Origin: Synechococcales cyanobacterium bin31.maxbin.ball.101 | GTDB taxonomy: Bacteria; Cyanobacteriota; Cyanobacteriia; Leptolyngbyales; Leptolyngbyaceae | Reading direction: 5' to 3' | Assembly (NCBI GenBank): GCA_013298165.1 | Contig: JAAFJU010000001.1 | Coordinates: 1-64,000 of the forward strand | Length of the DNA stretch: 64,000 nt | Part shown: one piece after another, positions 1 to 64,000 of the stretch | Numbering within the stretch: position 1 is the first letter of the stretch | How the letters are laid out: each line of letters begins with the position of its first letter | Program-made: the position numbers and the translations under genes | Notes under the pieces: model-generated | Database searches by the model: none | The model's input: only the letters and a program-made list of their open reading frames with translations | Told to the model about the DNA's origin: nothing

Positions 1-1
1 T

Positions 2-772
2 CGGATTCGCACTATTTTGCAACAGCTTCAAACAGCTTGCACTGCATCGGGGATGGGTCTCGCAGAAGTCAATGCTCTGATGGAGCAGGGCATTCCCTGT
101 GAAGTCCTACAGCCCGGAGCCAATGACTGGCAGATGGGAAGTATTCGTTTGAGCCTTGAGTTTCAGCCTGGTAACGTTGCTCCGATGGCGAGTACGGTGA
201 CAGTGCAGTCCAGTGCTGTTGCAGCCTCTCCTGCTGCGATCGCAGCTCCCGTAGAAACCCCCGCCATCGAGTTCGCAGCAGATGAACTGGACGACATGGA
301 TGACTTTTCTATGGCGTCTGAGATAGGAGCTGATTTGGGTTCTGATTTGGAGACGGGTTTAGACTCTGAAGCCAGTTTAGATTCGGGCTTGATGGATGAT
401 CTCGATGACACCTTTGGGGACGACCTCAATATGGAGGGTCTGGATGACAGCCTAGAGTCTGGCTTGGATGATTTGTCCCTGAAGAGCGATGATTTGTCGG
501 ATGACTTTTCGGATGACTTGTCTGGGATGATGCCAGATGCCAGCGAAAGCCTCGACTCAGATTTAGATCTCTCTGGACTGTCTGATATGGATGGTCTGGG
601 TGACGGCTTAGGTGACGGCTTAGGTGACGGCTTGGGTTCGGACGATCTTTCGTTTGATCTCGATAGTCAGGCTGTGGATGCAGGGGATATCGGAGAGCTT
701 GGAGACCTTACCAACCCTTGGGATCTGAGCGATGACCTGGATGAAATGCTATTAAAAAATGGCAGCTTATAA
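2..772 (+). CDS. KGK-domain-like acidic protein, 5' partial
   Basis: The reading frame is open to the left edge of the window, so the start is missing. The first ~50 visible residues (GIPCEVLQPGANDW, then IRLSLEFQPG) resemble the C-terminal half of the cyanobacterial KGK domain, in which a Cys-Glu-(I/V)-Leu stretch precedes W..GK(V/I)R..LEF; here the KGK signature itself is degenerate (QMGSIR). The rest, about 200 residues, is a strongly acidic Asp/Ser/Leu/Gly-rich tail with many DDL and DDF units and a run of four GDGL units encoded by 12-bp tandem repeats at 599-634. The function of the KGK family is unknown. A terminator follows. The low-complexity tail could be a disordered interaction region; that is inference. 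Confidence 0.6.
   Translation, partial: RIRTILQQLQTACTASGMGLAEVNALMEQGIPCEVLQPGANDWQMGSIRLSLEFQPGNVAPMASTVTVQSSAVAASPAAIAAPVETPAIEFAADELDDMDDFSMASEIGADLGSDLETGLDSEASLDSGLMDDLDDTFGDDLNMEGLDDSLESGLDDLSLKSDDLSDDFSDDLSGMMPDASESLDSDLDLSGLSDMDGLGDGLGDGLGDGLGSDDLSFDLDSQAVDAGDIGELGDLTNPWDLSDDLDEMLLKNGSL
599..634 (+). repeat. 12-bp tandem repeat in coding sequence
   Basis: Three consecutive copies of GGTGACGGCTTA (the last ends in G) encode repeated Gly-Asp-Gly-Leu in the acidic tail of the KGK-like protein. The unit length is a multiple of three, so copy-number change would keep the frame. Confidence 0.85.
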
Positions 773-888
773 GTGATTGCTGATCATTCATGATTCGCAA
801 GCAACCGCTGGCATTCAATCTTGATTAAAATTGATGTGTCAGCGTCCCCTCTTTGATCAATAATCATATTTTCCAACCATAACTTTCA

Positions 889-917
889 AGCCAGTGGACT
901 TTCGTTCACTGGTTTTT
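889..917 (+). terminator. intrinsic terminator after the KGK-like gene
   Basis: CCAGTGGA (891-898) pairs with TTCACTGG (905-912) around a CTTTCG loop and is followed by five T on the + strand. It lies about 120 bp downstream of the first gene and just before the convergent fabH stop. Confidence 0.75.
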
Positions 918-942
918 CGTATGGCCCTGAGGGGTTCTCAAG

Positions 943-1944
943 CTACTTCCACTTGACGATCGCACTCCCCCAAGTCAAGCCCGCTCCAAAGCCTGCTAGC
1001 ACCATTGTCTCACCGGGTTTAATCCGTCCATCTCGCACCGCTTCGTTCAAGGCCAAGGGAATGGAAGCCGCAGAGGTATTGCCATAGGTGGCGAGATTGC
1101 TCACGACTTTATCGTTAGGAACTTTTAATCGATCGGCAACAGAATCGAGGATCCGTTGATTGGCTTGATGCATGACAATCCAATCAATGTCTTCGGTGGT
1201 GAGCTGAGCATGAAAGAGCGCTTTTTCAATAATTTCTGGGACTTTACGCACCGCAAATTTATAGACTTCCTGACCATTCATGGTGATGGGGCTAAAACTG
1301 CCATGGGCGATCGTCAAGTCTTCTGAGATTTCATGGGATTCCAGCTTGACTTTGAGGTTCAGGCAGGAGTTTTGGGTGCCGTCGCTGCGCAGTTGAAAGC
1401 CCAGTAAGCTGTCCACGTCACTGGCCTGCAGCACCACCGCTCCGGCCCCATCGCCAAACAAAACGCAGGTGCGCCGATCGTCCCAGTTCACCCAACGGGA
1501 CAATAGATCTCCACCAATCAACACAACGTTTTTGAAGGTCCCAGTGCGAATATATTGAGCGGCAGTGACGAGACCAAAGACAAAGCCGGAACAAGCTGCC
1601 GTCAGGTCAAAGGCCACGGCTTGGGGTGCGCCGATCGCCGCCTGGATCACCCCAGCGGTCCCAAAGAGATCATCCGGTGTGGAGGTCGCTAAGAGAATTA
1701 AGTCCACCTCTTCCGGCGCAAGTCCAGCCATTTCTAGCGCTTGCAGGGCGGCAGTGGCACCGAGTTGAGCCAGCGAATCTTCGGGAGATGCCAGACAGCG
1801 GTTACGAATCCCAGTCCGGGTCGCAATCCATTCATCGGAGGTCTCGACGAAGAGGCTGACTTCTTCATTGGAGACCGATCGGGTCGGCGCAGCAGCACCG
1901 CATCCAGTCATGGCCAGTCCAAAGCGTTCCAAGATGCGTTCCAA
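943..1944 (-). CDS. fabH: 3-oxoacyl-ACP synthase III (KAS III)
   Basis: Condenses acetyl-CoA with malonyl-ACP to start type II fatty acid synthesis in the cytosol. The catalytic triad is visible: Cys118 in TAACSG, His259 in MHQANQ, Asn289 in YGNTSAAS, with the C-terminal GFGAGLTWGS motif. I place the start at a TTG (1944) because AAGGAG lies nine bases upstream and the protein is then 333 aa, normal for the family; a longer reading from 2001 would overlap plsX. It follows plsX by 25 bp on the same strand, a classic phospholipid/fatty acid operon. fabD, often next in cyanobacteria, is not here. Confidence 0.95.
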   Translation of the reverse strand: MERILERFGLAMTGCGAAAPTRSVSNEEVSLFVETSDEWIATRTGIRNRCLASPEDSLAQLGATAALQALEMAGLAPEEVDLILLATSTPDDLFGTAGVIQAAIGAPQAVAFDLTAACSGFVFGLVTAAQYIRTGTFKNVVLIGGDLLSRWVNWDDRRTCVLFGDGAGAVVLQASDVDSLLGFQLRSDGTQNSCLNLKVKLESHEISEDLTIAHGSFSPITMNGQEVYKFAVRKVPEIIEKALFHAQLTTEDIDWIVMHQANQRILDSVADRLKVPNDKVVSNLATYGNTSAASIPLALNEAVRDGRIKPGETMVLAGFGAGLTWGSAIVKWK

Positions 1945-1969
1945 GATAGTGTTCTCCTTAACTCTCAGC

Positions 1970-3001
1970 TTAACTCTCGATGGTTGCCGTGGGTGTTGCA
2001 ACGTAGCTGGATTGGATCCGTTCTAGAACGCGATTTTCCACCGCTTCCTTGGCTAAACGAACCCCACTAAACACCGTCCCAGCTTTAGAACTGCCATGGC
2101 CGATGATACAGATTCCGGCCACACCCAGGAGCAGTCCGCCCCCATGTTCAGCATGATCGATGCGATTTTTGATGCGCTTGAGATTGTGGCGGAGAATGGT
2201 GCTGCCTAGCTTACCACGCTTGCCTCGGGGCAGTTCTTCCTTGAGAATTTGCAGCAGGATATCGCCCACGGCTTCCGCAAACTTCAGAAGAACGTTCCCC
2301 ACGAAGCCATCGCAAACCACCACGTCGAACTGCCCCGAGAGAACATCCCGACCTTCGGCGTTGCCAATGAAGGGGATATTCGGGTTCGCCCGCAGGAGTT
2401 GGTTGGCAGCGAGGGCGACTTCATTGCCCTTGGAGTCTTCTTCTCCGATATTCAGCAGTCCCACCCGAGGCTCTGGGTTGCCCAAAACGTACTGGGCGTA
2501 GACCGTTCCCATCAGGGCGAACTGCTCTAAATATTTAGGTCGGCAGTCTACATTTGCGCCGACATCTAAGACTAGGACAGGTTTTCCAGGAATCATCGTC
2601 GGGAAGACTGCGCCGATCGCAGGCCGATCGATGCCCTTCAGCCGCCCTAAGCGCAGCAATGCCGCTGCCATCGCTGCACCGGAATGCCCTGCCGAAAAGA
2701 CTGCATCGGCCTGTCCGCCCTTCACCAAATTCATCGCTACATTAATAGAAGCGTTGGGCTTGCGGCGGAGTGCTCGACCTGGCTCTTCGTCCATTTCGAT
2801 GACGCCTTCCGCCGCGACAATTTCGGGTTTTCGAGATCCGTCATAGCCGACGAGGCAGGCTTCTAGAGCCTGCGGGTCGCCGACCAGCAAGATATCTACA
2901 TTCAATTCGTCCTGTGCCTTGAGCGCGCCTGCCACAATTTCGGCTGGTGCATGGTCGCCACCCATCGCGTCGATCGCGATTCGTACCCGCGTTGATGCCA
3001 T
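1970..3001 (-). CDS. plsX: phosphate acyltransferase PlsX
   Basis: Makes acyl-phosphate from acyl-ACP, the first step of the PlsX/PlsY route to phosphatidic acid. The 343-aa product begins with the family N-terminus IAIDAMGGDHAP and contains GEEDSKGN and CDGFVGNVLLK stretches typical of PlsX. It is the upstream gene of a two-gene unit with fabH on the minus strand. ATG start at 3001. Length and motifs match the family well. Confidence 0.96.
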   Translation of the reverse strand: MASTRVRIAIDAMGGDHAPAEIVAGALKAQDELNVDILLVGDPQALEACLVGYDGSRKPEIVAAEGVIEMDEEPGRALRRKPNASINVAMNLVKGGQADAVFSAGHSGAAMAAALLRLGRLKGIDRPAIGAVFPTMIPGKPVLVLDVGANVDCRPKYLEQFALMGTVYAQYVLGNPEPRVGLLNIGEEDSKGNEVALAANQLLRANPNIPFIGNAEGRDVLSGQFDVVVCDGFVGNVLLKFAEAVGDILLQILKEELPRGKRGKLGSTILRHNLKRIKNRIDHAEHGGGLLLGVAGICIIGHGSSKAGTVFSGVRLAKEAVENRVLERIQSSYVATPTATIES

Positions 3002-3095
3002 TGGTTGATAGTGCTAAAAACCTAGAGGATTCTACCAGATGACGGTATGTGGAGAGAGGATCTCCTCAAAATCCTTATTTGCCCCTCCAGAATAT

Positions 3096-3545
3096 TTATC
3101 CTTCATCCTTGGGTTTGAAGTCCCGCAGCATTTTTCGTAATTCCATGCTGTGGAGTTCTTCTTGACCGATTAATCCTCTTGCATATTCTTCGAGGTAAAT
3201 GCTGCGATCTTTGACTACTTCTAAAAATTGCTTGTAGAGCTTGAGTGCTTCGGCTTCATGATTGCTACTCTCAACCAGAATGTCATAGATTGAATGTTTA
3301 TGACTTTCTTCGATCGAAGCAATCTTTAAACTAGGATGTCCACCCAGTCCAGTCAAAATCTCGCCAGCTTGCTGGGCGTGTAGTAAGGATTCGGTTGCTT
3401 GATCTTTGAGAAACTGCACGATCGGAATTCGGTTTGGTCCTGTCACCATTAGTGCATAGTGGGTGTAGCGGACGACACCAGCCAATTCATATTCCATAAT
3501 AGAGGTCAGCAATGGCGTCGCTTTTTCGAGATTCAAGTCTTCCAT
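3096..3545 (-). CDS. ferritin-like / bacterioferritin-type protein
   Basis: A 149-aa all-helical protein of the ferritin-like superfamily, expected to store or handle iron. Potential metal ligands are visible: a Glu in helix 1 (MEYELAG), a Glu/His pair in ATESLLHAQQ, and EELH in helix 4. In the first pair the spacing is Glu-x3-His, not the Glu-x2-His of E. coli bacterioferritin, and the residue at the haem-Met position appears to be Ser, so haem binding is not supported. Iron genes follow nearby (a [2Fe-2S] protein and Fur). Bacterioferritin and Dps-like alternatives cannot be separated from sequence alone. Confidence 0.8.
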   Translation of the reverse strand: MEDLNLEKATPLLTSIMEYELAGVVRYTHYALMVTGPNRIPIVQFLKDQATESLLHAQQAGEILTGLGGHPSLKIASIEESHKHSIYDILVESSNHEAEALKLYKQFLEVVKDRSIYLEEYARGLIGQEELHSMELRKMLRDFKPKDEG

Positions 3546-3656
3546 AGAGTCAATGGATCACAACAATGAGCAATGGACAGCTTATCATAGATTATTAATT
3601 GATATTGAATGGCGATTGTTATTGTCAATCATTTTGAGACCGGGAATCCTGACATT

Positions 3657-4271
3657 CTAGGCCGATCGGTCTTGAAAATGCGCCTGTAAGACTTGGGGAA
3701 TATCTTCGGCTGTGACTTTGGTATAGCGCTTCTTGTCGGGCATGACGAGGAGGTTTGGGCCTTGGCTGCATTTGCCCATGCAGCCTGTAAACTGCACTTC
3801 GATCGCGGGATAGTTGCCGCTTTGCAGTGCTTTGCCTAAGGTTTTGCACATGGCTTTTCCGCCGCGCTTCATGCAGTCAGATTTACCACAGACTTTAATA
3901 GTGGCAGGCTTGGTTGCCGCTTGAGGTGTTTTGGGAGTGATTGGCTTAGGAATCTCCGCTTGAATCAGCGTTGGCAATAGAGCGGTGGTCTGTCCTTTAA
4001 CAGCGATCCGATCGGCACTGAGCTTGAGCTTAGCCTTTTTCTTAGACAGCTTCTGCTGCCCCCAGACTTCGACCTGCATTCCAGGAATCCAGCCATCATA
4101 GCGATCGTTCCTGAGAGATTTTGAAACCTTAATGACAATCTCTCTCCCTAACCAAATCAACCGCATCGCTCGGGGTTGATCCTGTTTATCCCACACAAAT
4201 CCTAAAAATTCACCCACAAGGTCAAAAGGAAGCCGTTCGATGCTGTCGTACTGCAAACGATCGTATCGCAT
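3657..4271 (-). CDS. (2Fe-2S) thioredoxin-fold ferredoxin domain protein
   Basis: A 204-aa two-part protein. Residues 1-95 form a cyanobacterial N-terminal module of unknown role; residues ~125-200 form a thioredoxin-like [2Fe-2S] ferredoxin domain with Cys128, Cys133, Cys142 and a Cys164-x3-Cys168 pair (TGCMGKCSQGPN). A Pro/Ala/Lys-rich linker joins them. Such domains occur in NuoE-like and free thioredoxin-like ferredoxins and carry electrons. It is divergent from the Fur-type regulator, with a 340-bp region between them, so Fe-dependent control is plausible. The electron partner is unknown. Confidence 0.8.
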   Translation of the reverse strand: MRYDRLQYDSIERLPFDLVGEFLGFVWDKQDQPRAMRLIWLGREIVIKVSKSLRNDRYDGWIPGMQVEVWGQQKLSKKKAKLKLSADRIAVKGQTTALLPTLIQAEIPKPITPKTPQAATKPATIKVCGKSDCMKRGGKAMCKTLGKALQSGNYPAIEVQFTGCMGKCSQGPNLLVMPDKKRYTKVTAEDIPQVLQAHFQDRSA

Positions 4272-4611
4272 AGTTCACCGCGCTTTGAAGAGATAGAGAA
4301 GAAATTGACGTAGCACTACTAACGTTGGGTATTAAGTTGTCGGGTATTAAGTTGCTTGGTATTGAATGATACGATAACGCTTATTGACTTAAATTGTCAA
4401 ATATATTTTTAATATCTTCAAACTTGATATTCAGTCTTTCTCCTGAGGTGGGCAGCCAAATTGTCTTAGAATCCCTTGTGGATTGAGGCTTTTGAGGAAT
4501 ATGTTCGATCGATTACCTGAAAGTTAGTTGCAATTAGCTTCTAATATCTTGTACTCTAATGTTCAATAGGTGAAGATTAAACTGGGATTATCAGGAGAAA
4601 ATTAAGCTGAA
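4272..4611. promoter_or_regulatory. divergent control region between Fe-S protein and Fur gene
   Basis: No gene fits here. At 4324-4366 the unit GGTATTAAGTTG is repeated about two and a half times with ~15-bp spacing (GGTATTAAGTTG, then GGTATTAAGTTG, then GGTATTGAAT). An inverted repeat TTGAC-N7-GTCAA lies at 4384-4400 in an AT-rich tract. These are good candidates for regulator binding (possibly Fur autoregulation), but they do not match a textbook Fur box, so the assignment is inference. Confidence 0.4.
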
Positions 4612-5064
4612 ATGGAGAATTCACATCCGTTCAACGCTTTAAAGGGCGCACTGCATAACCAAGGGCTTCGTATGACTCCGCAACGGAGTCTGGTGATGAT
4701 CCTATTTCAGAAGCTACCTAAAGGGGAGCATCTCAGTGCCGATGAAGTCCATCAGCGCTTACTGCAAGAGCAGACCCCTTTGAGTCTATCCACTGTTTAT
4801 CGAACGCTTCACCTGATGTCTAAAATGGGAATTTTACGGGAATTAGAACTGGCGGAAGATCACAAGCACTACGAAATTAATGAACTCAATGAGGGCAGTC
4901 ACCACCATTTGGTCTGTATCCGCTGTACCAAGACCTTAGAATTCAAAAGTGACACAATGCAAAAGATTGGGGAAAAGGTCGCAAAGGGTTCTGGGTTTTC
5001 ACTCTTAGATTGCCAGTTGGTTGTTCATGCCCTTTGCCCTGGCTGTCAACGATCGAGCGCTTAA
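4612..5064 (+). CDS. fur: Fur-family metalloregulator (FurA-like)
   Basis: A 150-aa winged-helix repressor of the ferric uptake regulator family. The DNA-recognition helix STVYRTLHLMSKMGIL is at residues 60-75, the HHH metal cluster at 97-99, and two CxxC motifs at Cys102/Cys105 and Cys142/Cys145, with Cys134 between. This cysteine layout matches FurA of filamentous cyanobacteria (shifted by one residue), where the CxxC pairs have redox roles; Zur and PerR paralogues look less similar. Its 3' end overlaps the convergent glutamate-cysteine ligase gene by 60 bp. The paralogue assignment is likely but not proven. Confidence 0.88.
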   Translation: MENSHPFNALKGALHNQGLRMTPQRSLVMILFQKLPKGEHLSADEVHQRLLQEQTPLSLSTVYRTLHLMSKMGILRELELAEDHKHYEINELNEGSHHHLVCIRCTKTLEFKSDTMQKIGEKVAKGSGFSLLDCQLVVHALCPGCQRSSA

Positions 5065-6114
5065 GCCTGTCGTTGCGTTTAGCCATTGAGAAAGACGATC
5101 GAGGTGCTGTTGATCTGAAATATGATCGCATTCATTGATCACTGGATTCTGGATTGCGGTCATCGCCGCCTGTAAGACTTGATAACTCCCTTGATAAATC
5201 TCAACCGAATCCCAGCCCTGCATTCCCGACTGCTGGTGGAGATCTCGATCGGGTACTATGGAACGCCCGGTTAACGAGTCGTCTAAAATGAGTCCCTTGA
5301 GCAAAACAAACAAAGCCGCATAGCGATCGAAATCGCCACAGCTATCAAAGGCTTTAAATTCAATGCGTCCATATTCAGAGGCTTTTTCAGTAAGTTTGGT
5401 TAAAGACGGATCGCTTTCAATCAGACTCTGAGAATCATTGATAAAGGCTAAGACCGCAGGCCGAACGCCTGTGCGGTGAAAGGTTCTGACGGATTTTCCA
5501 GACCAGGGGCGACCGTTGTAATGACAAGGGCTATAGCTAAATGGAACCAAATAGGGACTGTAGTAAGTGAGCTTTTTGGCCCAGTCGATCGTTTGATTCA
5601 CCGTTGCACCCACCACCGAAAGATTTAAATCCGGACCATAGGTCAATAGCGGCAAATGCTCTGTGCGATCCTCGGGTGACGCTGCCATGCGGAGTCGTTC
5701 GTAGTCATTTAAGGGCGGATCGGGAATAAAGGTGGTTTGAACTGGGTTAAAACTCGTATTGATTACCGAAAATCCAAACTGACCTGCAACCTCGACTAAT
5801 TGATCAAAACTCGATCGTAATTCCATTAAGGTCTCACGAATACTCGAATGAATCGTCGTCCGAATTTCAATGCCTTTGGGAATACATTTCACCATATTCC
5901 CAACGCGATCAAAGCGTTCAATCCCCTCAATGTACCAGCGTTTACGACGAATGCCTTGGTCGCCCATGCGGAGACAAGCTCGATCGGTTGAATACTCTGG
6001 CAATTGCTTAATAATCGCCGCAAACTCGTCGTAGTCAGTATTGGTAAAGTCCGCAAAATCTCCATTCGATCGCACGAATGCAACCTCATGTTCGATTCCA
6101 AATTGAAATTTCAT
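5005..6114 (-). CDS. glutamate-cysteine ligase (cyanobacterial type)
   Basis: Expected to form gamma-glutamylcysteine from Glu, Cys and ATP, the first step of glutathione synthesis. The 369-aa protein starts FQFGIEHEVAFV, typical of the GCS2/carboxylate-amine ligase fold (GIEHE carries metal-binding glutamates), and contains SYSPCHYNGRPWSG and a later GRIEFKAFDSCGDF segment. It lies 29 bp downstream of the sucrase/ferredoxin-like gene on the same strand, so the two may be cotranscribed. Its last 20 codons are antisense to the end of fur. Assignment rests on overall family resemblance. Confidence 0.85.
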   Translation of the reverse strand: MKFQFGIEHEVAFVRSNGDFADFTNTDYDEFAAIIKQLPEYSTDRACLRMGDQGIRRKRWYIEGIERFDRVGNMVKCIPKGIEIRTTIHSSIRETLMELRSSFDQLVEVAGQFGFSVINTSFNPVQTTFIPDPPLNDYERLRMAASPEDRTEHLPLLTYGPDLNLSVVGATVNQTIDWAKKLTYYSPYLVPFSYSPCHYNGRPWSGKSVRTFHRTGVRPAVLAFINDSQSLIESDPSLTKLTEKASEYGRIEFKAFDSCGDFDRYAALFVLLKGLILDDSLTGRSIVPDRDLHQQSGMQGWDSVEIYQGSYQVLQAAMTAIQNPVINECDHISDQQHLDRLSQWLNATTGLSARSLTARAKGMNNQLAI

Positions 6115-6143
6115 AGAGCACTCTGATGATGTAGATTTTGGCG

Positions 6144-7160
6144 CTAAGCCACAGGTATTTCAGACGCGCGATCGGCCACTCGTTCTGAAAGTAAGGTCGG
6201 AAGCGCCGAGAAACTTAATTGCTGAATTTGGTAATGCAAATAGGTGGATTCCATTTCGACATTGCAAGACGCCTTCAGTGTGACCGATTGTTCGAGATCA
6301 GGAATAATTTGAGCTTGACAGCCCATCGGGGCTTCGCCCGGTAATTGGAATTCAATTTGGGCTTGCAGGGTTTGACTCTGTCCGACGATCGGACCATTTC
6401 GCACGGTTGCCCGCATCCCAGCCTTCATCCAATTCCACCCGAAGCGCAGGAGCAACGATCGTTCTAACGATTGCAATTCCGACGGGATCAAACTTGATCC
6501 ACGATAGATCGAAGGGAGCATTAAGTCGAGGGCACCCGATCGCATCAAGATGGATTTCAAGGAAAAGGAATCCAACCTCGCATAGATTCGCCCATCGGGT
6601 AACGTAATGGCCGTCGGCGCAAACCGATGTCCCCCAAAATGACTACAGCGCCACACCTGTACATCGTCGCTCAACGACTGGATCATCCGCTGAGCTTGCA
6701 CATAGAAGGGATTGCCATGACGGGCACAGCATTGATCATGGCTACCGTGGGTACAGATTAAGACATCCTGCGTCGGACGGGTGATGAAGCGCGTCGAAAA
6801 TCGCTGTTCAAAAAAGTCGCCTAAAATACCGATCGCCTCTTCAGGGCGCTCAATCACGAACTCATAGCGATCGAACCGACTGACCAACGATCGCGATTGC
6901 CGCTGATAAATGATCAAGCTCCGCTGCCGCCGAAATCGGGTGCGGTCTTGATTAATCAACAGACAGCGCGTCTGAGGATATTGCACCTTAATGCGATCGA
7001 TTGTGGTCCTCACCTCCAAGGGCAAACTTTGCGTCTCCCAGGCATTGCTGGCCCAAGGGAGGTCAGATTCTAAGAGAACATAAGTCTCAATAGGGGTCGC
7101 CGTTCCGATCGGATCTTCGTGAATCCCTCGCGATCGGTCTGAGCAAAAAGAGCGCTCCAT
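6144..7160 (-). CDS. sucrase/ferredoxin-like protein
   Basis: A 338-aa member of the sucrase/ferredoxin-like family, which has a thioredoxin-like fold with a [2Fe-2S]-type cysteine/histidine set. The diagnostic motifs are CTHGSHDQCC near residue 160 and WRCSHFGGHRFAPT near residue 190, followed by LPDGRIYARLD. The physiological role is unknown despite the family name. It sits immediately upstream of the glutamate-cysteine ligase gene, hinting at a thiol/redox link. ATG start at 7160. Confidence 0.85.
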   Translation of the reverse strand: MERSFCSDRSRGIHEDPIGTATPIETYVLLESDLPWASNAWETQSLPLEVRTTIDRIKVQYPQTRCLLINQDRTRFRRQRSLIIYQRQSRSLVSRFDRYEFVIERPEEAIGILGDFFEQRFSTRFITRPTQDVLICTHGSHDQCCARHGNPFYVQAQRMIQSLSDDVQVWRCSHFGGHRFAPTAITLPDGRIYARLDSFSLKSILMRSGALDLMLPSIYRGSSLIPSELQSLERSLLLRFGWNWMKAGMRATVRNGPIVGQSQTLQAQIEFQLPGEAPMGCQAQIIPDLEQSVTLKASCNVEMESTYLHYQIQQLSFSALPTLLSERVADRASEIPVA

Positions 7161-7707
7161 CGCTGCCTCCAGAAATACATAGACGTTTTACCTCAGAAGC
7201 TAAGCTAGATACATTAGAGAGAACTCTTTCCAACTCTCATATGACGCTCTATGCAACTATAGATTGGCCATGAGGATGGACTTGAGACTCCCGAAAATTA
7301 CCCTAGTGGAGTTTCCACAAGAAAACAAGACTATTGAGATACATTGTTATTTGTTCTTCAACTAAATTAGAAGACGATCGAGACTAGGGGTTTCTGAGTC
7401 TAATGCGATACATCGTGAAATTATAGCCTCAAATTATTGACATAAAATATCAATAAGTGCCATACTCATCTCGAACGCTTTAATTGATATCTAGTCTCAA
7501 CTAGAATCGAATCAGGCAGTCATTGGCAAATTGTTTCTCTCTAGAGGATTAGGACTGACGATCGTAGAATCTGCTCTTTAAATTCTGCTCATTGAATCAG
7601 GGCGATCGTCAGCTTTTTATTTTTGCTTTTACAGGTCTAGCTTTTACAGGTCTAGCTTTTACAGTTCAATCTATCGCTCCGATCGTTTTGATTGAGGTTT
7701 TCTATCC
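7161..7707. promoter_or_regulatory. 547-bp gene-free region with promoter-like and palindromic sequence
   Basis: No convincing gene. A perfect -35 hexamer TTGACA at 7437-7442 is followed 18 bp later by CATACT, a weak -10. The -35 lies within an inverted repeat TTATTGA-N9-TCAATAA (7434-7456) that could be a regulator site. Further on, CTTTTACAGGTCTAG is tandemly repeated 2.6 times at 7626-7664, shortly before the hydrolase start. A short reading frame from 7592 across the repeat has no family resemblance and is not called. Confidence 0.4.
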
Positions 7708-8493
7708 ATGTCGCCCCATATTGCGCGTACGTTTCGCCCCTTCCATCTCAAGCCTGAATTGTCTGCTTCCCAGCAGGAGCCGCTACTGTGGGTCAGCGCC
7801 AGTCCCAATTTGAAATATTTTGACCTGCCGCTCTTGCAGACCTTGAGTCGATCGCATGTTGTGGCCCGATGGGAATACCAGCAGCACTGTGATGAAGCGA
7901 GTTCTCTGGAAGAAGCCGTTAATTTATTGGTAGACTACATCAAGCAAAGCGATCGGCCCATGCATTTAGCAGGCCATGGGATCAGTGGCGTGATGGCCAT
8001 GATGGCCGCCGATCGGGTTCCCCATTTGATCAAAACCTTGAGTCTTTTAGGCGTTGCACCTCAGCCCGCCTTGACCTGGCAAGCTCATTATTATGTGCAG
8101 CGTCTGACATTACCCTGTAGTCAAGCGCGACTTCTGGCACAGCTCTGTCGATCGTTGTTTGCTCCGCAGACCCCGCACTCGGTCCAAACCTTGGTTAAGC
8201 TTTTAACCCGAGATCTGAGTACGTCTCCGTCGCCTCATTCGCTATTTCATATTGCTAAGTTCGACCCAATTCAGCCTCAAGTGCCGCTTCTCGTTTGTAA
8301 TGGAGCCTCAGATTTTGTGATTTCACCCGATGTTGCGGAGCTGTGGCAAGGTTTGGCAAAACCCGGCGATCGGGTTGTCAGCATTCCTGAGGGACAGCAC
8401 TTTTTTCACTATGACTTCTCTGAACAGATTGCTCAGGAAATGACTCAGTTTTGGTCTCAGTCCAGTCCTCTTACCCCGGTTTATGCTCTATGA
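7708..8493 (+). CDS. alpha/beta hydrolase-fold protein with altered nucleophile elbow
   Basis: A 261-aa alpha/beta hydrolase fold protein. The segment HLAGHGISGVMAMMAADR aligns with the usual LVGHSxGG elbow, but the nucleophile position holds Gly instead of Ser; a C-terminal Asp (NGASDFVIS) and His (EGQHFFHYDF) are kept. It may be non-catalytic or use another residue. Its stop codon overlaps the start of the downstream Crp-family gene (ATGA), so the two are probably translationally coupled. The substrate is unknown. Confidence 0.75.
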   Translation: MSPHIARTFRPFHLKPELSASQQEPLLWVSASPNLKYFDLPLLQTLSRSHVVARWEYQQHCDEASSLEEAVNLLVDYIKQSDRPMHLAGHGISGVMAMMAADRVPHLIKTLSLLGVAPQPALTWQAHYYVQRLTLPCSQARLLAQLCRSLFAPQTPHSVQTLVKLLTRDLSTSPSPHSLFHIAKFDPIQPQVPLLVCNGASDFVISPDVAELWQGLAKPGDRVVSIPEGQHFFHYDFSEQIAQEMTQFWSQSSPLTPVYAL

Positions 8494-9116
8494 ACTCTTC
8501 TACTACTATTGAGAATTCATCTCAAACTTCCCAACTTTTAGAATTAAGCTTGTTGCGTGCCCGTAAAACCTTAATGGAAGCCCGATCGTTCAAACGGGGC
8601 GATCGGCTGCCGAATTTGTCTGAAGCTTGGGTTATTCAATCCGGGGTGGTGCGGACTGTGACTTGGGATATGGAGGGGAATGTTGCGGTCTTGGGCTGGT
8701 GGGGGCCTGGGGATTTAATTTATCAACTGCCTCACAAAATTGAGCCTCATCAGTATGAATGTCTAGCGCCCACCGTTCTCACGAAGCTCTACGATTTTCA
8801 TGGGCTTTCCGATTTGTTGATGAAACAAGCCATGAAAATGGAGGAGTTACTGGCGCTCGCCTATTGTCGCAACACGAGCGATCGGCTGTTAAAAATGTTG
8901 GACTGGTTAGCGCATCATTTCGGTCAGCCGTTTAATCATATTTTCGGCGATCGGACCGTAACAGGCCGCTTGATCGATCTGCAAATCACCCATCAACAGC
9001 TTGCCGATTTAGCCGGAACGACCCGAGTGACGGTGACGCGATGTCTCGGTGATTTTGAACGAGAAGGACAAATTTTCCGTTTACGACGTGGCAGGTTCTT
9101 ACTGCCCACAAGATAA
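8490..9116 (+). CDS. Crp/Fnr-family transcriptional regulator
   Basis: A 208-aa regulator with an N-terminal effector-binding beta-roll (residues ~20-120, degenerate, without a clear cyclic-nucleotide phosphate cassette) and a C-terminal winged helix with ITHQQLADLAGTTRVTVTR (~168-190), typical of Crp/NtcA-type DNA binding. I chose the ATG at 8490 because it overlaps the hydrolase stop; earlier in-frame starts lie inside the hydrolase gene. The tight coupling suggests the hydrolase-like protein acts with the regulator, which is inference. It is not NtcA itself as far as can be judged. Confidence 0.88.
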   Translation: MNSSTTIENSSQTSQLLELSLLRARKTLMEARSFKRGDRLPNLSEAWVIQSGVVRTVTWDMEGNVAVLGWWGPGDLIYQLPHKIEPHQYECLAPTVLTKLYDFHGLSDLLMKQAMKMEELLALAYCRNTSDRLLKMLDWLAHHFGQPFNHIFGDRTVTGRLIDLQITHQQLADLAGTTRVTVTRCLGDFEREGQIFRLRRGRFLLPTR

Positions 9117-9144
9117 GACAGCTTTGAGATTGTATGTCTAATCC

Positions 9145-9417
9145 CTAACCGATCGCCTGAATCCATTCTTTGACGGTATATTCGGTCCAGATCCCATGTT
9201 TCCAATAGGGATCGTTTTCGATGAGCGATCGGACCGTCGCTTCATCCTCCGCCTCATAAATCCCAAACACCTGCGTCAAATCTTGGGTTGGACCTAAGGT
9301 GATCAGGACGCCCGATTCTTGCTGCTGTTTGAGTCCGGCGAGGTGAGCGTCTCGATGGGGCGCACGCTTTTCGATGACATTTTCACAGTAAGCGCCGAAG
9401 AGAATGTACTTTGCCAT
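9145..9417 (-). CDS. YciI-like family protein
   Basis: A 90-aa protein of the YciI/YCII family with the typical RAPHRDAHLAGLK (conserved His) and ENDPYWKHGIWTEYTVKEW pattern of the ferredoxin-like dimeric fold. The start is the ATG at 9417 (MAKYILFGAYC); upstream in-frame codons run into a poly-A/T terminator region and are not credible. Biochemical function is mostly unknown, with some relatives having dehydratase or dehalogenase activity. It lies downstream of the terminator of the RPI-repeat gene. Confidence 0.85.
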   Translation of the reverse strand: MAKYILFGAYCENVIEKRAPHRDAHLAGLKQQQESGVLITLGPTQDLTQVFGIYEAEDEATVRSLIENDPYWKHGIWTEYTVKEWIQAIG

Positions 9418-9465
9418 GATGAATCCAGCCCTGAAGAGGCAAACAAAAACAAACAAAAAACAGAC

Positions 9466-9499
9466 AAAAAAATACCCTAGCTGTTGAAAAGCTAGGGTA
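9466..9499 (-). terminator. intrinsic terminator of the RPI-repeat gene
   Basis: TACCCTAGC (9473-9481) and GCTAGGGTA (9491-9499) form a perfect 9-bp stem. On the minus strand it is followed by seven T (9466-9472), then more T-rich sequence. It lies 12 bp beyond the stop of the RPI-repeat gene. Confidence 0.9.
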
Positions 9500-9510
9500 A
9501 ACATGAGGCG

Positions 9511-10443
9511 TTAGTCGAGGTAGCCCATCAAGGATGCGGAGTCAGGATCGATGATGTCATTGCTGAAAATGGGACGATTGCCCATGACTTCTTCAGCACC
9601 CAAAAGACCTGCAGGGCTGACCATGATAGGACGACCGCCAAAGGCTGCGTCGGGAATGTAGGCAATCTCTGTAGCGAAGATAGGACGATCGCCGGGAAGA
9701 ATTTCAAACAATTTTAAGCTGGACGCTTCGATCGGACGACCATTTAAGTAGGTTCCGAAAACAGCCATCGTTGCGGCACCGATCGGACGCTCACCCGCCG
9801 AAGAAATCGTTCCAACCACTGTCAGGTCACTGGGCATCACGGGACGAACAGGCAATGCGGAACCTGTCTTGGCGATCGCGCTTTCTTTTTTAGCAAGAGG
9901 AGCGGATTTTTCAGTTTCTTGGGTCATGGTCTTATCTCCTTTGGGACGCTGAACAGATGATTTTGGATTTGAAACTTTGGATTTACTTCGAGGCGTACTG
10001 ACCGCCGCTGCTTTAGCGGAGATCTCCGCCAAGATAGGACTGGTCGATTCAGGTACAGCAGGGACAACGTTTTGAGAAACATCTGGAACGCTGTCAAGAA
10101 TCACCATAGTCTCAGCACTAGCCTGGGATTCAAAAGGCGCTGAAACCTCTTCAGCCTCTAGAATTTCCTCGGGCGCTGAAACCTCTGCAATCAGGTTCAG
10201 ATCATCAACGATCAGCGCAGGCTCAAAGTCTGTAACAATCTCGATGATGGACTCTGGAGCAGTTTCAGTCGCATTCACCGCCGCATCTGTCAGCTCCACC
10301 TCTGCCGAAACAGGCGTAACAGCATCAGACGCAACAGGAGAATCTTCAGGCAACGATCGCGCTTGGCTCACCGCTCTAGCCGCTCCAATCCCTGCTTTAC
10401 TCGCACGAGGTGAAGCGGTTCGATTTTTTCGATTTGCAGCCAT
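9511..10443 (-). CDS. conserved cyanobacterial protein with six RPI repeats (function unknown)
   Basis: A 310-aa protein in two parts. Residues 1-~172: a basic start (MAANRKNRTASPRAS) then a long acidic, Ala/Ser/Glu-rich disordered stretch. Residues ~190-310: six units of 17-21 residues, each opening Arg-Pro-(Ile/Val) and usually ending in Gly (RPVMPSDLTVVG, RPIGAATMAVFG, RPIEASSLKLFE, RPIFATEIAYIP, RPIMVSPAGLLG, RPIFSNDIIDPD), closing LMGYLD. An in-frame ATG at 9927 (MTQETEKSAPLAKK) is preceded by AAAGGAG eight bases upstream, whereas the ATG at 10443 has only GGGG, so a 138-aa product with just the repeats is likely made too. It follows prk by 117 bp. I recall similar uncharacterised proteins in other cyanobacteria. 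Confidence 0.75.
   Translation of the reverse strand: MAANRKNRTASPRASKAGIGAARAVSQARSLPEDSPVASDAVTPVSAEVELTDAAVNATETAPESIIEIVTDFEPALIVDDLNLIAEVSAPEEILEAEEVSAPFESQASAETMVILDSVPDVSQNVVPAVPESTSPILAEISAKAAAVSTPRSKSKVSNPKSSVQRPKGDKTMTQETEKSAPLAKKESAIAKTGSALPVRPVMPSDLTVVGTISSAGERPIGAATMAVFGTYLNGRPIEASSLKLFEILPGDRPIFATEIAYIPDAAFGGRPIMVSPAGLLGAEEVMGNRPIFSNDIIDPDSASLMGYLD
9935..9941 (-). promoter_or_regulatory. strong internal Shine-Dalgarno in the RPI-repeat gene
   Basis: On the minus strand AAAGGAG is followed by ATAAGACC and the ATG at 9927. The spacing is ideal, and it sits exactly at the border between the disordered N-terminus and the repeat domain, so it probably decides a start for a short product. 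Confidence 0.65.
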
Positions 10444-10560
10444 GGCGCGATCCCCACTGAATACTGAATGAATCAAAAGTATAAGTGAAAGTCTCCTGCG
10501 ATTGACCCTGGGACGATCGCAGGAGATCTGATGGATGAGATTACTCAAACCAATCAATCA

Positions 10561-11562
10561 CTAGACGGCAACTGCAACTCTAGCCGCACCCTTCGTCAGA
10601 CGCTCATAGACGCCACGCATCTTCACGCCTGTTAAGACTTGGAAGAGTCCCGTTCCATTGTTAGAACCGGGATATTCGCGGTGCTGAAGCAGGAGTTCGG
10701 TGATTTCGCCGGGATGACGAGCGGAGGTCTGGCTCAGATGCTTCTCGATGTAGATGACTTCTTCGAGCTTATCGAATTGTCCATCGACTTCAAGAATGGA
10801 AACGCTGTGACCATAGTAGGTGTCCGGGCCATAGTGCATCCGGATACCAGGGTAGGAACAGGTGAGTTGACGTCCGCAAGGGATCCAGTCGATCGTCGAA
10901 CCTTCATCAAAGATATGGACTGGATCAAGACCTTCCACGCCATCGCGCTGAATCATCTGAACCCGAAGAACCTTACGATCCTTGTCGTCTTTGATCAAAT
11001 TGGTGGTCAAGACGCGAATCACAACGTCTGCATGGGCCTTCTGAGGATCGATAAAGGCATCGAAGTCAGGCTTACGGGAATTAATCGCCTGCATGACATC
11101 GTCTAGCGTATGACCGCGCTCAGACATGTCACGTTGGATTTTCCAAGCGGCTTTCACATCATCTTCAATATCTAGATAGACACTGAAATCCAGCAACGAT
11201 CGCACACGTTCATCAAACAAAGGATGCAGTCCTTCAATCACCACAATGTGATTCGGATCGACATTCTCAGGCGGATCAAGTTCCCCAGTCTCATGGTTAT
11301 AGATTGGCTTCATGATGCTCTTACCCGCTTTGATATCGCGGATTTGCTCATACATCAAGTCAAAATTGTTCGCACGAGGGTCAAGGGCGGTAATTCCGGT
11401 CTCTTTACGCTGCTTGCGATCCAGACAGTGATAGTCGTCAAGGCAGATCACCGTTACAAAACTTTCGCCGAACAGATCGGTGATCCGGCGCAAAAATGTG
11501 GACTTACCGCAGCCGGAATCTCCAGCAACGCCAATGAGTACCACACGGTCTGGCTTAGTCAT
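10561..11562 (-). CDS. prk: phosphoribulokinase
   Basis: Phosphorylates ribulose-5-phosphate to ribulose-1,5-bisphosphate in the Calvin-Benson cycle. The 333-aa protein has the P-loop GVAGDSGCGKST, whose Cys18 pairs with Cys40 (VICLDDYHC) as the thioredoxin-regulated site, and a C-terminal Cys pair in IPCGRQLTCSYPG, the region involved in CP12/GAPDH complex regulation. The ATG at 11562 follows GAGGGG by four bases. It is divergent from petH across a 518-bp region and is followed by the RPI-repeat gene. All residues expected for an active, light-regulated enzyme are present. Confidence 0.97.
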   Translation of the reverse strand: MTKPDRVVLIGVAGDSGCGKSTFLRRITDLFGESFVTVICLDDYHCLDRKQRKETGITALDPRANNFDLMYEQIRDIKAGKSIMKPIYNHETGELDPPENVDPNHIVVIEGLHPLFDERVRSLLDFSVYLDIEDDVKAAWKIQRDMSERGHTLDDVMQAINSRKPDFDAFIDPQKAHADVVIRVLTTNLIKDDKDRKVLRVQMIQRDGVEGLDPVHIFDEGSTIDWIPCGRQLTCSYPGIRMHYGPDTYYGHSVSILEVDGQFDKLEEVIYIEKHLSQTSARHPGEITELLLQHREYPGSNNGTGLFQVLTGVKMRGVYERLTKGAARVAVAV

Positions 11563-13259
<1,697 letters not shown>

Positions 13260-13302
13260 TTCTGACTAGACATTTGATTTCATTCATATTTCGTTCAAGC
13301 TG

Positions 13303-13328
13303 GGAGACTCTTCGGGGTCTCCTTTTTT
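13303..13328 (+). terminator. intrinsic terminator of petH
   Basis: GGAGACTC (13303-13310) pairs with GGGTCTCC (13315-13322) across a TTCG tetraloop closed by C-G, the very stable UUCG hairpin, followed by six T. It lies 43 bp after the petH stop. Confidence 0.92.
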
Positions 13329-13387
13329 GTGCAGGATTTCGCGTTGCGTTAGAATACCTGTACTCTTTCGATCGGAGCCTTGGTGCG

Positions 13388-14185
13388 ATGACCTTCACCA
13401 CCCAACAGGGACTCAACCCTGAGATTGAAATTCACTATCCAGACTCAGACGGGAAACCCATGGCGGACAACACCAAGCAGTTCAAATTGATTGTGATGAT
13501 CAAAGAGAATTTGGAAATTTGGTTTGCGGCGATGGCGCATGTGTTTGTGGCGGGGGATTTGTTGTGGTATCCGATCGAAGGCGATAACGCCACGTGCCTT
13601 GCACCCGATGCCATGGTCGTCTTTGGAGCCGGGAAAGGGGACCGGGGTTCCTACCAACAATGGAAAGAAGGCAATATCCCGCCCCAAGTCACCTTTGAAA
13701 TCCTGTCGCCCAGCAATTTTGCGCCCGAAATGGAAGAAAAGCGCAAGTTCTATGAAACCCACGGCGTTGAAGAATATTACAGCTTCGATCCGGACAGGCT
13801 TCTCCTCAAAGGTTGGATGCGAGCGAACGATCGCCTCCTTGCCATCCCCGACATGAACGGCTGGGTCAGCCCCAGGCTGCAAATCCGGTTTGCCCAATTC
13901 AATGGCGAACTGGAAATCTATCGTCCCGACGGGCGAAAATTCCTCACCTCCGTCGAACTCGATCGCTTCGCCCAACAACAAGCTCTCCAAGCTGACCAGC
14001 AGCGACTGATCGCCAGAGAAGAACGACACCGGGCACAGCGAGAACAGCAACGAGCCGATCGTGCCGAAGCTCAAATGAGTCAAGTTGTGACGAACCTTCT
14101 TCGATCGGGCATGGCAGTCGATCAAGTCGCAACGATCGTAGGTTTGCCGATTGAGTCGATCGCCGAAATTCAGCGGAACCTCTAA
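13388..14185 (+). CDS. Uma2-family (DUF820) putative nuclease with coiled-coil tail
   Basis: A 265-aa Uma2/DUF820 protein with the PD-(D/E)xK fold common in cyanobacteria. Likely catalytic residues are Asp in APDAMVVFG, Glu in VTFEILSPSN and a downstream Lys in MEEKRKFYE. The C-terminal ~70 residues are Gln/Arg/Ala-rich and should form a coiled coil (QQQALQADQQRLIAREERHR), ending in a segment resembling the C-termini of Rpn/PD-nuclease proteins (GMAVDQVATIVGLPIESI). The ATG at 13388 excludes an implausible N-terminal extension across the petH terminator. Biological role is unknown; the family is expanded in cyanobacteria. Confidence 0.85.
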   Translation: MTFTTQQGLNPEIEIHYPDSDGKPMADNTKQFKLIVMIKENLEIWFAAMAHVFVAGDLLWYPIEGDNATCLAPDAMVVFGAGKGDRGSYQQWKEGNIPPQVTFEILSPSNFAPEMEEKRKFYETHGVEEYYSFDPDRLLLKGWMRANDRLLAIPDMNGWVSPRLQIRFAQFNGELEIYRPDGRKFLTSVELDRFAQQQALQADQQRLIAREERHRAQREQQRADRAEAQMSQVVTNLLRSGMAVDQVATIVGLPIESIAEIQRNL

Positions 14186-14278
14186 CCCAGCTTTAAGGTA
14201 ATTTCTATAAGAAGTTCTGCCTGTCAAGTTGTTCGAGTTCCCCGTGTTCAGAACGTCTCATCACTCCGTTGCGGGTCC

Positions 14279-14382
14279 GTGCCGGAATGAATTCGGCACT
14301 CTCAGGGCGAAGTCCGTTGCAACGGACTGAAGAATCCTCAATCACTCTTCCAGTCTACGCCCAGTAGACTTCGCCCTAAGAG
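14279..14382. repeat. branched palindromic repeat element, copy A
   Basis: Left hairpin GTGCCG-GAATGAATT-CGGCAC (14279-14299); outer stem CTCAGGGCGA (14301-14310) with TCGCCCTaAGAG (14371-14382); inside it the palindrome AGTCCGTTGCAACGGACT (14311-14328), a small GAAGA/TCTTC stem (14329-14350) and AGTCTAC-GCCCA-GTAGACT (14352-14370). The same architecture recurs at 55509-55631 and in degraded form at 30880-31009. It lies between the convergent Uma2 and glucosyltransferase genes. Confidence 0.8.
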
Positions 14383-14443
14383 CGCCAACTTCCAGTTCGA
14401 CGCGGATCGGGCGAACGACCCGATTGCTCCGGTAGAAGCTTTC

Positions 14444-15700
14444 TCAGTAATCACCTAATTGCCCGATCGTCTCCACCACCCGCGCTACCCCATCTTCTGC
14501 CTGAATCTTCGCGCCCAACTCAGCCGATCGTCGCCGCATTTCCGGATCGCCCACCATGGTCTGAATCGCTTGAGCAAGACGATCGGCGGTGAGCTGTTTG
14601 CGGGGAATCGGTGCAGGACCCACGCCCAGCTTCATGATTCGATTGCCCCAAAACGGTTGATCGCCAAAAAAGGGAATCACAACGGATGGAACCCCGGCTC
14701 GTAACCCTGCTGCCGTCGTTCCCGCGCCGCCATGATGCACCACTGCCGCCATCTTCGGAAAGAGCCAAGCGTGGGGAACCGACTTCACCAGCAATACATT
14801 CTCCGGCAAATTTTCCGCAGCCAAGCCTCCCCACCCCGACTGCAAAATCGCCCGTTGACCCGTTTTTGCGATCGCTTTCAACACGAGATCCGCTGTTTCC
14901 TCAGGATTGCGACTGCCCATGCTGCCGAAGCCAATGTAGACAGGGGCTGGACCTTTAGCTAAGAACTCCACCAAATCCTCAGGCGGCGTCCAATCCGGTG
15001 TGGCATCCAAAAACCAATTGCCCGTCACCTCCGTATTTTTCCAATCCCGAGGTTTCTGAATCACTGACGGGCTGAATCCGTAGAGCGTTGGGAGCGGGGT
15101 AATTTTGGGATCGTTTTTGGGACCGAAAAATGGAGCGGCGGGGAGATTGAGGACTTTCGATCGCATTCGCTGATTGTGCGATCGCGACGACTGCCACATG
15201 ATTTGGCGCATGAGCTGGTGGGAGAGCCAATTCACAATGCCACCCAATTTCGATAGCCCCACCGGAAACAAAACCGCCGGAAACGCTTTCGTCGGCGTAT
15301 AGGGAAACAGGTAAGCCTCCAGCATCGGAATCTGAAACTTCTCCGCCAGGGTCCGAGTCAGATCTCCCACACCTCCAATCAACAGATCCGCCCCCTCACA
15401 GGCGACTAGTCCCGCCTTTGCCCATTCGATCGAAACCGTTTTCATCAGCTTTGACGTATGGGCGTTAATCGCTAAAAAATCGCCCTTTTCCAACAACGCC
15501 CGTATTTCTGGAGATTCCACGACCTCCTGCACATTCCCCGGCATCGGACAAAAGGTCAGACCGTGGGACGTGACGAGGGGTTCAAAATTTTCATGGGTCA
15601 CGAGTTTGACCGAATGACCTGCCGCCTTCAACCCAACCCCCAACGCCACATAGGGCTGAACATCACCCCGACTCCCCATCGCCACGATCGCAATTTTCAT
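14444..15700 (-). CDS. glycosyltransferase family 1, sterol glucosyltransferase-like
   Basis: A 418-aa GT-B glycosyltransferase. The N-terminus MKIAIVAMGSRGDVQPYVALG and the donor-binding motif HHGGAGTTAAGLRAG with FFGDQPFWGNRI are those of sterol 3-beta-glucosyltransferases and macrolide/carotenoid glucosyltransferases, which use UDP-sugar. The acceptor is unknown (sterol, hopanoid, carotenoid or a xenobiotic). The ATG at 15700 has AGGAG eight bases upstream. It is divergent from a TetR-family gene, with a palindrome between them, so it is probably repressed by that regulator. A paralogue is found at 41890-43146. Confidence 0.88.
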   Translation of the reverse strand: MKIAIVAMGSRGDVQPYVALGVGLKAAGHSVKLVTHENFEPLVTSHGLTFCPMPGNVQEVVESPEIRALLEKGDFLAINAHTSKLMKTVSIEWAKAGLVACEGADLLIGGVGDLTRTLAEKFQIPMLEAYLFPYTPTKAFPAVLFPVGLSKLGGIVNWLSHQLMRQIMWQSSRSHNQRMRSKVLNLPAAPFFGPKNDPKITPLPTLYGFSPSVIQKPRDWKNTEVTGNWFLDATPDWTPPEDLVEFLAKGPAPVYIGFGSMGSRNPEETADLVLKAIAKTGQRAILQSGWGGLAAENLPENVLLVKSVPHAWLFPKMAAVVHHGGAGTTAAGLRAGVPSVVIPFFGDQPFWGNRIMKLGVGPAPIPRKQLTADRLAQAIQTMVGDPEMRRRSAELGAKIQAEDGVARVVETIGQLGDY

Positions 15701-15732
15701 CACCAAAACTCCTGAGTGCTTCACTAATCGTC

Positions 15733-15760
15733 TAAAATATGAATGATTACTCATATTTTA
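15733..15760. promoter_or_regulatory. operator-like palindrome between glucosyltransferase and TetR genes
   Basis: Perfect 10-bp inverted repeat TAAAATATGA (15733-15742) and TCATATTTTA (15751-15760) with an 8-bp spacer, in the 108-bp divergent intergenic region. Position, symmetry and length fit a TetR-family operator controlling both genes. Confidence 0.7.
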
Positions 15761-15808
15761 AGAGCGATCGATCGGCACCGACAAGTCGCATTTTGTAGGA
15801 CACAATCT

Positions 15809-16423
15809 ATGACCCCAAAACTGGACTCAACCCCACGTAAACAGCCAAAACAAGATCGGTCCCAAGCGACCGTCGAAGCGATTTTGATGGCGGCGGCTCA
15901 CATTTTGACCGAATTGGGATTGGATTCATTCACCACCAATCGAGTTGCTGAACGGGCGGGCGTCAGTATTGGGTCGCTCTACCAATATTTCCCGAACAAA
16001 AAAGCGCTGCTGTTTGCCCTTGCCCAGCAGGACGCTGAGAAGATGCAGCAACTCGCCCAAGAGCATCTGACGAATGTGGAGCATTTGACGATCGCCCAAG
16101 TTGTCCAGCAAATCGTCCGAGCCGCGATCGCCGCCCACTCCGCGAACCCTCGACTGCATCAGGTTTTGCATGAACAAATCTCCCGTGATCAGGTTATGCC
16201 AGCCGCCGCCGAATCCCAAGTGGAAAATTTATTACGATCGTTTCTAGAGCAACGACGGGATCAACTCAAGCCTGAAAACTTGGATTTGACGGTCTTTATG
16301 GTGAGTCGGACGATCGAAAGTTTGATTCAACGGGCGATTCTCGATCGAACCCCATGGCTGGAGAGTGGCGAACTAGAAGCCGAAATCACGCGGCTGATAT
16401 CGGGATATTTGGTGAAATCCTAG
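15809..16423 (+). CDS. TetR-family transcriptional regulator
   Basis: A 204-aa TetR repressor. The HTH lies at residues ~30-65 (TVEAILMAAAHILTELGL, then VAERAGVSIGSLYQYFPNKKALL), followed by an all-helical ligand-binding domain. The ATG at 15809 begins MTPKLDSTPRKQPKQDRS, a normal TetR N-terminus; an earlier ATG at 15743 falls inside the palindromic operator and is unlikely. It probably controls itself and the divergent glucosyltransferase, suggesting a ligand-induced conjugation system. The ligand is unknown. Confidence 0.92.
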   Translation: MTPKLDSTPRKQPKQDRSQATVEAILMAAAHILTELGLDSFTTNRVAERAGVSIGSLYQYFPNKKALLFALAQQDAEKMQQLAQEHLTNVEHLTIAQVVQQIVRAAIAAHSANPRLHQVLHEQISRDQVMPAAAESQVENLLRSFLEQRRDQLKPENLDLTVFMVSRTIESLIQRAILDRTPWLESGELEAEITRLISGYLVKS

Positions 16424-16425
16424 AC

Positions 16426-17028
16426 TTAAACCAACAACTGGGAAAATTTCTTCAAAACTTGCAAAACGCCGATCAAGTTATAGCCACGATTGAGCAGCGA
16501 AAAAATATCCGATACGGCATAGACGGGGTCCGATCGTCGATCTAGCTTCAAAAATAAAAATTCACTGCCATTCATCACCAAGCCATAGCCGGGACGATCG
16601 GCATCAGGAGCCGCCATCATGTAGGACAACGCCTGCGGAATCGCCTTGGTCAACGCCAGTTCAGAGTTCTTCGCCTCAATCACCGTGATCCAAAACTGCT
16701 GTTGCAACACCAAAATATCAATATTGCCGTGAATCACCTCACCCTCATCGTGAGCCGTCACCCGCACCTCAGTCTCCCCACTCACCCGAAACGGGGGATC
16801 ATAAAATCCGGCTAATTCCAGTAACGGAGACAAAATCACCATTTTGACAACGCCTTCCATCACCGGATATTCCAGCAGATATAAATAATGGCGTCGAACT
16901 TGATCGAGACGATCGCGTTCTCCCACCGTCAACTCCGGCAAATCCCCCAGCCACTCCTCAAAAAATCCATCCGCTTCCACTCGTCTCATAATGTTTCGCG
17001 TACAAACCAAAAGCTCCCTCGATCGCAT
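16426..17028 (-). CDS. restriction endonuclease-like (type I R N-terminal-like) protein
   Basis: A ~200-aa protein matching a cyanobacterial family annotated as restriction endonuclease subunit R-like. It has FFEEWLGDLPELTVGE near the start, then VKMVILSPLLELAGFYDPPFRV and a PD-(D/E)xK-type core with NIDILVL and VIEAKNSELAL, then IPQALSYM. There is no helicase, methylase or specificity gene nearby, so it is not a working type I system. The start is uncertain: the ATGs at 17028 and 16989 and a GTG at 17067 lack a good Shine-Dalgarno. It is convergent with the TetR gene (2-bp gap). Confidence 0.75.
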   Translation of the reverse strand: MRSRELLVCTRNIMRRVEADGFFEEWLGDLPELTVGERDRLDQVRRHYLYLLEYPVMEGVVKMVILSPLLELAGFYDPPFRVSGETEVRVTAHDEGEVIHGNIDILVLQQQFWITVIEAKNSELALTKAIPQALSYMMAAPDADRPGYGLVMNGSEFLFLKLDRRSDPVYAVSDIFSLLNRGYNLIGVLQVLKKFSQLLV

Positions 17029-17094
17029 CGTGCAATCGAGAGAGCTTGAAAAATCTTGAAAGTCCACCGCAGTGCCGTCTTACCTCAGCTTTAG

Positions 17095-17112
17095 ACCTGG
17101 TCAAAACCAGGT
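17095..17112. repeat. short inverted repeat upstream of the nuclease-like gene
   Basis: ACCTGG-TCAAAA-CCAGGT forms a 6-bp stem without a T-tract in the 17029-17335 intergenic region, which otherwise shows nothing recognisable. Confidence 0.4.
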
Positions 17113-17335
17113 GGGTACGGTTGGAATTCGTCTTTAGTTTCTGAGTACAAGCTCAGTCTACTGCAACGAACGCTACTAAGTTCCCTTATAAAATAAGACA
17201 TAGATCAAAAAACATTATTGGCAGTCACCAACACCTCCGTGGACCTCCTACATTTTACACCGACAGACTGGAGAATGGGAAGGGCGTTAGATTCTGTATC
17301 TTGAAGTTTGTGGATTGTTTAGATTTCCCGATTTT

Positions 17336-18418
17336 CTAGATCAAGTGAGGAAACACCGATCGCACGGCAGGGTGAATCAGTTTACCAGCGCGCACATTGA
17401 CCCCAAGCGCTAAGGCAGGATCCTGTTCGATCGCCCCTAACCCACGGTCGGCCAATTTCAAAACGTAGGGTAATGTGCTGTTATTTAAGGCTTGGGTTGC
17501 TGTCCAGGGCACCGCACCGGGCATATTGGGGACGCCATAGTGAAGTACGCCGCTGTCGCTGTAGGTCGGTGCGCTGTGGGAGGTGGGATGAATGGTTTCA
17601 ATGCAGCCTCCTTGATCCACGGCAACATCCACCACGACGCTGCCCGATCGCATCTGAGCAATCAACGATCGGGGTACTAAAGTCGGTGCTTTCTTCCCTG
17701 GCACCAAAACAGCCCCAATCAATAGGTCAGCCTGAGGTACTACCGCCTCGATCGGGCTTATCGAGCTATACAGCAACGTCACACGAGATCCAAAAAGATG
17801 TTCTAGCTCAGTCAACCGATCGACATTGACATCCAAAATCGTCACCTGCGCCCCCAATCCGATCGCCATCTTCGCCGCCTCACTCCCCACCACTCCCCCA
17901 CCCAAGATCACTACGTTTCCCGGCGCAACTCCCGGAACGCCACCCAGCAAAACCCCTCGTCCACCCTGCTGACGCTCTAGAAAGCGCGCGCCGATTTGAA
18001 CTGAGAGTCGCCCTGCGATCGCACTCATGGGCATTAACAGCGGAAGTCGGCGATCGGAGGTCTCGACAGTTTCGTAGGCAATCCCGCAGACTCCCGATCG
18101 CAGCAGTGCGGTAGTCAAAGCTTCATCTGCCGCTAGATGTAAATAGGTGAATAGAATTTGGTCGTTCCGTAAAAAGCCATATTCCGGCGGCAACGGCTCC
18201 TTGACTTTGACAATCAAATCCTGTGCCCAGGCAGATTCCTTGGATGCGATCGTCGCCCCCGCCGCTTCATAATCGCCATCCGAAAACCCAGAACCCTCGC
18301 CTGCGTTGGTTTCAACCACGACAAAATGATGCCGATCGACCAAAGCTCTGACGCTACTCGGACTCAAACCGACTCGAAATTCTTGATCTTTCGTTTCTTT
18401 GGGAAGTCCAATGCGCAT
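17336..18418 (-). CDS. ald: alanine dehydrogenase
   Basis: NAD-dependent interconversion of alanine and pyruvate plus ammonia. The 360-aa protein starts MRIGLPKETKDQEFRVGLSP, the alanine dehydrogenase/PNT N-terminal domain, has the Rossmann motif VVILGGGVVGSEAAKMAIGLGAQV and ends with VPNMPGAVPWTATQALNNSTLPY and a short C-terminal domain. The ATG at 18418 fits the family length; earlier in-frame codons add a tail without homology. It stands alone and is divergent from the hli gene. Confidence 0.95.
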   Translation of the reverse strand: MRIGLPKETKDQEFRVGLSPSSVRALVDRHHFVVVETNAGEGSGFSDGDYEAAGATIASKESAWAQDLIVKVKEPLPPEYGFLRNDQILFTYLHLAADEALTTALLRSGVCGIAYETVETSDRRLPLLMPMSAIAGRLSVQIGARFLERQQGGRGVLLGGVPGVAPGNVVILGGGVVGSEAAKMAIGLGAQVTILDVNVDRLTELEHLFGSRVTLLYSSISPIEAVVPQADLLIGAVLVPGKKAPTLVPRSLIAQMRSGSVVVDVAVDQGGCIETIHPTSHSAPTYSDSGVLHYGVPNMPGAVPWTATQALNNSTLPYVLKLADRGLGAIEQDPALALGVNVRAGKLIHPAVRSVFPHLI

Positions 18419-18546
18419 TATTTTTAACCTTAAGTCGGGATGGATAGCGATCGGTAATCTCCACCTTAGCCCGTCACCCAAGACCCGTAAGGTCACGCTA
18501 TGTTAAGCACAGACGTAACGAATTATTAATCCACAGGTTTTTTATC

Positions 18547-18735
18547 ATGGCAGATCCAAAATCCGTGACAACTCCCACGAGTGTTCCCAAGTTAGACGAA
18601 CCGAAGGCGGGATTCAGTACCTATTCTGAACGGCTGAATGGTCGGGCGGCAATGATGGGGTTTGTGATTGCGCTCGCGATCGAGTACGCCACAGGACAGG
18701 GTGCCTTGACTTGGCTGGGACTTATTTCTCCCTAA
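18547..18735 (+). CDS. hli: high-light-inducible protein (CAB/ELIP/HLIP)
   Basis: A 62-aa single-helix thylakoid protein. The chlorophyll-binding motif ERLNGRAAMMGFVIALAIEY is complete, with Glu, Asn-Gly-Arg and the following hydrophobic helix. HLIPs bind chlorophyll and carotenoid and protect photosystem assembly under stress. The soluble N-terminus is ~27 residues. A strong terminator follows at 18770, so the gene is probably transcribed alone. The symbol is generic because the paralogue cannot be chosen. Confidence 0.93.
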   Translation: MADPKSVTTPTSVPKLDEPKAGFSTYSERLNGRAAMMGFVIALAIEYATGQGALTWLGLISP

Positions 18736-18769
18736 TGTTCCCGATGGAACGAATGGCTGAATGAAGAGT

Positions 18770-18800
18770 GAAGGGTTCTGTATGGAACCCTTCATTTTTT
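18770..18800 (+). terminator. intrinsic terminator of the hli gene
   Basis: GAAGGGTTC (18770-18778) and GAACCCTTC (18785-18793) form a 9-bp stem with a 6-nt loop and are followed by A and six T. Confidence 0.9.
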
Positions 18801-19064
18801 ATGAGAGATGTTAACCAAACTTCAGGGTTACGATTTGTAACAGCTTTGGGGGAGCGGCGGGTGCCGATCGGGGCACTCCATGGTCTCATCCTGGGGGTTG
18901 CAGGCGTGAATGTGCTGCTTGGAAGCTTTGATGGGGAAGCGTCTCAGGTGGTTCTGGGGTTGGGGTTTATGGTTGTGGGGTTGGTGGGGCGATCGAAGTT
19001 TTTGATCAAACGTCGGTCAAGACTCTATGAAAACGATCCCCATTCAGGTAAAAATGAGACATAA
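18801..19064 (+). CDS. small putative membrane protein, unknown
   Basis: An 87-residue frame with two hydrophobic segments (PIGALHGLILGVAGVNVLLG and VVLGLGFMVVGLVG) and a basic, then polar C-terminus (KFLIKRRSRLYENDPHSG). I do not recognise the family. The ATG at 18801 directly abuts the hli terminator and has no Shine-Dalgarno, so either the start is downstream or translation is weak. psbY begins 24 bp after its stop, so the two may be cotranscribed. Confidence 0.5.
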   Translation: MRDVNQTSGLRFVTALGERRVPIGALHGLILGVAGVNVLLGSFDGEASQVVLGLGFMVVGLVGRSKFLIKRRSRLYENDPHSGKNET

Positions 19065-19088
19065 CATTGTTGCTTGAGAGACGGGACT

Positions 19089-19214
19089 ATGGATTTTGAT
19101 TTTCGGATTTTGGCAGTCTTAGCACCTTTGGCTGTGGCGGCAGGTTGGGCTGGGTTCAATATCCTCGGTGCAGCGCTCCAACAGGTTCAACGGTTCATGA
19201 ATAAAGAAGACTAA
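19089..19214 (+). CDS. psbY: photosystem II protein Y
   Basis: A 41-aa protein, [19 protein letters not shown] followed by [20 protein letters not shown]. The single transmembrane helix and the W..FNI...ALQQVQ pattern match PsbY, a small subunit at the periphery of photosystem II near cytochrome b559. It is too short to be picked up by most length cut-offs. It follows the small membrane frame at 18801 and ends 114 bp before the convergent phospholipase D-like gene. The family match is strong for such a short protein. Confidence 0.9.
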
Positions 19215-19328
19215 TGTTTCTCGCAGGCGATCGTTTCGCTGATGCAGAGACCGTTTGACGTTGAATCAATCAAAGACCGATCGCCGTTGCACTGATTTAT
19301 GTTTGGTGGAACTGCGATCGGTTTTGTT

Positions 19329-20777
19329 TTAGCTGGGTTCTTCTTCTGAAGCCGTCTCTGGCGCTTGGCAGGAGAGTCCGGGGATGGCGTCCTTGGAGAG
19401 GCGATCGAATTCTCGTTGGTAGTGGGCGGCGATCGTGGGATTTTCAATCACCATCAGGGTTTCGTCATTTTTGTGGTTTCCGGCTTTGGTCCAGTTGTGG
19501 GAGCCGAGGATGACCGTGGTGCGATCGAAGATGGCGAATTTGTGGTGCAGCAGGTCGCCGGGTTTGAGTTTGGGGACTGCGACTAGGGCGGCGGGGGTGG
19601 GCCAGGGCTGGGCTAGGACTCGTTGTTTCGGTTTGCGGGCTGGGCGAGATGCTTTTTTCGGCGGTTTAGCACCTGATTTTTGACGGCAGGGTGAGTCGAT
19701 CGGTAAACCTAGCATGTCCAGGCTATTGCTGTAGTTGCGCTTGGCGAATCCCGGTTCAAAGAGACCTCGCACCGTGACGTTTCGTCCAGGTAAGGCGGAT
19801 AGGCGGTTTGAGAGTTCGGGATCGGAGAAGACGAAGAGGGCAAGGTCGAGGGAGCTTTGAGCTTTGTCTGCGACTTCGGCGATCAGGCCGTTACTGCTGC
19901 GGGTCCAAGGTTGCTTTGGTTTTGACGGAGAGAAATGGAGTTTGAGTTGAGATGTTCCCACGGTGAAGGTTTGCACAGGCCGATCGGGTTTGTGGGTTTT
20001 AAATTTTCGATCGCGGGACATCAGATCAAATTCTTGCCCAAAAGCTTGGGCCACTTCAGCGCTATTAATTTTGATCAAATTATTGGCATTCCCTCGGCTG
20101 CTGAGGTTGGTCAGATCGCCATGAATATCCGAAGAAGTCCAGTTAGCGGAGGTGACGATCGTGGTTTTGCCATCAATCACCATGAACTTGTGGTGCATTA
20201 ATCCGTCGCCCTTAGAGCCATCCGATCGGTCATCGACGCGAGAAATTTTGGCCTGATCCAACATCACGAGGGCATCACGGGTTTGGATTTCCTCTGGGGT
20301 GAGAGTTCCATCGTGATTGGCATCGATCAGGGCTTTATTGTCCTCGTAGCGCTGCCGTTCACGTTTATCTAGCGTTTCGATTTGATCGGGTGTCAGTCGG
20401 CTGTAGGGCGTAGAATATTGATTTTCCAAAACGACTTGGATCCTGACTCCGGCTTGGGCACGATCGGCCAGGGCCTTGGCAATGCGAGGAAGGCGAAATT
20501 CTTGAACGGCGATTTTGATGTCGGTTTTGGCGGTGGCGATCGTCGTGATTAAAATTTGTTCAAAGTTGTCGCCCGATCGAGTGAGGTTGCGATCGGCTTC
20601 TTGATAATCTGAGGCTTCGCTCTGGTTGAAGTAGACCTGAATGGCGTTGTCTTGGGGAAGAGCAGGGAGGGTTTTGATCTCGGCGATGGGGGTTGGACGA
20701 TCGGTTTGGCAGCCGATGAGCGACAGTATGGCCCAGCCCAATGCGAAGCCCATGCTCTGTCTTATGATTTTCGTCAT
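19329..20777 (-). CDS. phospholipase D-like lipoprotein with EF-hand insert
   Basis: A 482-aa protein with a lipoprotein-type signal (FALGWAILSLIGC, Cys23 as probable lipidation site). Two PLD domains are shown by HxKx4D motifs: H195/K197/D202 (HHKFMVIDG) and a C-terminal HHKFAIFD with GSHNWTKAGN. Between the first beta-strands and the first HKD motif lies a full 12-residue EF-hand loop, DANHDGTLTPEE (D152-E163), suggesting Ca2+ binding. Two HKD motifs make one active site for phosphodiester chemistry; phospholipase, nuclease or cardiolipin-synthase-like activity cannot be separated. ATG at 20777 with AGGA eight bases upstream. Confidence 0.85.
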   Translation of the reverse strand: MTKIIRQSMGFALGWAILSLIGCQTDRPTPIAEIKTLPALPQDNAIQVYFNQSEASDYQEADRNLTRSGDNFEQILITTIATAKTDIKIAVQEFRLPRIAKALADRAQAGVRIQVVLENQYSTPYSRLTPDQIETLDKRERQRYEDNKALIDANHDGTLTPEEIQTRDALVMLDQAKISRVDDRSDGSKGDGLMHHKFMVIDGKTTIVTSANWTSSDIHGDLTNLSSRGNANNLIKINSAEVAQAFGQEFDLMSRDRKFKTHKPDRPVQTFTVGTSQLKLHFSPSKPKQPWTRSSNGLIAEVADKAQSSLDLALFVFSDPELSNRLSALPGRNVTVRGLFEPGFAKRNYSNSLDMLGLPIDSPCRQKSGAKPPKKASRPARKPKQRVLAQPWPTPAALVAVPKLKPGDLLHHKFAIFDRTTVILGSHNWTKAGNHKNDETLMVIENPTIAAHYQREFDRLSKDAIPGLSCQAPETASEEEPS

Positions 20778-20847
20778 CGCGCTTTTCCTGTTGGCAAAAC
20801 TTTGGCCTAGATTGCCCTTATGGAACGAAAGCGCCACAATAGATCCG

Positions 20848-20882
20848 GGCGAACCGCCCCCCGGCCCCCAATTCTGGGGGAG
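20848..20882 (+). repeat. GC-rich hairpin repeat, family 2, copy 1
   Basis: GGCGAACCGCCCCCCGGCCC then CCAATTCTGGGGG; CCCCCA and TGGGGG pair around ATTC. Related copies are at 52504-52542, 56507-56541 and, inverted, 59856-59895. It lies just upstream of the cysteine desulfurase start. Confidence 0.75.
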
Positions 20883-20918
20883 AAAGAAAAGAATTGATGT
20901 CCCTCAGTCTCCGACTTC

Positions 20919-22061
20919 ATGCAAATCTATTTGGATTACAGTGCTACGACTCCGACGCGCAGTGAGGTCATCGATCTCATGGCGACGGTCATGCGCGAGC
21001 AATGGGGCAATCCGTCGAGCCTGCATCACTGGGGCAACCGCAGCGCGACGCTGCTAGAACAGGCCCGATCGCAGGTGGCCGCTTTAATCAATGCACCAGC
21101 GGAGTCTGTGGTCTTCACCTCAGGCGGAACGGAAGCAAACAATTTGGCGATCTTTGGGATCACGCAGCAGTATTCCACGCCCCAACATTTAATTATTTCC
21201 AACGTCGAACATTCCGCCATCTCCGAACCCGCAAACTGGCTCGAAACCCAGGGCTGGCAGATCACGCGCCTCCCTGTGGATCACTTCGGGTTAGTGGCTC
21301 CAGAGGCGTTGGCGCAGTCGATTCAGCCCAATACCGTCTTGGTGTCCGTCATCTGGGGTCAAAGCGAAATCGGTACCGTACAGCCGATCGCAAAACTGGG
21401 TTCGATCGCCCACGATCGGAACGTCCTGTTCCACACCGATGCCGTCCAAGTCGCGGGTCGCCTGCCGATCGATGTGGCGACGCTACCTGTGGATTTGCTA
21501 TCCCTCTCCAGCCATAAAATCTACGGTCCCCAAGGCGCAGGTGCGCTCTATATCAAACCGGGCATGACGATGCGGCCAATCCTGTATGGCGGCGGACAGG
21601 AATCGGGTTGGCGATCGGGGACGCAGGCGATGGGGACGATCGCGGGCTTTGGCTTGGCGGCGGCGTTAATCGAAGCGGAACGGGTGGCTGAAACGGCCCG
21701 ACTGACGGCGTTGCGCGATCGCCTCTTCAACCAACTCCTCGGCACCGCCCTCAAACCCACGGGCAGCCTGCACGATCGTCTGCCCCACCACGCCAGCTTT
21801 TGCCTCCCTGACAGTGATGGCCAACAGCAAAATGGTAAAACCCTCGTCCGTCAACTGAATCTGGCCGGAATCGGGATCAGTGCAGGCGCAGCCTGTAGCA
21901 GCGGCAAATTAGAACCGAGTTTAATTTTGCGGGCGATCGGCTATGACGATCGGATTGCGAAGACGGGGATCCGCTTGACTGTGGGATCTCGAACGACGAT
22001 GGAAGACGTGGACTGGACGGCGATCGTGATTCGACAAGTGCTGGAACGTATGGGGTTGTGA
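20919..22061 (+). CDS. cysteine desulfurase (NifS/IscS family)
   Basis: PLP enzyme that removes sulfur from cysteine to supply Fe-S cluster assembly. The 380-aa protein has the start IYLDYSATTPTRSEV, SGGTEANNLAIFG, His98 in SNVEHSA, the PLP Lys200 in SSHKIYGPQGAGAL and the catalytic Cys326 in GAACSSGKLEPS. It is an IscS/NifS-type (group I) enzyme rather than SufS. The gene is divergent from the phospholipase D-like gene, with a repeat in the gap. No iscU or nifU lies beside it. Confidence 0.93.
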   Translation: MQIYLDYSATTPTRSEVIDLMATVMREQWGNPSSLHHWGNRSATLLEQARSQVAALINAPAESVVFTSGGTEANNLAIFGITQQYSTPQHLIISNVEHSAISEPANWLETQGWQITRLPVDHFGLVAPEALAQSIQPNTVLVSVIWGQSEIGTVQPIAKLGSIAHDRNVLFHTDAVQVAGRLPIDVATLPVDLLSLSSHKIYGPQGAGALYIKPGMTMRPILYGGGQESGWRSGTQAMGTIAGFGLAAALIEAERVAETARLTALRDRLFNQLLGTALKPTGSLHDRLPHHASFCLPDSDGQQQNGKTLVRQLNLAGIGISAGAACSSGKLEPSLILRAIGYDDRIAKTGIRLTVGSRTTMEDVDWTAIVIRQVLERMGL

Positions 22062-22063
22062 GC

Positions 22064-22121
22064 CAAAAAAAAGGGTTATTCACAAAGCCTGGAAACGAAT
22101 CGACAGGGTTTGTGAATAACC
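22064..22121 (-). terminator. strong hairpin with T-tract only on the minus strand
   Basis: GGTTATTCACAAA (22074-22086) and TTTGTGAATAACC (22109-22121) pair perfectly, and the stem extends to 18 bp with one mismatch (GCCTG/CAGGG). Eight or more A precede it on the + strand, so the U-tract forms only in transcripts moving leftward toward the 3' end of the cysteine desulfurase gene. On the + strand nothing T-rich follows. It may stop antisense transcription or be a mobile palindrome. Confidence 0.6.
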
Positions 22122-22332
22122 ACAGCATGAGCAAAGAGAATTTGGCTTTAACCCATTCATCTATGAAACTGATCTAACACCATATCTAGCGTTTGGGCAA
22201 GCCCTTTTGCCAACTTATTTAGCGTTTTTTCTATTTTCCAGGCGGGGCGGGCGATCGAAGAACCTCCGACATCCCCAAGAAGGTATCAAATCCGATACAA
22301 TTCGTGGGTTCATTCCGTGGGGGACGAGTGGG

Positions 22333-23490
22333 ATGGTTAATGTGCAGGTGAAGGCGGCGGTGAAGCGTGTCGGGATCGTGGGTGGGGGCCAGTTGGCTTG
22401 GATGATGGCAACGGCGGCGAAAAAATTAGATCTAGAATTATTGATTCAAACTCCCAGTCAGGCGGATCCAGCGGTGTCGATCGCCACAGAGACGGTGTTA
22501 GGTTCTGTGGTGGATCCGCAGGCGACAGCGAGTTTAGCAAACCGTAGCGATGTGGTGACATTTGAGAATGAGTTTGTGGATTTGGATGCGCTGTCGCTGT
22601 TGGCGGAACGGGGCGTTTGCTTTCGGCCTTCTCTAGCATCGTTGTCGCCATTGCTGAGTAAATACGATCAGCGTTGCTTTTTACGCGATCGAAATCTACC
22701 TACGCCTAGTTTTTCCAGACTTTCGGAAGCGTTTCAATCCGGCGTCAAAATTCAGTTTCCCTGCGTGTTAAAAACCTGTCGTAATGGTTATGACGGTTAC
22801 GGCACCTTTATTGTTAAAACCCAAGCTGATTTGGATGATGTATTAACGAAAGTTCCCGCGATCGATTTGCTGTTGGAAGATTTTGTGCCGTTTAAGCGGG
22901 AACTGGCGGTGATGGTGGCGCGATCGGTGTCGGGCGAAGTCGCCGTTTATCCCATTGTTCAAACGCATCAGGAGAATGCCGTATGTCGTTGGGTAAAAGT
23001 GCCGATCGACTTGCCTGCGGGTCTTGCACAACAGATTGATGCGATCGGGCGATCGATCGTGGAGCATTTACAGTTTGTCGGCATCGTCGGCATCGAGTTT
23101 TTCCAAACCACAGACGATCGGGTTTTGGTCAACGAAATTGCACCCCGAACTCATAATTCGGGTCATTACACTTTAGATGCGTCGGTCACATCACAGTTTG
23201 AGCAGCAATTGCGGGCGATCGTGGGTTTGCCGTTAGGAAATCCAGCATTGAACTGTGCGGGGGCGGTGATGGTTAATTTATTGGGATTTGAGTCGGCAAC
23301 TTCGGACTATGCCGAGGTTCGATCGCGGTTGGCTGAGATTCCCGGTGCGACGGTGCATTGGTATGGCAAGTCGGAGGCCCGAGTGGGACGGAAGCTGGGC
23401 CATGTGACGGTTTGTTTGGATTCGGTGTCAGAGGTGGAAATGGAGGCGATCGTGCAGCGGGTGGAAGGGATTTGGTATGGAGAGTTATGA
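22333..23490 (+). CDS. purK: N5-carboxyaminoimidazole ribonucleotide synthase
   Basis: ATP-grasp enzyme of purine synthesis that carboxylates AIR to N5-CAIR. The 385-aa product has RVGIVGGGQLAWMMATAAKKL at the N-terminus, CVLKTCRNGYDGYGTFIV, and the ATP-grasp/metal segment VNEIAPRTHNSGHYTLDA, all diagnostic of PurK. The ATG at 22333 is chosen because earlier in-frame codons code for a Phe/Arg-rich tail without homology. purE is not adjacent. A Uma2 gene follows 39 bp downstream. Confidence 0.95.
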   Translation: MVNVQVKAAVKRVGIVGGGQLAWMMATAAKKLDLELLIQTPSQADPAVSIATETVLGSVVDPQATASLANRSDVVTFENEFVDLDALSLLAERGVCFRPSLASLSPLLSKYDQRCFLRDRNLPTPSFSRLSEAFQSGVKIQFPCVLKTCRNGYDGYGTFIVKTQADLDDVLTKVPAIDLLLEDFVPFKRELAVMVARSVSGEVAVYPIVQTHQENAVCRWVKVPIDLPAGLAQQIDAIGRSIVEHLQFVGIVGIEFFQTTDDRVLVNEIAPRTHNSGHYTLDASVTSQFEQQLRAIVGLPLGNPALNCAGAVMVNLLGFESATSDYAEVRSRLAEIPGATVHWYGKSEARVGRKLGHVTVCLDSVSEVEMEAIVQRVEGIWYGEL

Positions 23491-23529
23491 TGGTGGTACG
23501 GGACGTTTTGAACCGATCGGAGATGACCT

Positions 23530-24207
23530 ATGATCACGACGATTAGACCGCAACAGTCTTCACAATCTGATGCAAAACCCATACTCAATGAGTATGTTTT
23601 GTTGCGAGGAATTACTTGGGAGACATTTCAAGCTTTGATGATTGAGTTGGAGTCTCAGCCGAGTAAACACCTCACCTATGACAATGGCTTGTTGGAGATT
23701 TGGATGCCTTTAGCGATACATGAGCGATACAAGAAATTCTTGGCCCGGTTGGTTGAGGTTGTGACTTTAGAGTCAGAGATAGAAATGTGTAGTTTGGGAT
23801 CTTGTACTTGGAGCCGGAAAGATTTATTGAAGGGTGTTGAAGCAGATGAATGTTACTACATTCAAAATGAAGCTATTATTCGAGGCAAGATGGCGATTGA
23901 TTTGACGATCGATCCACCCCCAGATTTGGCGATCGAGGTCGATGTGACGAGTTTGTCTTTGCCACGCTTGCCGATCTATGGAGCCTTGGGTGTTCCGGAG
24001 GTGTGGCGTGTTTATGAGGGTGTTGTTCAGATTTTGGTGTTGCAGGATGGGGACTATGGGGTAGTCGATCGATCGGTTTCTTTGCCGTTGATGACGACGG
24101 TGATATTGCAGGATTTTTTGGATCAAGCTCCTCTGATGGGAGAAACGAGTTGGGCGAGGATGGTGCAGCAATGGGTCCGAGGCGCTCAGGATTCAGCTCA
24201 GCTTTAG
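23530..24207 (+). CDS. Uma2-family (DUF820) putative nuclease
   Basis: A 225-aa Uma2 protein with RGITWETFQALMIELE and LTYDNGLLEIWMPLAIHER near the start and the PD-(D/E)xK core PPPDLAIEVDVTSLSLPRLPIYGALGVPEVWRV. The usual Lys of the motif (commonly in a KLPIYA-type helix) is replaced by Arg (PRLPIYG), so catalytic activity is uncertain. It is the second Uma2 gene in the window and is convergent with an AT-rich membrane-protein frame. Role unknown. Confidence 0.87.
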   Translation: MITTIRPQQSSQSDAKPILNEYVLLRGITWETFQALMIELESQPSKHLTYDNGLLEIWMPLAIHERYKKFLARLVEVVTLESEIEMCSLGSCTWSRKDLLKGVEADECYYIQNEAIIRGKMAIDLTIDPPPDLAIEVDVTSLSLPRLPIYGALGVPEVWRVYEGVVQILVLQDGDYGVVDRSVSLPLMTTVILQDFLDQAPLMGETSWARMVQQWVRGAQDSAQL

Positions 24208-24216
24208 AAAGGACTG

Positions 24217-24609
24217 CTAAATGTAAGTTGCCACCTGTAAAAAAATAAGAAAATTGGAACACATCAAAAAAATATTACTCCACAACCAATAAAAATTCCT
24301 TGTGTATATTGAGCGGGCAATTGATATAAGAAATAGAAATACTTGAATTGAAAATATAGGGTAGCAACTTCTAAGGATTGGCTCCGTCAAAAAACGAATT
24401 GCCTTATATAAAAAATCTTTCTCATCAAGGATACGGTAAGACGATTCTATATTGAACTCAAGAAATACTGCTGATACTAAAAGCCAAATATAAAGATCTA
24501 AATTCCAAATCCCAAAAGGATTACGAAAACTCCTTTTCTCAACAGCTTTCATTCTTAAAAATATTACGAAAGGAGCGATTGTTACCCAAATTAAGATAGC
24601 TGAGTTCAT
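24217..24609 (-). CDS. AT-rich putative membrane protein, unknown
   Basis: A 130-residue frame with three or four hydrophobic segments (AILIWVTIAPFVIFL, LDLYIWLLVSAVFLEF, IFSIQVFLFLISIA, LWSNIFLMCSNFLIFLQV). I do not recognise it. It has clearly lower GC than all its neighbours, which suggests recent acquisition or a decaying gene. I use the ATG at 24609; an earlier GTG at 24663 is possible. No Shine-Dalgarno is evident. The frame could also be fortuitous in AT-rich DNA, although its membrane periodicity argues for a real protein. Confidence 0.45.
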   Translation of the reverse strand: MNSAILIWVTIAPFVIFLRMKAVEKRSFRNPFGIWNLDLYIWLLVSAVFLEFNIESSYRILDEKDFLYKAIRFLTEPILRSCYPIFSIQVFLFLISIARSIYTRNFYWLWSNIFLMCSNFLIFLQVATYI

Positions 24610-24702
24610 AAGATCATTGGTTTCATAACACTCGACTCTATAGCGTTCCGTCCGATTTAACACAGCTCGTCGCCATTCTCTTAGGCATCATTGCAGGTGC
24701 AT

Positions 24703-24743
24703 AAAAAAGTCCCCGATCGCCGCATGGACGATCGGGGACTTTT
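24703..24743 (-). terminator. bidirectional intrinsic terminator after rnj
   Basis: AAAAGTCCCCGATCG (24705-24719) and CGATCGGGGACTTTT (24729-24743) make a perfect 15-bp stem with a 9-nt loop. On the minus strand it ends rnj; T-tracts are present on both strands. Confidence 0.93.
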
Positions 24744-24768
24744 CTATTCATTCACCAAACTCACGTCA

Positions 24769-26853
24769 CTAGGAGCGAGTGCGAGTCGTCACCCGTTGGC
24801 GAGTTGCACGCTTGACGATCGGCTCAGGGGCCGCACCACCTGCATTGTTCCCGTTACTCGCAACGCCATTCGTTGCTTCAACGGTATTCGCTGCAACCGC
24901 CGTGACAGGCGCACTCTTAACCACTGCATTCTTGACCACAGGAGCAGAGGAGATGCCAGCCGCTGCAGCCTTAACCGCATTGCCGCCCATGATTCCAGGG
25001 GTGTCAGGGCTTTGTAAGAGGAAGACCACCAAAGGACTGCTCTGCACTTCACGACGCAGGACCCGTTGAACTTCACGCTCAATTTGGTACTGCAAGCCAG
25101 CCCAGTCTACGTCCGCTTGGCCGCCATCCTTCACAGGACGCGCATACTCCGCCCACCGATCGCGCAGAATATTTTCAATGCCACCTTGGAGTTTGACCTG
25201 CAAGGATTCGGTGGTCATGGTGGTGACAACGCCTCGAATATGGACTTCTGGGCGAGTCATCAACTTGCCATCCCAGCCCACAGTCGCTGCCACCGTGACG
25301 ACGCCATCGCCTGCCAAGTGCTGACGCTCTTTCAGGACACGATCGTCCACCACACCCGATCGAGAGGTATCCATGAGTTCGATTCCAGATGGAACCTTCG
25401 CGCCCTTCGTGATGCTGTTTTCACGCAGCTCAATGGTGTCGCCGTTGTCGATGATGACCATGCTTTCCGCTGGAATGCCCATGGACTGAGCAGTCTGGGA
25501 ATGCTTGACCAACATGCGATGCTCACCGTGAACAGGTAAGAAGAACTTGGGCTTCGTCAACGCCAACATGAGTTTTTGGTCTTCTTGGCAGCCGTGGCCG
25601 GAGACGTGGATGCCTGCTTCACGGCCATAGACGACCTTCGCACCCTGCATCATCAGACGATCGATCGTGTTCACCACAGAAATTGTGTTGCCGGGAATCG
25701 GGTTCGCACTGAAGACGACGGTGTCTCCTTGGCGGATTTTGATTTGGCGGTGTTCTTGGTTGGAGATGCGGGTCAGGGCTGACATGGGTTCGCCCTGGGA
25801 TCCGGTGGTCAAGATCACCAGTTTGTTATCAGGAATCCGGTTGACGGATGCGATCGGTACCATGGTTTCATCTTTGCATTTGATGTAACCCAGGTTTCTG
25901 GCGTGGGCGATCACGTTTAGCATCGATCGGCCTAGGACCGCAACGGATTTACCATATTTTTCCGCGAGTTCGAGGATCATATTGACCCGATGAACTGACG
26001 AAGCAAAAGTCGTGATGATCAAGCGACCTTCCGCTTGCATGTAGACTTTTTCGAGGTTCGGGAATACCGCGCGTTCGGATGGCGTAAATCCGGAAAGCTC
26101 TGAGTTAGTCGAGTCGCTAATCAAGCACTGGACGCCTTTTTCGCCGTATTCTGCCAGACGCTGAATGTCGAAGGTTTCCCCGTCCACAGGCGTATGGTCG
26201 AATTTAAAGTCACCTGTATGAATCACAATGCCAACGGGCGTGTGAATGGCAACGGTAAAGCTGTCCGCCATAGAGTGGGTGTTGCGAATGAATTCGACCA
26301 GGAAGTGGGTGCCAATGCGAATGAAGTCACGGGGTCCAACGCGGCGAAGCTCAGTGCGATCGGCCACGCCCGCTTCCTGAAGTTTGCCTTCGAGCAACGC
26401 TAGCGCCAACCGAGGGCCGTACATGACGGGAATGTTGATCTGCTTGAGGTGGAAGGGAATTCCGCCAATGTGATCTTCATGGCCGTGGGTGATGATCATG
26501 CCCTGGATTTTGTGCTGGTTTTCCCGCAGGTAGGTCATGTCGGGCAACACAATGTTGACGCCATGCATTCCGTCTGTGGGGAAGGCAAGACCTGCATCGA
26601 GCAACATGATTTCGTCGCCGTATTCGAAGACGCAGGTGTTTTTGCCGATTTCGTGGAGTCCGCCGAGGGGAATGATTTTGAGCGCGTCGCTGTTGTCGCG
26701 GGCGACGATCGTTTGGACCTCATTCACTTTGACGACAGGCTTAGCTCCGCTGCGGGTGACGACTTTACGTTCGCTTGTGCGTTCACTGCTGCGTTCGCCC
26801 GATCGGCTACTAACGGTACGGGATTCGGATTTAGAAGTGTTGATATCGGTCAT
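24769..26853 (-). CDS. rnj: ribonuclease J
   Basis: Metallo-beta-lactamase/beta-CASP RNase with endo- and 5'-exonuclease activity in mRNA decay and rRNA processing. The 694-aa protein has IIPLGGLHEIGKN, the metal motif THGHEDHIGG, the beta-CASP DSTNSE region and HVSGHG, then FFLPVHGEHRML. The first ~55 residues are Ser/Arg/Glu-rich, and ~100 extra C-terminal residues are Ala-rich and end in a basic KRATRQRVTTRTRS tail, a longer C-terminus than in Bacillus RNase J. The ATG at 26853 has AAGGAG eight bases upstream. It is the last gene of asd-dapA-rnj. Confidence 0.95.
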   Translation of the reverse strand: MTDINTSKSESRTVSSRSGERSSERTSERKVVTRSGAKPVVKVNEVQTIVARDNSDALKIIPLGGLHEIGKNTCVFEYGDEIMLLDAGLAFPTDGMHGVNIVLPDMTYLRENQHKIQGMIITHGHEDHIGGIPFHLKQINIPVMYGPRLALALLEGKLQEAGVADRTELRRVGPRDFIRIGTHFLVEFIRNTHSMADSFTVAIHTPVGIVIHTGDFKFDHTPVDGETFDIQRLAEYGEKGVQCLISDSTNSELSGFTPSERAVFPNLEKVYMQAEGRLIITTFASSVHRVNMILELAEKYGKSVAVLGRSMLNVIAHARNLGYIKCKDETMVPIASVNRIPDNKLVILTTGSQGEPMSALTRISNQEHRQIKIRQGDTVVFSANPIPGNTISVVNTIDRLMMQGAKVVYGREAGIHVSGHGCQEDQKLMLALTKPKFFLPVHGEHRMLVKHSQTAQSMGIPAESMVIIDNGDTIELRENSITKGAKVPSGIELMDTSRSGVVDDRVLKERQHLAGDGVVTVAATVGWDGKLMTRPEVHIRGVVTTMTTESLQVKLQGGIENILRDRWAEYARPVKDGGQADVDWAGLQYQIEREVQRVLRREVQSSPLVVFLLQSPDTPGIMGGNAVKAAAAGISSAPVVKNAVVKSAPVTAVAANTVEATNGVASNGNNAGGAAPEPIVKRATRQRVTTRTRS

Positions 26854-26960
26854 TGGGGCAGTCTCCTTAGGAGTAAGATTGATTGTTTTTTTGTTAGGAA
26901 TTGGATTCGGCATTGTTCTTCGATGAAATTGAAATCTATTGGGTACTCGTAATAATTGGT

Positions 26961-27887
26961 TTAGAGGATTTTTAGTTCTTTCATGACCCGCTGAAGTACC
27001 TCCACGACTTCATCCGGCACATCACAAAGGGGAAGCCGACAACCGCCCACGTCCCAACCTAAGAGGCGAAGAGCTGCCTTCACCGGAATGGGATTGGCCG
27101 TGAGAAAGAGGGCTTTGCACAGGGGCAACAGTTGCGTGTGAATCTGGGTGGCTTTTGAATGGTCCCCAGTTTCAAACGATTTGATCATCTGCTGAAGCAA
27201 GTTTCCCGTCAGATGACTGGCCACACTCACCACCCCGCACCCGCCGATCGCCAAGGTCGGCAAGGTCAAGGAGTCATCCCCGGAATAGATCGCAAAGTCC
27301 GGGGGCGTCGATCGGCGGATGTCACTCGCTTGATCGAGACTCCCACTGGCTTCCTTGATGGCGACAATGTTTGGCACCTCCGCGAGACGGACGACGGTGT
27401 CTGGCGTCATGGACACTCCCGTACGACCGGGAATGTTGTAAAGCATGATCGGCAGATCGGGCACCGCATTGGCGATCGCCTTAAAGTGCAGATACAAACC
27501 CTCCTGGGGTGGTTTGTTGTAGTAAGGCACGACCTGCAAGGATCCGTCTAAGCCCAAGGCATGGGCTTTTTGGGTCGCCGAAATCGCCTCGGAGGTGCTG
27601 TTTGATCCGGTGCCTGCCATGACTTTCGCCTTGCCTGCCACCGCCCTCTGCACCACTCGAAACAATTCAAACTCCTCATCCCACGAGAGGGTTGGGGATT
27701 CGCCCGTGGTGCCACAGACCACCAGGGTATCAGTTCCGTTTTCAGCTAAATGAACGGCTAGACGTTCTGCAACGGCGTAGTTGACCGTGCCATCGCTGGA
27801 AAAGGGTGTCACCATCGCCGTCAAGACGCGGCCAAAACTGGCTTGTCCAGTGGATTGTAAAGTGGGTTGTAAAGTCGTCAAACTCAA
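26961..27887 (-). CDS. dapA: 4-hydroxy-tetrahydrodipicolinate synthase
   Basis: Condenses aspartate semialdehyde with pyruvate in the lysine/diaminopimelate pathway. The 308-aa protein shows [15 protein letters not shown], Tyr150 ([10 protein letters not shown]) and the Schiff-base Lys178 ([11 protein letters not shown]). It starts at a TTG (27887) with AAGGAG seven bases upstream. It follows asd by 51 bp, so consecutive pathway steps are cotranscribed, and precedes rnj by 107 bp. Confidence 0.96.
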
Positions 27888-27938
27888 GTACTTACTCCTT
27901 GAAACCTGAAAAGCCTCGATCGAAGGACAAACTGTCCA

Positions 27939-28967
27939 TTACGCCTGGGGCTTTAACCAATCTTTTTCGATCAGCAATTCGGCAATCTGAACGGCATTGA
28001 GAGCCGCGCCTTTGCGAATCTGATCGCCGCATAGCCATAGGTCTAGGCCATTTTCATGGGAAATGTCTTGGCGAATGCGTCCTACTAAGACATCATCTTT
28101 TCCGCTAGCATCCATGGGCATGGGGAAATAGTTTTTCTGCCAATCTTCCACCAGTTCAACCCCCGGAGCCGCTGCCACCAGTTCACGGGCCTTGGCCACA
28201 TCGAAGGGCCGATCGAACTCTAGGTTCAATGCCTCAGAATGCGCTCGAAGGACGGGAACGCGAACACAAGTGGCCGTTACGCGCAAATTGGGTTCGTTGA
28301 AGATTTTGCGGGTCTCGTTGACCATTTTCATCTCTTCTTCGCAGTAATGGTTCTCCAGAATCGGAGAGTTATGCGGGAATAGATTAAAGGCCAAGGGATA
28401 GGGCAAAATTCCGGGCTGGGGTTCTTCGCCTTTGAGGATGGACTGGGCTTGAAGTTTGACTTCTTCCATGGCCCTCGCCCCGGCTCCACTTGCAGATTGA
28501 TAGGTGGAGGCCACGATCCGACGAATCGGCTGCACTTGGTGGAGTGGATAGATTGCCACGGCCATCAAAATGGTGGTGCAGTTGGGATTTGCAATTACGC
28601 CTTTGTGCTGTCTAGCCGCGTCTGGGTTGACTTCCGGCACCACAAGGGGCGTATCGGCATCCATGCGAAAGGCGCTAGAATTGTCGATCATCACGGCTCC
28701 TGCCTCGACGATCGTCTCCACCCACTGCTTAGAAATCGACCCGCCCGCTGAGGCTAAGACAATGTCGATATCTTTGAACGAGTCCTTCGTCACCGCTTCC
28801 AGGGTCAAGGTCTGACCTTTGAAGACGAGCTGAGTGCCTGCCGATCGGGGCGAGGCCAATAGTCTTAGTTCAGCAATGGGGAAATTGCGTTCCTCAAGTA
28901 ATTCGAGTAACTCCGTACCCACTGCGCCTGTCGCGCCCAGGATGGCAACGCGATACAACTGACTCAA
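27939..28967 (-). CDS. asd: aspartate-semialdehyde dehydrogenase
   Basis: NADPH-dependent reduction of aspartyl phosphate to aspartate semialdehyde. The 342-aa protein has the Rossmann start VAILGATGAVGTELLELLEER, catalytic Cys130 in ANPNCTTI, and the later WLCGDQIRKGAALNAVQIAE motif with catalytic-site residues. I place the start at the TTG at 28967 because AGGAGG is six bases upstream and this gives the usual family N-terminus; a longer reading adds 24 unrelated residues. First gene of asd-dapA-rnj, facing tig. Confidence 0.96.
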   Translation of the reverse strand: MSQLYRVAILGATGAVGTELLELLEERNFPIAELRLLASPRSAGTQLVFKGQTLTLEAVTKDSFKDIDIVLASAGGSISKQWVETIVEAGAVMIDNSSAFRMDADTPLVVPEVNPDAARQHKGVIANPNCTTILMAVAIYPLHQVQPIRRIVASTYQSASGAGARAMEEVKLQAQSILKGEEPQPGILPYPLAFNLFPHNSPILENHYCEEEMKMVNETRKIFNEPNLRVTATCVRVPVLRAHSEALNLEFDRPFDVAKARELVAAAPGVELVEDWQKNYFPMPMDASGKDDVLVGRIRQDISHENGLDLWLCGDQIRKGAALNAVQIAELLIEKDWLKPQA

Positions 28968-29473
28968 GCTGAACCTCCTAACACTGTATCCATAGTCTGA
29001 AACCACTAGTCTGTAACCAAACCATTCAAATCCATCCATCAGTCGCTACGAAGCCATAACCTAGCCTTCAGAAAGCGGGGAGGGAAAGACTCAAATTTCT
29101 CCTACTTGACAACTCATAGAAGCCTGACAGCGGGTCTACTCTACTGATCTAAACTAGCCTGCCCAACAGCGGCCTACGGTTTAGGTATAAGCTCCCGCAA
29201 AATCTTTAAATGCTCGACTGGCCTAGAACTAATCTAGGAGTCGATCGAAACCTCGTATGGACTCTTCTTCATCTGTTGCTCATCATCATAGCGGATTTTT
29301 CCAAAAAACGCGATCGTCTCGCTAACGCCCCAAATTCGAAGGCTGAACCTAAACCCAAATCTAGAGACAGGATTATGATTTCGACACTCAATGTTCAACC
29401 TGTCACCACATGAGCTAGGATTAGCAACTGCGATACTCGACCACTAGAGTTTATACAATAGCTAGCTACCACG
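28968..29473. promoter_or_regulatory. divergent asd/tig intergenic region
   Basis: About 500 bp without a supportable gene. It must hold the promoters of the asd-dapA-rnj and tig-clpP-clpX units. A TATACA sequence at 29452-29457, about 20 bp before the tig ATG, is a possible -10. No convincing operator, tRNA or riboswitch was seen; a 67-codon frame at 29210 has no family features. Confidence 0.3.
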
Positions 29474-30868
29474 ATGAAAGTTACCCAGGAAAAACTGCCC
29501 GCCAGCCAAATTGGCTTAGAAATTGAAATTTCGGCGGAGACGACTAAGAAGGCGTACGAAAGCACGATCCAGAAATTCATGCGCCAAGCAAATATTCCTG
29601 GGTTCCGAAAGGGCAAGGTGCCCCGTCAAGTCATTGTGCAGCGCTTTGGCACCATGGGGATCAAGGCAACCTCCCTTGAAGACCTCGTGGATCAGTCTAT
29701 TAAAGACGCCATTAAGCAAGAAAAAATCGAAGCCCTCGGCAACATTCAGCTAAAGTCTGACTTTGAGCAACTGATCGCGGTTTATGAACCGGGCAATCCC
29801 TTGGTTTTCAAGGCTTCTGTCGATGTTCAGCCGGAAGTCGTGCTGTCGCAGCACAAGGGACTCACCGTCCAAGTGGAAGAGGTCAAGCTAGATAGCGCTC
29901 GCATTGATGAGTCGATCGAGGGCTATCGCAAACGCCTCGCGACCCTAGTGCCGATCGAAGACCGCGCGGCGCAGATGGGCGATGTGGTCGTCGTGGACTA
30001 CCACGGTCGCTACACCCCTGAAGGCGGAGAAGAAATGGACGTTCAAGGCGGTCAAGCGGAAGACTTCACCTTGGATCTTGAAGAAGGTGGATTTATTCCG
30101 GGCTTTATTGACGGCATCGTCGGCATGAAGGTCGATGAAACTAAAGATGTCATTGCCACTTTCCCTGAGGACTATCAAGCTGAAGAACTCGCAGGCCAAA
30201 AAGCGACCTTCAAAATGACCTTGAAGGAACTCAAAGGTCGTGAACTGCCTGAGGTGAATGACGATTTCGCTAAAGAGTTGACCGATGGTGACGTGGAAAC
30301 GATCGCCGAACTTCGCAGCAACATGGAACGGAACTTCCAGCGCGAAATCGACGATCGCAACAAGCAAAACAAAGAGACCGCCATTCTCAATGAGTTGCTC
30401 AAGTACATCGACGTCGAAATTCCTGAGACCTTGCTCGATCGCGAACTGAACTATATGCTGTCCCAGACGGCGATGCAGCTTCAGCAGCAAGGTCTAGATA
30501 TTCGTCAGATCTTCACCCCTGAAATGCTTCCCGCGCTGAAAGATCGTTCTCGCCCCGAAGCGACCGATCGGATCAAGCGCACCCTCGCCCTCGGCCAAGT
30601 CGCCAAACTCGAAGGCTTGAAGCTTGAGGATGATGCTTTTGATGCGCGCTATCAGGAAGCTCTGATTGAGTTACAAGGTCAGGACATCGATCGTAATCGT
30701 CTCCGGGAAGTCCTAGGCGAAGACATGCTCAAGGAAACCATTCTGGAGTGGATTGAAGCGAACTGGACGTTGGAATTGGTCCCTGAGGGAACGCTGACGC
30801 CTGAAACGCCTGAAGTCGAAGCCAAAGATCAAGATGTGGATGTTGTTGCCGAAACCGTCGAGGGCTAA
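29474..30868 (+). CDS. tig: trigger factor
   Basis: Ribosome-bound chaperone and peptidyl-prolyl isomerase. The 464-aa protein has the N-terminal ribosome-binding domain with the signature PGFRKGKVPRQVI (G-F-R-K-G), a central FKBP-type PPIase domain (GDVVVVDYHGRYTPEG to LKELKGRELPEVNDDF, ~160-255) and a long helical C-terminal domain ending in an acidic tail. It is the first gene of tig-clpP-clpX, a conserved protein-quality cluster. ATG start at 29474. Confidence 0.97.
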   Translation: MKVTQEKLPASQIGLEIEISAETTKKAYESTIQKFMRQANIPGFRKGKVPRQVIVQRFGTMGIKATSLEDLVDQSIKDAIKQEKIEALGNIQLKSDFEQLIAVYEPGNPLVFKASVDVQPEVVLSQHKGLTVQVEEVKLDSARIDESIEGYRKRLATLVPIEDRAAQMGDVVVVDYHGRYTPEGGEEMDVQGGQAEDFTLDLEEGGFIPGFIDGIVGMKVDETKDVIATFPEDYQAEELAGQKATFKMTLKELKGRELPEVNDDFAKELTDGDVETIAELRSNMERNFQREIDDRNKQNKETAILNELLKYIDVEIPETLLDRELNYMLSQTAMQLQQQGLDIRQIFTPEMLPALKDRSRPEATDRIKRTLALGQVAKLEGLKLEDDAFDARYQEALIELQGQDIDRNRLREVLGEDMLKETILEWIEANWTLELVPEGTLTPETPEVEAKDQDVDVVAETVEG

Positions 30869-30879
30869 GGCTTAGCGAT

Positions 30880-31009
30880 CGCCCTGGAATGAATCCAGGG
30901 CGAATTGTCAAAGTCCGTTAGAACGGACGCAAGAATCAGAATAATTAGGATTTGGGACGCTCTGTTTTAACAGGTTTGGGTTATGAGCCTTGTGGCTTTA
31001 GCTCAAGGC
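30880..31009. repeat. branched palindromic repeat element, copy B (degenerate)
   Basis: Left hairpin CGCCCTGGA-ATGAA-TCCAGGGCG (30880-30902), palindrome GTCCGTTAGAACGGAC (30913-30928), CTGTTTTAACAG (30962-30973), TTATGAG and right hairpin GCCTTG...CAAGGC (30987-31009). The GGAATGAATCC loop, GTCCGTT arms, TATGAG and CCTTG right end match copies A and C; the outer stem is no longer paired. It lies between tig and clpP. Confidence 0.65.
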
Positions 31010-31130
31010 AGATAAAAGCGAAGACCGATCGGCAATTCCCCCCTTTATGGTTCAACAGTTCCGAGAGAACTAAGGCATAATGGAAGGAAATGAGTACTTT
31101 AAACCCTTGATTGGACCTTTCCGAACTCCT

Positions 31131-31811
31131 ATGATTTCTCAATCTGCTGGCTACGAACTTACGAGTACCTCTCGTCATCAGGAGATCATCTCCTCCACCG
31201 TAGTTCCCATGGTTGTCGAACAATCTGGACGCGGAGAGCGTGCCTTTGATATCTACTCTCGACTCCTCAGGGAACGCATTATTTTCTTAGGGACTGACGT
31301 TAACGACACGATCGCCGACGCCATCATTGCCCAAATGCTCTTCCTCGAAGCCGAAGACCCCGAGAAAGACATTCAGCTCTATATCAATTCTCCCGGCGGA
31401 TCCATCACAGCGGGCATGGGCATTTACGACACCATGAACCAAGTTACCTGCGACGTTGCTACCATTTGTTTTGGTTTGGCGGCGAGCATGGGAGCGTTTC
31501 TACTCTCAGGCGGCGCTAAAGGCAAACGCATGTCTCTTCCCAGTTCTCGCATCATGATCCACCAACCCCTCGGTGGCGCACAGGGTCAAGCGGTGGATAT
31601 CGAAATCATGGCCCGTGAGATTCTCTACCATAAGAGCACTCTCAATGGACTCATGGCTGAACACACCGGACAGCCGCTCTCCAAAATTGAAGAGGATACC
31701 GAACGGGACTACTTCATGTCTGCCGAAGAAGCTAAAGCCTATGGATTGATCGATAGCGTTATCTATCGTGAAGATCGGATTGGCAAGCCATTGCTCTCTG
31801 TGGTTGCTTAA
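31131..31811 (+). CDS. clpP: ATP-dependent Clp protease proteolytic subunit
   Basis: Serine protease subunit of the Clp machine. The catalytic Ser is in [14 protein letters not shown], His in [14 protein letters not shown] and Asp in the [12 protein letters not shown] region; [20 protein letters not shown] is also typical. It lies directly upstream of clpX, matching ClpP2 of Synechococcus elongatus. The start is uncertain: the ATG at 31131 gives 226 aa, close to homologues, while an ATG at 31080 would add 17 residues and has a weak AAGG before it. Confidence 0.95.
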
Positions 31812-31917
31812 CCCAGTCTCGTCTCTCTGCTGGGCTTGAATCGAATTTCAATTGCTCATTTCAATCGCTCTATCTTAAAACCGAAGAACCGATCGTTGTA
31901 CGAGGTTAACCGTCGCC

Positions 31918-33258
31918 ATGCCGAAAACCTACGATTCTCACCTGAAATGTTCATTCTGTGGAAAATCGCAAGAGCAAGTCCGCAAACTCATTGCGGGTCC
32001 TGGCGTCTACATCTGTGACGAATGCGTTGACCTCTGCAACGAAATTCTGGACGAAGAACTCTTCGATAGCGCAGGCTCTCCGCAGCCCGTGCCCAACCGA
32101 CGCGATCAGCCCCAGGAAAAGCGCAAAACTCGGACCACGCCCATCACCATGGGCCAAATCCCCAAACCCCGGGAAATCAAGCTGCACCTTGATGAGCATG
32201 TCGTCGGTCAAAACGAAGCCAAAAAGGTGTTGTCTGTCGCGGTCTACAACCACTACAAGCGTCTGACCTATCTCGAATCCCACGGCGAAGAAGAAAAGCC
32301 CGAAATTGAGCTGCAAAAGTCCAATATTCTGCTTATCGGACCCACGGGATCGGGCAAAACCTTACTTGCGCAAACGTTGGCCAACATTTTAGATGTGCCC
32401 TTTGCGGTGGCGGATGCGACCACGCTGACCGAGGCAGGCTATGTCGGTGAAGATGTTGAAAATATTCTCCTGAGACTCCTGCAAGTGGCCGATCTCGATG
32501 TCGAAGAAGCCCAGCGCGGCATTATCTACATTGACGAAATCGATAAGATTGCCCGTAAAAGTGAGAACCCTTCTATTACCCGTGATGTGTCTGGCGAAGG
32601 TGTTCAGCAGGCATTACTGAAGATGCTAGAAGGCACGATCGCCAACGTCCCTCCCCAAGGCGGACGCAAGCATCCCTACCAAGACTGCATCCAAATTGAT
32701 ACCAGCAACATCCTGTTCATCTGCGGCGGCGCGTTTGTAGGACTCGACAAAATCGTCGAGCAGCGCATCGGTAAGAAATCCATGGGCTTTGTCCAAGCAG
32801 GTCGAGAGGGGATTTCTGCAGAAAAACGATCGGCGGACATGCTGAAGAATATGCAGGCTGACGACGTGGTGAAATTTGGGATGATTCCCGAATTTATCGG
32901 TCGGATCCCGGTGGCGGCGACCTTAGAACCTTTGGATGAAGAGACCCTGATGGCCATCCTCACCGAACCCAAAAACGCCCTCGTTAAGCAATATCAAAAG
33001 CTCATGCGCATGGACAATGTGCAGCTAGAGTTTCGTTCAGATGCGGTCAAGGCGATCGCATCTGAAGGATACCGTCGCAAGACCGGGGCGCGGGCGTTGC
33101 GCAGTATTGTCGAAGAACTGATGCTCGACATCATGTACGAAGTGCCGTCCCGTAAAGATCTGACCCGCTGTATCATCACCCGCGAAATGGTCGAGAAGCG
33201 ATCGACCGCCGACCTTCTGATTCATCCCTCCTCACTGCCTAAGCCTGAGTCTGCGTAA
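31918..33258 (+). CDS. clpX: ATP-dependent Clp protease ATP-binding subunit ClpX
   Basis: AAA+ unfoldase that feeds substrates to ClpP. The 446-aa protein has an N-terminal C4 zinc-binding domain ([23 protein letters not shown]), Walker [16 protein letters not shown], Walker [12 protein letters not shown], pore motif GYVGED, and a C-terminal sensor-2 region with [11 protein letters not shown]. Its stop TAA overlaps the ATG of the next hydrolase gene by one base, so the hydrolase is likely cotranslated. Confidence 0.98.
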
Positions 33259-34115
33259 TGTCATTTCTAACTGTTCGAGGCTGTGAGACCTATTACGAAT
33301 GGATTACCACATCCGCAGGCGATCGGACCGATCGGCCTGTGCTTGTGTTTTTGCATGGCTGGGGTGGATCGGCGCGGTATTGGCGATCGACGGCGGAGGC
33401 ATTGAGCGATCGGTATGACTGTTTGATTTACGATTTGCGCGGGTTTGGGCGGAGCAAGATTGTGGCGGGTGACGAACCCACGGCCTATAGCTTGAAATCC
33501 TACGGCGATGATTTGGCAGACTTGTTGCAGCAGTTGCAGGTCGATCGCGTCTCCGTCATCGCCCATTCCATGGGTTGTTCCATTGCCACTTATTTGTTGG
33601 AAACTTGGTGCGATCGGATCGATCGATGTATTTTGACCTGCGGCGGAGTCTTTAAGTTTAATGCCCTGATTTTTGGCGTTTTTTACCAGTTTGGGCAGTT
33701 GGTGATTAATTTTCGCCCGCCTTGGTTCTATCGACTTCCTGGCATGGACTTTCTCGTCATGCAGCGGTTTTTGCATCGCCCGATTCCGGCTAGCGATCGA
33801 CAGGAATTCATCGAGGACTATCTCGGAGCAACCTCTGAAGCGGCGATCGGAACTCTTCTAAGCGTAGCCAATGCCCAGACCTGCACGGATATTTCAACAC
33901 AGATTAAAAATCTCAAAATCCCGACGTTGGTGTTGTCCTGCGATCGGGATACGATCGTCCCTGCCAGTCTCGGACGGGCTGCTGCTGCTTTGAATCCCAG
34001 CTTGGACTACCAAGTTTTGAAAAAAGTTGGCCATTTTCCCATGCTAGAAGACGCTGAAAACTTCTTAGCGGCTGTGCTAAGTTTTCTTGGAACGACTGAT
34101 CAAAACCCAACCTAG
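33258..34115 (+). CDS. alpha/beta hydrolase
   Basis: A 285-aa alpha/beta hydrolase with the oxyanion region FLHGWGGSARYWR, nucleophile elbow VIAHSMGCSIAT (Ser), acid in LSCDRDTIVP and His in KVGHFPMLEDAENF, so the catalytic triad is complete. The start overlaps the clpX stop (TAATG), suggesting translational coupling with clpX. Substrate unknown; esterase, lactonase or haloperoxidase-like activities are possible. The 10-bp gap to the next gene points to a common transcript. Confidence 0.9.
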   Translation: MSFLTVRGCETYYEWITTSAGDRTDRPVLVFLHGWGGSARYWRSTAEALSDRYDCLIYDLRGFGRSKIVAGDEPTAYSLKSYGDDLADLLQQLQVDRVSVIAHSMGCSIATYLLETWCDRIDRCILTCGGVFKFNALIFGVFYQFGQLVINFRPPWFYRLPGMDFLVMQRFLHRPIPASDRQEFIEDYLGATSEAAIGTLLSVANAQTCTDISTQIKNLKIPTLVLSCDRDTIVPASLGRAAAALNPSLDYQVLKKVGHFPMLEDAENFLAAVLSFLGTTDQNPT

Positions 34116-34124
34116 TGCAGTCCC

Positions 34125-34775
34125 ATGGCATTACTCGATCACAAGCAAAACTATAGTTTCAGCCGCTATTTCGATATGGGGTTGGAAGCGAGTGAATTGG
34201 CGATGGAGTTGGGGTATACCTTATCGCGCAAAAATCTTCAGTTGCCTCAGTTTCATGGTGAACTCGATCGGTTGGAAGAATTGCACGATCGGCTCGAAGA
34301 AGTGCTGCCCTACGTCCCATTGACCAGCGAACTAGCCCGCCGTGAAATCATCATCTCCCGCGTGATGACCGAGGTGATTCACTACACCCATGCAGAACTG
34401 CGGATTGAATATCCGCTGAAGGTATCTAATTGGTTACAGGGAAATCTAGATTATCTATTCCAACTCAAAAATCCGGCCACCCAGTTTGTCGTCATTGAAG
34501 CGAAGTATGAGGATTTGACGCGGGGGTTTACGCAATTGGTCGCGGAACTGGCAGCGATCGACCAATGGGAAAAAACACCCAATTTAGACCAGCAACCCCA
34601 AGTTATTGGAGCCGTCACCACCGGACTTAGTTGGCAGTTTGGCCGTCTCGATCGGGCCTCGAAGTCTTTGGAGCAAGGGATTAATAGTTATCGAGTGCCG
34701 GAAGATTTGGAATCAGTCATGAGAATTTTAGTGGCAGCCGTCAATGGAACAGAACGCCCCGATCAGAACCGATAG
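34125..34775 (+). CDS. hypothetical protein with possible PD-(D/E)xK nuclease core
   Basis: A 216-aa protein I do not recognise by name. The N-terminal part has YSFSRYFDMGLEASELAMELG; the middle contains PLKVSNWLQGNLDYLFQL followed by TQFVVIEAKYEDLTRGF, whose Asp and Glu-Ala-Lys fit a PD-(D/E)xK nuclease-like core; then LVAELAAIDQW. It follows the hydrolase by 9 bp. Its last 13 bp overlap the convergent TpsB gene. Function cannot be assigned; an orphan nuclease-fold protein is the best description. Confidence 0.75.
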   Translation: MALLDHKQNYSFSRYFDMGLEASELAMELGYTLSRKNLQLPQFHGELDRLEELHDRLEEVLPYVPLTSELARREIIISRVMTEVIHYTHAELRIEYPLKVSNWLQGNLDYLFQLKNPATQFVVIEAKYEDLTRGFTQLVAELAAIDQWEKTPNLDQQPQVIGAVTTGLSWQFGRLDRASKSLEQGINSYRVPEDLESVMRILVAAVNGTERPDQNR

Positions 34776-36388
34776 TTCGTACTGAGATAAAAGTTCATGC
34801 CCCCATTCACCGAACCCCACACAGGCATCGCCACATCCATCCGCATAGACCAATTTCCCGTCGGTTGCCAATTAATCCCTAATCCCGCTGTCCCCAGTAA
34901 TCCCAACGGTTCCGACTGACCCAGATTGGCTTGATTCCACACCGTGCCCATCTCTAGGTAGGGCGAAAGTTGGAGCAGTGCTGCACCTGATTTTTTGCGC
35001 ATCACCGTCAGGCGATCTTCGATGGAAAACGAAATCCCATTGTCCCCATTAATCACCCCAGAGGGCAAACCCCGCAACGTCTGGGATCCGCCTAGGTTGA
35101 ACTTTTGGGTCGCGGGCAAGGTATCGGGGGACAGTTGCCAGCCAAAATGGGTGATCAGTTGCTGGTTTTTACCCAACGATCGCACCCGCTGCACCTCTCC
35201 CGACCAAGCCAAAAATTGCCCCGTCTGATCCCCACTCACCATCCCCATATCAAATTGCGAATTCGCAATCCAATAGCCCACCGAATCGCGCTTCAACCAA
35301 TCCTGGCCAAACCGTAACCGCGTCGTCTCACTAGAAGCCGTCAAAATGTCGCCCACCAAGGCCGAACCCGATCGGTGCATTAGCCCTACCGAAAGCGCCA
35401 CCTCCGACTGGACCGATCGGGCGATCGGCTGTCGCAGTGACACCTCGTATAACCGCGATCGGCCCGTAATCCCCAACTCAGCCAACTCCGGTAACGTCAC
35501 CCGATAGCCTGTGTTCGCAACCCGCAGGGACAGCATTCCTTGACTGGGATTCAGGGGATATTGGTAGCTTAGTTGCAGGGACGAATTTCCCCCCGTGAGC
35601 GATCGGACCACATTCAAGGCCAGCGAATCCCCTTTCCCCGTGAGGTTTCGCGATCCCACTGCAATCCCGAACTGCTGTGCGCCGACAGGTTTTGCGCCGT
35701 AGTTGTCCAGAGAGGCTAGAGCGGTCAGCATGGGGGATTCTCGAACGGTTAACGCCAGGACACTCTGCCCCACCTGCGTTCCCTCCTGTAGCGTCGCCTC
35801 GATGTTGCTGAACAGGGGATCACCCCGCAGCAGACGCAACTGATATTCCAAATTCTCCTGGTTCAACGGATTTAGCCCCGCCTGAGCAATCCGATCGCGC
35901 ACATAGTCCTGTCCCACGCGGCGCGTCCCTTTGATCGTCAGGGACTCCAAAGAACCCTCCACCACTTGAATCGTCGCGATCCCATTCTCTAGGGTTTGGT
36001 TGCCGAGGACGGCGCGGGAGGTGAGATAGCCGTGATCCAGGTAGTAGCGCGTCACCGCATCCGCCGCTTTTTGCAAGGTGTCGATCGTCAACGCCTGCGC
36101 CTCAAAAGGCTGCGTCACATTCTCCAGTTCCCAAGGCTGAAAGACTGTACTGCCCACCACCTTAAACCGTTGAATCAAAGCCGTTGGCTCAAGTTTGGCT
36201 GGCTCAGATTTGGCTGGCTCAGATTTAGCGGGTCCAGGTTTAACGGGTTCAGGTGATTTCGTAGAGTCTGCGGCATGAGCGACCAGCGGTGAAAAATGCC
36301 AGACCATGCCTGCCAACAATAGCGCTGTTACTCGATGCGATCGCCCCATGTCTACCAATCCTTCAATAAATCCTAAAAAGCGCAGCAT
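34763..36388 (-). CDS. ShlB/FhaC/HecB-family outer-membrane transporter (TpsB)
   Basis: A 541-aa two-partner-secretion transporter of the Omp85 superfamily. It has a signal peptide (RVTALLLAGMVWHFSPLVAHA), a short Pro/Lys/Ser-Glu repeat, a POTRA domain (~70-160: FKVVGSTVFQPWEL to GSLESLTIKGTRR) and a ~330-residue beta-barrel with FNLGGSQTLRGLPSG, close to the conserved (I/L)RG(Y/F) loop motif, ending in the aromatic NYRF. The ATG at 36349 would also give a good signal peptide. No large haemagglutinin-like TpsA gene is beside it. Convergent with the preceding gene. Confidence 0.88.
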   Translation of the reverse strand: MLRFLGFIEGLVDMGRSHRVTALLLAGMVWHFSPLVAHAADSTKSPEPVKPGPAKSEPAKSEPAKLEPTALIQRFKVVGSTVFQPWELENVTQPFEAQALTIDTLQKAADAVTRYYLDHGYLTSRAVLGNQTLENGIATIQVVEGSLESLTIKGTRRVGQDYVRDRIAQAGLNPLNQENLEYQLRLLRGDPLFSNIEATLQEGTQVGQSVLALTVRESPMLTALASLDNYGAKPVGAQQFGIAVGSRNLTGKGDSLALNVVRSLTGGNSSLQLSYQYPLNPSQGMLSLRVANTGYRVTLPELAELGITGRSRLYEVSLRQPIARSVQSEVALSVGLMHRSGSALVGDILTASSETTRLRFGQDWLKRDSVGYWIANSQFDMGMVSGDQTGQFLAWSGEVQRVRSLGKNQQLITHFGWQLSPDTLPATQKFNLGGSQTLRGLPSGVINGDNGISFSIEDRLTVMRKKSGAALLQLSPYLEMGTVWNQANLGQSEPLGLLGTAGLGINWQPTGNWSMRMDVAMPVWGSVNGGMNFYLSTNYRF

Positions 36389-36701
36389 CGATCGTTTTCT
36401 TTGATCAATCTATTTAAGAGTACCCAGCGAACATTCAAGGCATCCAATCTAAATCCCAAAAGATATCGATATAAAAATCACCAAAATGCCAGACTCTCTT
36501 TGGGTTAAGTGGATTAGCGTAAGCCTTAAACGGTCAATACCTAAGATTAAGTAAACTCTCTGACGATAAAGGATGGGCTGATCACAGATATTGATGGAGC
36601 GACAACATGAGCGATTTGTAATAACCCCGATTGATGGTGAGTTATTACGATTCAGCGATTTCACTCAATTCATTACTCTATCTACCACTCAGGTACCTGT
36701 C
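36389..36701. promoter_or_regulatory. divergent region between TpsB and exported-protein genes
   Basis: No gene called in 313 bp. GTAATAAC (36618-36625) and GTTATTAC (36641-36648) form an 8-bp inverted repeat with a 15-nt spacer about 55 bp before the exported-protein ATG; it could be an operator or a leader hairpin. A frame from ~36591 extends the next gene without a signal peptide and is not preferred. Confidence 0.35.
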
Positions 36702-37124
36702 ATGAAATTTTCCTCTGTTATTCAATCGGCTAAAGCCTTGATCCACACCAGTGTTGGCGTTGCGATCGTCATTGCTGCTGCTCCAGCCTTTGCCGATAAT
36801 GCGTCTGTCAGCGGTGCCGTCAGCTACACCACGCCCGCAGGCTTCTCCACCTCCATCTCGGCAGAAAAAGTCGCGCCCGCAGGCTACAACTTCACGGGGA
36901 ACGTCACCGTTACGATTACACCCGGTGGTGCCCATGGCGCACCCTTGGGCATGACCCTAGCAGGCGGTGACATGGTCGCAACGACAGCCACTCCCGCCAC
37001 TAACGCATCTCTCAAAGACAAAGTCATTTCCACCCTAGGTGCCATCGACACCACGACCCAAGATGGACTCGATCGCTACACGGCCATCCTCAAAGCGGCG
37101 GCAGGTGCCAACGGCTTGGAATAA
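36702..37124 (+). CDS. exported protein of unknown function
   Basis: A 140-aa protein with a clear Sec signal peptide (SVGVAIVIAAAPAFA, cleavage before DNASVSG). The mature part is Gly/Ala/Thr-rich with beta-like alternation (VSYTTPAGFSTSISAEKVA, GNVTVTITPGG) and a helical C-terminus (QDGLDRYTAILKAAAGANGLE). I do not recognise the family. It is divergent from the TpsB transporter but is too small to be a typical TpsA substrate. A terminator follows at 37207, so it is a single-gene unit. Confidence 0.7.
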   Translation: MKFSSVIQSAKALIHTSVGVAIVIAAAPAFADNASVSGAVSYTTPAGFSTSISAEKVAPAGYNFTGNVTVTITPGGAHGAPLGMTLAGGDMVATTATPATNASLKDKVISTLGAIDTTTQDGLDRYTAILKAAAGANGLE

Positions 37125-37206
37125 GCAAGCTGGGGGGTTACGGTTTGGGGTCTAATCGCCTCAAACCAGGTTTAATCGCGTTTAATCATTATTTTTTTGT
37201 TTTTGG

Positions 37207-37228
37207 GCACTCTAAAGAGTGCTTTTTT
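37207..37228 (+). terminator. intrinsic terminator of the exported-protein gene
   Basis: GCACTC (37207-37212) and GAGTGC (37217-37222) form a 6-bp stem with a TAAA loop, followed by six T and a further T-rich run. Confidence 0.88.
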
Positions 37229-37290
37229 GTTTTTATTACGATTAAATTCATTGGCTTTTCCCCGAGCCATTCAAAAACGCCCTTAAACGT

Positions 37291-39876
37291 ATGTTCCTCG
37301 CTCAGCTTCCCCTTCCCCCCAGTGCCCTGCCTCCGGTCATTGCGCCCACGATCGCACCGATTGCACCCCCAATCCCCAGCGCCGACACCGTTCAACCCAA
37401 GCCTGATCTCGAAGCCCCACCTAAAAGCATCGATCGGCGCGCCCTCCTCGACGCCCTGAATAAGACCACTCAGCGCTATCCGGCCTTGAGTAATCCCCTG
37501 GGCGATCGCGTTCCTGAAGCTCCCAATTTTACCCTGCACCAAAACCAGCAAATCCGATTTAATTTTCGGACCCAGGGCCAATCTGGGCGACTTCAAGATC
37601 TAACGTTCCACCGATTTAAGCCAGACGATCAGCTCTATTGGGTCCTTCCCGGCAATCGCATTGTCATCGAAACCTTGGGCTGGGAAGGCGGTCTCCGGCA
37701 AAGTGGTCTCGAAACCGACATTGAAGTGCAGCAACGCATTCAAGCGACCCAGCCCCTCTGGGGACTCCAAGCCGCTTGGGTGATTCCCCAAAGCTTTCAA
37801 GATCTCATTTCGAGAGAGGAACTCAATACCGCTAGTATTCTGTCGATCGCAGGCGAAGCCACTAATCCCGATGGCAGCCCCACCCCGACGATCGCCCTCA
37901 ACAGCGGCACCCCCGCATCCGCTGCAACCCCCACCCGCCGTATCACCACCATTCCCCGGATCGGCACCGGATCCACCTATAGTCCCTCCGGCGGCGGCGC
38001 ACTCTTTGAAAACCTGGGTCTAGGGACCTCGCCCTATATTCTCCAAGCCTTTCCGACGAATAATCTCCAGGCCCTACTCGAAGGGGAAGGACTCTTCGTC
38101 GGGGCCGTCATTCCAGCGGGAATTCTCGGGCGGGCGGGGATTAAATTTGGGAATCCGATTACAGGGGAAGGCTTTGAATTTAAACCGGAGGTGACATCGA
38201 TTCCGGGGATTAAGGTGGCGCAGGCGAGCCAGTTTGACAATTTGGACTTGTTGAATGTGTTGATCAATCCCTACCTCGATCGCGACGATCGACAACTCAG
38301 TTACCTGAATTCTCTCCATTGGGTGTCTCTGGGGTTACGGACCCCAAAAATTCTCAGCACGACCCAAACCACCCAAACCCACGAATGGACGAATTTTTTC
38401 CTAAATCGTCCCCACAATCGCACCCTGCTGCAATACGATCGCGAACCCCGCCAAGCCACCTACACAAACATTTTCTCTAATCCTGGACTCTCGCTCTCCT
38501 ATTCTTTCGATCGTAAAAATTTCAATGAAGGCGAATCGGCCAACGCCACGATCGGCCATCTGCTGGGCGCTATTTTTGAATGGATCAAGCCCTATCGACT
38601 AGAGAAAAGTCTCTGGGAGGCGAAGGTGCGGGCTAAGCGGGAGGAGCCGTTCACGCTGCTGCGATCGACCACCACTCCCGAAGAACGCAAGCAGATTAAT
38701 CAACGCCTCGAACGCACGCTCACGTTAGCGAATCGGACCAGCGGCATTGATGATCTGTCGGGTTCGATTACCTTTCCGACGCCGATTTATCCCGATCGCA
38801 ATGCCCTGTTTCAGATCCGGGTGGGCAATCACTTGCGACGCCTCAATGTCACCCAAGTGGACCAAAAATGGACCGAAGGCAATACCTTTATTTCAAAACT
38901 CAAGCTCTCTAACGAGACCTTTGGCCCCCTTACCTTCATCGGCAACCCCATCTTCAATGACAATCTGCCGCCGATCGTCAGTAACGCCGCCCGAAGTTCC
39001 ACCGTCAAGGTGATCATCACCACCGCAGATGGCGGTCGGCAACTGGAAATTGGCGATCAGGTTCCCAATACAGACGGCGCGGTGTTGCCCGTTGCGATTC
39101 GGAGTTTTGCGACGGCGTTCGATCGGCTGGAACTGTCGCAAATCGGTCTTGTCACAACCAATATTCATCGCTACGAAGGGGATGCCTATTTGCCGACGAT
39201 CGAAGCCGTCCTGACGGGATCCCGTGGAAATTTTAACTACAGCTACCACGGCGGACTCTGGGGCAACGTCGCCAAGCAACTCGCCCCCAACGTTCGGCGG
39301 GCGGACTATGGGCAACTGGAGCCGAGATTTGGACTCTATACCCAGGCACTCCTCAACTGGGAATCGGCCCGTGCCATCTTGAACAAAGACAAAAAAATCA
39401 GCGCGATCGTCGTCTCTAATCCCAGCCTATCCCTCTCACTCAACAGCGCCAGCAATCCCAGCAACCCCAGTACCCTGATCGCTAGCTACAGCTACTTGAG
39501 ACAGACGACACCCCTGACGATCGCCGTGACGGGCGGTGCGCTGCTGTCCTACACGGGAAGTGCGATCGAACCTGTGCTGTTCGGGCGCGGTCAGATGAAT
39601 TTTCAAAATGGGATGACGGTGACGGGGGCGGTGGACATGAGCAATAGACTCTATGGGACGCTGGAGACTGTGGTGCCTGTGAGTCCGATCTGGTCTACGG
39701 GGATTTATTTACAAAATTTTTCGACGGGACTTCTCAACAACAACCGCACCAGCGGCAGTAGCTACGGCATCATTTTACAAAACCTCAGTGGGCCTGGACG
39801 CACAGGCTTTACTTCCCGCATCGGGTTTAGTAATGGCAAACCCGAAATTCGCTTTGAAGGCAATCTCAAGTTTTGA
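37291..39876 (+). CDS. DUF3769 protein, LptD-like outer-membrane beta-barrel
   Basis: An 861-aa protein of the cyanobacterial DUF3769 family, often linked to LptD/OstA-type lipopolysaccharide assembly barrels. The N-terminus is Pro-rich (FLAQLPLPPSALPPVIAPT), then a soluble region (~60-250), then a long C-terminal part dominated by alternating beta-strands and ending RFEGNLKF, typical of an outer-membrane barrel. No signal peptide follows the ATG at 37291 and no better in-frame start was found upstream, which is odd for an outer-membrane protein; a short hydrophobic start may be missing. Family assignment is from recall of its overall character. Confidence 0.75.
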   Translation: MFLAQLPLPPSALPPVIAPTIAPIAPPIPSADTVQPKPDLEAPPKSIDRRALLDALNKTTQRYPALSNPLGDRVPEAPNFTLHQNQQIRFNFRTQGQSGRLQDLTFHRFKPDDQLYWVLPGNRIVIETLGWEGGLRQSGLETDIEVQQRIQATQPLWGLQAAWVIPQSFQDLISREELNTASILSIAGEATNPDGSPTPTIALNSGTPASAATPTRRITTIPRIGTGSTYSPSGGGALFENLGLGTSPYILQAFPTNNLQALLEGEGLFVGAVIPAGILGRAGIKFGNPITGEGFEFKPEVTSIPGIKVAQASQFDNLDLLNVLINPYLDRDDRQLSYLNSLHWVSLGLRTPKILSTTQTTQTHEWTNFFLNRPHNRTLLQYDREPRQATYTNIFSNPGLSLSYSFDRKNFNEGESANATIGHLLGAIFEWIKPYRLEKSLWEAKVRAKREEPFTLLRSTTTPEERKQINQRLERTLTLANRTSGIDDLSGSITFPTPIYPDRNALFQIRVGNHLRRLNVTQVDQKWTEGNTFISKLKLSNETFGPLTFIGNPIFNDNLPPIVSNAARSSTVKVIITTADGGRQLEIGDQVPNTDGAVLPVAIRSFATAFDRLELSQIGLVTTNIHRYEGDAYLPTIEAVLTGSRGNFNYSYHGGLWGNVAKQLAPNVRRADYGQLEPRFGLYTQALLNWESARAILNKDKKISAIVVSNPSLSLSLNSASNPSNPSTLIASYSYLRQTTPLTIAVTGGALLSYTGSAIEPVLFGRGQMNFQNGMTVTGAVDMSNRLYGTLETVVPVSPIWSTGIYLQNFSTGLLNNNRTSGSSYGIILQNLSGPGRTGFTSRIGFSNGKPEIRFEGNLKF

Positions 39877-40016
39877 ACACAAAACGCTTTCCCTTGTGAC
39901 AGAGTTCTGGTAACATCTGGTGTTTGGCTGCGTAAATGTAAGCTGGCTGCGTAAATTAAGCTGAGTGAAAATTTCCGCTAGCATTGACGGAAATTCTTAA
40001 GGGAAACAAAACGATC

Positions 40017-40475
40017 ATGGCAAAACAGGTTCAAGTCGTCCTGACTAAGGACGTGAGCAAACTGGGTAAATTAGGCGATGTGGTGACAGTGGCTCCTGGC
40101 TACGCCCGCAACTTTCTGTTCCCCCAATCCTTCGCAACGACGGTGACGCCGGGAGTGATGAAGCAAGTGGAACGCCGCAAGGAACTGGAACGTCAGCGCC
40201 TCGCAGAATTGAAAGCTGTCGCTCTAACACAAAAAGAAGCCCTGGAAAAAGCAGGAACTCTTTCGATCGTGAAGCCTGTGGGCGAAAATGAAGCGATCTT
40301 CGGAACCGTTACCAGCCAAGATATTGCTGATGCAATTAAGGCGGCTGTCAGTATTGAAATCGATCGTCGCGATCTCGATGTCCCTGAAGTGAAGAGCATT
40401 GGTCAATACACCGCTACGCTCAAGCTTCACCCTGAAGTGTCAGTTTCACTGGCCTTTGCGGTTTCGGGAAGCTAA
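40017..40475 (+). CDS. rplI: 50S ribosomal protein L9
   Basis: A 152-aa ribosomal protein. The N-domain has the signature LGKLGDVVTVAPGYARNFLFPQ-type stretch and is followed by the long connecting helix and the C-terminal rRNA-binding domain (IFGTVTSQDIADAIK, IDRRDLDVPEVKSIG). The ATG at 40017 begins MAKQVQVVLTKDV, the normal cyanobacterial start. A terminator follows the gene at 40557. Confidence 0.98.
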   Translation: MAKQVQVVLTKDVSKLGKLGDVVTVAPGYARNFLFPQSFATTVTPGVMKQVERRKELERQRLAELKAVALTQKEALEKAGTLSIVKPVGENEAIFGTVTSQDIADAIKAAVSIEIDRRDLDVPEVKSIGQYTATLKLHPEVSVSLAFAVSGS

Positions 40476-40556
40476 AATTGGTCTTAATGGGGATTGGTTT
40501 TGCCGATTCTCCTGTAAAGATTGAATTTGCAAAGATTGAATTTGCTTAGGTTATTT

Positions 40557-40588
40557 CTCCCAGACTCTTCGGAACTGGGAGATTTTTT
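40557..40588 (+). terminator. intrinsic terminator of rplI
   Basis: CTCCCAG (40557-40563) and CTGGGAG (40575-40581) form a 7-bp stem with an 11-nt loop, followed by A and six T. It ends 13 bp before the msrA start. A 15-bp direct repeat (AAAGATTGAATTTGC) precedes it near 40515-40545. Confidence 0.88.
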
Positions 40589-40601
40589 ATAGGAGTTGAG
40601 C

Positions 40602-41102
40602 ATGAATCCTTTAGAACCCAATTTAGAGATTGCTACCTTTGGCGGGGGTTGTTTTTGGAAAATTGAAGATCGGTTTCGATCGCTTCCCGGCGTGATCAAA
40701 ACCTCGGTGGGCTATATGGGAGGCCATTTTGACAATCCCTGCTATTTAGATGTTGTCTCGCGGATTACGGGCCATGCCGAAGTGGCTCAGATTCATTTTG
40801 ATCCCAACCAGATTAGCTATGATGCGCTGCTGGATGCTTTTTGGATCATGCATGATCCGACGAGTCTCAATCGTCAAGGAGCCGATCGGGGGGAACAGTA
40901 CCGATCGGTCATCTTCTACCACAGTCCTGAACAGCAACGTAAAGCTCAATGGAGTAAGCAACGCTTAGATCAATCAGGGAATTATGCGAAACCGATCGTG
41001 ACGCATATTTGTCCAGACTCAGCGTACTGGCTGGCAACCGACGATCACCAGCAGTATTTAGAGAAGAAACGATCGCGGCAGTATGATCAACAGACTAATT
41101 AA
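40602..41102 (+). CDS. msrA: peptide methionine-S-sulfoxide reductase
   Basis: Repairs methionine-S-sulfoxide in oxidised proteins. The 166-aa protein has the catalytic motif GGGCFW with Cys17, then GYMGGHFDNPCYLDVVSRITGHAE, HDPTSLNRQGADRGEQYRS and a C-terminal region with ICPDSAYWLATDDHQQYLEK. ATG at 40602 with AGGAG six bases upstream. The C-terminal 8 bp overlap the convergent LuxR-type gene. Confidence 0.96.
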   Translation: MNPLEPNLEIATFGGGCFWKIEDRFRSLPGVIKTSVGYMGGHFDNPCYLDVVSRITGHAEVAQIHFDPNQISYDALLDAFWIMHDPTSLNRQGADRGEQYRSVIFYHSPEQQRKAQWSKQRLDQSGNYAKPIVTHICPDSAYWLATDDHQQYLEKKRSRQYDQQTN

Positions 41103-41625
41103 AATGCGCTTCGCGTTTGATTTTGATATTAGCTAAATGCTTTTTGACTGTATCGATCGATATAAATAATTGATCTGCAATGTCACGGCGTGATTTACCT
41201 TGGCGTTTCAGTTCCCAGACTTCGGTTTCTCGATGTGTTAAGCCAAAATTGTGGGATTCAACCATTGCTGTGCAGCGTAGAGAATGCTGCTGGTTTTCAA
41301 AGCGAACAATCAGCCGATTATCTCGGGCTTCGGCTTCAGCTTGGGCGTTGAGCCATTGCACACGAATGCGATATTGTATTTCAGCGATCGTGAGTTCAGA
41401 TTCTAAAATCAAAGACCGATCGGTATAGGACTTAAGTAACTCACAAATGCTCCAGATGGCGTGGTTTTTTAGGTGAGTTAGATTTAATTGATTACATATT
41501 TTTTGAGCTGAAAGATTTGTGTAAAGAACTTCACCTTGAATATCAGAGATTAAAACAGCATCCAATAAACCTTCCAAGACCGTCGCAAAGGTGGAATTTG
41601 TAGGAATAGAGATTAGTGAATTCAT
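41095..41625 (-). CDS. PAS-LuxR-type transcriptional regulator
   Basis: A 176-aa regulator with an N-terminal PAS-like domain (~8-105: LLDAVLISDIQGEVLYTNLSAQKI) and a C-terminal LuxR/NarL HTH (LTHRETEVWELKRQGKSRRDIADQL, then ISIDTVKKHLANIKIKRE). There is no receiver domain, so it probably senses a small molecule or redox state itself, or is partnered by another protein. It is monocistronic and overlaps msrA convergently by 8 bp. Target genes unknown. Confidence 0.88.
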   Translation of the reverse strand: MNSLISIPTNSTFATVLEGLLDAVLISDIQGEVLYTNLSAQKICNQLNLTHLKNHAIWSICELLKSYTDRSLILESELTIAEIQYRIRVQWLNAQAEAEARDNRLIVRFENQQHSLRCTAMVESHNFGLTHRETEVWELKRQGKSRRDIADQLFISIDTVKKHLANIKIKREAHFN

Positions 41626-41889
41626 GAATTTTCAGGGAATGGGGATCAAATCAACGGGGTATTAGAAGATAGGAAAGACTCTGCAATTTTATGCAGGCTT
41701 CACGATCGTCTCCTGTTACCTCATACAGTCGCCACAATTTGATTCCGCAAATTCACGCAGTTAGCTCCCCGTATCACAACTGATAGATGATCTCCATCAC
41801 AAATGCCAATAATTCTAAGTTGAGGACTGAGCAGATCTGAGTTGAGGACTGAGCGGAGTCGAAGTCCGGTTTGGCAAATCCCTATAGCC
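41626..41889. other. 264-bp intergenic region with a direct repeat
   Basis: Contains two copies of GTTGAGGACTGAGC (41819-41832 and 41841-41854) 22 bp apart, just downstream of the glucosyltransferase stop. Nothing else recognisable. Confidence 0.5.
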
Positions 41890-43146
41890 TTACAAACTGG
41901 CGTGAATGATTTCAACAGCAGTTTTGGTTCCTGTTTCAGCTTGGATCCGATCGCCCAATGCCTGAGAGTTTGATCTGAGTTTGGCATTATTAGACAATTG
42001 TTGAATACGATCGGACAATGATTCAATCGATAACTCCAATCTCGGTAACGCCCTTGCACCTACCCCGAGTTGTTCAATTTTATTGCCCCAAAATGGCTGA
42101 TCACCAAAGAAGGGTACTGCCATGGAGGGACGGCCCGATCGCAGTGCTGCTGCCGTTGTCCCTGCTCCGCCATGGTGAATCACTGCTTTCATTCTGGGCA
42201 ATAACCAATCATGGGGTGCAGACTCGACTTTCAATACAGTATCCGGCAAATCCGTCTGCTTAAGACCACCCCAGCCCGATAACAGTAATCCCCGTTCGCC
42301 AGACTTTGCCAAGGCTCCCAGGACAATTTCGGTTAATTCCGTCGTATCTCGTTCCGCCATGCTGCCAAATCCAATATAAATCGGTGGCTCTCCAGCATTC
42401 AAAAAATCCATCCATTGCGACGGAGCCTCAAAGTTCGGTTGATCTAAATACCAATAGCCTGTCATATGTAAATGATTGGCCCAATCCTTTGGTTTGGGTA
42501 TGACCGATGGACTGATGCCATATAAAAAGGGCATTCCTGTTTTTTGTAAGCGTTGAATGGGTTCATCTAAAATGCCTAAGGGCGGCAATCCAAACTCTGC
42601 TTTGCGCCATTCATTGATGGGCGATCGGTACAGTTGCCAAAATGGAATCAATGACAATGGATAAATCAATGGATTCAAGCCAAAGGGCAATGAGAGTCCC
42701 GGTGGCGCAGAGGGAATGGCAAACTCGCGGGTGGCGCTCAAGACATTGACATTGGTAAAGACGCAGGGAATGCCCATCGCCTCAGAAATCTCTAATCCCC
42801 AAAAGGTAAACCCTGTCGCTATGATTAAATCCGTCCCGACGCAAGCGGTGACAGAATCCCGCAAAACCCCTGGCAAATCCGATCGGACCAATTCCCCAAA
42901 ACTTTGTAAAAACTTCAGAACATTGGAGCCTGCTTTCAGCAAATCCTGTCCTGCATCCGATCGCAACAATGCCTGCGGATCGCCTGACAAGGCGGCAAAC
43001 TCTAGTCCCTGCGCGGTCACAAAGCCTTCAAACAAGGCAGGGACTGCAAGACGGACGGTGTGGCCCGATCGCATCAGTTCCACCCCCAAGGCCACGAACG
43101 GCTGAATATCTCCACGGGATCCATAGGTCAAAATTGTAATGTGCAT
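41890..43146 (-). CDS. glycosyltransferase family 1, sterol glucosyltransferase-like (paralogue 2)
   Basis: A 418-aa GT-B enzyme with the same architecture as the gene at 14444-15700: start MHITILTYGSRGDIQPFVALG and donor motif HHGGAGTTAAALRSG followed by PFFGDQPFWGNKI. UDP-sugar donor is expected; acceptor unknown. It begins only 4 bp after the miaA stop on the same strand, so it is cotranscribed with miaA, which need not mean shared function. The paralogue at 14444 has its own regulator, so the two copies are differently controlled. Confidence 0.88.
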   Translation of the reverse strand: MHITILTYGSRGDIQPFVALGVELMRSGHTVRLAVPALFEGFVTAQGLEFAALSGDPQALLRSDAGQDLLKAGSNVLKFLQSFGELVRSDLPGVLRDSVTACVGTDLIIATGFTFWGLEISEAMGIPCVFTNVNVLSATREFAIPSAPPGLSLPFGLNPLIYPLSLIPFWQLYRSPINEWRKAEFGLPPLGILDEPIQRLQKTGMPFLYGISPSVIPKPKDWANHLHMTGYWYLDQPNFEAPSQWMDFLNAGEPPIYIGFGSMAERDTTELTEIVLGALAKSGERGLLLSGWGGLKQTDLPDTVLKVESAPHDWLLPRMKAVIHHGGAGTTAAALRSGRPSMAVPFFGDQPFWGNKIEQLGVGARALPRLELSIESLSDRIQQLSNNAKLRSNSQALGDRIQAETGTKTAVEIIHASL

Positions 43147-43150
43147 ATTC

Positions 43151-44185
43151 TTACCTATTTAAAAACTGATCCACACGTTGCAGAACCAGACTCACCAAAT
43201 CCACGGCATCAGCATCAAACCATTCAATGCTTTTAATCCCATTAAACCAAGTTTTCTGACGCTTAGCGAATTGCCGAGTGTGCAATACGGTCAACTGTTC
43301 TGCTTCGTCTAACGTGATTTCTCCTCGCAAATATTGTCTCACTTCCTGATAGCCCAAGGTATTGAGCAGCGGCAATTCATCACCATATTTCTCCACCAAG
43401 GCTTTCACCTCATTCACAAACCCCAGATCAAACATCTGCCGCGTCCGCAGCGCAATCCGATCGTCCAATCGCTCCGATCGCAACCCAATCTGCAAAATCG
43501 GATAACTCGGCGGTGCTTCACCCTGCTGCGCACTCATCGGAATCCCCGTCACATAAAAAACCTCCAAAGCCCGCACCGTGCGAATCCGATCGTTGGCATG
43601 AACCTTGAGACAGGTCTGCGGATCCAAATGCTGAAGCAATTGATAACAAAATGATTGGCCGAGGGATTCGAGTTGCGATCGGAGTTCTGGATGCTGCACC
43701 ACTCGGGGAATCCGCATTCCATGGGTAATCGATCGAATGTACAAACCCGTCCCTCCGACAAGTAACGGCACCGCTGCCTTTGTCAAAATCTGATTCGCCT
43801 GATCTTGGAACATTGCGGCTGAAACGGTTTCGATCGGGTCGTAGGCGTCTACTAAATAATGCGGGATACCTTGCATTTCGTCGGGCATCACCTTCGCACT
43901 GCCAATGTCGAACTCGCGATAGATCTGCCGGGAGTCGGCGCTGATGATCAGGGAGTCGAGGTTTTGAGTCTTGAGGTGGTGGGCGATCGTAATGCCCAAG
44001 CCCGATTTCCCGGTTGCGGTCGCGCCACAGACCACGATCAATGCCTGCGGGTTTTGTGGTACAATTGCATTAGTTTCGAGGGTGCTTCGATCGGTTTGGA
44101 TGGAGTCTTGGATAGAGCCGATCGAATTTGAGCTTGGGGTCAAATTTTGATCTAGATTTTGATCCACTGTCACTCTAGCTGTCAT
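43151..44185 (-). CDS. miaA: tRNA dimethylallyltransferase
   Basis: Adds a dimethylallyl group to A37 of tRNAs reading U-starting codons. The 344-aa protein has the P-loop CGATATGKSGLGI, SADSRQIYREFDIGSAK, GGTGLYIRS and the C-terminal zinc-less region RQFAKRQKTWFNGI. The first ~45 residues (Gln/Asn/Ser/Thr-rich) have no equivalent in typical MiaA; the true start may be internal, but no better-supported ATG is evident. A glucosyltransferase follows 4 bp downstream. miaE, which hydroxylates the same modification, is at 60810. Confidence 0.95.
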   Translation of the reverse strand: MTARVTVDQNLDQNLTPSSNSIGSIQDSIQTDRSTLETNAIVPQNPQALIVVCGATATGKSGLGITIAHHLKTQNLDSLIISADSRQIYREFDIGSAKVMPDEMQGIPHYLVDAYDPIETVSAAMFQDQANQILTKAAVPLLVGGTGLYIRSITHGMRIPRVVQHPELRSQLESLGQSFCYQLLQHLDPQTCLKVHANDRIRTVRALEVFYVTGIPMSAQQGEAPPSYPILQIGLRSERLDDRIALRTRQMFDLGFVNEVKALVEKYGDELPLLNTLGYQEVRQYLRGEITLDEAEQLTVLHTRQFAKRQKTWFNGIKSIEWFDADAVDLVSLVLQRVDQFLNR

Positions 44186-44386
44186 ACATCACTCTCCTCA
44201 CAGTCCCAAAATGCCTCTCAGAGGCGGCTAAAATCGCCCATAACCCTTTCATGTTAGAATTCCTAGGATCTTTGCTATATTAAATCGTCCAAAACGTTCT
44301 TACGGGCATTTCTGTTGAAGAGCTGCCATGAAGAAATGTTTTGAACCTTTGCCTCTCAAAACCTGTCCAGACGGAGTACGCAACTC

Positions 44387-46324
44387 ATGACACAAGACTA
44401 CGGCGCTCAACAAATTCAAGTCCTCGAAGGGCTTGAGCCAGTCCGTAAACGCCCAGGAATGTACATTGGGACCACGGGTCCACGCGGATTGCATCACCTA
44501 GTGTACGAGGTTGTGGACAACTCCGTTGACGAAGCGTTGGCGGGCTACTGTAAAAATATTGATGTATTTATCCATGAGGATGGCTCCGTCAGCGTCAAGG
44601 ATGACGGGCGTGGAATTCCGACGGATATCCATAGTAAGACTGGAAAGTCTGCGCTAGAGACCGTTATGACCATTCTCCACGCGGGTGGAAAATTTGGGGA
44701 TGGGGGCTATAAGGTCTCCGGTGGTCTCCATGGGGTCGGGATTTCGGTGGTGAACGCCCTGTCTGAATGGGTGGATGTCACGGTCTGGCGGAATAAGCAG
44801 ATCCATACGCAGCGCTTTGAGCGTGGATTGTCCATGGGCGATCTGGCGTCTAAAGATGGCGCGGGAACTCAAACCGGGACCCAGATCCATTTCATGCCCG
44901 ATGCGACGATTTTTACCGAAACGACCGAATTTGAATACGGCACGCTGTCAGGCCGCTTGAAAGAGTTGGCCTATTTGAATGCGGGTGTGCGGATCATCTT
45001 CACAGATAAGCGTGAAAAGGCCGCTAAAGACGGTGAGCCTCGCGTTGAGGAATACTTCTATGAAGGTGGGATTCAAGAGTATGTCACCTACATGAATCGT
45101 GACAAGCAGCATTTGCACGAAGAAGTGATTTCGATTAATGCTGAAAAGAACAATGTGCAGGTGGAAGTTGCGCTGCAATGGTGTATTGATTCCTACAGTG
45201 ATAACATTCTCGGTTTTGCGAACAACATTCGGACGATCGATGGTGGAACGCACTTAGAAGGGCTGAAAACCGTTCTGACTCGGACGTTGAACTCGATCGC
45301 CCGCAAGCGCGGCAAGCTCAAAGAAAATATGTCAAACCTGGCCGGGGAAAACATCCGGGAAGGTCTGACGGCTGTGATTTCTGTTAAAGTTCCCGATCCG
45401 GAATTTGAAGGACAAACCAAGACGAAGCTGGGGAACAGTGAAGTGCGGGGGATTGTGGATTCGATCGTCAGTGAAGTGCTGACGGAGTATTTGGAATTCC
45501 GGCCCCAAGTTGCGGACACCATCCTCGACAAGGCCATCCAATCGTTTAATGCGGCTGAAGCCGCTCGTCGTGCCCGCGACCTCGTCCGCCGTAAGTCGGT
45601 TCTAGAATCCTCGACCTTACCTGGTAAGCTCGCCGACTGCGCCTCCCGCGACCCCTCGGAATCCGAAATCTACATCGTAGAGGGCGATTCGGCAGGCGGT
45701 TCGGCAAAACAAGGTCGCGATCGTCGCTTCCAAGCCATCCTGCCGTTGCGCGGGAAGATCGTCAACATTGAAAAAACTGACGATTCCAAAATCTACAAAA
45801 ACACTGAAATTCAAGCCTTGATCACAGCCTTAGGGTTGGGGATTAAAGGCGAAGAATTTGATATTGCCAACTTGCGCTATCACCGCATTATCATCATGAC
45901 CGATGCGGACGTAGACGGGGCGCACATTCGGACACTGCTACTGACCTTCTTCTATCGCTACAAGCGGGAAATGGTCGATCGGGGCTTCGTCTACATTGCC
46001 TGCCCACCGCTCTACAAACTCGAACGCGGGAAACAGCATCAATATTGCTACAGCGAACGGGATCTGCAACAACGCATTGCCGAGTTCCCCTCCAATGCAA
46101 ACTACAACATCCAACGCTTTAAAGGATTGGGTGAAATGATGCCGCAACAGCTTTGGGATACCACGATGAATCCCGATACCCGGACGCTGAAACAGGTTGA
46201 GATTGAAGATGCGGCAGAAGCCGATCGGGTCTTTACCATGTTGATGGGCGATCGGGTTGCCCCACGCAGAGAGTTCATTGAGACCTACGGATCGAAGATG
46301 AACATGTCTGATCTCGATATCTAG
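44387..46324 (+). CDS. gyrB: DNA gyrase subunit B
   Basis: ATPase/TOPRIM subunit of DNA gyrase. The 645-aa protein has the GHKL ATPase domain ([45 protein letters not shown]), the transducer domain and the TOPRIM domain ([28 protein letters not shown]), ending in MNMSDLDI. Length is normal for a gram-positive/cyanobacterial GyrB. ATG at 44387. A near-perfect bidirectional terminator follows. Confidence 0.98.
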
Positions 46325-46342
46325 GGGGATCGGGTTTCCAAT

Positions 46343-46385
46343 AAAAAACGCCAAGGTTCTTAAATATTGAACCTTGGCGTTTTTT
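46343..46385. terminator. bidirectional terminator between gyrB and the PSI factor gene
   Basis: AAAAAACGCCAAGGTTC (46343-46359) and GAACCTTGGCGTTTTTT (46369-46385) form a 17-bp symmetric stem with a 9-nt AT-rich loop. A/T runs on both sides allow termination of gyrB (+) and of the convergent minus-strand gene. Confidence 0.95.
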
Positions 46386-46398
46386 ATTAAAATCAAAA

Positions 46399-46953
46399 TT
46401 ACTTCGACATTTCAATGTTCACATCATTCAACCGACGACGAGTCAATACCTCAGAGGTATCGCGCGGAAGCAAATCAAACATCGATCGCAACGTATCATC
46501 AATCTTCTCGTAAGGCGTATTGCCGATTTCGTCCAACTGCACCTTACCCTTCGCATCAAAAATCACCGTCTGCGGCACAAACCCACGGTAATAAAAACCC
46601 GCCTCATTTGGTTCGTAGGACTCTTTCAACGGCAACGAATCCACCCGAATCGGCGAAATATCCATCGCCCGCCCGTAAAACTCCTGAATTCGCGACACCG
46701 TCAACGCATAGGTCTTGCAATCCTTGCTGTCATCCAGGTAATAGACCACCACCGTCGGCTTCCCCATCTTCAGAGAATTCGCCAACGTACTCTTCGGTGG
46801 CACGATCGACCCATTCCCTGCATACAGCGCAAAAATGTCGCCATCATAGCGATCGTCCTCCAGCATCGCTCCCGCTGGAAACGCCATGCCAATCCACAGG
46901 CAAACCACGATCGCGAATCCAAAGATTTTTTTAAACCAAAACGTATTAAACAT
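46399..46953 (-). CDS. thylakoid photosystem I accumulation factor-like protein
   Basis: A 184-aa protein with a signal peptide or single membrane anchor (FGFAIVVCLWIGMAFPAGA) and a thioredoxin-like domain: DIFALYAGNGSIVPPKSTLA, PTVVVYYLDDSKDCKTYALTVSRIQEFYGR, GFVPQTVIFDAKGKV. The sequence matches my recollection of the cyanobacterial family annotated as thylakoid membrane photosystem I accumulation factor. The redox CxxC of thioredoxin is replaced by DDSKDC (one Cys). ATG at 46953 gives the signal peptide. It is cotranscribed downstream of the rhomboid gene (80-bp gap). Confidence 0.8.
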   Translation of the reverse strand: MFNTFWFKKIFGFAIVVCLWIGMAFPAGAMLEDDRYDGDIFALYAGNGSIVPPKSTLANSLKMGKPTVVVYYLDDSKDCKTYALTVSRIQEFYGRAMDISPIRVDSLPLKESYEPNEAGFYYRGFVPQTVIFDAKGKVQLDEIGNTPYEKIDDTLRSMFDLLPRDTSEVLTRRRLNDVNIEMSK

Positions 46954-47033
46954 ATCTGAAGGGATCGCCAATCCGATCGCACCGCTAAAAACCACCGCTC
47001 TCAGTCTATCAAAAGATGGTGTCACGCAGAATT

Positions 47034-47924
47034 TCACGAAGCCCAAATATTGAAGAAATTACAATAGTAGGCTCCATGAATCAGTGATGCCAAAATACTG
47101 ACAGCAGTGAGAAGCAGACAACCGATCGCCCAAAAAAGCTGTTGCATCCCTTCTCGTTCACGAGGATTAATCCCATTCATTTGACTGATCAGATAGCCCC
47201 CTAAAAATCCGCCCACATGTCCCCAGTTATCGGTATGTGGAGTGACCAATCCCAATGCCAACAGCACTAATGACAGCAGCCAAAATTCACGTCTAATGGT
47301 GGAACTTTTTACGATTTGACCGTAGGCAACCAATGCCCCTAGCAATCCAAACAGACCACCCGATGCTCCGATCGCAAAATGTGCATTCTGGAAAAAAGGG
47401 TCTCTCACATAACCTACAAAGCTACTGAATGCACCACTGACAACGATCGAAACCGTGTAAATAATAACTAATCGTCCAGCCCCAAATGCCTTTGAAACCT
47501 GAGGTATAAGCCCCCGCAGCCACAACATATTGAAGAGAATGTGCCATAAACTCCCATGCAACCAACCTGCACTGACGACTGTCCACCACCGTCCCATGCC
47601 AATGGCCGGAGTCGCACCGTTGGCCCCAAAGAGCAACAGACTGGTAGCACTGGGCGATAAAAGATGCGACGATGCAAGATCTAAATTCCCAAGCGTCACG
47701 ACATTTTTGAGATCGACGAGCAAGGTGGCAACGTACAGCGCAGAACAGCCCCAAGTCACGATCGACAAAAAACCAAAGTCATTCCCAAATCGACGGACTG
47801 TGCGGGAGTACCCCCATAATGTAGGGTTGCTATGCTGACAATGGGGGCAGGCTTGCTTCGTCGTTGAAATGAGCTGATTGCAGGAGATACAGACACAACT
47901 GCCACTGGTTTGCCTTGTAAACAT
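47034..47924 (-). CDS. rhomboid-family intramembrane serine protease
   Basis: A 296-aa membrane protein with a small N-terminal zinc-ribbon-like segment (Cys12, Cys15, Cys26, Cys29) and a six-helix rhomboid core. Catalytic Ser lies in IGASGGLFGLLGAL and the His partner in NWGHVGGFLGGYL; the WHILFNMLWLRG segment holds the conserved His-x3-Asn. It likely cleaves single-pass membrane proteins; substrates unknown. The zinc-ribbon could mediate targeting. Upstream gene of the pair with the PSI factor. Confidence 0.92.
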   Translation of the reverse strand: MFTRQTSGSCVCISCNQLISTTKQACPHCQHSNPTLWGYSRTVRRFGNDFGFLSIVTWGCSALYVATLLVDLKNVVTLGNLDLASSHLLSPSATSLLLFGANGATPAIGMGRWWTVVSAGWLHGSLWHILFNMLWLRGLIPQVSKAFGAGRLVIIYTVSIVVSGAFSSFVGYVRDPFFQNAHFAIGASGGLFGLLGALVAYGQIVKSSTIRREFWLLSLVLLALGLVTPHTDNWGHVGGFLGGYLISQMNGINPREREGMQQLFWAIGCLLLTAVSILASLIHGAYYCNFFNIWAS

Positions 47925-48009
47925 TGCGGCGATCTCCCCTATGAGACAATTTTCTTCAATAACTATAAACTATAATTATTCTCATACGATAAAAGATCAA
48001 TAAAACACC

Positions 48010-48219
48010 CTATTCAACATCCGAATTCTTCTGGAGTGAACTCGACAGGTTCGCCAACATCGCCTCGATCGGCAACTTCTGATAGTTCGACACCACCGCC
48101 AACACCACCGCCAGCACCACCATCATCGGCCAAGGCACCTGCCGCTCCCGAAACCAGTCCCACAGCTCCACCGCCCCCAACAGCACCAAAAACGCCCCGA
48201 TCGCAAACTGTAATCTCAT
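48010..48219 (-). CDS. small two-helix membrane protein, unknown
   Basis: A 69-aa protein with two hydrophobic helices (LQFAIGAFLVLLGAVELW and PMMVVLAVVLAVVSNY) and a polar C-terminus (ANLSSSLQKNSDVE). The ATG at 48219 has AGGAG seven bases upstream, good evidence for translation. I do not recognise the family. It is in the same direction as the rhomboid gene (85 bp away) and may share its transcript. Confidence 0.7.
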   Translation of the reverse strand: MRLQFAIGAFLVLLGAVELWDWFRERQVPWPMMVVLAVVLAVVSNYQKLPIEAMLANLSSSLQKNSDVE

Positions 48220-48287
48220 CTTAAAACTCCTGTACAACGCCTAGGATCCAACGCCTTAGTTTTCATCCAGAAAGACAAAACAAAGGA

Positions 48288-48316
48288 TTGACTGACTAGT
48301 TTATTTGTACTATATT
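48288..48316 (+). promoter_or_regulatory. sigma-70-type promoter for ligA
   Basis: TTGACT (48288-48293), a 17-bp spacer and TATATT (48311-48316) match the -35/-10 consensus well. Transcription would start near 48323, giving a leader of ~215 nt before ligA. The 48220-48540 gap holds no other recognisable feature. Confidence 0.6.
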
Positions 48317-48387
48317 TTCATCAGTTCTGTAACTGGACTGTCCCTTACCTTCGGGGTTGTACCGAATCGAGTTGGAGATTAGTGTAG

Positions 48388-50544
<2,157 letters not shown>

Positions 50545-50656
50545 GAATTAGAAAATAGGCCGATCGAATTTATCTCCAAACGTCATCCGAAGATCTACGT
50601 ATTTAAAATGCTGAATCATTATTCTCCACAAGATAAAGCATAAACAATCCGTAGAT

Positions 50657-50839
50657 CTATTGAGAGCTGAAAGCCGCATCATAAAGGACTTTTACGCCTT
50701 TAGATAGAGATTCATCAACTGTCACAAAAAGGTTATTGAAGCATCCGGATGTGTCGAACGACACATTGAAGACTAGAGCATCAGATGATAGTCTCCGCTG
50801 CAATGGTGAGCGATTCATTTGATGTTTTATTTTCCACAT
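50657..50839 (-). CDS. putative 60-aa small protein with a strong ribosome-binding site
   Basis: MWKIKHQMNRSPLQRRLSSD followed by ALVFNVSFDTSGCFNNLFVT and a C-terminal segment ending AAFSSQ. I do not recognise it. GGAGG (50847-50851) lies seven bases before the ATG on the minus strand, an unusually good Shine-Dalgarno for this window, so translation is likely. It has one Cys, a basic N-terminus and no membrane segment. It is antisense-oriented in the gap between ligA and the pil operon; function unknown. Confidence 0.5.
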   Translation of the reverse strand: MWKIKHQMNRSPLQRRLSSDALVFNVSFDTSGCFNNLFVTVDESLSKGVKVLYDAAFSSQ

Positions 50840-50890
50840 CTCGAATCCTCCAATTCTCTATATCGCTATTGCTAGGTTAATCAGCGGACT

Positions 50891-52087
50891 ATGATGACAG
50901 ATCAAACGGTAATGACAAAACTCAGCTATGACCTGTTGACGCTGTCGCAACAGCGAGCAACAGGCGAGCTAACGGTAACTTATGGAACCCAGCCTTTACA
51001 AAGTCGGCTCTATTTCTATTTAGGTCGATTGGTCTATGCGACGGGCGGCGTCCATCCTGTCCGTCGCTGGACCCGAGGCATCCAACAGCATTGCCCAAAG
51101 TGTATCACCAGTCCCTGGATCAAGACGGCCCGATCGAGCCATGAACTCTGGGAAATGGATCTGATCAATCAAGCGATCGAACAAAATTTAATGGGTGTGA
51201 ATGAAGCCAAGGCGGCGATTCGCCAAATTACTCAAGAAGTTTTGTTTGAAATCCTTAGCTATGCGAATGCGAAGACGGAATGGAAGCCCGGTGTCAAAAT
51301 TGAGCATCAGACGACGTTCCTAGCGATCGAGCAATTGATTAATGAGGCACAGCAGCTTCGATTACAGTGGTATGCCATTGGTAAAAGCTCCCAAGCCTTT
51401 TTTGGCCAGGTGTCGCCGGACTTAGCCCCGGTGGTGATTCATCCCTACGAATTGGAATCTCAAGTCTCACCCGAAGCCTTCACCAGTATGGTCAGCCTAA
51501 TGAAAGGACAGTACACGCTGTGGGATGTCGCCTGCCAGATGAAATGTCCGTTGCCCAATTTGATCCGAGTGCTGTGGAAACTGATTCAGCAGGGGGTGAT
51601 TGAATTACGAGCAATTCCAGACTGGCAAGCGCCGATCGTTCCTAAGGCCGCACCGAAGGCGATCGCCAAGCCAAAACGTAAAGCCTTGATTGCTTGTATT
51701 GATGACAGTCCAGCGATCGGACAAAAAATGGCAAAAATTCTGGAACCGGAAGGGTATGAGGTGTTGACTATTACTAACCCCCTTCAAGGCATTTCGATGC
51801 TCTTAGATCGAAAACCCGACCTAATTTTTTTAGACCTCGTCATGCCAAATACCAATGGGTACGAACTCTGTACCTTTTTGCGCAAGACCTCGGCATTTCA
51901 AAATACGCCCATTGTGATTTTAACCGGACATGACGGCGTGATCGATCGGGTTCGTGCCAAGCTAGCCGGGTCTTCTGACTTCCTCGCTAAGCCCCCCGAA
52001 GCCGACAAGGTATTACAAACGATCGATCGCTTCCTAGCCCCTCAACCCGCTAGTGAAATGACCTCCTTCGTGACCTCCATGGCCTAA
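50891..52087 (+). CDS. PatA/PilG-type response regulator (DUF4388-REC)
   Basis: A 398-aa two-domain regulator. Residues ~8-140 form a DUF4388/PatA N-terminal domain (GELTVTYGTQPLQSRLYFYLG, GRLVYATGG), a middle helical region follows, and residues ~265-385 form a receiver domain with acidic pocket IDDSP, phospho-acceptor Asp in LIFLDLVMPNTNG, Thr in VILTGHDG and Lys in SDFLAKPPEADK. It is the first gene of a pil/tax operon (pilG position), where such proteins act as phosphate-accepting output for type IV pili. Which paralogue (PilG, PixG, TaxP) it is cannot be decided here. Confidence 0.9.
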   Translation: MMTDQTVMTKLSYDLLTLSQQRATGELTVTYGTQPLQSRLYFYLGRLVYATGGVHPVRRWTRGIQQHCPKCITSPWIKTARSSHELWEMDLINQAIEQNLMGVNEAKAAIRQITQEVLFEILSYANAKTEWKPGVKIEHQTTFLAIEQLINEAQQLRLQWYAIGKSSQAFFGQVSPDLAPVVIHPYELESQVSPEAFTSMVSLMKGQYTLWDVACQMKCPLPNLIRVLWKLIQQGVIELRAIPDWQAPIVPKAAPKAIAKPKRKALIACIDDSPAIGQKMAKILEPEGYEVLTITNPLQGISMLLDRKPDLIFLDLVMPNTNGYELCTFLRKTSAFQNTPIVILTGHDGVIDRVRAKLAGSSDFLAKPPEADKVLQTIDRFLAPQPASEMTSFVTSMA

Positions 52088-52134
52088 TTTCCAATCTCCA
52101 TTCTAAATTTTACATTCACCCAAGCGAGCATTCC

Positions 52135-52500
52135 ATGACTACGATTTTGATTGTTGAAGATATGATGAGCCAAGCTGAAATCATTGGTAAAACCCTTCGT
52201 CAAGGCGGTTATAACACCGTCATTGTGACCACCAGTGAAGAAGCAAAGGTCCATCTCCAAAGCCAAACACCCGATGCGATCGTGATGGATGTGGTTCTGC
52301 CCGGTCTCAGCGGTTTTGAACTCTGTCGGGAATTGAAAGAAGAACCCAGCACGATGCAAATTCCGATCGTGATATGTTCCACGAAAGATAGCGAAATGGA
52401 TAAGTATTGGGGAATCAAACAAGGGGCTTCGAGCTATTTGACCAAGCCGATCGATGCCGCTGCATTATTACGAGCTGTAGAGGCGTTAGTCAAACCTTAA
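52135..52500 (+). CDS. PilH-type single-domain response regulator
   Basis: A 121-aa stand-alone receiver domain with the acidic pair VEDM, phospho-acceptor Asp in IVMDVVLPGLSG, Ser/Thr in ICSTKDS and Lys in SYLTKPIDAAAL. CheY-like output protein expected to be phosphorylated by the PilL kinase. It lies 47 bp after the PilG-type gene and before cheW, the standard order. Confidence 0.93.
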   Translation: MTTILIVEDMMSQAEIIGKTLRQGGYNTVIVTTSEEAKVHLQSQTPDAIVMDVVLPGLSGFELCRELKEEPSTMQIPIVICSTKDSEMDKYWGIKQGASSYLTKPIDAAALLRAVEALVKP

Positions 52501-52503
52501 ATC

Positions 52504-52542
52504 CCTGGCGAACCGCCCCCTAGCCCCCAATTCTGGGGGGAC
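52504..52542 (+). repeat. GC-rich hairpin repeat, family 2, copy 2
   Basis: CTGGCGAACCGCCCCCTAGC then CCCCAATTCTGGGGGGAC, immediately after the pilH stop and before cheW. The element at 59856-59895 is its near-identical reverse complement (about two differences). Confidence 0.8.
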
Positions 52543-52579
52543 ATGAATTTCTTTTCCAATCCATTCTTGAGCCACGTCC

Positions 52580-53077
52580 ATGTCGATCGCATCGCCCACT
52601 CAATCGCCGACTCAATCTAAGACTGAACAATTTCTCAGCTTCTCCCTCCCATCCAATCTCGCGATTTTACCCACGCAAAACCTGACGGAAGTGTTGACCT
52701 TAAGCGCTCAGCAAATCGTGCCCATTCCCGATCTCGACCCCTCGATCGTTGGGGTCTGTAACTGGCGGGGCGAAGTGCTGTGGCTCGTGGATCTCCAAGC
52801 CGTCCTCAACGGTGAACCACTACCACCGCTGCAAGGCAGCCACTACAGCGCTATCATCCTGCACCACAATGGTCAAACCCTCGGGTTAGTCGTGTCGCAG
52901 ATGACTCAAATGGTCTGGTGCGATCCGATCGAGATTCAAAGTTTGCCCAGCACTCAGCAGAATTCACAAACCCGATCGCAAACATCACCCTGTATTCAAG
53001 GCTATTGGATTTCACCGCAGTCTGACACCTTTCTCGTTCTCAATACCGCTGAGATTTTTGCGAACTTTCAGCATTAG
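52580..53077 (+). CDS. CheW-type coupling protein (PilI position)
   Basis: A 165-aa CheW-like protein that should couple the PilJ receptor to the PilL kinase. The N-terminus is Ser/Gln/Thr-rich; then LSFSLPSNLAILPTQNLTEV, IPDLDPSIVGVCNWRGEVLWLVDLQ (the conserved G(V/L)xNxRG core) and VSQMTQMVWCDPIEI. Third gene of the pil/tax operon, 79 bp after pilH with a repeat in the gap. Confidence 0.92.
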   Translation: MSIASPTQSPTQSKTEQFLSFSLPSNLAILPTQNLTEVLTLSAQQIVPIPDLDPSIVGVCNWRGEVLWLVDLQAVLNGEPLPPLQGSHYSAIILHHNGQTLGLVVSQMTQMVWCDPIEIQSLPSTQQNSQTRSQTSPCIQGYWISPQSDTFLVLNTAEIFANFQH

Positions 53078-53137
53078 GGTCTTTATTTTCAATTCATCCT
53101 TCGTCTTTGCACACTTTAACGTCTCAGGATTTTCACC

Positions 53138-55483
53138 ATGGTCGCTAACATTCATCCGTCTGATTCTGCATTTGATTCCAATAGCCAACGTATTGACGTT
53201 CAAACGACTACCAATAGTACAACACCGGAACAAGCAGAGAAGTCGTCCAACGGCAACACTCCCCAATCGCCCAAACCACGGATAGGCGATCGCTTTAAAC
53301 TCCCCAAACACCTCAGTCTCCGGGCAAAAGCAACCCTAGCGGCGATCGCGATCGGCACCCTGTCAGCAACCATGGTCGGCGGTACAGCCTACTGGGTCGC
53401 CAACCAAACGGTGGGTAAAAATGTTCTTGAAACCTCCACCAATACCAGCAGCAGCATGGCGGATAAAATTAACCGCTTTATGTTTGAACGGTATGGCGAC
53501 ATTCAGGTGCTATCTAGTCTTCCAATTTTGACAAACCCTAAAGTTCGGACTGAAATTCCCATTGCAGAACAGTCGAAAATTCTGACCAAATTTGCTAAAA
53601 CCTATCAGGTGTATGACAGCATTGCAGCATTTGATCTGACGGGAAATGTCATCGTTCAATCGGAAGGCACACCGCTGGGCAATCATCGCGATCGGGAGTA
53701 TTTCAAGACCGTTCTTCGTACTGAGAAACCGATGGTGAGTGAGCCAGAACTCTCGAAATCCAGCGGGAAAATGGTGATTCACTTTGCCGCTCCGCTTCGC
53801 GATTCAGAAACCAATAAAATGATCGGCGTGGTCCGTAGCCGGATGTCCCTAGAAGCCGTCAGTGAGGTGGCAGCACTCTCCGGTTCGGGGAGCGATGCCT
53901 TCTACGTCACCGATAACGCAGGCAACATCTTCATCGCCAAAGACCAAAAATATATCAACCAAAAACTGTGGGATGTTTTGCCCGGTTCAGGACTCTGGAA
54001 AGACACCACTGGAATCGATAGCAGCAACCTCTCCCTCGACACGCTGAATCAAAATAAAGAACTCCTCGTCGGTCATGCCCAACTCAAGACCTTCCCCGGA
54101 CTTCCCGAACTCCAATGGCGCGCCGTCCGATCGGCTCCCAGCAGCAACGCATTCGCCGCCCAACAGCAGATGCTCTTCACGTTGATTTTGGGGACGGCAG
54201 GGGTCTCATTATTGGTCGCTGTGATTGCAGCGGTGCTGGCGAGTCGGGCGGTGCGACCGATCGAAACCGCCGCGCAAGCCGTGGAACAAATCGGAGCGGG
54301 AGATTTGAGCATTCGGATTCCGGTCATCGGCAATGACGAAGTGTCCCGCCTCTCGTCCAATATCAACCAAATGACCGAGCAAATTAATACGCTCATTACC
54401 GAACAAAAAGCCGAATCCGATCGCATTGAAATCGCCCGCCAGGAAGCCCGTGCTGATGCGTCTGCTGCGATCGATGAACAGAAGCACCAAAAGGAATTCC
54501 TCCAAAAACGCGCACTGGAATTGCTCATGGAAGTGGACCCGGTTAGCAAAGGTGATCTCACGATTCGCGCAACGGTGACGGCGGATGAAGTGGGGACGAT
54601 CGCGGATTCCTACAATGCCTTGATTCGATCGCTCCGTCGCATTGTTGAACAGGTGAAAACTGCGTCGCAATCGGTAACAGCAACGGCATCCAGCAGTGAA
54701 ATCTCAGCGAATGAACTGTCCCAGGAAGCCCGTCACCAGATGCAATCCATTCTTCTGGCGTTTGAACAAATCGAAGTCATGGCAGAATCCATCCAAGGCG
54801 TCGCCGATCGTGCCCAAAAAGCAGAAGATCAAGTGGTTCAAGCCACCGCGACGATCAAAGCGGGGGATGATGCGATGAACCGGACGGTCATCGGGATTTC
54901 GGCGATTCGGGAAACGGTGTCGGAAACATCGAAAAAAGTGAAACGTCTGGGTGAAGCGTCCCAGAAGATTTCCAAAGTCGTCAGTTTGATTGGGGGCTTT
55001 GCGTCTCAGACGAACCTGTTGGCATTGAACGCGGCGATCGAAGCGGCACGAGCTGGGGAAGAAGGACGCGGGTTTGCGGTGGTTGCGGAAGAAGTGCGAT
55101 CGCTCGCTCAACAGTCTGCGGCGGCAACGGCGGAAATTGAGCAACTCGTCGAAGAGATTCAGACCCAGACCAATGAAGTGGTCACGGCGATGGAAGACGG
55201 GACGCAGCAGGTCGTCACCGGAACCCAATTGGTTCAAGAAACCCGTCAACGTCTCAATCAAATTACGCAAGTGAGTACGCAAATCACGCAGTTAGTCCAG
55301 GAAATTTCCGAAGCGACGGCAGCGCAGACGGAAGCTTCTAATGCGGTCAGTGCCACGATGAAAGAAGTGGCAGGGATCGCCGACGAAACCTCCAAGCGAT
55401 CGGACACGGTGTCGAGTTCATTCTCCGACCTGGTGAACGTTGCTAAAGGTCTAGAAGTCAGCATCACTCAGTTCAAACTGTAA
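53138..55483 (+). CDS. methyl-accepting chemotaxis protein (PilJ type)
   Basis: A 781-aa transmembrane receptor. After a ~60-residue Ser/Thr/Pro-rich cytoplasmic start there is TM1 ([18 protein letters not shown]), a periplasmic dCache-like sensor (~100-340) with [12 protein letters not shown] and [11 protein letters not shown]2 ([23 protein letters not shown]), a HAMP domain ([25 protein letters not shown]-type, ~375-425), a second HAMP-like segment (~480-530) and the signalling hairpin with [20 protein letters not shown]-type tip. No phytochrome-like GAF domain is present, so direct light sensing through a bilin is unlikely. Fourth gene of the operon. Confidence 0.94.
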
Positions 55484-55508
55484 AACCCGATCGCTCCGTT
55501 CCCAACCA

Positions 55509-55631
55509 CCTCGGAATGAATTCCGAGGCTCATAGCGAAAACCTGTTGAAACAGGTTGAAGAGAAACAATCAATCTCTTTCAGTCCGTTTCAACGGACTT
55601 CCGCTATGAGCCTTGGGTTTCTAACCCAAGG
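55509..55631. repeat. branched palindromic repeat element, copy C
   Basis: Left hairpin CCTCGGAAT-GA-ATTCCGAGG (55509-55528); outer stem CTCATAGCG (55529-55537) with CGCTATGAG (55602-55610); inside: AACCTGTT-GA-AACAGGTT (55540-55557), a GAAGAGA/TCTCTTTC stem (55558-55581) and AGTCCGTTTCAACGGACT (55582-55599); right hairpin CCTTGGGTT-TCT-AACCCAAGG (55611-55631). It fills most of the pilJ-pilL gap. Confidence 0.88.
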
Positions 55632-55696
55632 TGGTCACGAACGAAGCGAGACCATCCTCCGCCCGATCGCTTCTCACTCCATCTCCCCAATCTCCT

Positions 55697-58600
55697 ATGT
55701 CAGCCACTACCCTCGAATACGACGAACAAATCTATCAATTCTTCATCGAAGAATCCCTCGAATTTCTCCAAATCCTCGAACAAGGATTACTCGATCTGCG
55801 TCACGATCGCAGCGTCTCAAAAATCCACGAACTCATGCGCGCCGCCCACTCCATCAAAGGAGGAGCCGCGAGTATGGGACTCGATGCCATCAAAGCGATC
55901 GCCCACCAGATTGAAGATGTCTTCCGAGCGCTGTATCGGTTAGAAACACCGATCGAGTCAGATTTTGAATCGCTGTTATTGCAAGCTTACGATTGCTTAA
56001 GTCAACCATTATTGGAACAGATTCAAACCGGATCTCACGATGGAGACGCGGCACTTCGAGCGGCGAAACCGATTTTGGATCAGTTGGCGGATTGGCTCGG
56101 GAGTGTGTTGCAGGATGTGGATCATGAGCTGCCGACCAGTGCTGAGCTGGGGTTTGACCTGGTGGCGATCATTTTTGGCACGGATGTGGCGCAAGGGATT
56201 GAGCGATTGGAAGGCGTGTTGGCGAATCCGATCGATCGGGAAGTGTTCTGTGAGATTCATGCGCAGGCGGAAGTGTTTATTGGGGTTGGGCAATTGGTGA
56301 ATGTGCCTGGATTTGTGCGCATTGCTCAAGCGACGATCGCGGCACTCGATACTCAGCCGGAAAGAGCATTGGAGATTGGGGCGATCGCGCTGGAAGAATT
56401 TAAGCTTTCGCAAGCGGGGGTTTTGGATAAGACGGCTTTAGATGGGGGTGAGCCGAGTGAAGGGCTGTTGGCGTTTGCAGTACCAGGTTTTGTGGTGGAA
56501 GCTCTGGCGAGCAGCCCCCCAGCCCCCAATTTTGGGGGAGCCGGAATTGGGGAGATGAGTTTTGATTCTGGGGGGACTGAGTATTGGATGGGGCTGAATC
56601 AAGGTAGTGAGAATGATGGGTTTGGAAGTGAGCCGATCGCACCGACGAGTGAGTTTGATCTTGAAAATATTTTCGGGATGGTTCGTCAAGAGGTTGCGGA
56701 TTCTAATCTCGATACGATGTTTGCGACCGCTCAGCCAGAAACACCTGTCCCGAATCTCAGTGATATTTTCAGTTTCAATCCCCAGCCGATCGGGGAAATG
56801 GATCTCGATAGCTTATTCAGTCCCAATCCGGCGATCGTTGAAGCCATTGAAGCCATTGAAGCACCCGATCTCAATGCCATCTTTAGGGGTGAACCGTTAG
56901 AGATTCCGAGTTCGGATCTCGATGATATTTTTAGCGTCAAAGCTCCGCCGATCGCGCCCATTTTTGAGCTTCAAACCGATGCTCAAATCGACGTTCAGCC
57001 TGTTGTTTCTAAAGTTCAGCCCAACGTTCAAACTGAAGCTGAAACTGTTGTTTCTGAAGTTCAAACCATTGCTTCTAAAGTTCAACCCGCTGTTTCTGAA
57101 GTTCAACCTGTCGTTCCCAACGTTGCTCAAACGGTTGCGCTTGAGGTCAAACCAGTTGTTAAACGAAAAGCAGCAACGGCGACCACTGGACCTATAGCAT
57201 CCAACACCATCAAAGTCGATCTTCCACGACTAGAACGGTTAAACAACCAAATTGGCGAACTGATTACGCAAGAAAATGGCGCGATTCTTCAGGTCAAACA
57301 ACTGCAAGGACTCGTCAGCCGTTTAACCGATCGCATGTCCCGCTTTGAGTCCACCACCAAAGGACTCCAAGACTTCACCGACAAGAGCCAGAACGATCGG
57401 GTTCGGCTGCAAATGCTGCAATTCCCAATGGGAGCAGAAACAGGAAAAATCATTGATTACAGTACAGAATCGATCGCCTTTGGAATGGATCAACCCGAAC
57501 TCGATCCACTACAGATGGATAGCTACAGCGAATTGCATTTGCTCGTCCAAAGTGTCATCGAAGAAATGGCACAGTTTGGCGAAGGACTCCGGGATATGAA
57601 TCTCGTCATGCAACAAGCCCAACACACCCAACATCAAAAACAACAAACCCTCAAGCAAGTCCGAAACGATCTGCTCTGGGTCCGGATGTTTCCCTTGGGC
57701 GACACCCTGCAACGCTTTCCCCGCATGGTTCGCGACCTCTCCACGGAATACCACAAAAAAGTCGCCGTCACGCTTAGCGGCACCAACACCCTTGTCGATA
57801 AAGCCATCCTGGACAAACTCAACGATCCCCTCCTGCACCTGGTCCGCAACGCCTTCGACCACGGTGTGGAACCGCCCGCCGATCGCACCGCCCAAGGCAA
57901 ACCCGCCGAAGCCACGATCGAACTCCGCGCCTACCATCGTGGCAACCAAACCTACATCGAAGTCCGCGACGATGGACGCGGCATTGACCTCGAAAAAGTC
58001 AAAGCGAAAGCGATTTCTAAAAAACTAATCACAGAAGAAGAGGCGAAAACCCTCACGAGCGAACAGATTCAGGAATTCCTCTTCGCCCCCGGCTTCTCCA
58101 CCGCCGCCCAAGTCAGCGAACTCTCCGGTCGGGGCGTCGGACTCGACACCGTACGATCGCAGATCCGTTTGCTCAAAGGTGGCATTACCATTCAATCAGA
58201 ATTGGGCAAAGGTACTACGTTCACGATGCGATTGCCATTGACGTTAACGGTTGCAAAACTGTTGGTGTGCAGCATTGGATCAAACCTGTTGGCATTGCCG
58301 ATGGATAGTTTGGTTTCGATCGTCTCCGTCACCCCCAACGACATCACCACCCTCAACGGCAACGCCTACTACAAAATCCAAGATCAACTCATCCCGCTCT
58401 ATCCCAAAGCCCAGTTCCTCAACCACTACAAAATCTCCCGCAGCATCAGCGATCACCTGCAATCATTGGCAATGCCCGAAAGCGGCAAATTCCCGCTCCT
58501 CCTGATCGCAGGCGAATCCGACATCATCGCCTTACCCGTGGACCAAATCCTGCAAGAACAAGAACTAGTCATCAAGCCATTCTCCTCGACCATCCAACCG

Positions 58601-59137
58601 CCACCTTACCTGTACGGCTGTACAATCCTGGGCGATGGCAGTTTGGTTCCCGTTCTCGACACAACGGCATTGATTACGCCCGATCGATCGACTGCAATTA
58701 CAAATGCCAACGCAGGAAACCATTCCGTGTTGGACGATCGTTCAACCGATCGCATTCCCAGCATTCTCGTCGTCGATGACTCCCTCACCGCCCGCAGCAC
58801 CCTCTGCGCGACATTGAAAAAAGCAGGCTATCACACCCTCCAAGCCCGCGACGGACGCGAAGCCCTCACCCAGCTCACCCAACACCCCGAAATCCAAGCC
58901 GTCTTCTGCGACATCGAAATGCCCAACATGAACGGCTTCGAGTTCCTGACCCACTGCCGTCCCGATCGCCCGAAAGACAAGCTCCCAATTTTCATGGTCA
59001 CATCCCGCAGCGCCGAAAAGCACCGCCAAATCGCCCAAGCCCTAGGAGCCACCGCATACCTCACCAAACCCTTCCTAGAACAAGACCTCCTCAAAACCCT
59101 CAAAACCGCTCTAGCTCCTGCTTTAGTTCCCGCGTAG
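55697..59137 (+). CDS. hybrid CheA-type histidine kinase (PilL type)
   Basis: A 1146-aa kinase. Domains: HPt with phospho-His51 (RAAHSIKGGA, ~8-110); a second HPt-like helical region (~130-260, lacking a clear phospho-His motif); a disordered linker (~270-510) with repeated DLxxIF motifs and a Val/Gln-rich repeat; the dimerisation domain; the HATPase domain (LLHLVRNAFDHGVEPPADR, DDGRGIDLEKVKAK, GRGVGLDTVR); a CheW-like domain; and a C-terminal receiver (ILVVDDSLTARSTL, CDIEMPNMNGFEF, TSRSAEK, YLTKPFLEQ). The ATG at 55697 starts MSATTLEYDEQIYQFF. A family-2 repeat is translated in frame at 56507-56541. Confidence 0.95.
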   Translation: MSATTLEYDEQIYQFFIEESLEFLQILEQGLLDLRHDRSVSKIHELMRAAHSIKGGAASMGLDAIKAIAHQIEDVFRALYRLETPIESDFESLLLQAYDCLSQPLLEQIQTGSHDGDAALRAAKPILDQLADWLGSVLQDVDHELPTSAELGFDLVAIIFGTDVAQGIERLEGVLANPIDREVFCEIHAQAEVFIGVGQLVNVPGFVRIAQATIAALDTQPERALEIGAIALEEFKLSQAGVLDKTALDGGEPSEGLLAFAVPGFVVEALASSPPAPNFGGAGIGEMSFDSGGTEYWMGLNQGSENDGFGSEPIAPTSEFDLENIFGMVRQEVADSNLDTMFATAQPETPVPNLSDIFSFNPQPIGEMDLDSLFSPNPAIVEAIEAIEAPDLNAIFRGEPLEIPSSDLDDIFSVKAPPIAPIFELQTDAQIDVQPVVSKVQPNVQTEAETVVSEVQTIASKVQPAVSEVQPVVPNVAQTVALEVKPVVKRKAATATTGPIASNTIKVDLPRLERLNNQIGELITQENGAILQVKQLQGLVSRLTDRMSRFESTTKGLQDFTDKSQNDRVRLQMLQFPMGAETGKIIDYSTESIAFGMDQPELDPLQMDSYSELHLLVQSVIEEMAQFGEGLRDMNLVMQQAQHTQHQKQQTLKQVRNDLLWVRMFPLGDTLQRFPRMVRDLSTEYHKKVAVTLSGTNTLVDKAILDKLNDPLLHLVRNAFDHGVEPPADRTAQGKPAEATIELRAYHRGNQTYIEVRDDGRGIDLEKVKAKAISKKLITEEEAKTLTSEQIQEFLFAPGFSTAAQVSELSGRGVGLDTVRSQIRLLKGGITIQSELGKGTTFTMRLPLTLTVAKLLVCSIGSNLLALPMDSLVSIVSVTPNDITTLNGNAYYKIQDQLIPLYPKAQFLNHYKISRSISDHLQSLAMPESGKFPLLLIAGESDIIALPVDQILQEQELVIKPFSSTIQPPPYLYGCTILGDGSLVPVLDTTALITPDRSTAITNANAGNHSVLDDRSTDRIPSILVVDDSLTARSTLCATLKKAGYHTLQARDGREALTQLTQHPEIQAVFCDIEMPNMNGFEFLTHCRPDRPKDKLPIFMVTSRSAEKHRQIAQALGATAYLTKPFLEQDLLKTLKTALAPALVPA
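56507..56541 (+). repeat. GC-rich hairpin repeat, family 2, copy 3, inside pilL
   Basis: GCGAGCAGCCCCCCAGCCCC then CAATTTTGGGGGAGC, matching intergenic copies at 20848, 52504 and 59856. It is read in frame as ASSPPAPNFGGAG within the disordered linker of PilL. Confidence 0.75.
56650..56936 (+). repeat. DLxxIF short-motif array in PilL
   Basis: Six short motifs in about 95 residues: DLENIFG, NLDTMFA, NLSDIFS, DLDSLFS, DLNAIFR, DLDDIFS. They are spaced 13-27 residues apart by Pro/Glu-rich sequence in the linker between the HPt region and the kinase core. Confidence 0.8.
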
Positions 59138-59163
59138 TTCTGAATCGATCGTCATTGCCGAAG

Positions 59164-59294
59164 CTCGATCCCCCTAAATCCCCCTTAAAAAGGGGGACTT
59201 TGAGACTAGTAATTTAGGGAAATCTGAATCCAATTCTTCTCCTCTCTAAACTCCGGTCCCCCCTTTCCAAGGGGGCTAGGGGGATCGGGCCTCC
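59164..59294. repeat. MITE-like inverted-repeat element, copy 1
   Basis: Left end CTCGATCCCCCTAAATCCCC then CTTAAAAAGGGGGACTTTGAG; right end CTCCGGTCCCCCCTTTCCAA then GGGGGCTAGGGGGATCGGGC. The ends form an inverted pair (GATCCCCCTA with TAGGGGGATC) and are nearly identical to copy 2 at 62680-62806, while the middle differs. It lies between pilL and the second cheW. Confidence 0.85.
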
Positions 59295-59304
59295 GCAACA
59301 AGCA

Positions 59305-59343
59305 ATTCTTCATTCTTCATTCTTCATTCTTCATTCTTCATTC
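59305..59343 (+). repeat. heptanucleotide tandem repeat (ATTCTTC)5.6
   Basis: Five perfect copies of ATTCTTC plus ATTC, ending 12 bp before the start of the second cheW-like gene. Short tandemly repeated heptamers are common in cyanobacteria. Confidence 0.92.
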
Positions 59344-59355
59344 CCAATTCTTCCC

Positions 59356-59844
59356 ATGCTACTCCACCCAAAATTCCAAACCCTCCGCCCCACCACCCCA
59401 CCCGTCCCCCAAATCAAAGCCCTACTGATCGAAATCCAAGATCTCCGCCTCGCCATTCCCCTCGACATCCTCGTCAAAGTGATCCGCACGCCCAGCACCA
59501 TTTTCAAAAGCGGCGACAAATGGATGGGCATGACCCAACTCGACCAAGACAGCCTCCTCGTCCTCGATCTCTACCGCAAAATCTACGGCATCGATAACCC
59601 CAAACCTGTTGAAAATCTGGTTATCGTTCACGATCGTCAACCCGCCCTCACCCAACTCCTCGGCATCCCCGTCAGCCATCTCCCCACCATGATCAGCTTC
59701 CCCGCCGACAGCCTCAAACCCATTTCCGCAGACTATCGCAATACCGACACCCTTGGCATTGCCAGCCACATGGCAGTCATTAATCCCACAACCAATCCAG
59801 AAACAATCTTCATCCTAGATACAGACCGACTCTTCGTAAACTAA
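59356..59844 (+). CDS. second CheW-like protein
   Basis: A 162-aa CheW-domain protein: IKALLIEIQDLRLAIPLDILVKVIRTP, then LDQDSLLVLDLYRKIYG and LGIPVSHLPTMISFPADSLKPI. The usual GxxxxRG core near the dimer surface is altered, so it may be a diverged coupler or a CheV-like piece without receiver. Last gene of the pil/tax cluster; the 218-bp gap to pilL holds a MITE-like repeat and a heptamer array, so cotranscription is uncertain. No Shine-Dalgarno is evident, only pyrimidine-rich sequence. Confidence 0.85.
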   Translation: MLLHPKFQTLRPTTPPVPQIKALLIEIQDLRLAIPLDILVKVIRTPSTIFKSGDKWMGMTQLDQDSLLVLDLYRKIYGIDNPKPVENLVIVHDRQPALTQLLGIPVSHLPTMISFPADSLKPISADYRNTDTLGIASHMAVINPTTNPETIFILDTDRLFVN

Positions 59845-59855
59845 TCCCCAATCTT

Positions 59856-59895
59856 GTCCCCCCAGAATTGGGGGTTAGGGGGCGGTTCGTCAGGG
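59856..59895 (-). repeat. GC-rich hairpin repeat, family 2, copy 4 (inverted)
   Basis: GTCCCCCCAGAATTGGGGGT then TAGGGGGCGGTTCGTCAGGG, the reverse complement of the element at 52504-52542. It lies between the convergent cheW-like and EamA genes. Confidence 0.85.
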
Positions 59896-59930
59896 ACTTT
59901 ATTTTGACGCAGATCCCAAAACCCGATCGC

Positions 59931-60794
59931 CTACCCGATCGCCATCACCACCACTCCACTCACCATAATCGCCGCCCCAAAAAGCCGTTCCCGAATCCCC
60001 TTCTCACCAAATAGGAAATACCCAAACCCCACACTAATTAAAGCACTCAAACGCTTCACCGCAATCACCTGCGTCACCGCCACCATCCCCACCGCCACCA
60101 TTTGACAACCCACCCCAATCCCATTGGCCAACCCCGCTGCCAATAGCAATTTCCAATGGGTACGAATGCCTTGAATCGGCTGTTTTGATTTCAAAACCAC
60201 CAACGGCAAAATTCCTAACCCAATAAACGCAAACAACACGATCGCCCAAAAAATCGGCGACGAATTCATCACGCCCACCTTATCAAAGGTCGAAGTAATA
60301 CTCCAAATAAACGCCACCACCACCATCATCCGCGTGCCCTTATTGCGAAAAATCGATCGCAATGGCGCAAAGAACCCATTGGAGGCCGATCGTAAATTCA
60401 ACACATAAGATCCAATCACGATCAAAAACACCCCAACTCCATCCCACAACGTCGGCACCTCCCGCACAATCAATGGCGACGTAACGAGTAAAAACAAGGG
60501 CGTCAATGTAGACAAGGGCGACGTCAACGACAAATCCGCAATCCGAATTGCCTTCACATACAGCGTATAGGCCACCACATTCAAACAGCCGCCAATCACG
60601 ATCGCCATCCCAAAATTCGGTCCGAGCTTTGGAATGCCGACGATCGCCAGAACAGGCAATAGCGAAACCGCCGCCACCAGCATCCCCACGCAAGCCACTA
60701 AATACTCATCCAAAAAACTTAGGCTTTTCTTACTAAAGACATCCTTCAAAGATTCAAAGAAAGCCGTTAAAATTGCAAGAACCAACCAAGTCAT
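59931..60794 (-). CDS. EamA/DMT-family transporter
   Basis: A 287-aa integral membrane protein with ten predicted helices in two EamA repeats (TWLVLAILTAFFESLKDVFSK..., then RMMVVVAFIWSITSTFDKVGV...). The drug/metabolite transporter superfamily moves small molecules; the substrate cannot be predicted. ATG at 60794, only 15 bp from the divergent miaE ATG, so their promoters must overlap the neighbouring coding sequences. Confidence 0.9.
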   Translation of the reverse strand: MTWLVLAILTAFFESLKDVFSKKSLSFLDEYLVACVGMLVAAVSLLPVLAIVGIPKLGPNFGMAIVIGGCLNVVAYTLYVKAIRIADLSLTSPLSTLTPLFLLVTSPLIVREVPTLWDGVGVFLIVIGSYVLNLRSASNGFFAPLRSIFRNKGTRMMVVVAFIWSITSTFDKVGVMNSSPIFWAIVLFAFIGLGILPLVVLKSKQPIQGIRTHWKLLLAAGLANGIGVGCQMVAVGMVAVTQVIAVKRLSALISVGFGYFLFGEKGIRERLFGAAIMVSGVVVMAIG

Positions 60795-60809
60795 AGAAAC
60801 ACCCCAAAA

Positions 60810-61415
60810 ATGCCAACGATCGCCCCGACTCTACCTCGCATCAAGTTTTTGCTCGAACCCACCCGTGACGAATGGACCCAGCAAACCCTCGCCAACATGG
60901 ATACGATCCTGCTCGATCATTCCAACTGTGAACGCAAGGCCGCAAGCGTAGCACTAAAGTTCATGTCCCGCTACCCATCCAATACCAAACTCGTCCACGA
61001 ACTCACCCACCTGGCCCAGGAAGAACTGCTCCACTTCCACCAAGTCAACCAGATCATGCAGGATCGCAACATTCCCCTCGCGCCCCTCAACGCCCCACCC
61101 TACGGTGCCGCCCTCAACCAAGTCGTCCGCCGTCCCGAACCCGATCGGTTCCTAGACATGCTCCTGGTATCGGCCTTGATCGAAGCCCGCAGCCACGAAC
61201 GCCTCGGACTGATCGGCCAGCATTGCGAAGATCAAGAACTCGCCGAATTTTACCGATCGCTGATGGAATCTGAAGCCCGACATTACGGTCTGTACTGGGT
61301 TTTGGCGGATACTTATTTCGATCGATCGGTGGTCATGGAGCGCTTAGAGGCGATCGCGATCGTCGAAAGTAATATTCTCTCCACACTCCATCCCGAACCC
61401 CGCGTCCATAGCTAA
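60810..61415 (+). CDS. miaE: tRNA-(ms2io6A)-hydroxylase
   Basis: Di-iron hydroxylase that acts on the ms2i6A37 modification of tRNA. The 201-aa ferritin-like protein has metal ligands in ERKAASVALKFMSRYP, AQEELLHFHQV, ALIEARSHERLGL and MESEARHYGLYW, i.e. the Glu and ExxH pairs of MiaE. It uses the product of MiaA (gene at 43151) after methylthiolation by MiaB (not in the window). Divergent from the EamA gene with only 15 bp between starts. Confidence 0.93.
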   Translation: MPTIAPTLPRIKFLLEPTRDEWTQQTLANMDTILLDHSNCERKAASVALKFMSRYPSNTKLVHELTHLAQEELLHFHQVNQIMQDRNIPLAPLNAPPYGAALNQVVRRPEPDRFLDMLLVSALIEARSHERLGLIGQHCEDQELAEFYRSLMESEARHYGLYWVLADTYFDRSVVMERLEAIAIVESNILSTLHPEPRVHS

Positions 61416-61496
61416 TGCTTTGCTAATGCTTTAAGCGATCGCCTCATGTGCTAAGGTTTGGACTTTCACGCTTTAGATTCCACGCTTTAGATTTTT

Positions 61497-62042
61497 ATGA
61501 GCACTGCCGAAACCGTATCCCTTGAAGACTTGATGGAAGTGGGCAAAATCGTCTCTGCCCACGGCATTCGGGGCGAAATGCGGGTCCATCCTAGCACCGA
61601 TTTTCCTGAGCGGTTTGAGAAGAAGGGGGTGCGGTGGTTGCTGCGTCCGGGGCAGGCGGAGGCGGAAATCGTCAAGCTGACTAAGGGCTATTTTCAAGAC
61701 GGCAAGGGCCTGTACGTGATCCAATTGCAGAGCGTCACCGATCGCAATGGAGCCGAAGCGCTGCGGGGCTGCACGATTTTGGTCAAAAAGGACGATCGGC
61801 CTGAGTTGGATGAGGGCGAGTTTCATGTGTCGGACTTGGTGGGCCTAGAGGTCTATATGCAGGCATCGCAGGACTTGCTGGGGACCGTGACGAATGTGCT
61901 GTTTGCGGGGAATGATTTGCTGGAAGTGGCGATCGAGGGCCGCAAGGAGCCTGCGCTGATTCCCTTTGTGGAGGCGATCGTCCCAGTGGTGGATTTGCCC
62001 AATCGCCGCATTGAGATCACACCGCCGCCTGGATTGATTTAG
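61497..62042 (+). CDS. rimM: 16S rRNA processing / ribosome maturation factor RimM
   Basis: Binds S19 and helps 30S subunit maturation. The 181-aa protein has the N-terminal barrel (VGKIVSAHGIRGEMRVHPSTDFPERF) and the C-terminal PRC-barrel (EFHVSDLVGLEVY..., DLLEVAIEGRKEPALIPFVEAIVPVVDLPNRRIEI). ATG at 61497 after short repeated ACGCTTTAGATT sequence. trmD and rpsP, common neighbours elsewhere, are absent. Confidence 0.96.
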   Translation: MSTAETVSLEDLMEVGKIVSAHGIRGEMRVHPSTDFPERFEKKGVRWLLRPGQAEAEIVKLTKGYFQDGKGLYVIQLQSVTDRNGAEALRGCTILVKKDDRPELDEGEFHVSDLVGLEVYMQASQDLLGTVTNVLFAGNDLLEVAIEGRKEPALIPFVEAIVPVVDLPNRRIEITPPPGLI

Positions 62043-62079
62043 ATTCAAAATTGATGCAAAACCGGGCGATCGACTGTCC

Positions 62080-62085
62080 TATAAT
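62080..62085 (+). promoter_or_regulatory. possible -10 element for mtnD
   Basis: TATAAT lies 45 bp before the mtnD ATG; no good -35 is found at the standard distance, so this is only a candidate. Confidence 0.35.
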
Positions 62086-62129
62086 GTTTTGTCGGAACGG
62101 ATTGAAACAACATTTTTTGGGGCAGTGAA

Positions 62130-62678
62130 ATGGCGATTTTGCGGATGGAAAATGGGCAGACCTTGACGGATTTAGGGGCGATCGCCGCCGAACTCGCCCC
62201 CTTGAATATTGGTCTCAATCACTGGAGTACCGGGCCTGAGGTTAAATCCTTGCTGGATCAAAAAGCCCTGACAGAGGATGAAAAAGAACAGGTTTTGGTG
62301 GGACTCGATCGGTATTTTGAACAGCTCAAAGCAGATTTGGGTTATACCTCACGGGATTTGATCGTGTTGCATTCGGACGTGCCGAATTTAGAGGTAATGT
62401 TAGCGAAGTTTGACAAAGTGCATACTCACGCCGATGACGAAGTGCGCTACATCGTCGATGGAGAAGGCATTTTCGGCTTCGTGCGGCCCGATGGTTCCCA
62501 GGTGGAACTGACGGTGCAGCCGGAGGAATACATCAACGTCCCCGCAGGCACGGAGCATTGGTTCTGTCTCACGCCCAGTCGTCGCGTCAAAGCCGTTCGA
62601 TATTTTGCAGGCACCGACGGTTGGACCCCGGAATATACCAGCACCCCTATCAAATTCGAGACATTGCAAACAGCTTAG
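62130..62678 (+). CDS. mtnD: acireductone dioxygenase
   Basis: Cupin enzyme of the methionine salvage pathway that oxidises acireductone to the methionine keto-acid precursor (Fe form). The 182-aa protein shows the metal ligands His98 and His100 (VHTHADDE), Glu104 and His143 (AGTEHWF), and VRYFAGTDGWTP. It is followed after a MITE-like repeat by mtnW, another enzyme of the pathway. Confidence 0.95.
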   Translation: MAILRMENGQTLTDLGAIAAELAPLNIGLNHWSTGPEVKSLLDQKALTEDEKEQVLVGLDRYFEQLKADLGYTSRDLIVLHSDVPNLEVMLAKFDKVHTHADDEVRYIVDGEGIFGFVRPDGSQVELTVQPEEYINVPAGTEHWFCLTPSRRVKAVRYFAGTDGWTPEYTSTPIKFETLQTA

Positions 62679-62679
62679 A

Positions 62680-62806
62680 CTCGATCCCCCTAAATCCCCC
62701 TTGGTAAGGGGGACTTTGAGTTAGAGGTTTGGTTTACATGCTGCTCAAAGAACTCAAAACAATTCCGGTCCCCCCTTTTCAAGGGGGTTAGGGGGATCGG
62801 GCTTCT
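62680..62806. repeat. MITE-like inverted-repeat element, copy 2
   Basis: Same ends as copy 1 (59164-59294): CTCGATCCCCCTAAATCCCC with CTTGGTAAGGGGGACTTTGAG at the left, TTCCGGTCCCCCCTTTTCAA with GGGGGTTAGGGGGATCGGGC at the right; the ~50-bp centre is unrelated to copy 1. It fills the mtnD-mtnW gap. Confidence 0.85.
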
Positions 62807-62836
62807 GCACACAACCCCTAGGTTAAGTATTCTTCT

Positions 62837-64000
62837 ATGAGTATTCAAATCGATTACCGTTTTCCTCCTGGCGTTAATGCAGAAAAGCAAGCGAACGTGA
62901 TTGCGATCGGGCAAACCGTCGGCAGTTGGGACGATCGTTTTTCCCATCGCGAAGAATCATTTCAGCGTTATCTAGCAAAGGTCATTCGTGTTGTTACTCA
63001 CGATAGTGGTCACAGTACGGCCACTGTTGAGTTTCCCGTTGCTAATACTGAAGGTGATATCGGCAGTTTGCTGACGATGATCTTTGGGAAGTTTTCCATG
63101 GCGGGGTCAGGGAAGGTGACGGCGATTCGATTGCCGGAGGACTATGGACAGCGGCCTATGGTGGGCTTGTCGGGCATTCGCGATCGGCTCCAAGTCCACG
63201 ATCGTCCCCTCGTCATGGCCATCTTCAAACCCGCATTGGGCTTAACTGCTGCCGATCATACAGGGATTTTGCGTGAAGTGGCAGCGGCGGGATTGGATAT
63301 CATTAAAGATGATGAGATCATGGGAAATCTGGATATTGCACCCACGATCGATCGGCTCAAAGCCTGTCGCGAAGTCATCACCCAAACCAAAGAAACCACA
63401 GGCAAAGAACTCCTCTACGCCACCAACGTCACAGGCCGCGCCCACGAAATCCTCGACAATGCCAAACGATTGGTCGCTAACGGCGCAAATGCATTGCTGT
63501 TCAATACCTTGACCTACGGCTGGTCCGTCTTAGAATCCTTGGCCCAGGACCCAGAAGTCAATGTCCCAATTTTCATGCATCCCGCCTTAGCAGGAGCCTT
63601 ATGTGGCGCACCGGACCATGGGTTTAACTACGCCAGCATTTTGGGGACATTAGCGGCCCATGCAGGCGCAGATGCAGTCCTATACCCTGCTCACTATGGC
63701 AGTTTACCCTTTGAAAAATCTGAAGAGATGGCGATTCGAGATGCCTTGCGCGATCGTAATGTCTTCCCCGTGCCATCAGCGGGCATTCATCCGGGGGTTG
63801 TGCCTAGGGCGATCGCGGACTACGGCAATGACGTGATCTTGAATGCAGGCACTGGCATTATGGATCATCCCAGTGGTCCCGCTTCTGGCGTGACTGCATT
63901 CTTTGAAGCGTTGGACCGATTAGAATCAGGCCGATCGTTCATCATTGACGAAGTGCCGGATTCTGCGTTGAAGACCGCATTAAAAAAATGGATGGTGTAA
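62837..64000 (+). CDS. mtnW: RuBisCO-like protein, 2,3-diketo-5-methylthiopentyl-1-phosphate enolase
   Basis: A 387-aa form IV RuBisCO-like protein. The carbamylation Lys157 and metal ligands Asp159 and Glu160 are kept (GLDIIKDDE), and IFKPALGLTAADHTG and GIHPGVVPRAIADYG align with RuBisCO loops, but the sequence is the DK-MTP-1-P enolase type known from Bacillus and Microcystis. It acts two steps before MtnD in methionine salvage. ATG at 62837; the stop codon ends exactly at the window edge, so the gene is complete. mtnX/mtnB/mtnC may lie beyond the window. Confidence 0.93.
   Translation: MSIQIDYRFPPGVNAEKQANVIAIGQTVGSWDDRFSHREESFQRYLAKVIRVVTHDSGHSTATVEFPVANTEGDIGSLLTMIFGKFSMAGSGKVTAIRLPEDYGQRPMVGLSGIRDRLQVHDRPLVMAIFKPALGLTAADHTGILREVAAAGLDIIKDDEIMGNLDIAPTIDRLKACREVITQTKETTGKELLYATNVTGRAHEILDNAKRLVANGANALLFNTLTYGWSVLESLAQDPEVNVPIFMHPALAGALCGAPDHGFNYASILGTLAAHAGADAVLYPAHYGSLPFEKSEEMAIRDALRDRNVFPVPSAGIHPGVVPRAIADYGNDVILNAGTGIMDHPSGPASGVTAFFEALDRLESGRSFIIDEVPDSALKTALKKWMV

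Follow-up and report, generated by a model that had tools for sequence, protein, structure and literature searches.

Among the described proteins, the closest counterparts of the gene analysed here belong to the carboxysome and the Calvin cycle. CsoS2, which occurs in isoforms, is long and disordered, has multivalent repeats, and ends in a conserved C-terminus. CcmN carries an encapsulation peptide, CP12 is a small disordered protein with cysteine pairs, and CcmM is made in two lengths from one gene, the short form of which arises by internal translation. The presence of two forms of CcmM has been noted previously (PMC5853843). McdB binds carboxysomes via a D-rich C-terminus that contains an aromatic residue: alpha-McdB ends in R(V/I)WPD, beta-McdB has an invariant tryptophan among aspartates, one of the last five residues is Y or F in McdB-like proteins from other microcompartments, and the McdB variant W152Y is functional in S. 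elongatus (PMC11321042). The McdAB system is present in beta-cyanobacteria and absent in alpha-cyanobacteria (PMC8262871).

In the window, i.e., the whole 64,000-nucleotide stretch of cyanobacterial DNA that was analysed, a gene on the minus strand encodes a protein with repeats that begin with Arg-Pro-Ile (RPI) or Arg-Pro-Val. The features of this locus are as follows.

9511–10443, minus strand: long form of the RPI-repeat protein, from the ATG at 10443 to the stop codon at 9511 (310 aa), consisting of a basic/acidic/basic disordered N-terminal region, six repeats, and a C-terminal tail
9511–9927, minus strand: putative short form (138 aa) with all the repeats and the tail, from an internal ATG at 9927 with a strong Shine-Dalgarno sequence, GGAG
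9514–9846, minus strand: six RP[IV] repeats, with units starting at 9846, 9789, 9738, 9687, 9633, and 9576
9514–9591, minus strand: C-terminal module RPIFSN..IDPDSASLMGYLD, together with the residues that immediately precede it; its end is the near-invariant LMG[YF][LI]D-COOH
9473–9499, minus strand: intrinsic-terminator-like hairpin with a 10 bp stem and a T run, directly 3' of the stop codon of the repeat gene
10561–11574, minus strand: prk (phosphoribulokinase), co-directional with the repeat gene and upstream of it, with a gap of 117 bp
12081–13259, plus strand: petH (ferredoxin-NADP reductase), divergent from prk, given for context only

A small open reading frame lies just downstream of the repeat gene (9145–9504, minus strand); it resembles the YciI type in our own reading, and its downstream end abuts a gene for a Crp-like regulator (8451–9116).

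The six units of the window protein are RPVMPSDLTVVGTISSAGE, RPIGAATMAVFGTYLNG, RPIEASSLKLFEILPGD, RPIFATEIAYIPDAAFGG, RPIMVSPAGLLGAEEVMGN, and RPIFSNDIIDPDSASLMGYLD, with lengths of 19, 17, 17, 18, 19, and 21 residues, respectively, and the protein ends in LMGYLD followed by the stop codon. This agrees with the earlier note, in which six Arg-Pro-Ile/Val units of 17–21 residues closing with MGYLD had been described. The same note stated that the units usually end in glycine, but only two of the six do so, and the glycine usually precedes the following RP[IV] by one or two residues (GxRPI). When the 138-residue stretch containing the six RP[IV] motifs was shuffled, none of 200,000 shuffles contained six, and the maximum was three. 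Across the family of related proteins (hereafter the RPI family), the period of the repeat is 19 residues, which accounts for 536 of approximately 740 spacings, and the repeats and the tail module have an RPIxAS core in common. The disordered acidic region described before the repeats exists as the middle part of the N-terminal region, where residues 46–150 of the long form contain 22 D/E and one K/R, but the region as a whole is basic-acidic-basic, with seven K/R each in residues 1–45 and 151–172. This N-terminal extension stays in frame in relatives of the same genus (L003–L005). The window protein contains no Cys and no Trp, and of the 163 distinct family members that we collected, only 5 had Cys in the core of the repeats. 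Structure prediction with AlphaFold gave short paired strands, but at low confidence (pLDDT 66 and 60), and comparison of the models with the folds in the PDB yielded no match; therefore, we claim no fold.

The window protein had no match in Pfam, NCBIfam, or the PDB, consistent with the view of the earlier note that it has no assigned function. The other members of the family had only scattered weak matches in Pfam and NCBIfam (MBG_3, Gp5_C, and AIDA-I), which we took as repeat noise. A scan of contigs with the window protein alone as the query gave no matches. Searches of whole cyanobacterial genomes detected the RPI family in 126 of the 144 genomes of good quality, and in none of 15 genomes of family f2. 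One of the f2 genomes, G118, has an alpha-carboxysome operon (csoS1-rbcL-rbcS-csoS2-csoS3-csoS4), and on the basis of this genome, the only one of f2 examined for the operon, f2 is read as a family of alpha-carboxysome cyanobacteria. The members have 4–7 repeats as a rule and up to 12, and include proteins of Nostoc, Fischerella, Microcystis, Microcoleus, Calothrix, and Chlorogloeopsis, together with those of genomes that we take to be Gloeobacter violaceus, Thermosynechococcus vestitus BP-1, and Synechococcus elongatus. The S. elongatus member is presumably Synpcc7942_0130, a tag that we assigned from its neighbours, and among the papers searched none prints the motif or this presumed locus tag. 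The repeat protein is absent in some lineages of the carboxysome type (five of the seven genomes of genus g4, G146, and G078), which indicates that it is not essential everywhere. A viral or mobile origin was rejected, because no match to the family was found in the phage records searched and the only plasmid copies were in Nostocales (Nostoc, Calothrix, and Aulosira).

Two variant groups were also observed. In some genomes of families f1, f23, and f26, a paralogue group (group B; e.g., L032–L034, L036, L037, L063, and L068) has more regular IDGNRPI repeats and a tail of RDYID, RDFID, EDFID, or ADFVD. In the Gloeobacter-like genomes G036, G054, G066, and G087, the protein is long, with as many as 12 repeats (e.g., L050:5976–6833), and has an altered C-terminus from which LMGYLD is missing.

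The internal in-frame ATG at 9927, which was not mentioned in the earlier note, has counterparts in other members of the family. We scored the in-frame ATGs located 8–90 residues before the first repeat, and a Shine-Dalgarno sequence of at least 4 nt preceded 63 of 84 such ATGs vs. 2463 of 10,031 non-start codons of the same stretch, a comparison that carries no formal probability because the sequences are related by descent. An internal ATG with a Shine-Dalgarno sequence was present in 59 of 150 family members. Furthermore, three members (L011, L013, and L020) start solely at the internal position, which supports the internal ATG as a real start. The repeat gene has two conserved start codons, and the protein is predicted to be made from them in a long and a short form. 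This would be a resemblance to CcmM, with its two protein lengths from one gene, just as a short C-terminal peptide with a proposed role in shell docking is a resemblance to CcmN. Unlike CcmM and CcmN, however, the repeat gene is not in the ccmKLMN operon, its peptide is unrelated, and its product has no gamma-carbonic anhydrase or small-subunit-like domains.

The most constant part of the family is the C-terminus, LMG[YF][LI]D followed by the stop codon, within a tail that is acidic and aromatic (consensus RPIASNxIDDxxxLMGYLD-COOH). Of 146 genomes, 103 contained the codon pattern for LMG[YF][LI]D-stop, as a rule in a single copy, and the reversed pattern used as a control was rare. In a larger sample, the pattern was detected in 259 of 303 genomes outside f2, about once per genome, whereas the 2 matches among 87 genomes of f2 are at the level expected by chance. 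The pattern is nearly specific to the RPI family. One match between ccmM and ccmN in G265 (L278) was discarded as a chance occurrence, because it was on the opposite strand and had no long open reading frame.

The extra matches to the tail pattern were mini-proteins of 48–76 aa, in which a single terminal module, RP[IV]A[SDP]N...LMGYLD, follows an N-terminus that varies. A profile of the tail for which 107 repeat proteins were the sole input matched them with E values of 2e-12 to 2e-6, and the best E value in a control of 5500 shuffles was 0.43. In family f27 (G069), the gene order was mini-ccmK-ccmK, and in families f3 (G062), f4 (G049), and f28 (G075), it was mini-PYTT-ccmK-ccmK, with all genes co-directional in each case, so that the mini-protein gene heads a satellite operon of shell genes. 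The shell pair of f27 was identified as BMC by Pfam (PF00936), and the NCBIfam BMC models matched the pairs of f27, f4, and f28. The earlier note suggested a link between the repeat protein and the Calvin cycle; what the mini-proteins support is a link to CO2 fixation, through the tail that they carry upstream of shell genes in four unrelated families.

PYTT is our own label for an unannotated gene of approximately 195 aa whose product starts with M-x-YTT and has no match in Pfam or NCBIfam. It lies directly before the ccmK pair in f3, f4, f13, and f28 (L292–L318; e.g., L296:1501–2088 and L287:658–1245), and in f13 it does so without a mini-protein gene. In the Gloeomargarita-like family f16, the mini-protein gene and PYTT are adjacent without ccmK. 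PYTT is possibly another carboxysome-related gene.

The surroundings of the genes in the other families were mixed. Mini-protein genes were found beside a gshA-like gene (f23), hemH (f19), and a recQ-like gene (one f28 copy), and the long gene faces uvrB in Nostoc, Fischerella, Microcystis, and Microcoleus, follows menD in f7, f11, f12, and f17, and adjoins menB, petA, or others elsewhere. We considered the neighbourhood (uvrB, menD, or prk) clade-specific and uninformative about what the long form does. These mixed neighbourhoods, of both the long forms and some mini-proteins, are what would be expected if the protein were a disordered or beta-rich repeat protein of a general kind, with a tail for some other conserved cyanobacterial target, as a protease adaptor or thylakoid factor might have, the association with ccmK being coincidental. 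We regard this as unlikely, since a mini-protein gene heads a ccmK pair in four independent families, which is hard to obtain by chance, and both the tail and the family are nearly absent from the f2 genomes.

The tail is rich in D, has Y or F as its third-last residue, and ends in D. This make-up is the same as that of the C-terminal motif of McdB, with MG[YF][LI]D-COOH in the RPI family and R(V/I)WPD-COOH in alpha-McdB. The two proteins also resemble each other in their disordered N-termini of low complexity and in their beta-cyanobacterial distribution. In f16, LMG[YF]LD also ends a protein of 89–108 aa encoded by a gene that overlaps the 3' end of a gene for a ParA-type ATPase (PF13614 at 7e-50), so that the tail sits, as in McdAB, on a protein encoded directly after ParA. 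The tail profile matched this ParA partner only weakly (E 9e-4 and 0.035), but its last six residues are identical to those of the family. The rest of the partner is ribbon-helix-helix-like in our own reading and has no Pfam match. Such pairs were found in Gloeomargarita-like genomes (L285:4737–5875, L235, L237, and L239), and they are possibly an unrecognised carboxysome-positioning pair. Taken together, the McdB-like make-up of the tail and its presence in ccmK operons and on the ParA partner suggest that it is a carboxysome-docking tail.

These similarities also raise the question of whether the repeat protein is itself an adaptor of the McdB type, whose charged, disordered N-terminus would contact either the nucleoid or an ATPase of the ParA type and whose tail would contact the carboxysome, thereby spacing carboxysomes. 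The acidic aromatic C-terminus (IDD..LMGYLD), the same tail on the ParA partner of the Gloeomargarita-like genomes, the charged N-terminus, and the occurrence of McdAB in beta- but not alpha-cyanobacteria would all suit such a role. However, among the loci examined, ParA was present only in the four f16 loci, beside the tail-bearing partner, and never beside the repeat gene; the repeat protein has no invariant tryptophan, its short form would not include the charged N-terminus, and RPI repeats are missing from the descriptions of McdB. This role is therefore quite unlikely in our estimation.

The earlier note reported the repeat gene as lying 117 bp downstream of prk on the same strand, and the coordinates agree; the arrangement with prk and petH recurs in several relatives. 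In the window's family, the main repeat copy adjoins prk in all 31 judgeable genomes, which represent approximately 17 genera; of the other genomes in this family, two are split by contig ends, the copy in G015 is unlinked, and the seven genomes of genus g4 have no main copy. All 31 distinct prk-repeat loci are co-directional, with gaps of 107–645 nt. Outside the window's family, no prk was found within 50 kb of a repeat copy in the sampled genomes, which were compared by eye. The argument from adjacency to prk holds within the window's family, but across the RPI family as a whole the homologues are largely scattered without such a link. The adjacency is real and has long been kept, but it is lineage-specific.

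Nevertheless, within this lineage the repeat protein could be a partner of the Calvin cycle that binds PRK, perhaps in the PRK-CP12-GAPDH complex, with its gene cotranscribed with prk and the tail on the ccmK side as a secondary use. In addition to the conserved position, no terminator-like site was found on the minus strand between the two genes of the window, and the hairpin, another feature missing from the earlier note, follows the repeat gene; in 8 of the 31 loci, terminator-like sites lie after the repeat gene. The repeat gene may thus be cotranscribed with prk. In S. elongatus, darkness induces puncta of PRK (PMC11804935), which would suit a scaffold, although these puncta were reported without mention of the repeat protein. 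On the other hand, the gaps are as long as 645 nt, terminator-like sites occur between the genes in 4 of the 31 loci, and the protein is present in other families without linkage to prk. The earlier suggestion of a CP12-like redox partner was rejected: the small disordered protein does resemble CP12 in general character, but it has no cysteine pairs or any other Cys and no CP12 match in Pfam, and its linkage to prk is confined to one family. This confinement also speaks against a partner specific to PRK. We consider binding to PRK to be an improbable main function, and it is more probable that the protein serves the compartment in which CO2 is fixed, as a scaffold or adaptor, than that it is a partner of PRK alone.

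The reading that we prefer, to which we assign an even chance, is that the repeat protein is a multivalent scaffold or adaptor associated with the beta-carboxysome, docked by its tail and made in two lengths from two starts. Through its tail, the protein would attach to the carboxysome, with the BMC shell hexamers as the likeliest site, and the preceding repeats, which have the same RPIxAS core as the tail module, would make the contact multivalent. The long form would add the charged N-terminus and the short form would not, so that tethering could vary. Besides the occurrence of the tail, this reading is favoured by the broad distribution of the family and its absence from f2, with an alpha-carboxysome in one f2 genome, and by the adjacency to prk in one family. 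Several observations count against it: no long copy was found beside any ccm gene in the loci examined, some mini-protein genes lie beside unrelated genes, some carboxysome-type lineages do not have the repeat protein, the low-confidence models matched no fold, the tail profile scores the ParA partner weakly, and paralogue group B does not have the exact LMGYLD tail. The main text of the composition work on S. elongatus beta-carboxysomes names no uncharacterised component, which would fit either an outer protein that is held only loosely or the absence of any association.

A more far-reaching proposal, which we put forward tentatively and with a good deal of doubt, is that the RPI family is the beta-carboxysome counterpart of CsoS2, i.e., an overlooked, near-universal multivalent linker in two isoforms whose repeats and LMGYLD tail bind shell hexamers and which either organises carboxysome assembly or connects other enzymes of the Calvin cycle to carboxysomes. 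The tail would then be a portable docking tag that is also used on other proteins, including the Gloeomargarita-like ParA partner. The two families have complementary distributions, as CsoS2 is in the f2 genome examined and the RPI family is outside f2, but their sequences are dissimilar (BLASTP E 11 against the CsoS2 of G118), their repeats differ, and the RPI family has no position in a carboxysome operon.

The catalogue of beta-carboxysome components is regarded as almost complete, and the plans for the transfer of beta-carboxysomes to crops rest on it. The scaffold or adaptor proposed here is a conserved, unannotated protein of nearly all beta-cyanobacteria, and its terminal tag also heads shell-gene operons. 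If the proposal is true, it would add a new component and a portable docking peptide to the parts list of the beta-carboxysome.

Follow-up and report, generated by a model that had tools for sequence, protein, structure and literature searches.

The window, by which we mean the whole 64,000-nucleotide stretch of cyanobacterial DNA that was analysed, carries an operon with the content of the Tfp class of chemosensory systems, namely a PATAN-receiver protein, a receiver, CheW and an MCP beside the CheA kinase, in an order common to many of the relatives. We assigned the PilG/H/I/J/L and PixG/H/I/J/L labels by position and by common usage, and the kinase presumably controls type IV pili, judging from the operon type. 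The genes of the operon and the domains of the kinase are as follows.

50891..52087, plus strand: PATAN (DUF4388)-receiver protein in the PilG/PixG position, candidate partner (ORF, Pfam)
52135..52500, plus strand: single-domain receiver in the PilH/PixH position, candidate partner (ORF, Pfam)
52580..53077, plus strand: CheW-like protein, PilI (ORF, Pfam)
53138..55483, plus strand: dCache-HAMP chemoreceptor, PilJ-like (ORF, Pfam)
55631..59137, plus strand: PilL/PixL-like CheA of 1168 aa, with Hpt, helical domain, disordered linker, P3, HATPase, CheW and receiver (ORF, Pfam, AlphaFold2)
55730..55939, plus strand: Hpt, residues 34-103 (PF01627)
56492..57208, plus strand: disordered linker, residues 288-526 (AlphaFold2, pLDDT < 50 nearly throughout)
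57200..57373, plus strand: P3 dimerisation domain (H-kinase_dim), residues 524-581 (PF02895)
57830..58243, plus strand: HATPase (P4), residues 734-871 (PF02518)
58259..58675, plus strand: CheW-like domain (P5), residues 877-1015 (PF01584)
58763..59101, plus strand: C-terminal receiver, residues 1045-1157 (PF00072)
59356..59844, plus strand: second CheW-like protein, downstream of CheA (ORF, Pfam)

By its Pfam matches, the kinase has the domain order of the Tfp class (Hpt, H-kinase_dim, HATPase, CheW and a C-terminal receiver). None of these matches is to a P2 (CheY-binding) domain between Hpt and P3, and this region is disordered. Residues 166-283 (window 56126-56480) form a conserved helical region after the Hpt that is predicted with high confidence and has no Pfam match; its run of helices is possibly a second bundle of the Hpt type that has degenerated.

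The disordered linker holds six in-frame matches to [DN]Lxx[ILMV]F, beginning at PilL residues 343, 359, 375, 391, 413 and 429 and thus separated by 16, 16, 16, 22 and 16 residues; together they span window positions 56657-56932, and all six also fit the stricter [DN]Lxx[ILM]F.

56657..56674, plus strand: motif 1, DLENIF (pattern match)
56705..56722, plus strand: motif 2, NLDTMF (pattern match)
56753..56770, plus strand: motif 3, NLSDIF (pattern match; residues 379-380 escape the pLDDT < 50 segments)
56801..56818, plus strand: motif 4, DLDSLF (pattern match)
56867..56884, plus strand: motif 5, DLNAIF (pattern match; short low-confidence helix at 415-418, AlphaFold2)
56915..56932, plus strand: motif 6, DLDDIF (pattern match; short low-confidence helix at 430-433, AlphaFold2)

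A preliminary description of this DNA had reported six such motifs in a disordered linker between the Hpt and the kinase core, and this is confirmed: the motifs share the reading frame of the 1168-aa ORF, they lie between the Hpt and the H-kinase_dim domain, and the linker that contains them is of very low confidence almost from end to end. Chance is a poor explanation for their number, as shuffling the window linker gave a mean of 0.04 strict matches and none of 20,000 shuffles reached six. The 16-residue spacing, on which that description is silent, suggests that a 48-bp unit was duplicated in tandem long ago; the spacers of the six 48-bp units are 37% identical at the nucleotide level, compared with a null of 28% from in-frame segments of this linker that are unrelated to one another, and L and F are kept in six copies out of six with codons that differ synonymously (CTT/CTC and TTC/TTT).

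Relatives were collected with one scan of contigs, from which 80 of 97 loci were kept, and further loci came from a scan of 386 genomes of the phylum, 34 of which matched at E <= 1e-150. A CheA core was present in 112 ORFs, 86 of them with an Hpt before P3, and 77 representatives at < 90% core identity were retained, including the window protein and two paralogues from its own genome (L002 and L004). The 26 ORFs left out showed no Hpt match ahead of P3 or of the start of the core; some of them, such as L102 and L104, clearly carry the motif. In the 77 linkers, the strict form is found in 24 copies in 12 linkers (3.1 after shuffling), while a relaxed pattern, L[DENSTGAQ][DENSTA][ILMV]F, has 169 copies in 57 linkers against a shuffled mean of 8.3, and a tight one, L[DE][DE][ILMV]F, has 111 copies in 43 linkers against 1.1. 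The relaxed pattern was framed after the linkers had been viewed, and a reversed control and a count of gapped residue triplets without any preset motif serve as guards: reversed, the strict, relaxed and tight patterns give 1, 0 and 0 copies over the 77 linkers, and among the triplets, L...FG ranks first, found in 48 of the linkers with 2.5 expected, followed by S....FG, VFG, D.FG and P.L...F. The expectation that the motif would recur in homologous linkers despite their poor alignment is thus borne out.

The form of the motif differs somewhat from the one first described. Typical examples in the relatives are PSLEDVFG, IPLDDLFQ, SALEDIFG and PDLDDMFG, and among 167 instances within the disordered part, P is found at -2 in 98, S at -1 in 82 (D in 11 and N in 9), E or D at +1 in 144, D or E at +2 in 129, V or I at +3 in 135 and G at +5 in 82. 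On sequence evidence, the general cyanobacterial motif is P-S-L-[ED]-[DE]-[VI]-F-[GS], with the broader form [PS]-x-L-[DE]-[DE]-[VILM]-F-[GSA], and the window array is a local form of it. The Lxx[ILM]F core of the preliminary description therefore holds, but its D or N at the first position does not generalize: the residue before L is mostly S in the relatives, and [DN] is the window's version of that position.

Twenty of the 77 linkers have no relaxed motif. Some contain variants, such as PDEVFG (L019), SVDELFG (L025), FEDIFS (L035), LHDLFG (L039) and SDFFG (L097), and four (L002, L073, L098 and L099) are shorter than 80 residues and have neither motif nor variant, L073 being the one Synechocystis CheA in the set; at 34 linkers, those with only one or two copies are numerous. 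Separate from the array, a second conserved element, [IV]xxxFxxLP, lies just before P3, with F..LP present in 37 of the 77 linkers, and is predicted as a short helix, for example at residues 360-372 of the L022 protein.

Copy number varies from 0 to 12 per linker, and the repeats differ in period among lineages, being 14 residues in L091 and L022, 15 in L095, 16 in L012 and the window, 17 in L094, about 30 in L010 and L011 and about 45 in L024, with spacers unrelated between lineages. Such lineage-specific periods indicate that the copies have been multiplied repeatedly. On a quick tree of the core from P3 onward, the possession of at least three copies changes 11 times, at least eight of the changes being forced by starred branches, a count that does not tell gain from loss and in which three long branches are unsure. 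Copies that arise by tandem duplication and then keep their L and F as the spacers drift look like the outcome of purifying selection acting on a motif of the docking type, and the recurrence looks like repeated selection for several copies. With its core residues conserved, its spacers diverged and its numbers in excess of shuffled and reversed controls, the array looks as an array of short linear motifs should, and the sequence comparisons support well the view of a real, selected and multivalent linear motif. The earlier suggestion of such a motif in a fast-evolving disordered linker fares well as to the motif itself, whose surroundings can hardly be aligned, and its multivalency is favoured by the lineage-specific multiplication; of the binding partners that it suggested, a motor, a localisation factor or the response regulators, the analysis allows a ranking only. 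In one genome (G368), the CheA is split into two overlapping ORFs by a frameshift inside a NADDLFGG array (L114:1272-1301).

The motif is largely a property of CheA. When frames no shorter than 120 aa are counted in loci L001-L117, [SDNTP]L[DE][DE][VIML]F has 99 instances in 121,325 aa of CheA frames and one in 291,545 aa of other frames, many of which are not genes; the single exception is a CheA paralogue missed by the filter. At the DNA level, an exact PxLxxVFG-type pattern was found at 35 places in 117 genomes, eight of them in CheA, 19 isolated in unrelated proteins and eight outside any open frame longer than 60 aa. We take the unrelated proteins to be KaiC-like, RpoB, a methyltransferase, an ATPase and others. 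A two-copy DNA pattern, the reversed control of which also matches in some genomes, was found at 34 places in 386 genomes, with 17 places in the CheA of four genomes (G123, G131, G060 and G296), one in a KGK-domain protein (G211) and 16 scattered. In the window's own genome, a similar DNA pattern gave three chance-like places and, being too tight, missed PilL itself.

Two further kinds of protein carry related arrays. The same genome encodes a second CheA (G000:C344, L192, reverse strand), the paralogue that was the single exception in the frame count, 1515 aa long as cut by the contig end, whose linker of 870 residues has 28% D+E, 2% K+R, LLGDD repeats and seven matches to [LFIVM].[DE][LIVM]F, with 0.71 expected from shuffling and none of 3,000 shuffles reaching seven. 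Three KGK-domain (PF08872) proteins, L160 (G211), L199 (G083) and L208 (G058), have long acidic tails with five to seven copies of [LF]xx[LIVM]F, a number reached in none of 5,000 shuffles for each, though the pattern was chosen after the tails had been seen and the proteins come from one genus. The CheA linkers L112 and L117, from two genomes of that genus, have no motif, and the sequences are suggestive of the peptide having moved in trans onto a KGK-domain protein there. At its very start, positions 1-770, the window encodes a KGK-domain protein too, the acidic tail of which has zero copies of the motif.

In Fischerella/Pelatocladus, kinase-less CheA remnants of about 433 aa lie directly downstream of an MCP and comprise the post-Hpt helical region, CheW and a receiver.

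L085:5626-6924: CheA remnant (domain content)
L087:5908-7203: CheA remnant (domain content)
L088:5914-7212: CheA remnant (domain content)

In these three records from one lineage, the Hpt, array, P3 and P4 are all absent, and the protein looks like a CheV-like adaptor that arose by reduction. The joint loss of the Hpt, P3, P4 and array is in line, weakly, with a link between the array and phosphotransfer. Some operons with a motif-less CheA linker also encode a PATAN-receiver, a receiver and CheW, from which it follows that the motif is not indispensable and that co-occurrence of genes does not indicate its partner.

Structures were predicted with AlphaFold2 for the window CheA and for the L022 CheA with its near-perfect repeats, from alignments of 65 and 57 rows and not of all 77 representatives. 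Within residues 288-471 of the window CheA, only 379-380 (motif 3) and 433 (motif 6) fall outside the pLDDT < 50 segments. S, D and N are good helix N-cap residues, and one of them before L, an acidic residue at +2 and the final G would go well with a helix of a single turn; the models lend this faint support in the window, with low-confidence helices at two of the six motifs (5 and 6), and none in L022, where no motif is helical. Docking of the array on the protein's own Hpt, P4, CheW or fused receiver was seen in neither model, and a partner in cis on the kinase domains was set aside as a candidate, the array being disordered and undocked in both.

We tentatively favour the reading of the array as a multivalent strip that docks the receivers of response regulators on the tether between the Hpt and the kinase core. 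Repeated along the flexible Hpt-kinase tether, the docking peptide, x-L-[DE]-[DE]-[VIL]-F-[GS], would catch the receiver domains of the PATAN-receiver PilG/PixG-type regulator, the single-domain PilH/PixH-type regulator or both, and so raise the local concentration of regulator beside the phospho-Hpt; one to 12 short peptides would then do what the folded P2 does in E. coli CheA. We infer the binding of a ligand, the tuning of avidity by copy number and the receiver as the ligand. According to PMC10782961, P2 is the domain on which CheY docks, and it is missing from most CheAs that bear a receiver, the Tfp-class ChpA among them. A receiver-bearing CheA that has no P2 and carries one to 12 peptides on the tether beside its Hpt is what would be expected if the regulators were held near their phosphodonor. 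A likeness of pattern to FliM also speaks for this reading: the EIDSLLG peptide of FliM binds CheY/Cle and ceases to do so after an ID-to-WA change (PMC5677366). FliM binds CheY at its alpha4-beta5-alpha5 face (PMC11528121). A profile of our motif run over 23 E. coli flagellar and chemotaxis proteins places the CheY-binding EIDALLN of FliM 387th among 6,664 windows and 19th within FliM, and none of the C-terminal windows of CheZ scored well; by profile, similarity to FliM and CheZ is not significant. As the profile fails to single out the FliM peptide, the resemblance is at the level of pattern only. Also counting against receiver docking are the undocked fused receiver in both models and the 20 linkers that do without the relaxed motif.

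The partner could instead be on the pilus side, an unlikely reading but a serious one, in which the motif would bring in a factor from the pilus or the cell pole (the PilB/PilC complex, the PATAN domain and not the receiver, or a coiled-coil protein of the HmpF type) and so anchor the chemosensory array at the base of the pilus. According to a review (PMC12288463), PilB1 is a target of PATAN regulators, and genes for HmpF-like proteins lie next to chemotaxis-like systems; the motif's presence in two CheA classes of one genome, and that of similar copies in a KGK-domain protein of one genus, would also fit a common partner outside the kinase. On the other hand, the peptides sit in the moving tether beside the Hpt, not near the CheW domain, and the Fischerella remnants keep the CheW-receiver part yet do without them.

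We consider it quite unlikely that the peptides need no specific folded partner and act as hydrophobic-aromatic stickers in an acidic spacer, clustering the CheA linkers by self-association into packed arrays or condensates. While the linker is multivalent, acidic and disordered, and that of the C344 paralogue long and highly acidic, the order of residues matters, as the empty reversed controls for the relaxed and tight forms demonstrate; moreover, the preferences from -2 to +5 (P, S, L, E/D, D, V/I, F and G) exceed what stickers need, and the linkers with just one or two copies, common as they are, count against clustering.

More improbable still is autoregulation in cis, in which the peptides would bind P4, the Hpt or else the fused receiver, serving as brake or pseudosubstrate. 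Being on the same chain, they would have a high local concentration, and LNAIFR, which runs from the L of motif 5 to the residue after it, recurs in an N-terminal segment of E. coli CheA (QLNAIFR at residue 39), which we take to lie just before the phospho-His; but the two all-domain models give neither docking nor raised confidence, and with thousands of windows compared, the identity at LNAIFR is probably due to chance, as is its reading as a mimic of the Hpt. That the array has no function, being a low-complexity repeat prone to slippage in a linker that tolerates it, is very improbable: recent tandem repeats are indeed frequent (L091, L094, L095 and L022) and one array contains the L114 frameshift, but the same motif turns up among spacers and periods that have nothing in common, persists in linkers with a single copy, keeps L and F through synonymous changes in the window after the spacers have decayed, and stands out against the shuffled and reversed controls over the linkers. 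What weight remains beyond these five readings belongs to something else.

Returning to receiver docking, a bolder and rather doubtful extension is that the pilus chemosensory kinases swapped the folded P2 for a peptide antenna of tunable valency, multiplied independently in different lineages, and that its code, common to the second CheA and, in one genus, to a KGK scaffold in trans, would be a common docking code that sets the amount of regulator at the chemosensory array. The motif would bear on how receiver-bearing CheAs of the Tfp class without a P2 hold, and choose between, the antagonistic PixG and PixH; its two-residue core (L and F) makes the choice of regulator testable by point mutation and peptide binding, and the linkers with one to 12 copies form a natural series of valencies. 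The conserved element lies within sequence that alignments discard as unconserved. Text searches of open-licence papers for the motif strings and for PilL or CheA linker terms found no description of it; docking elements of CheA and short linear motifs are known kinds, and to the extent of that literature, this form is new.

Among known systems, the nearest in position is the P2 domain of E. coli-type CheA, which, according to PMC10782961, lies at the same place in the chain, between the Hpt and P3 with flexible linkers. Docking the regulator is the job of P2, and by analogy, the same is proposed for the array; unlike the folded P2, the array consists of repeated short peptides in variable number, has no Pfam P2 match and owes its binding role to our proposal. 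The CheY-binding peptide at the N terminus of FliM shares by eye a Phi-[DE]-x-Phi-Phi-G pattern, common to EIDSLLG (PMC5677366) and the DLDSLFS of the window, but unlike the FliM and CheZ peptides, the motif has F for L, is part of the kinase and comes in arrays, and we claim no homology. In overall architecture, the likeness is to the PixL/PilL/ChpA kinases of the Tfp class, with the same order Hpt...P3-P4-P5-REC and an operon that contains two response regulators, CheW and an MCP.
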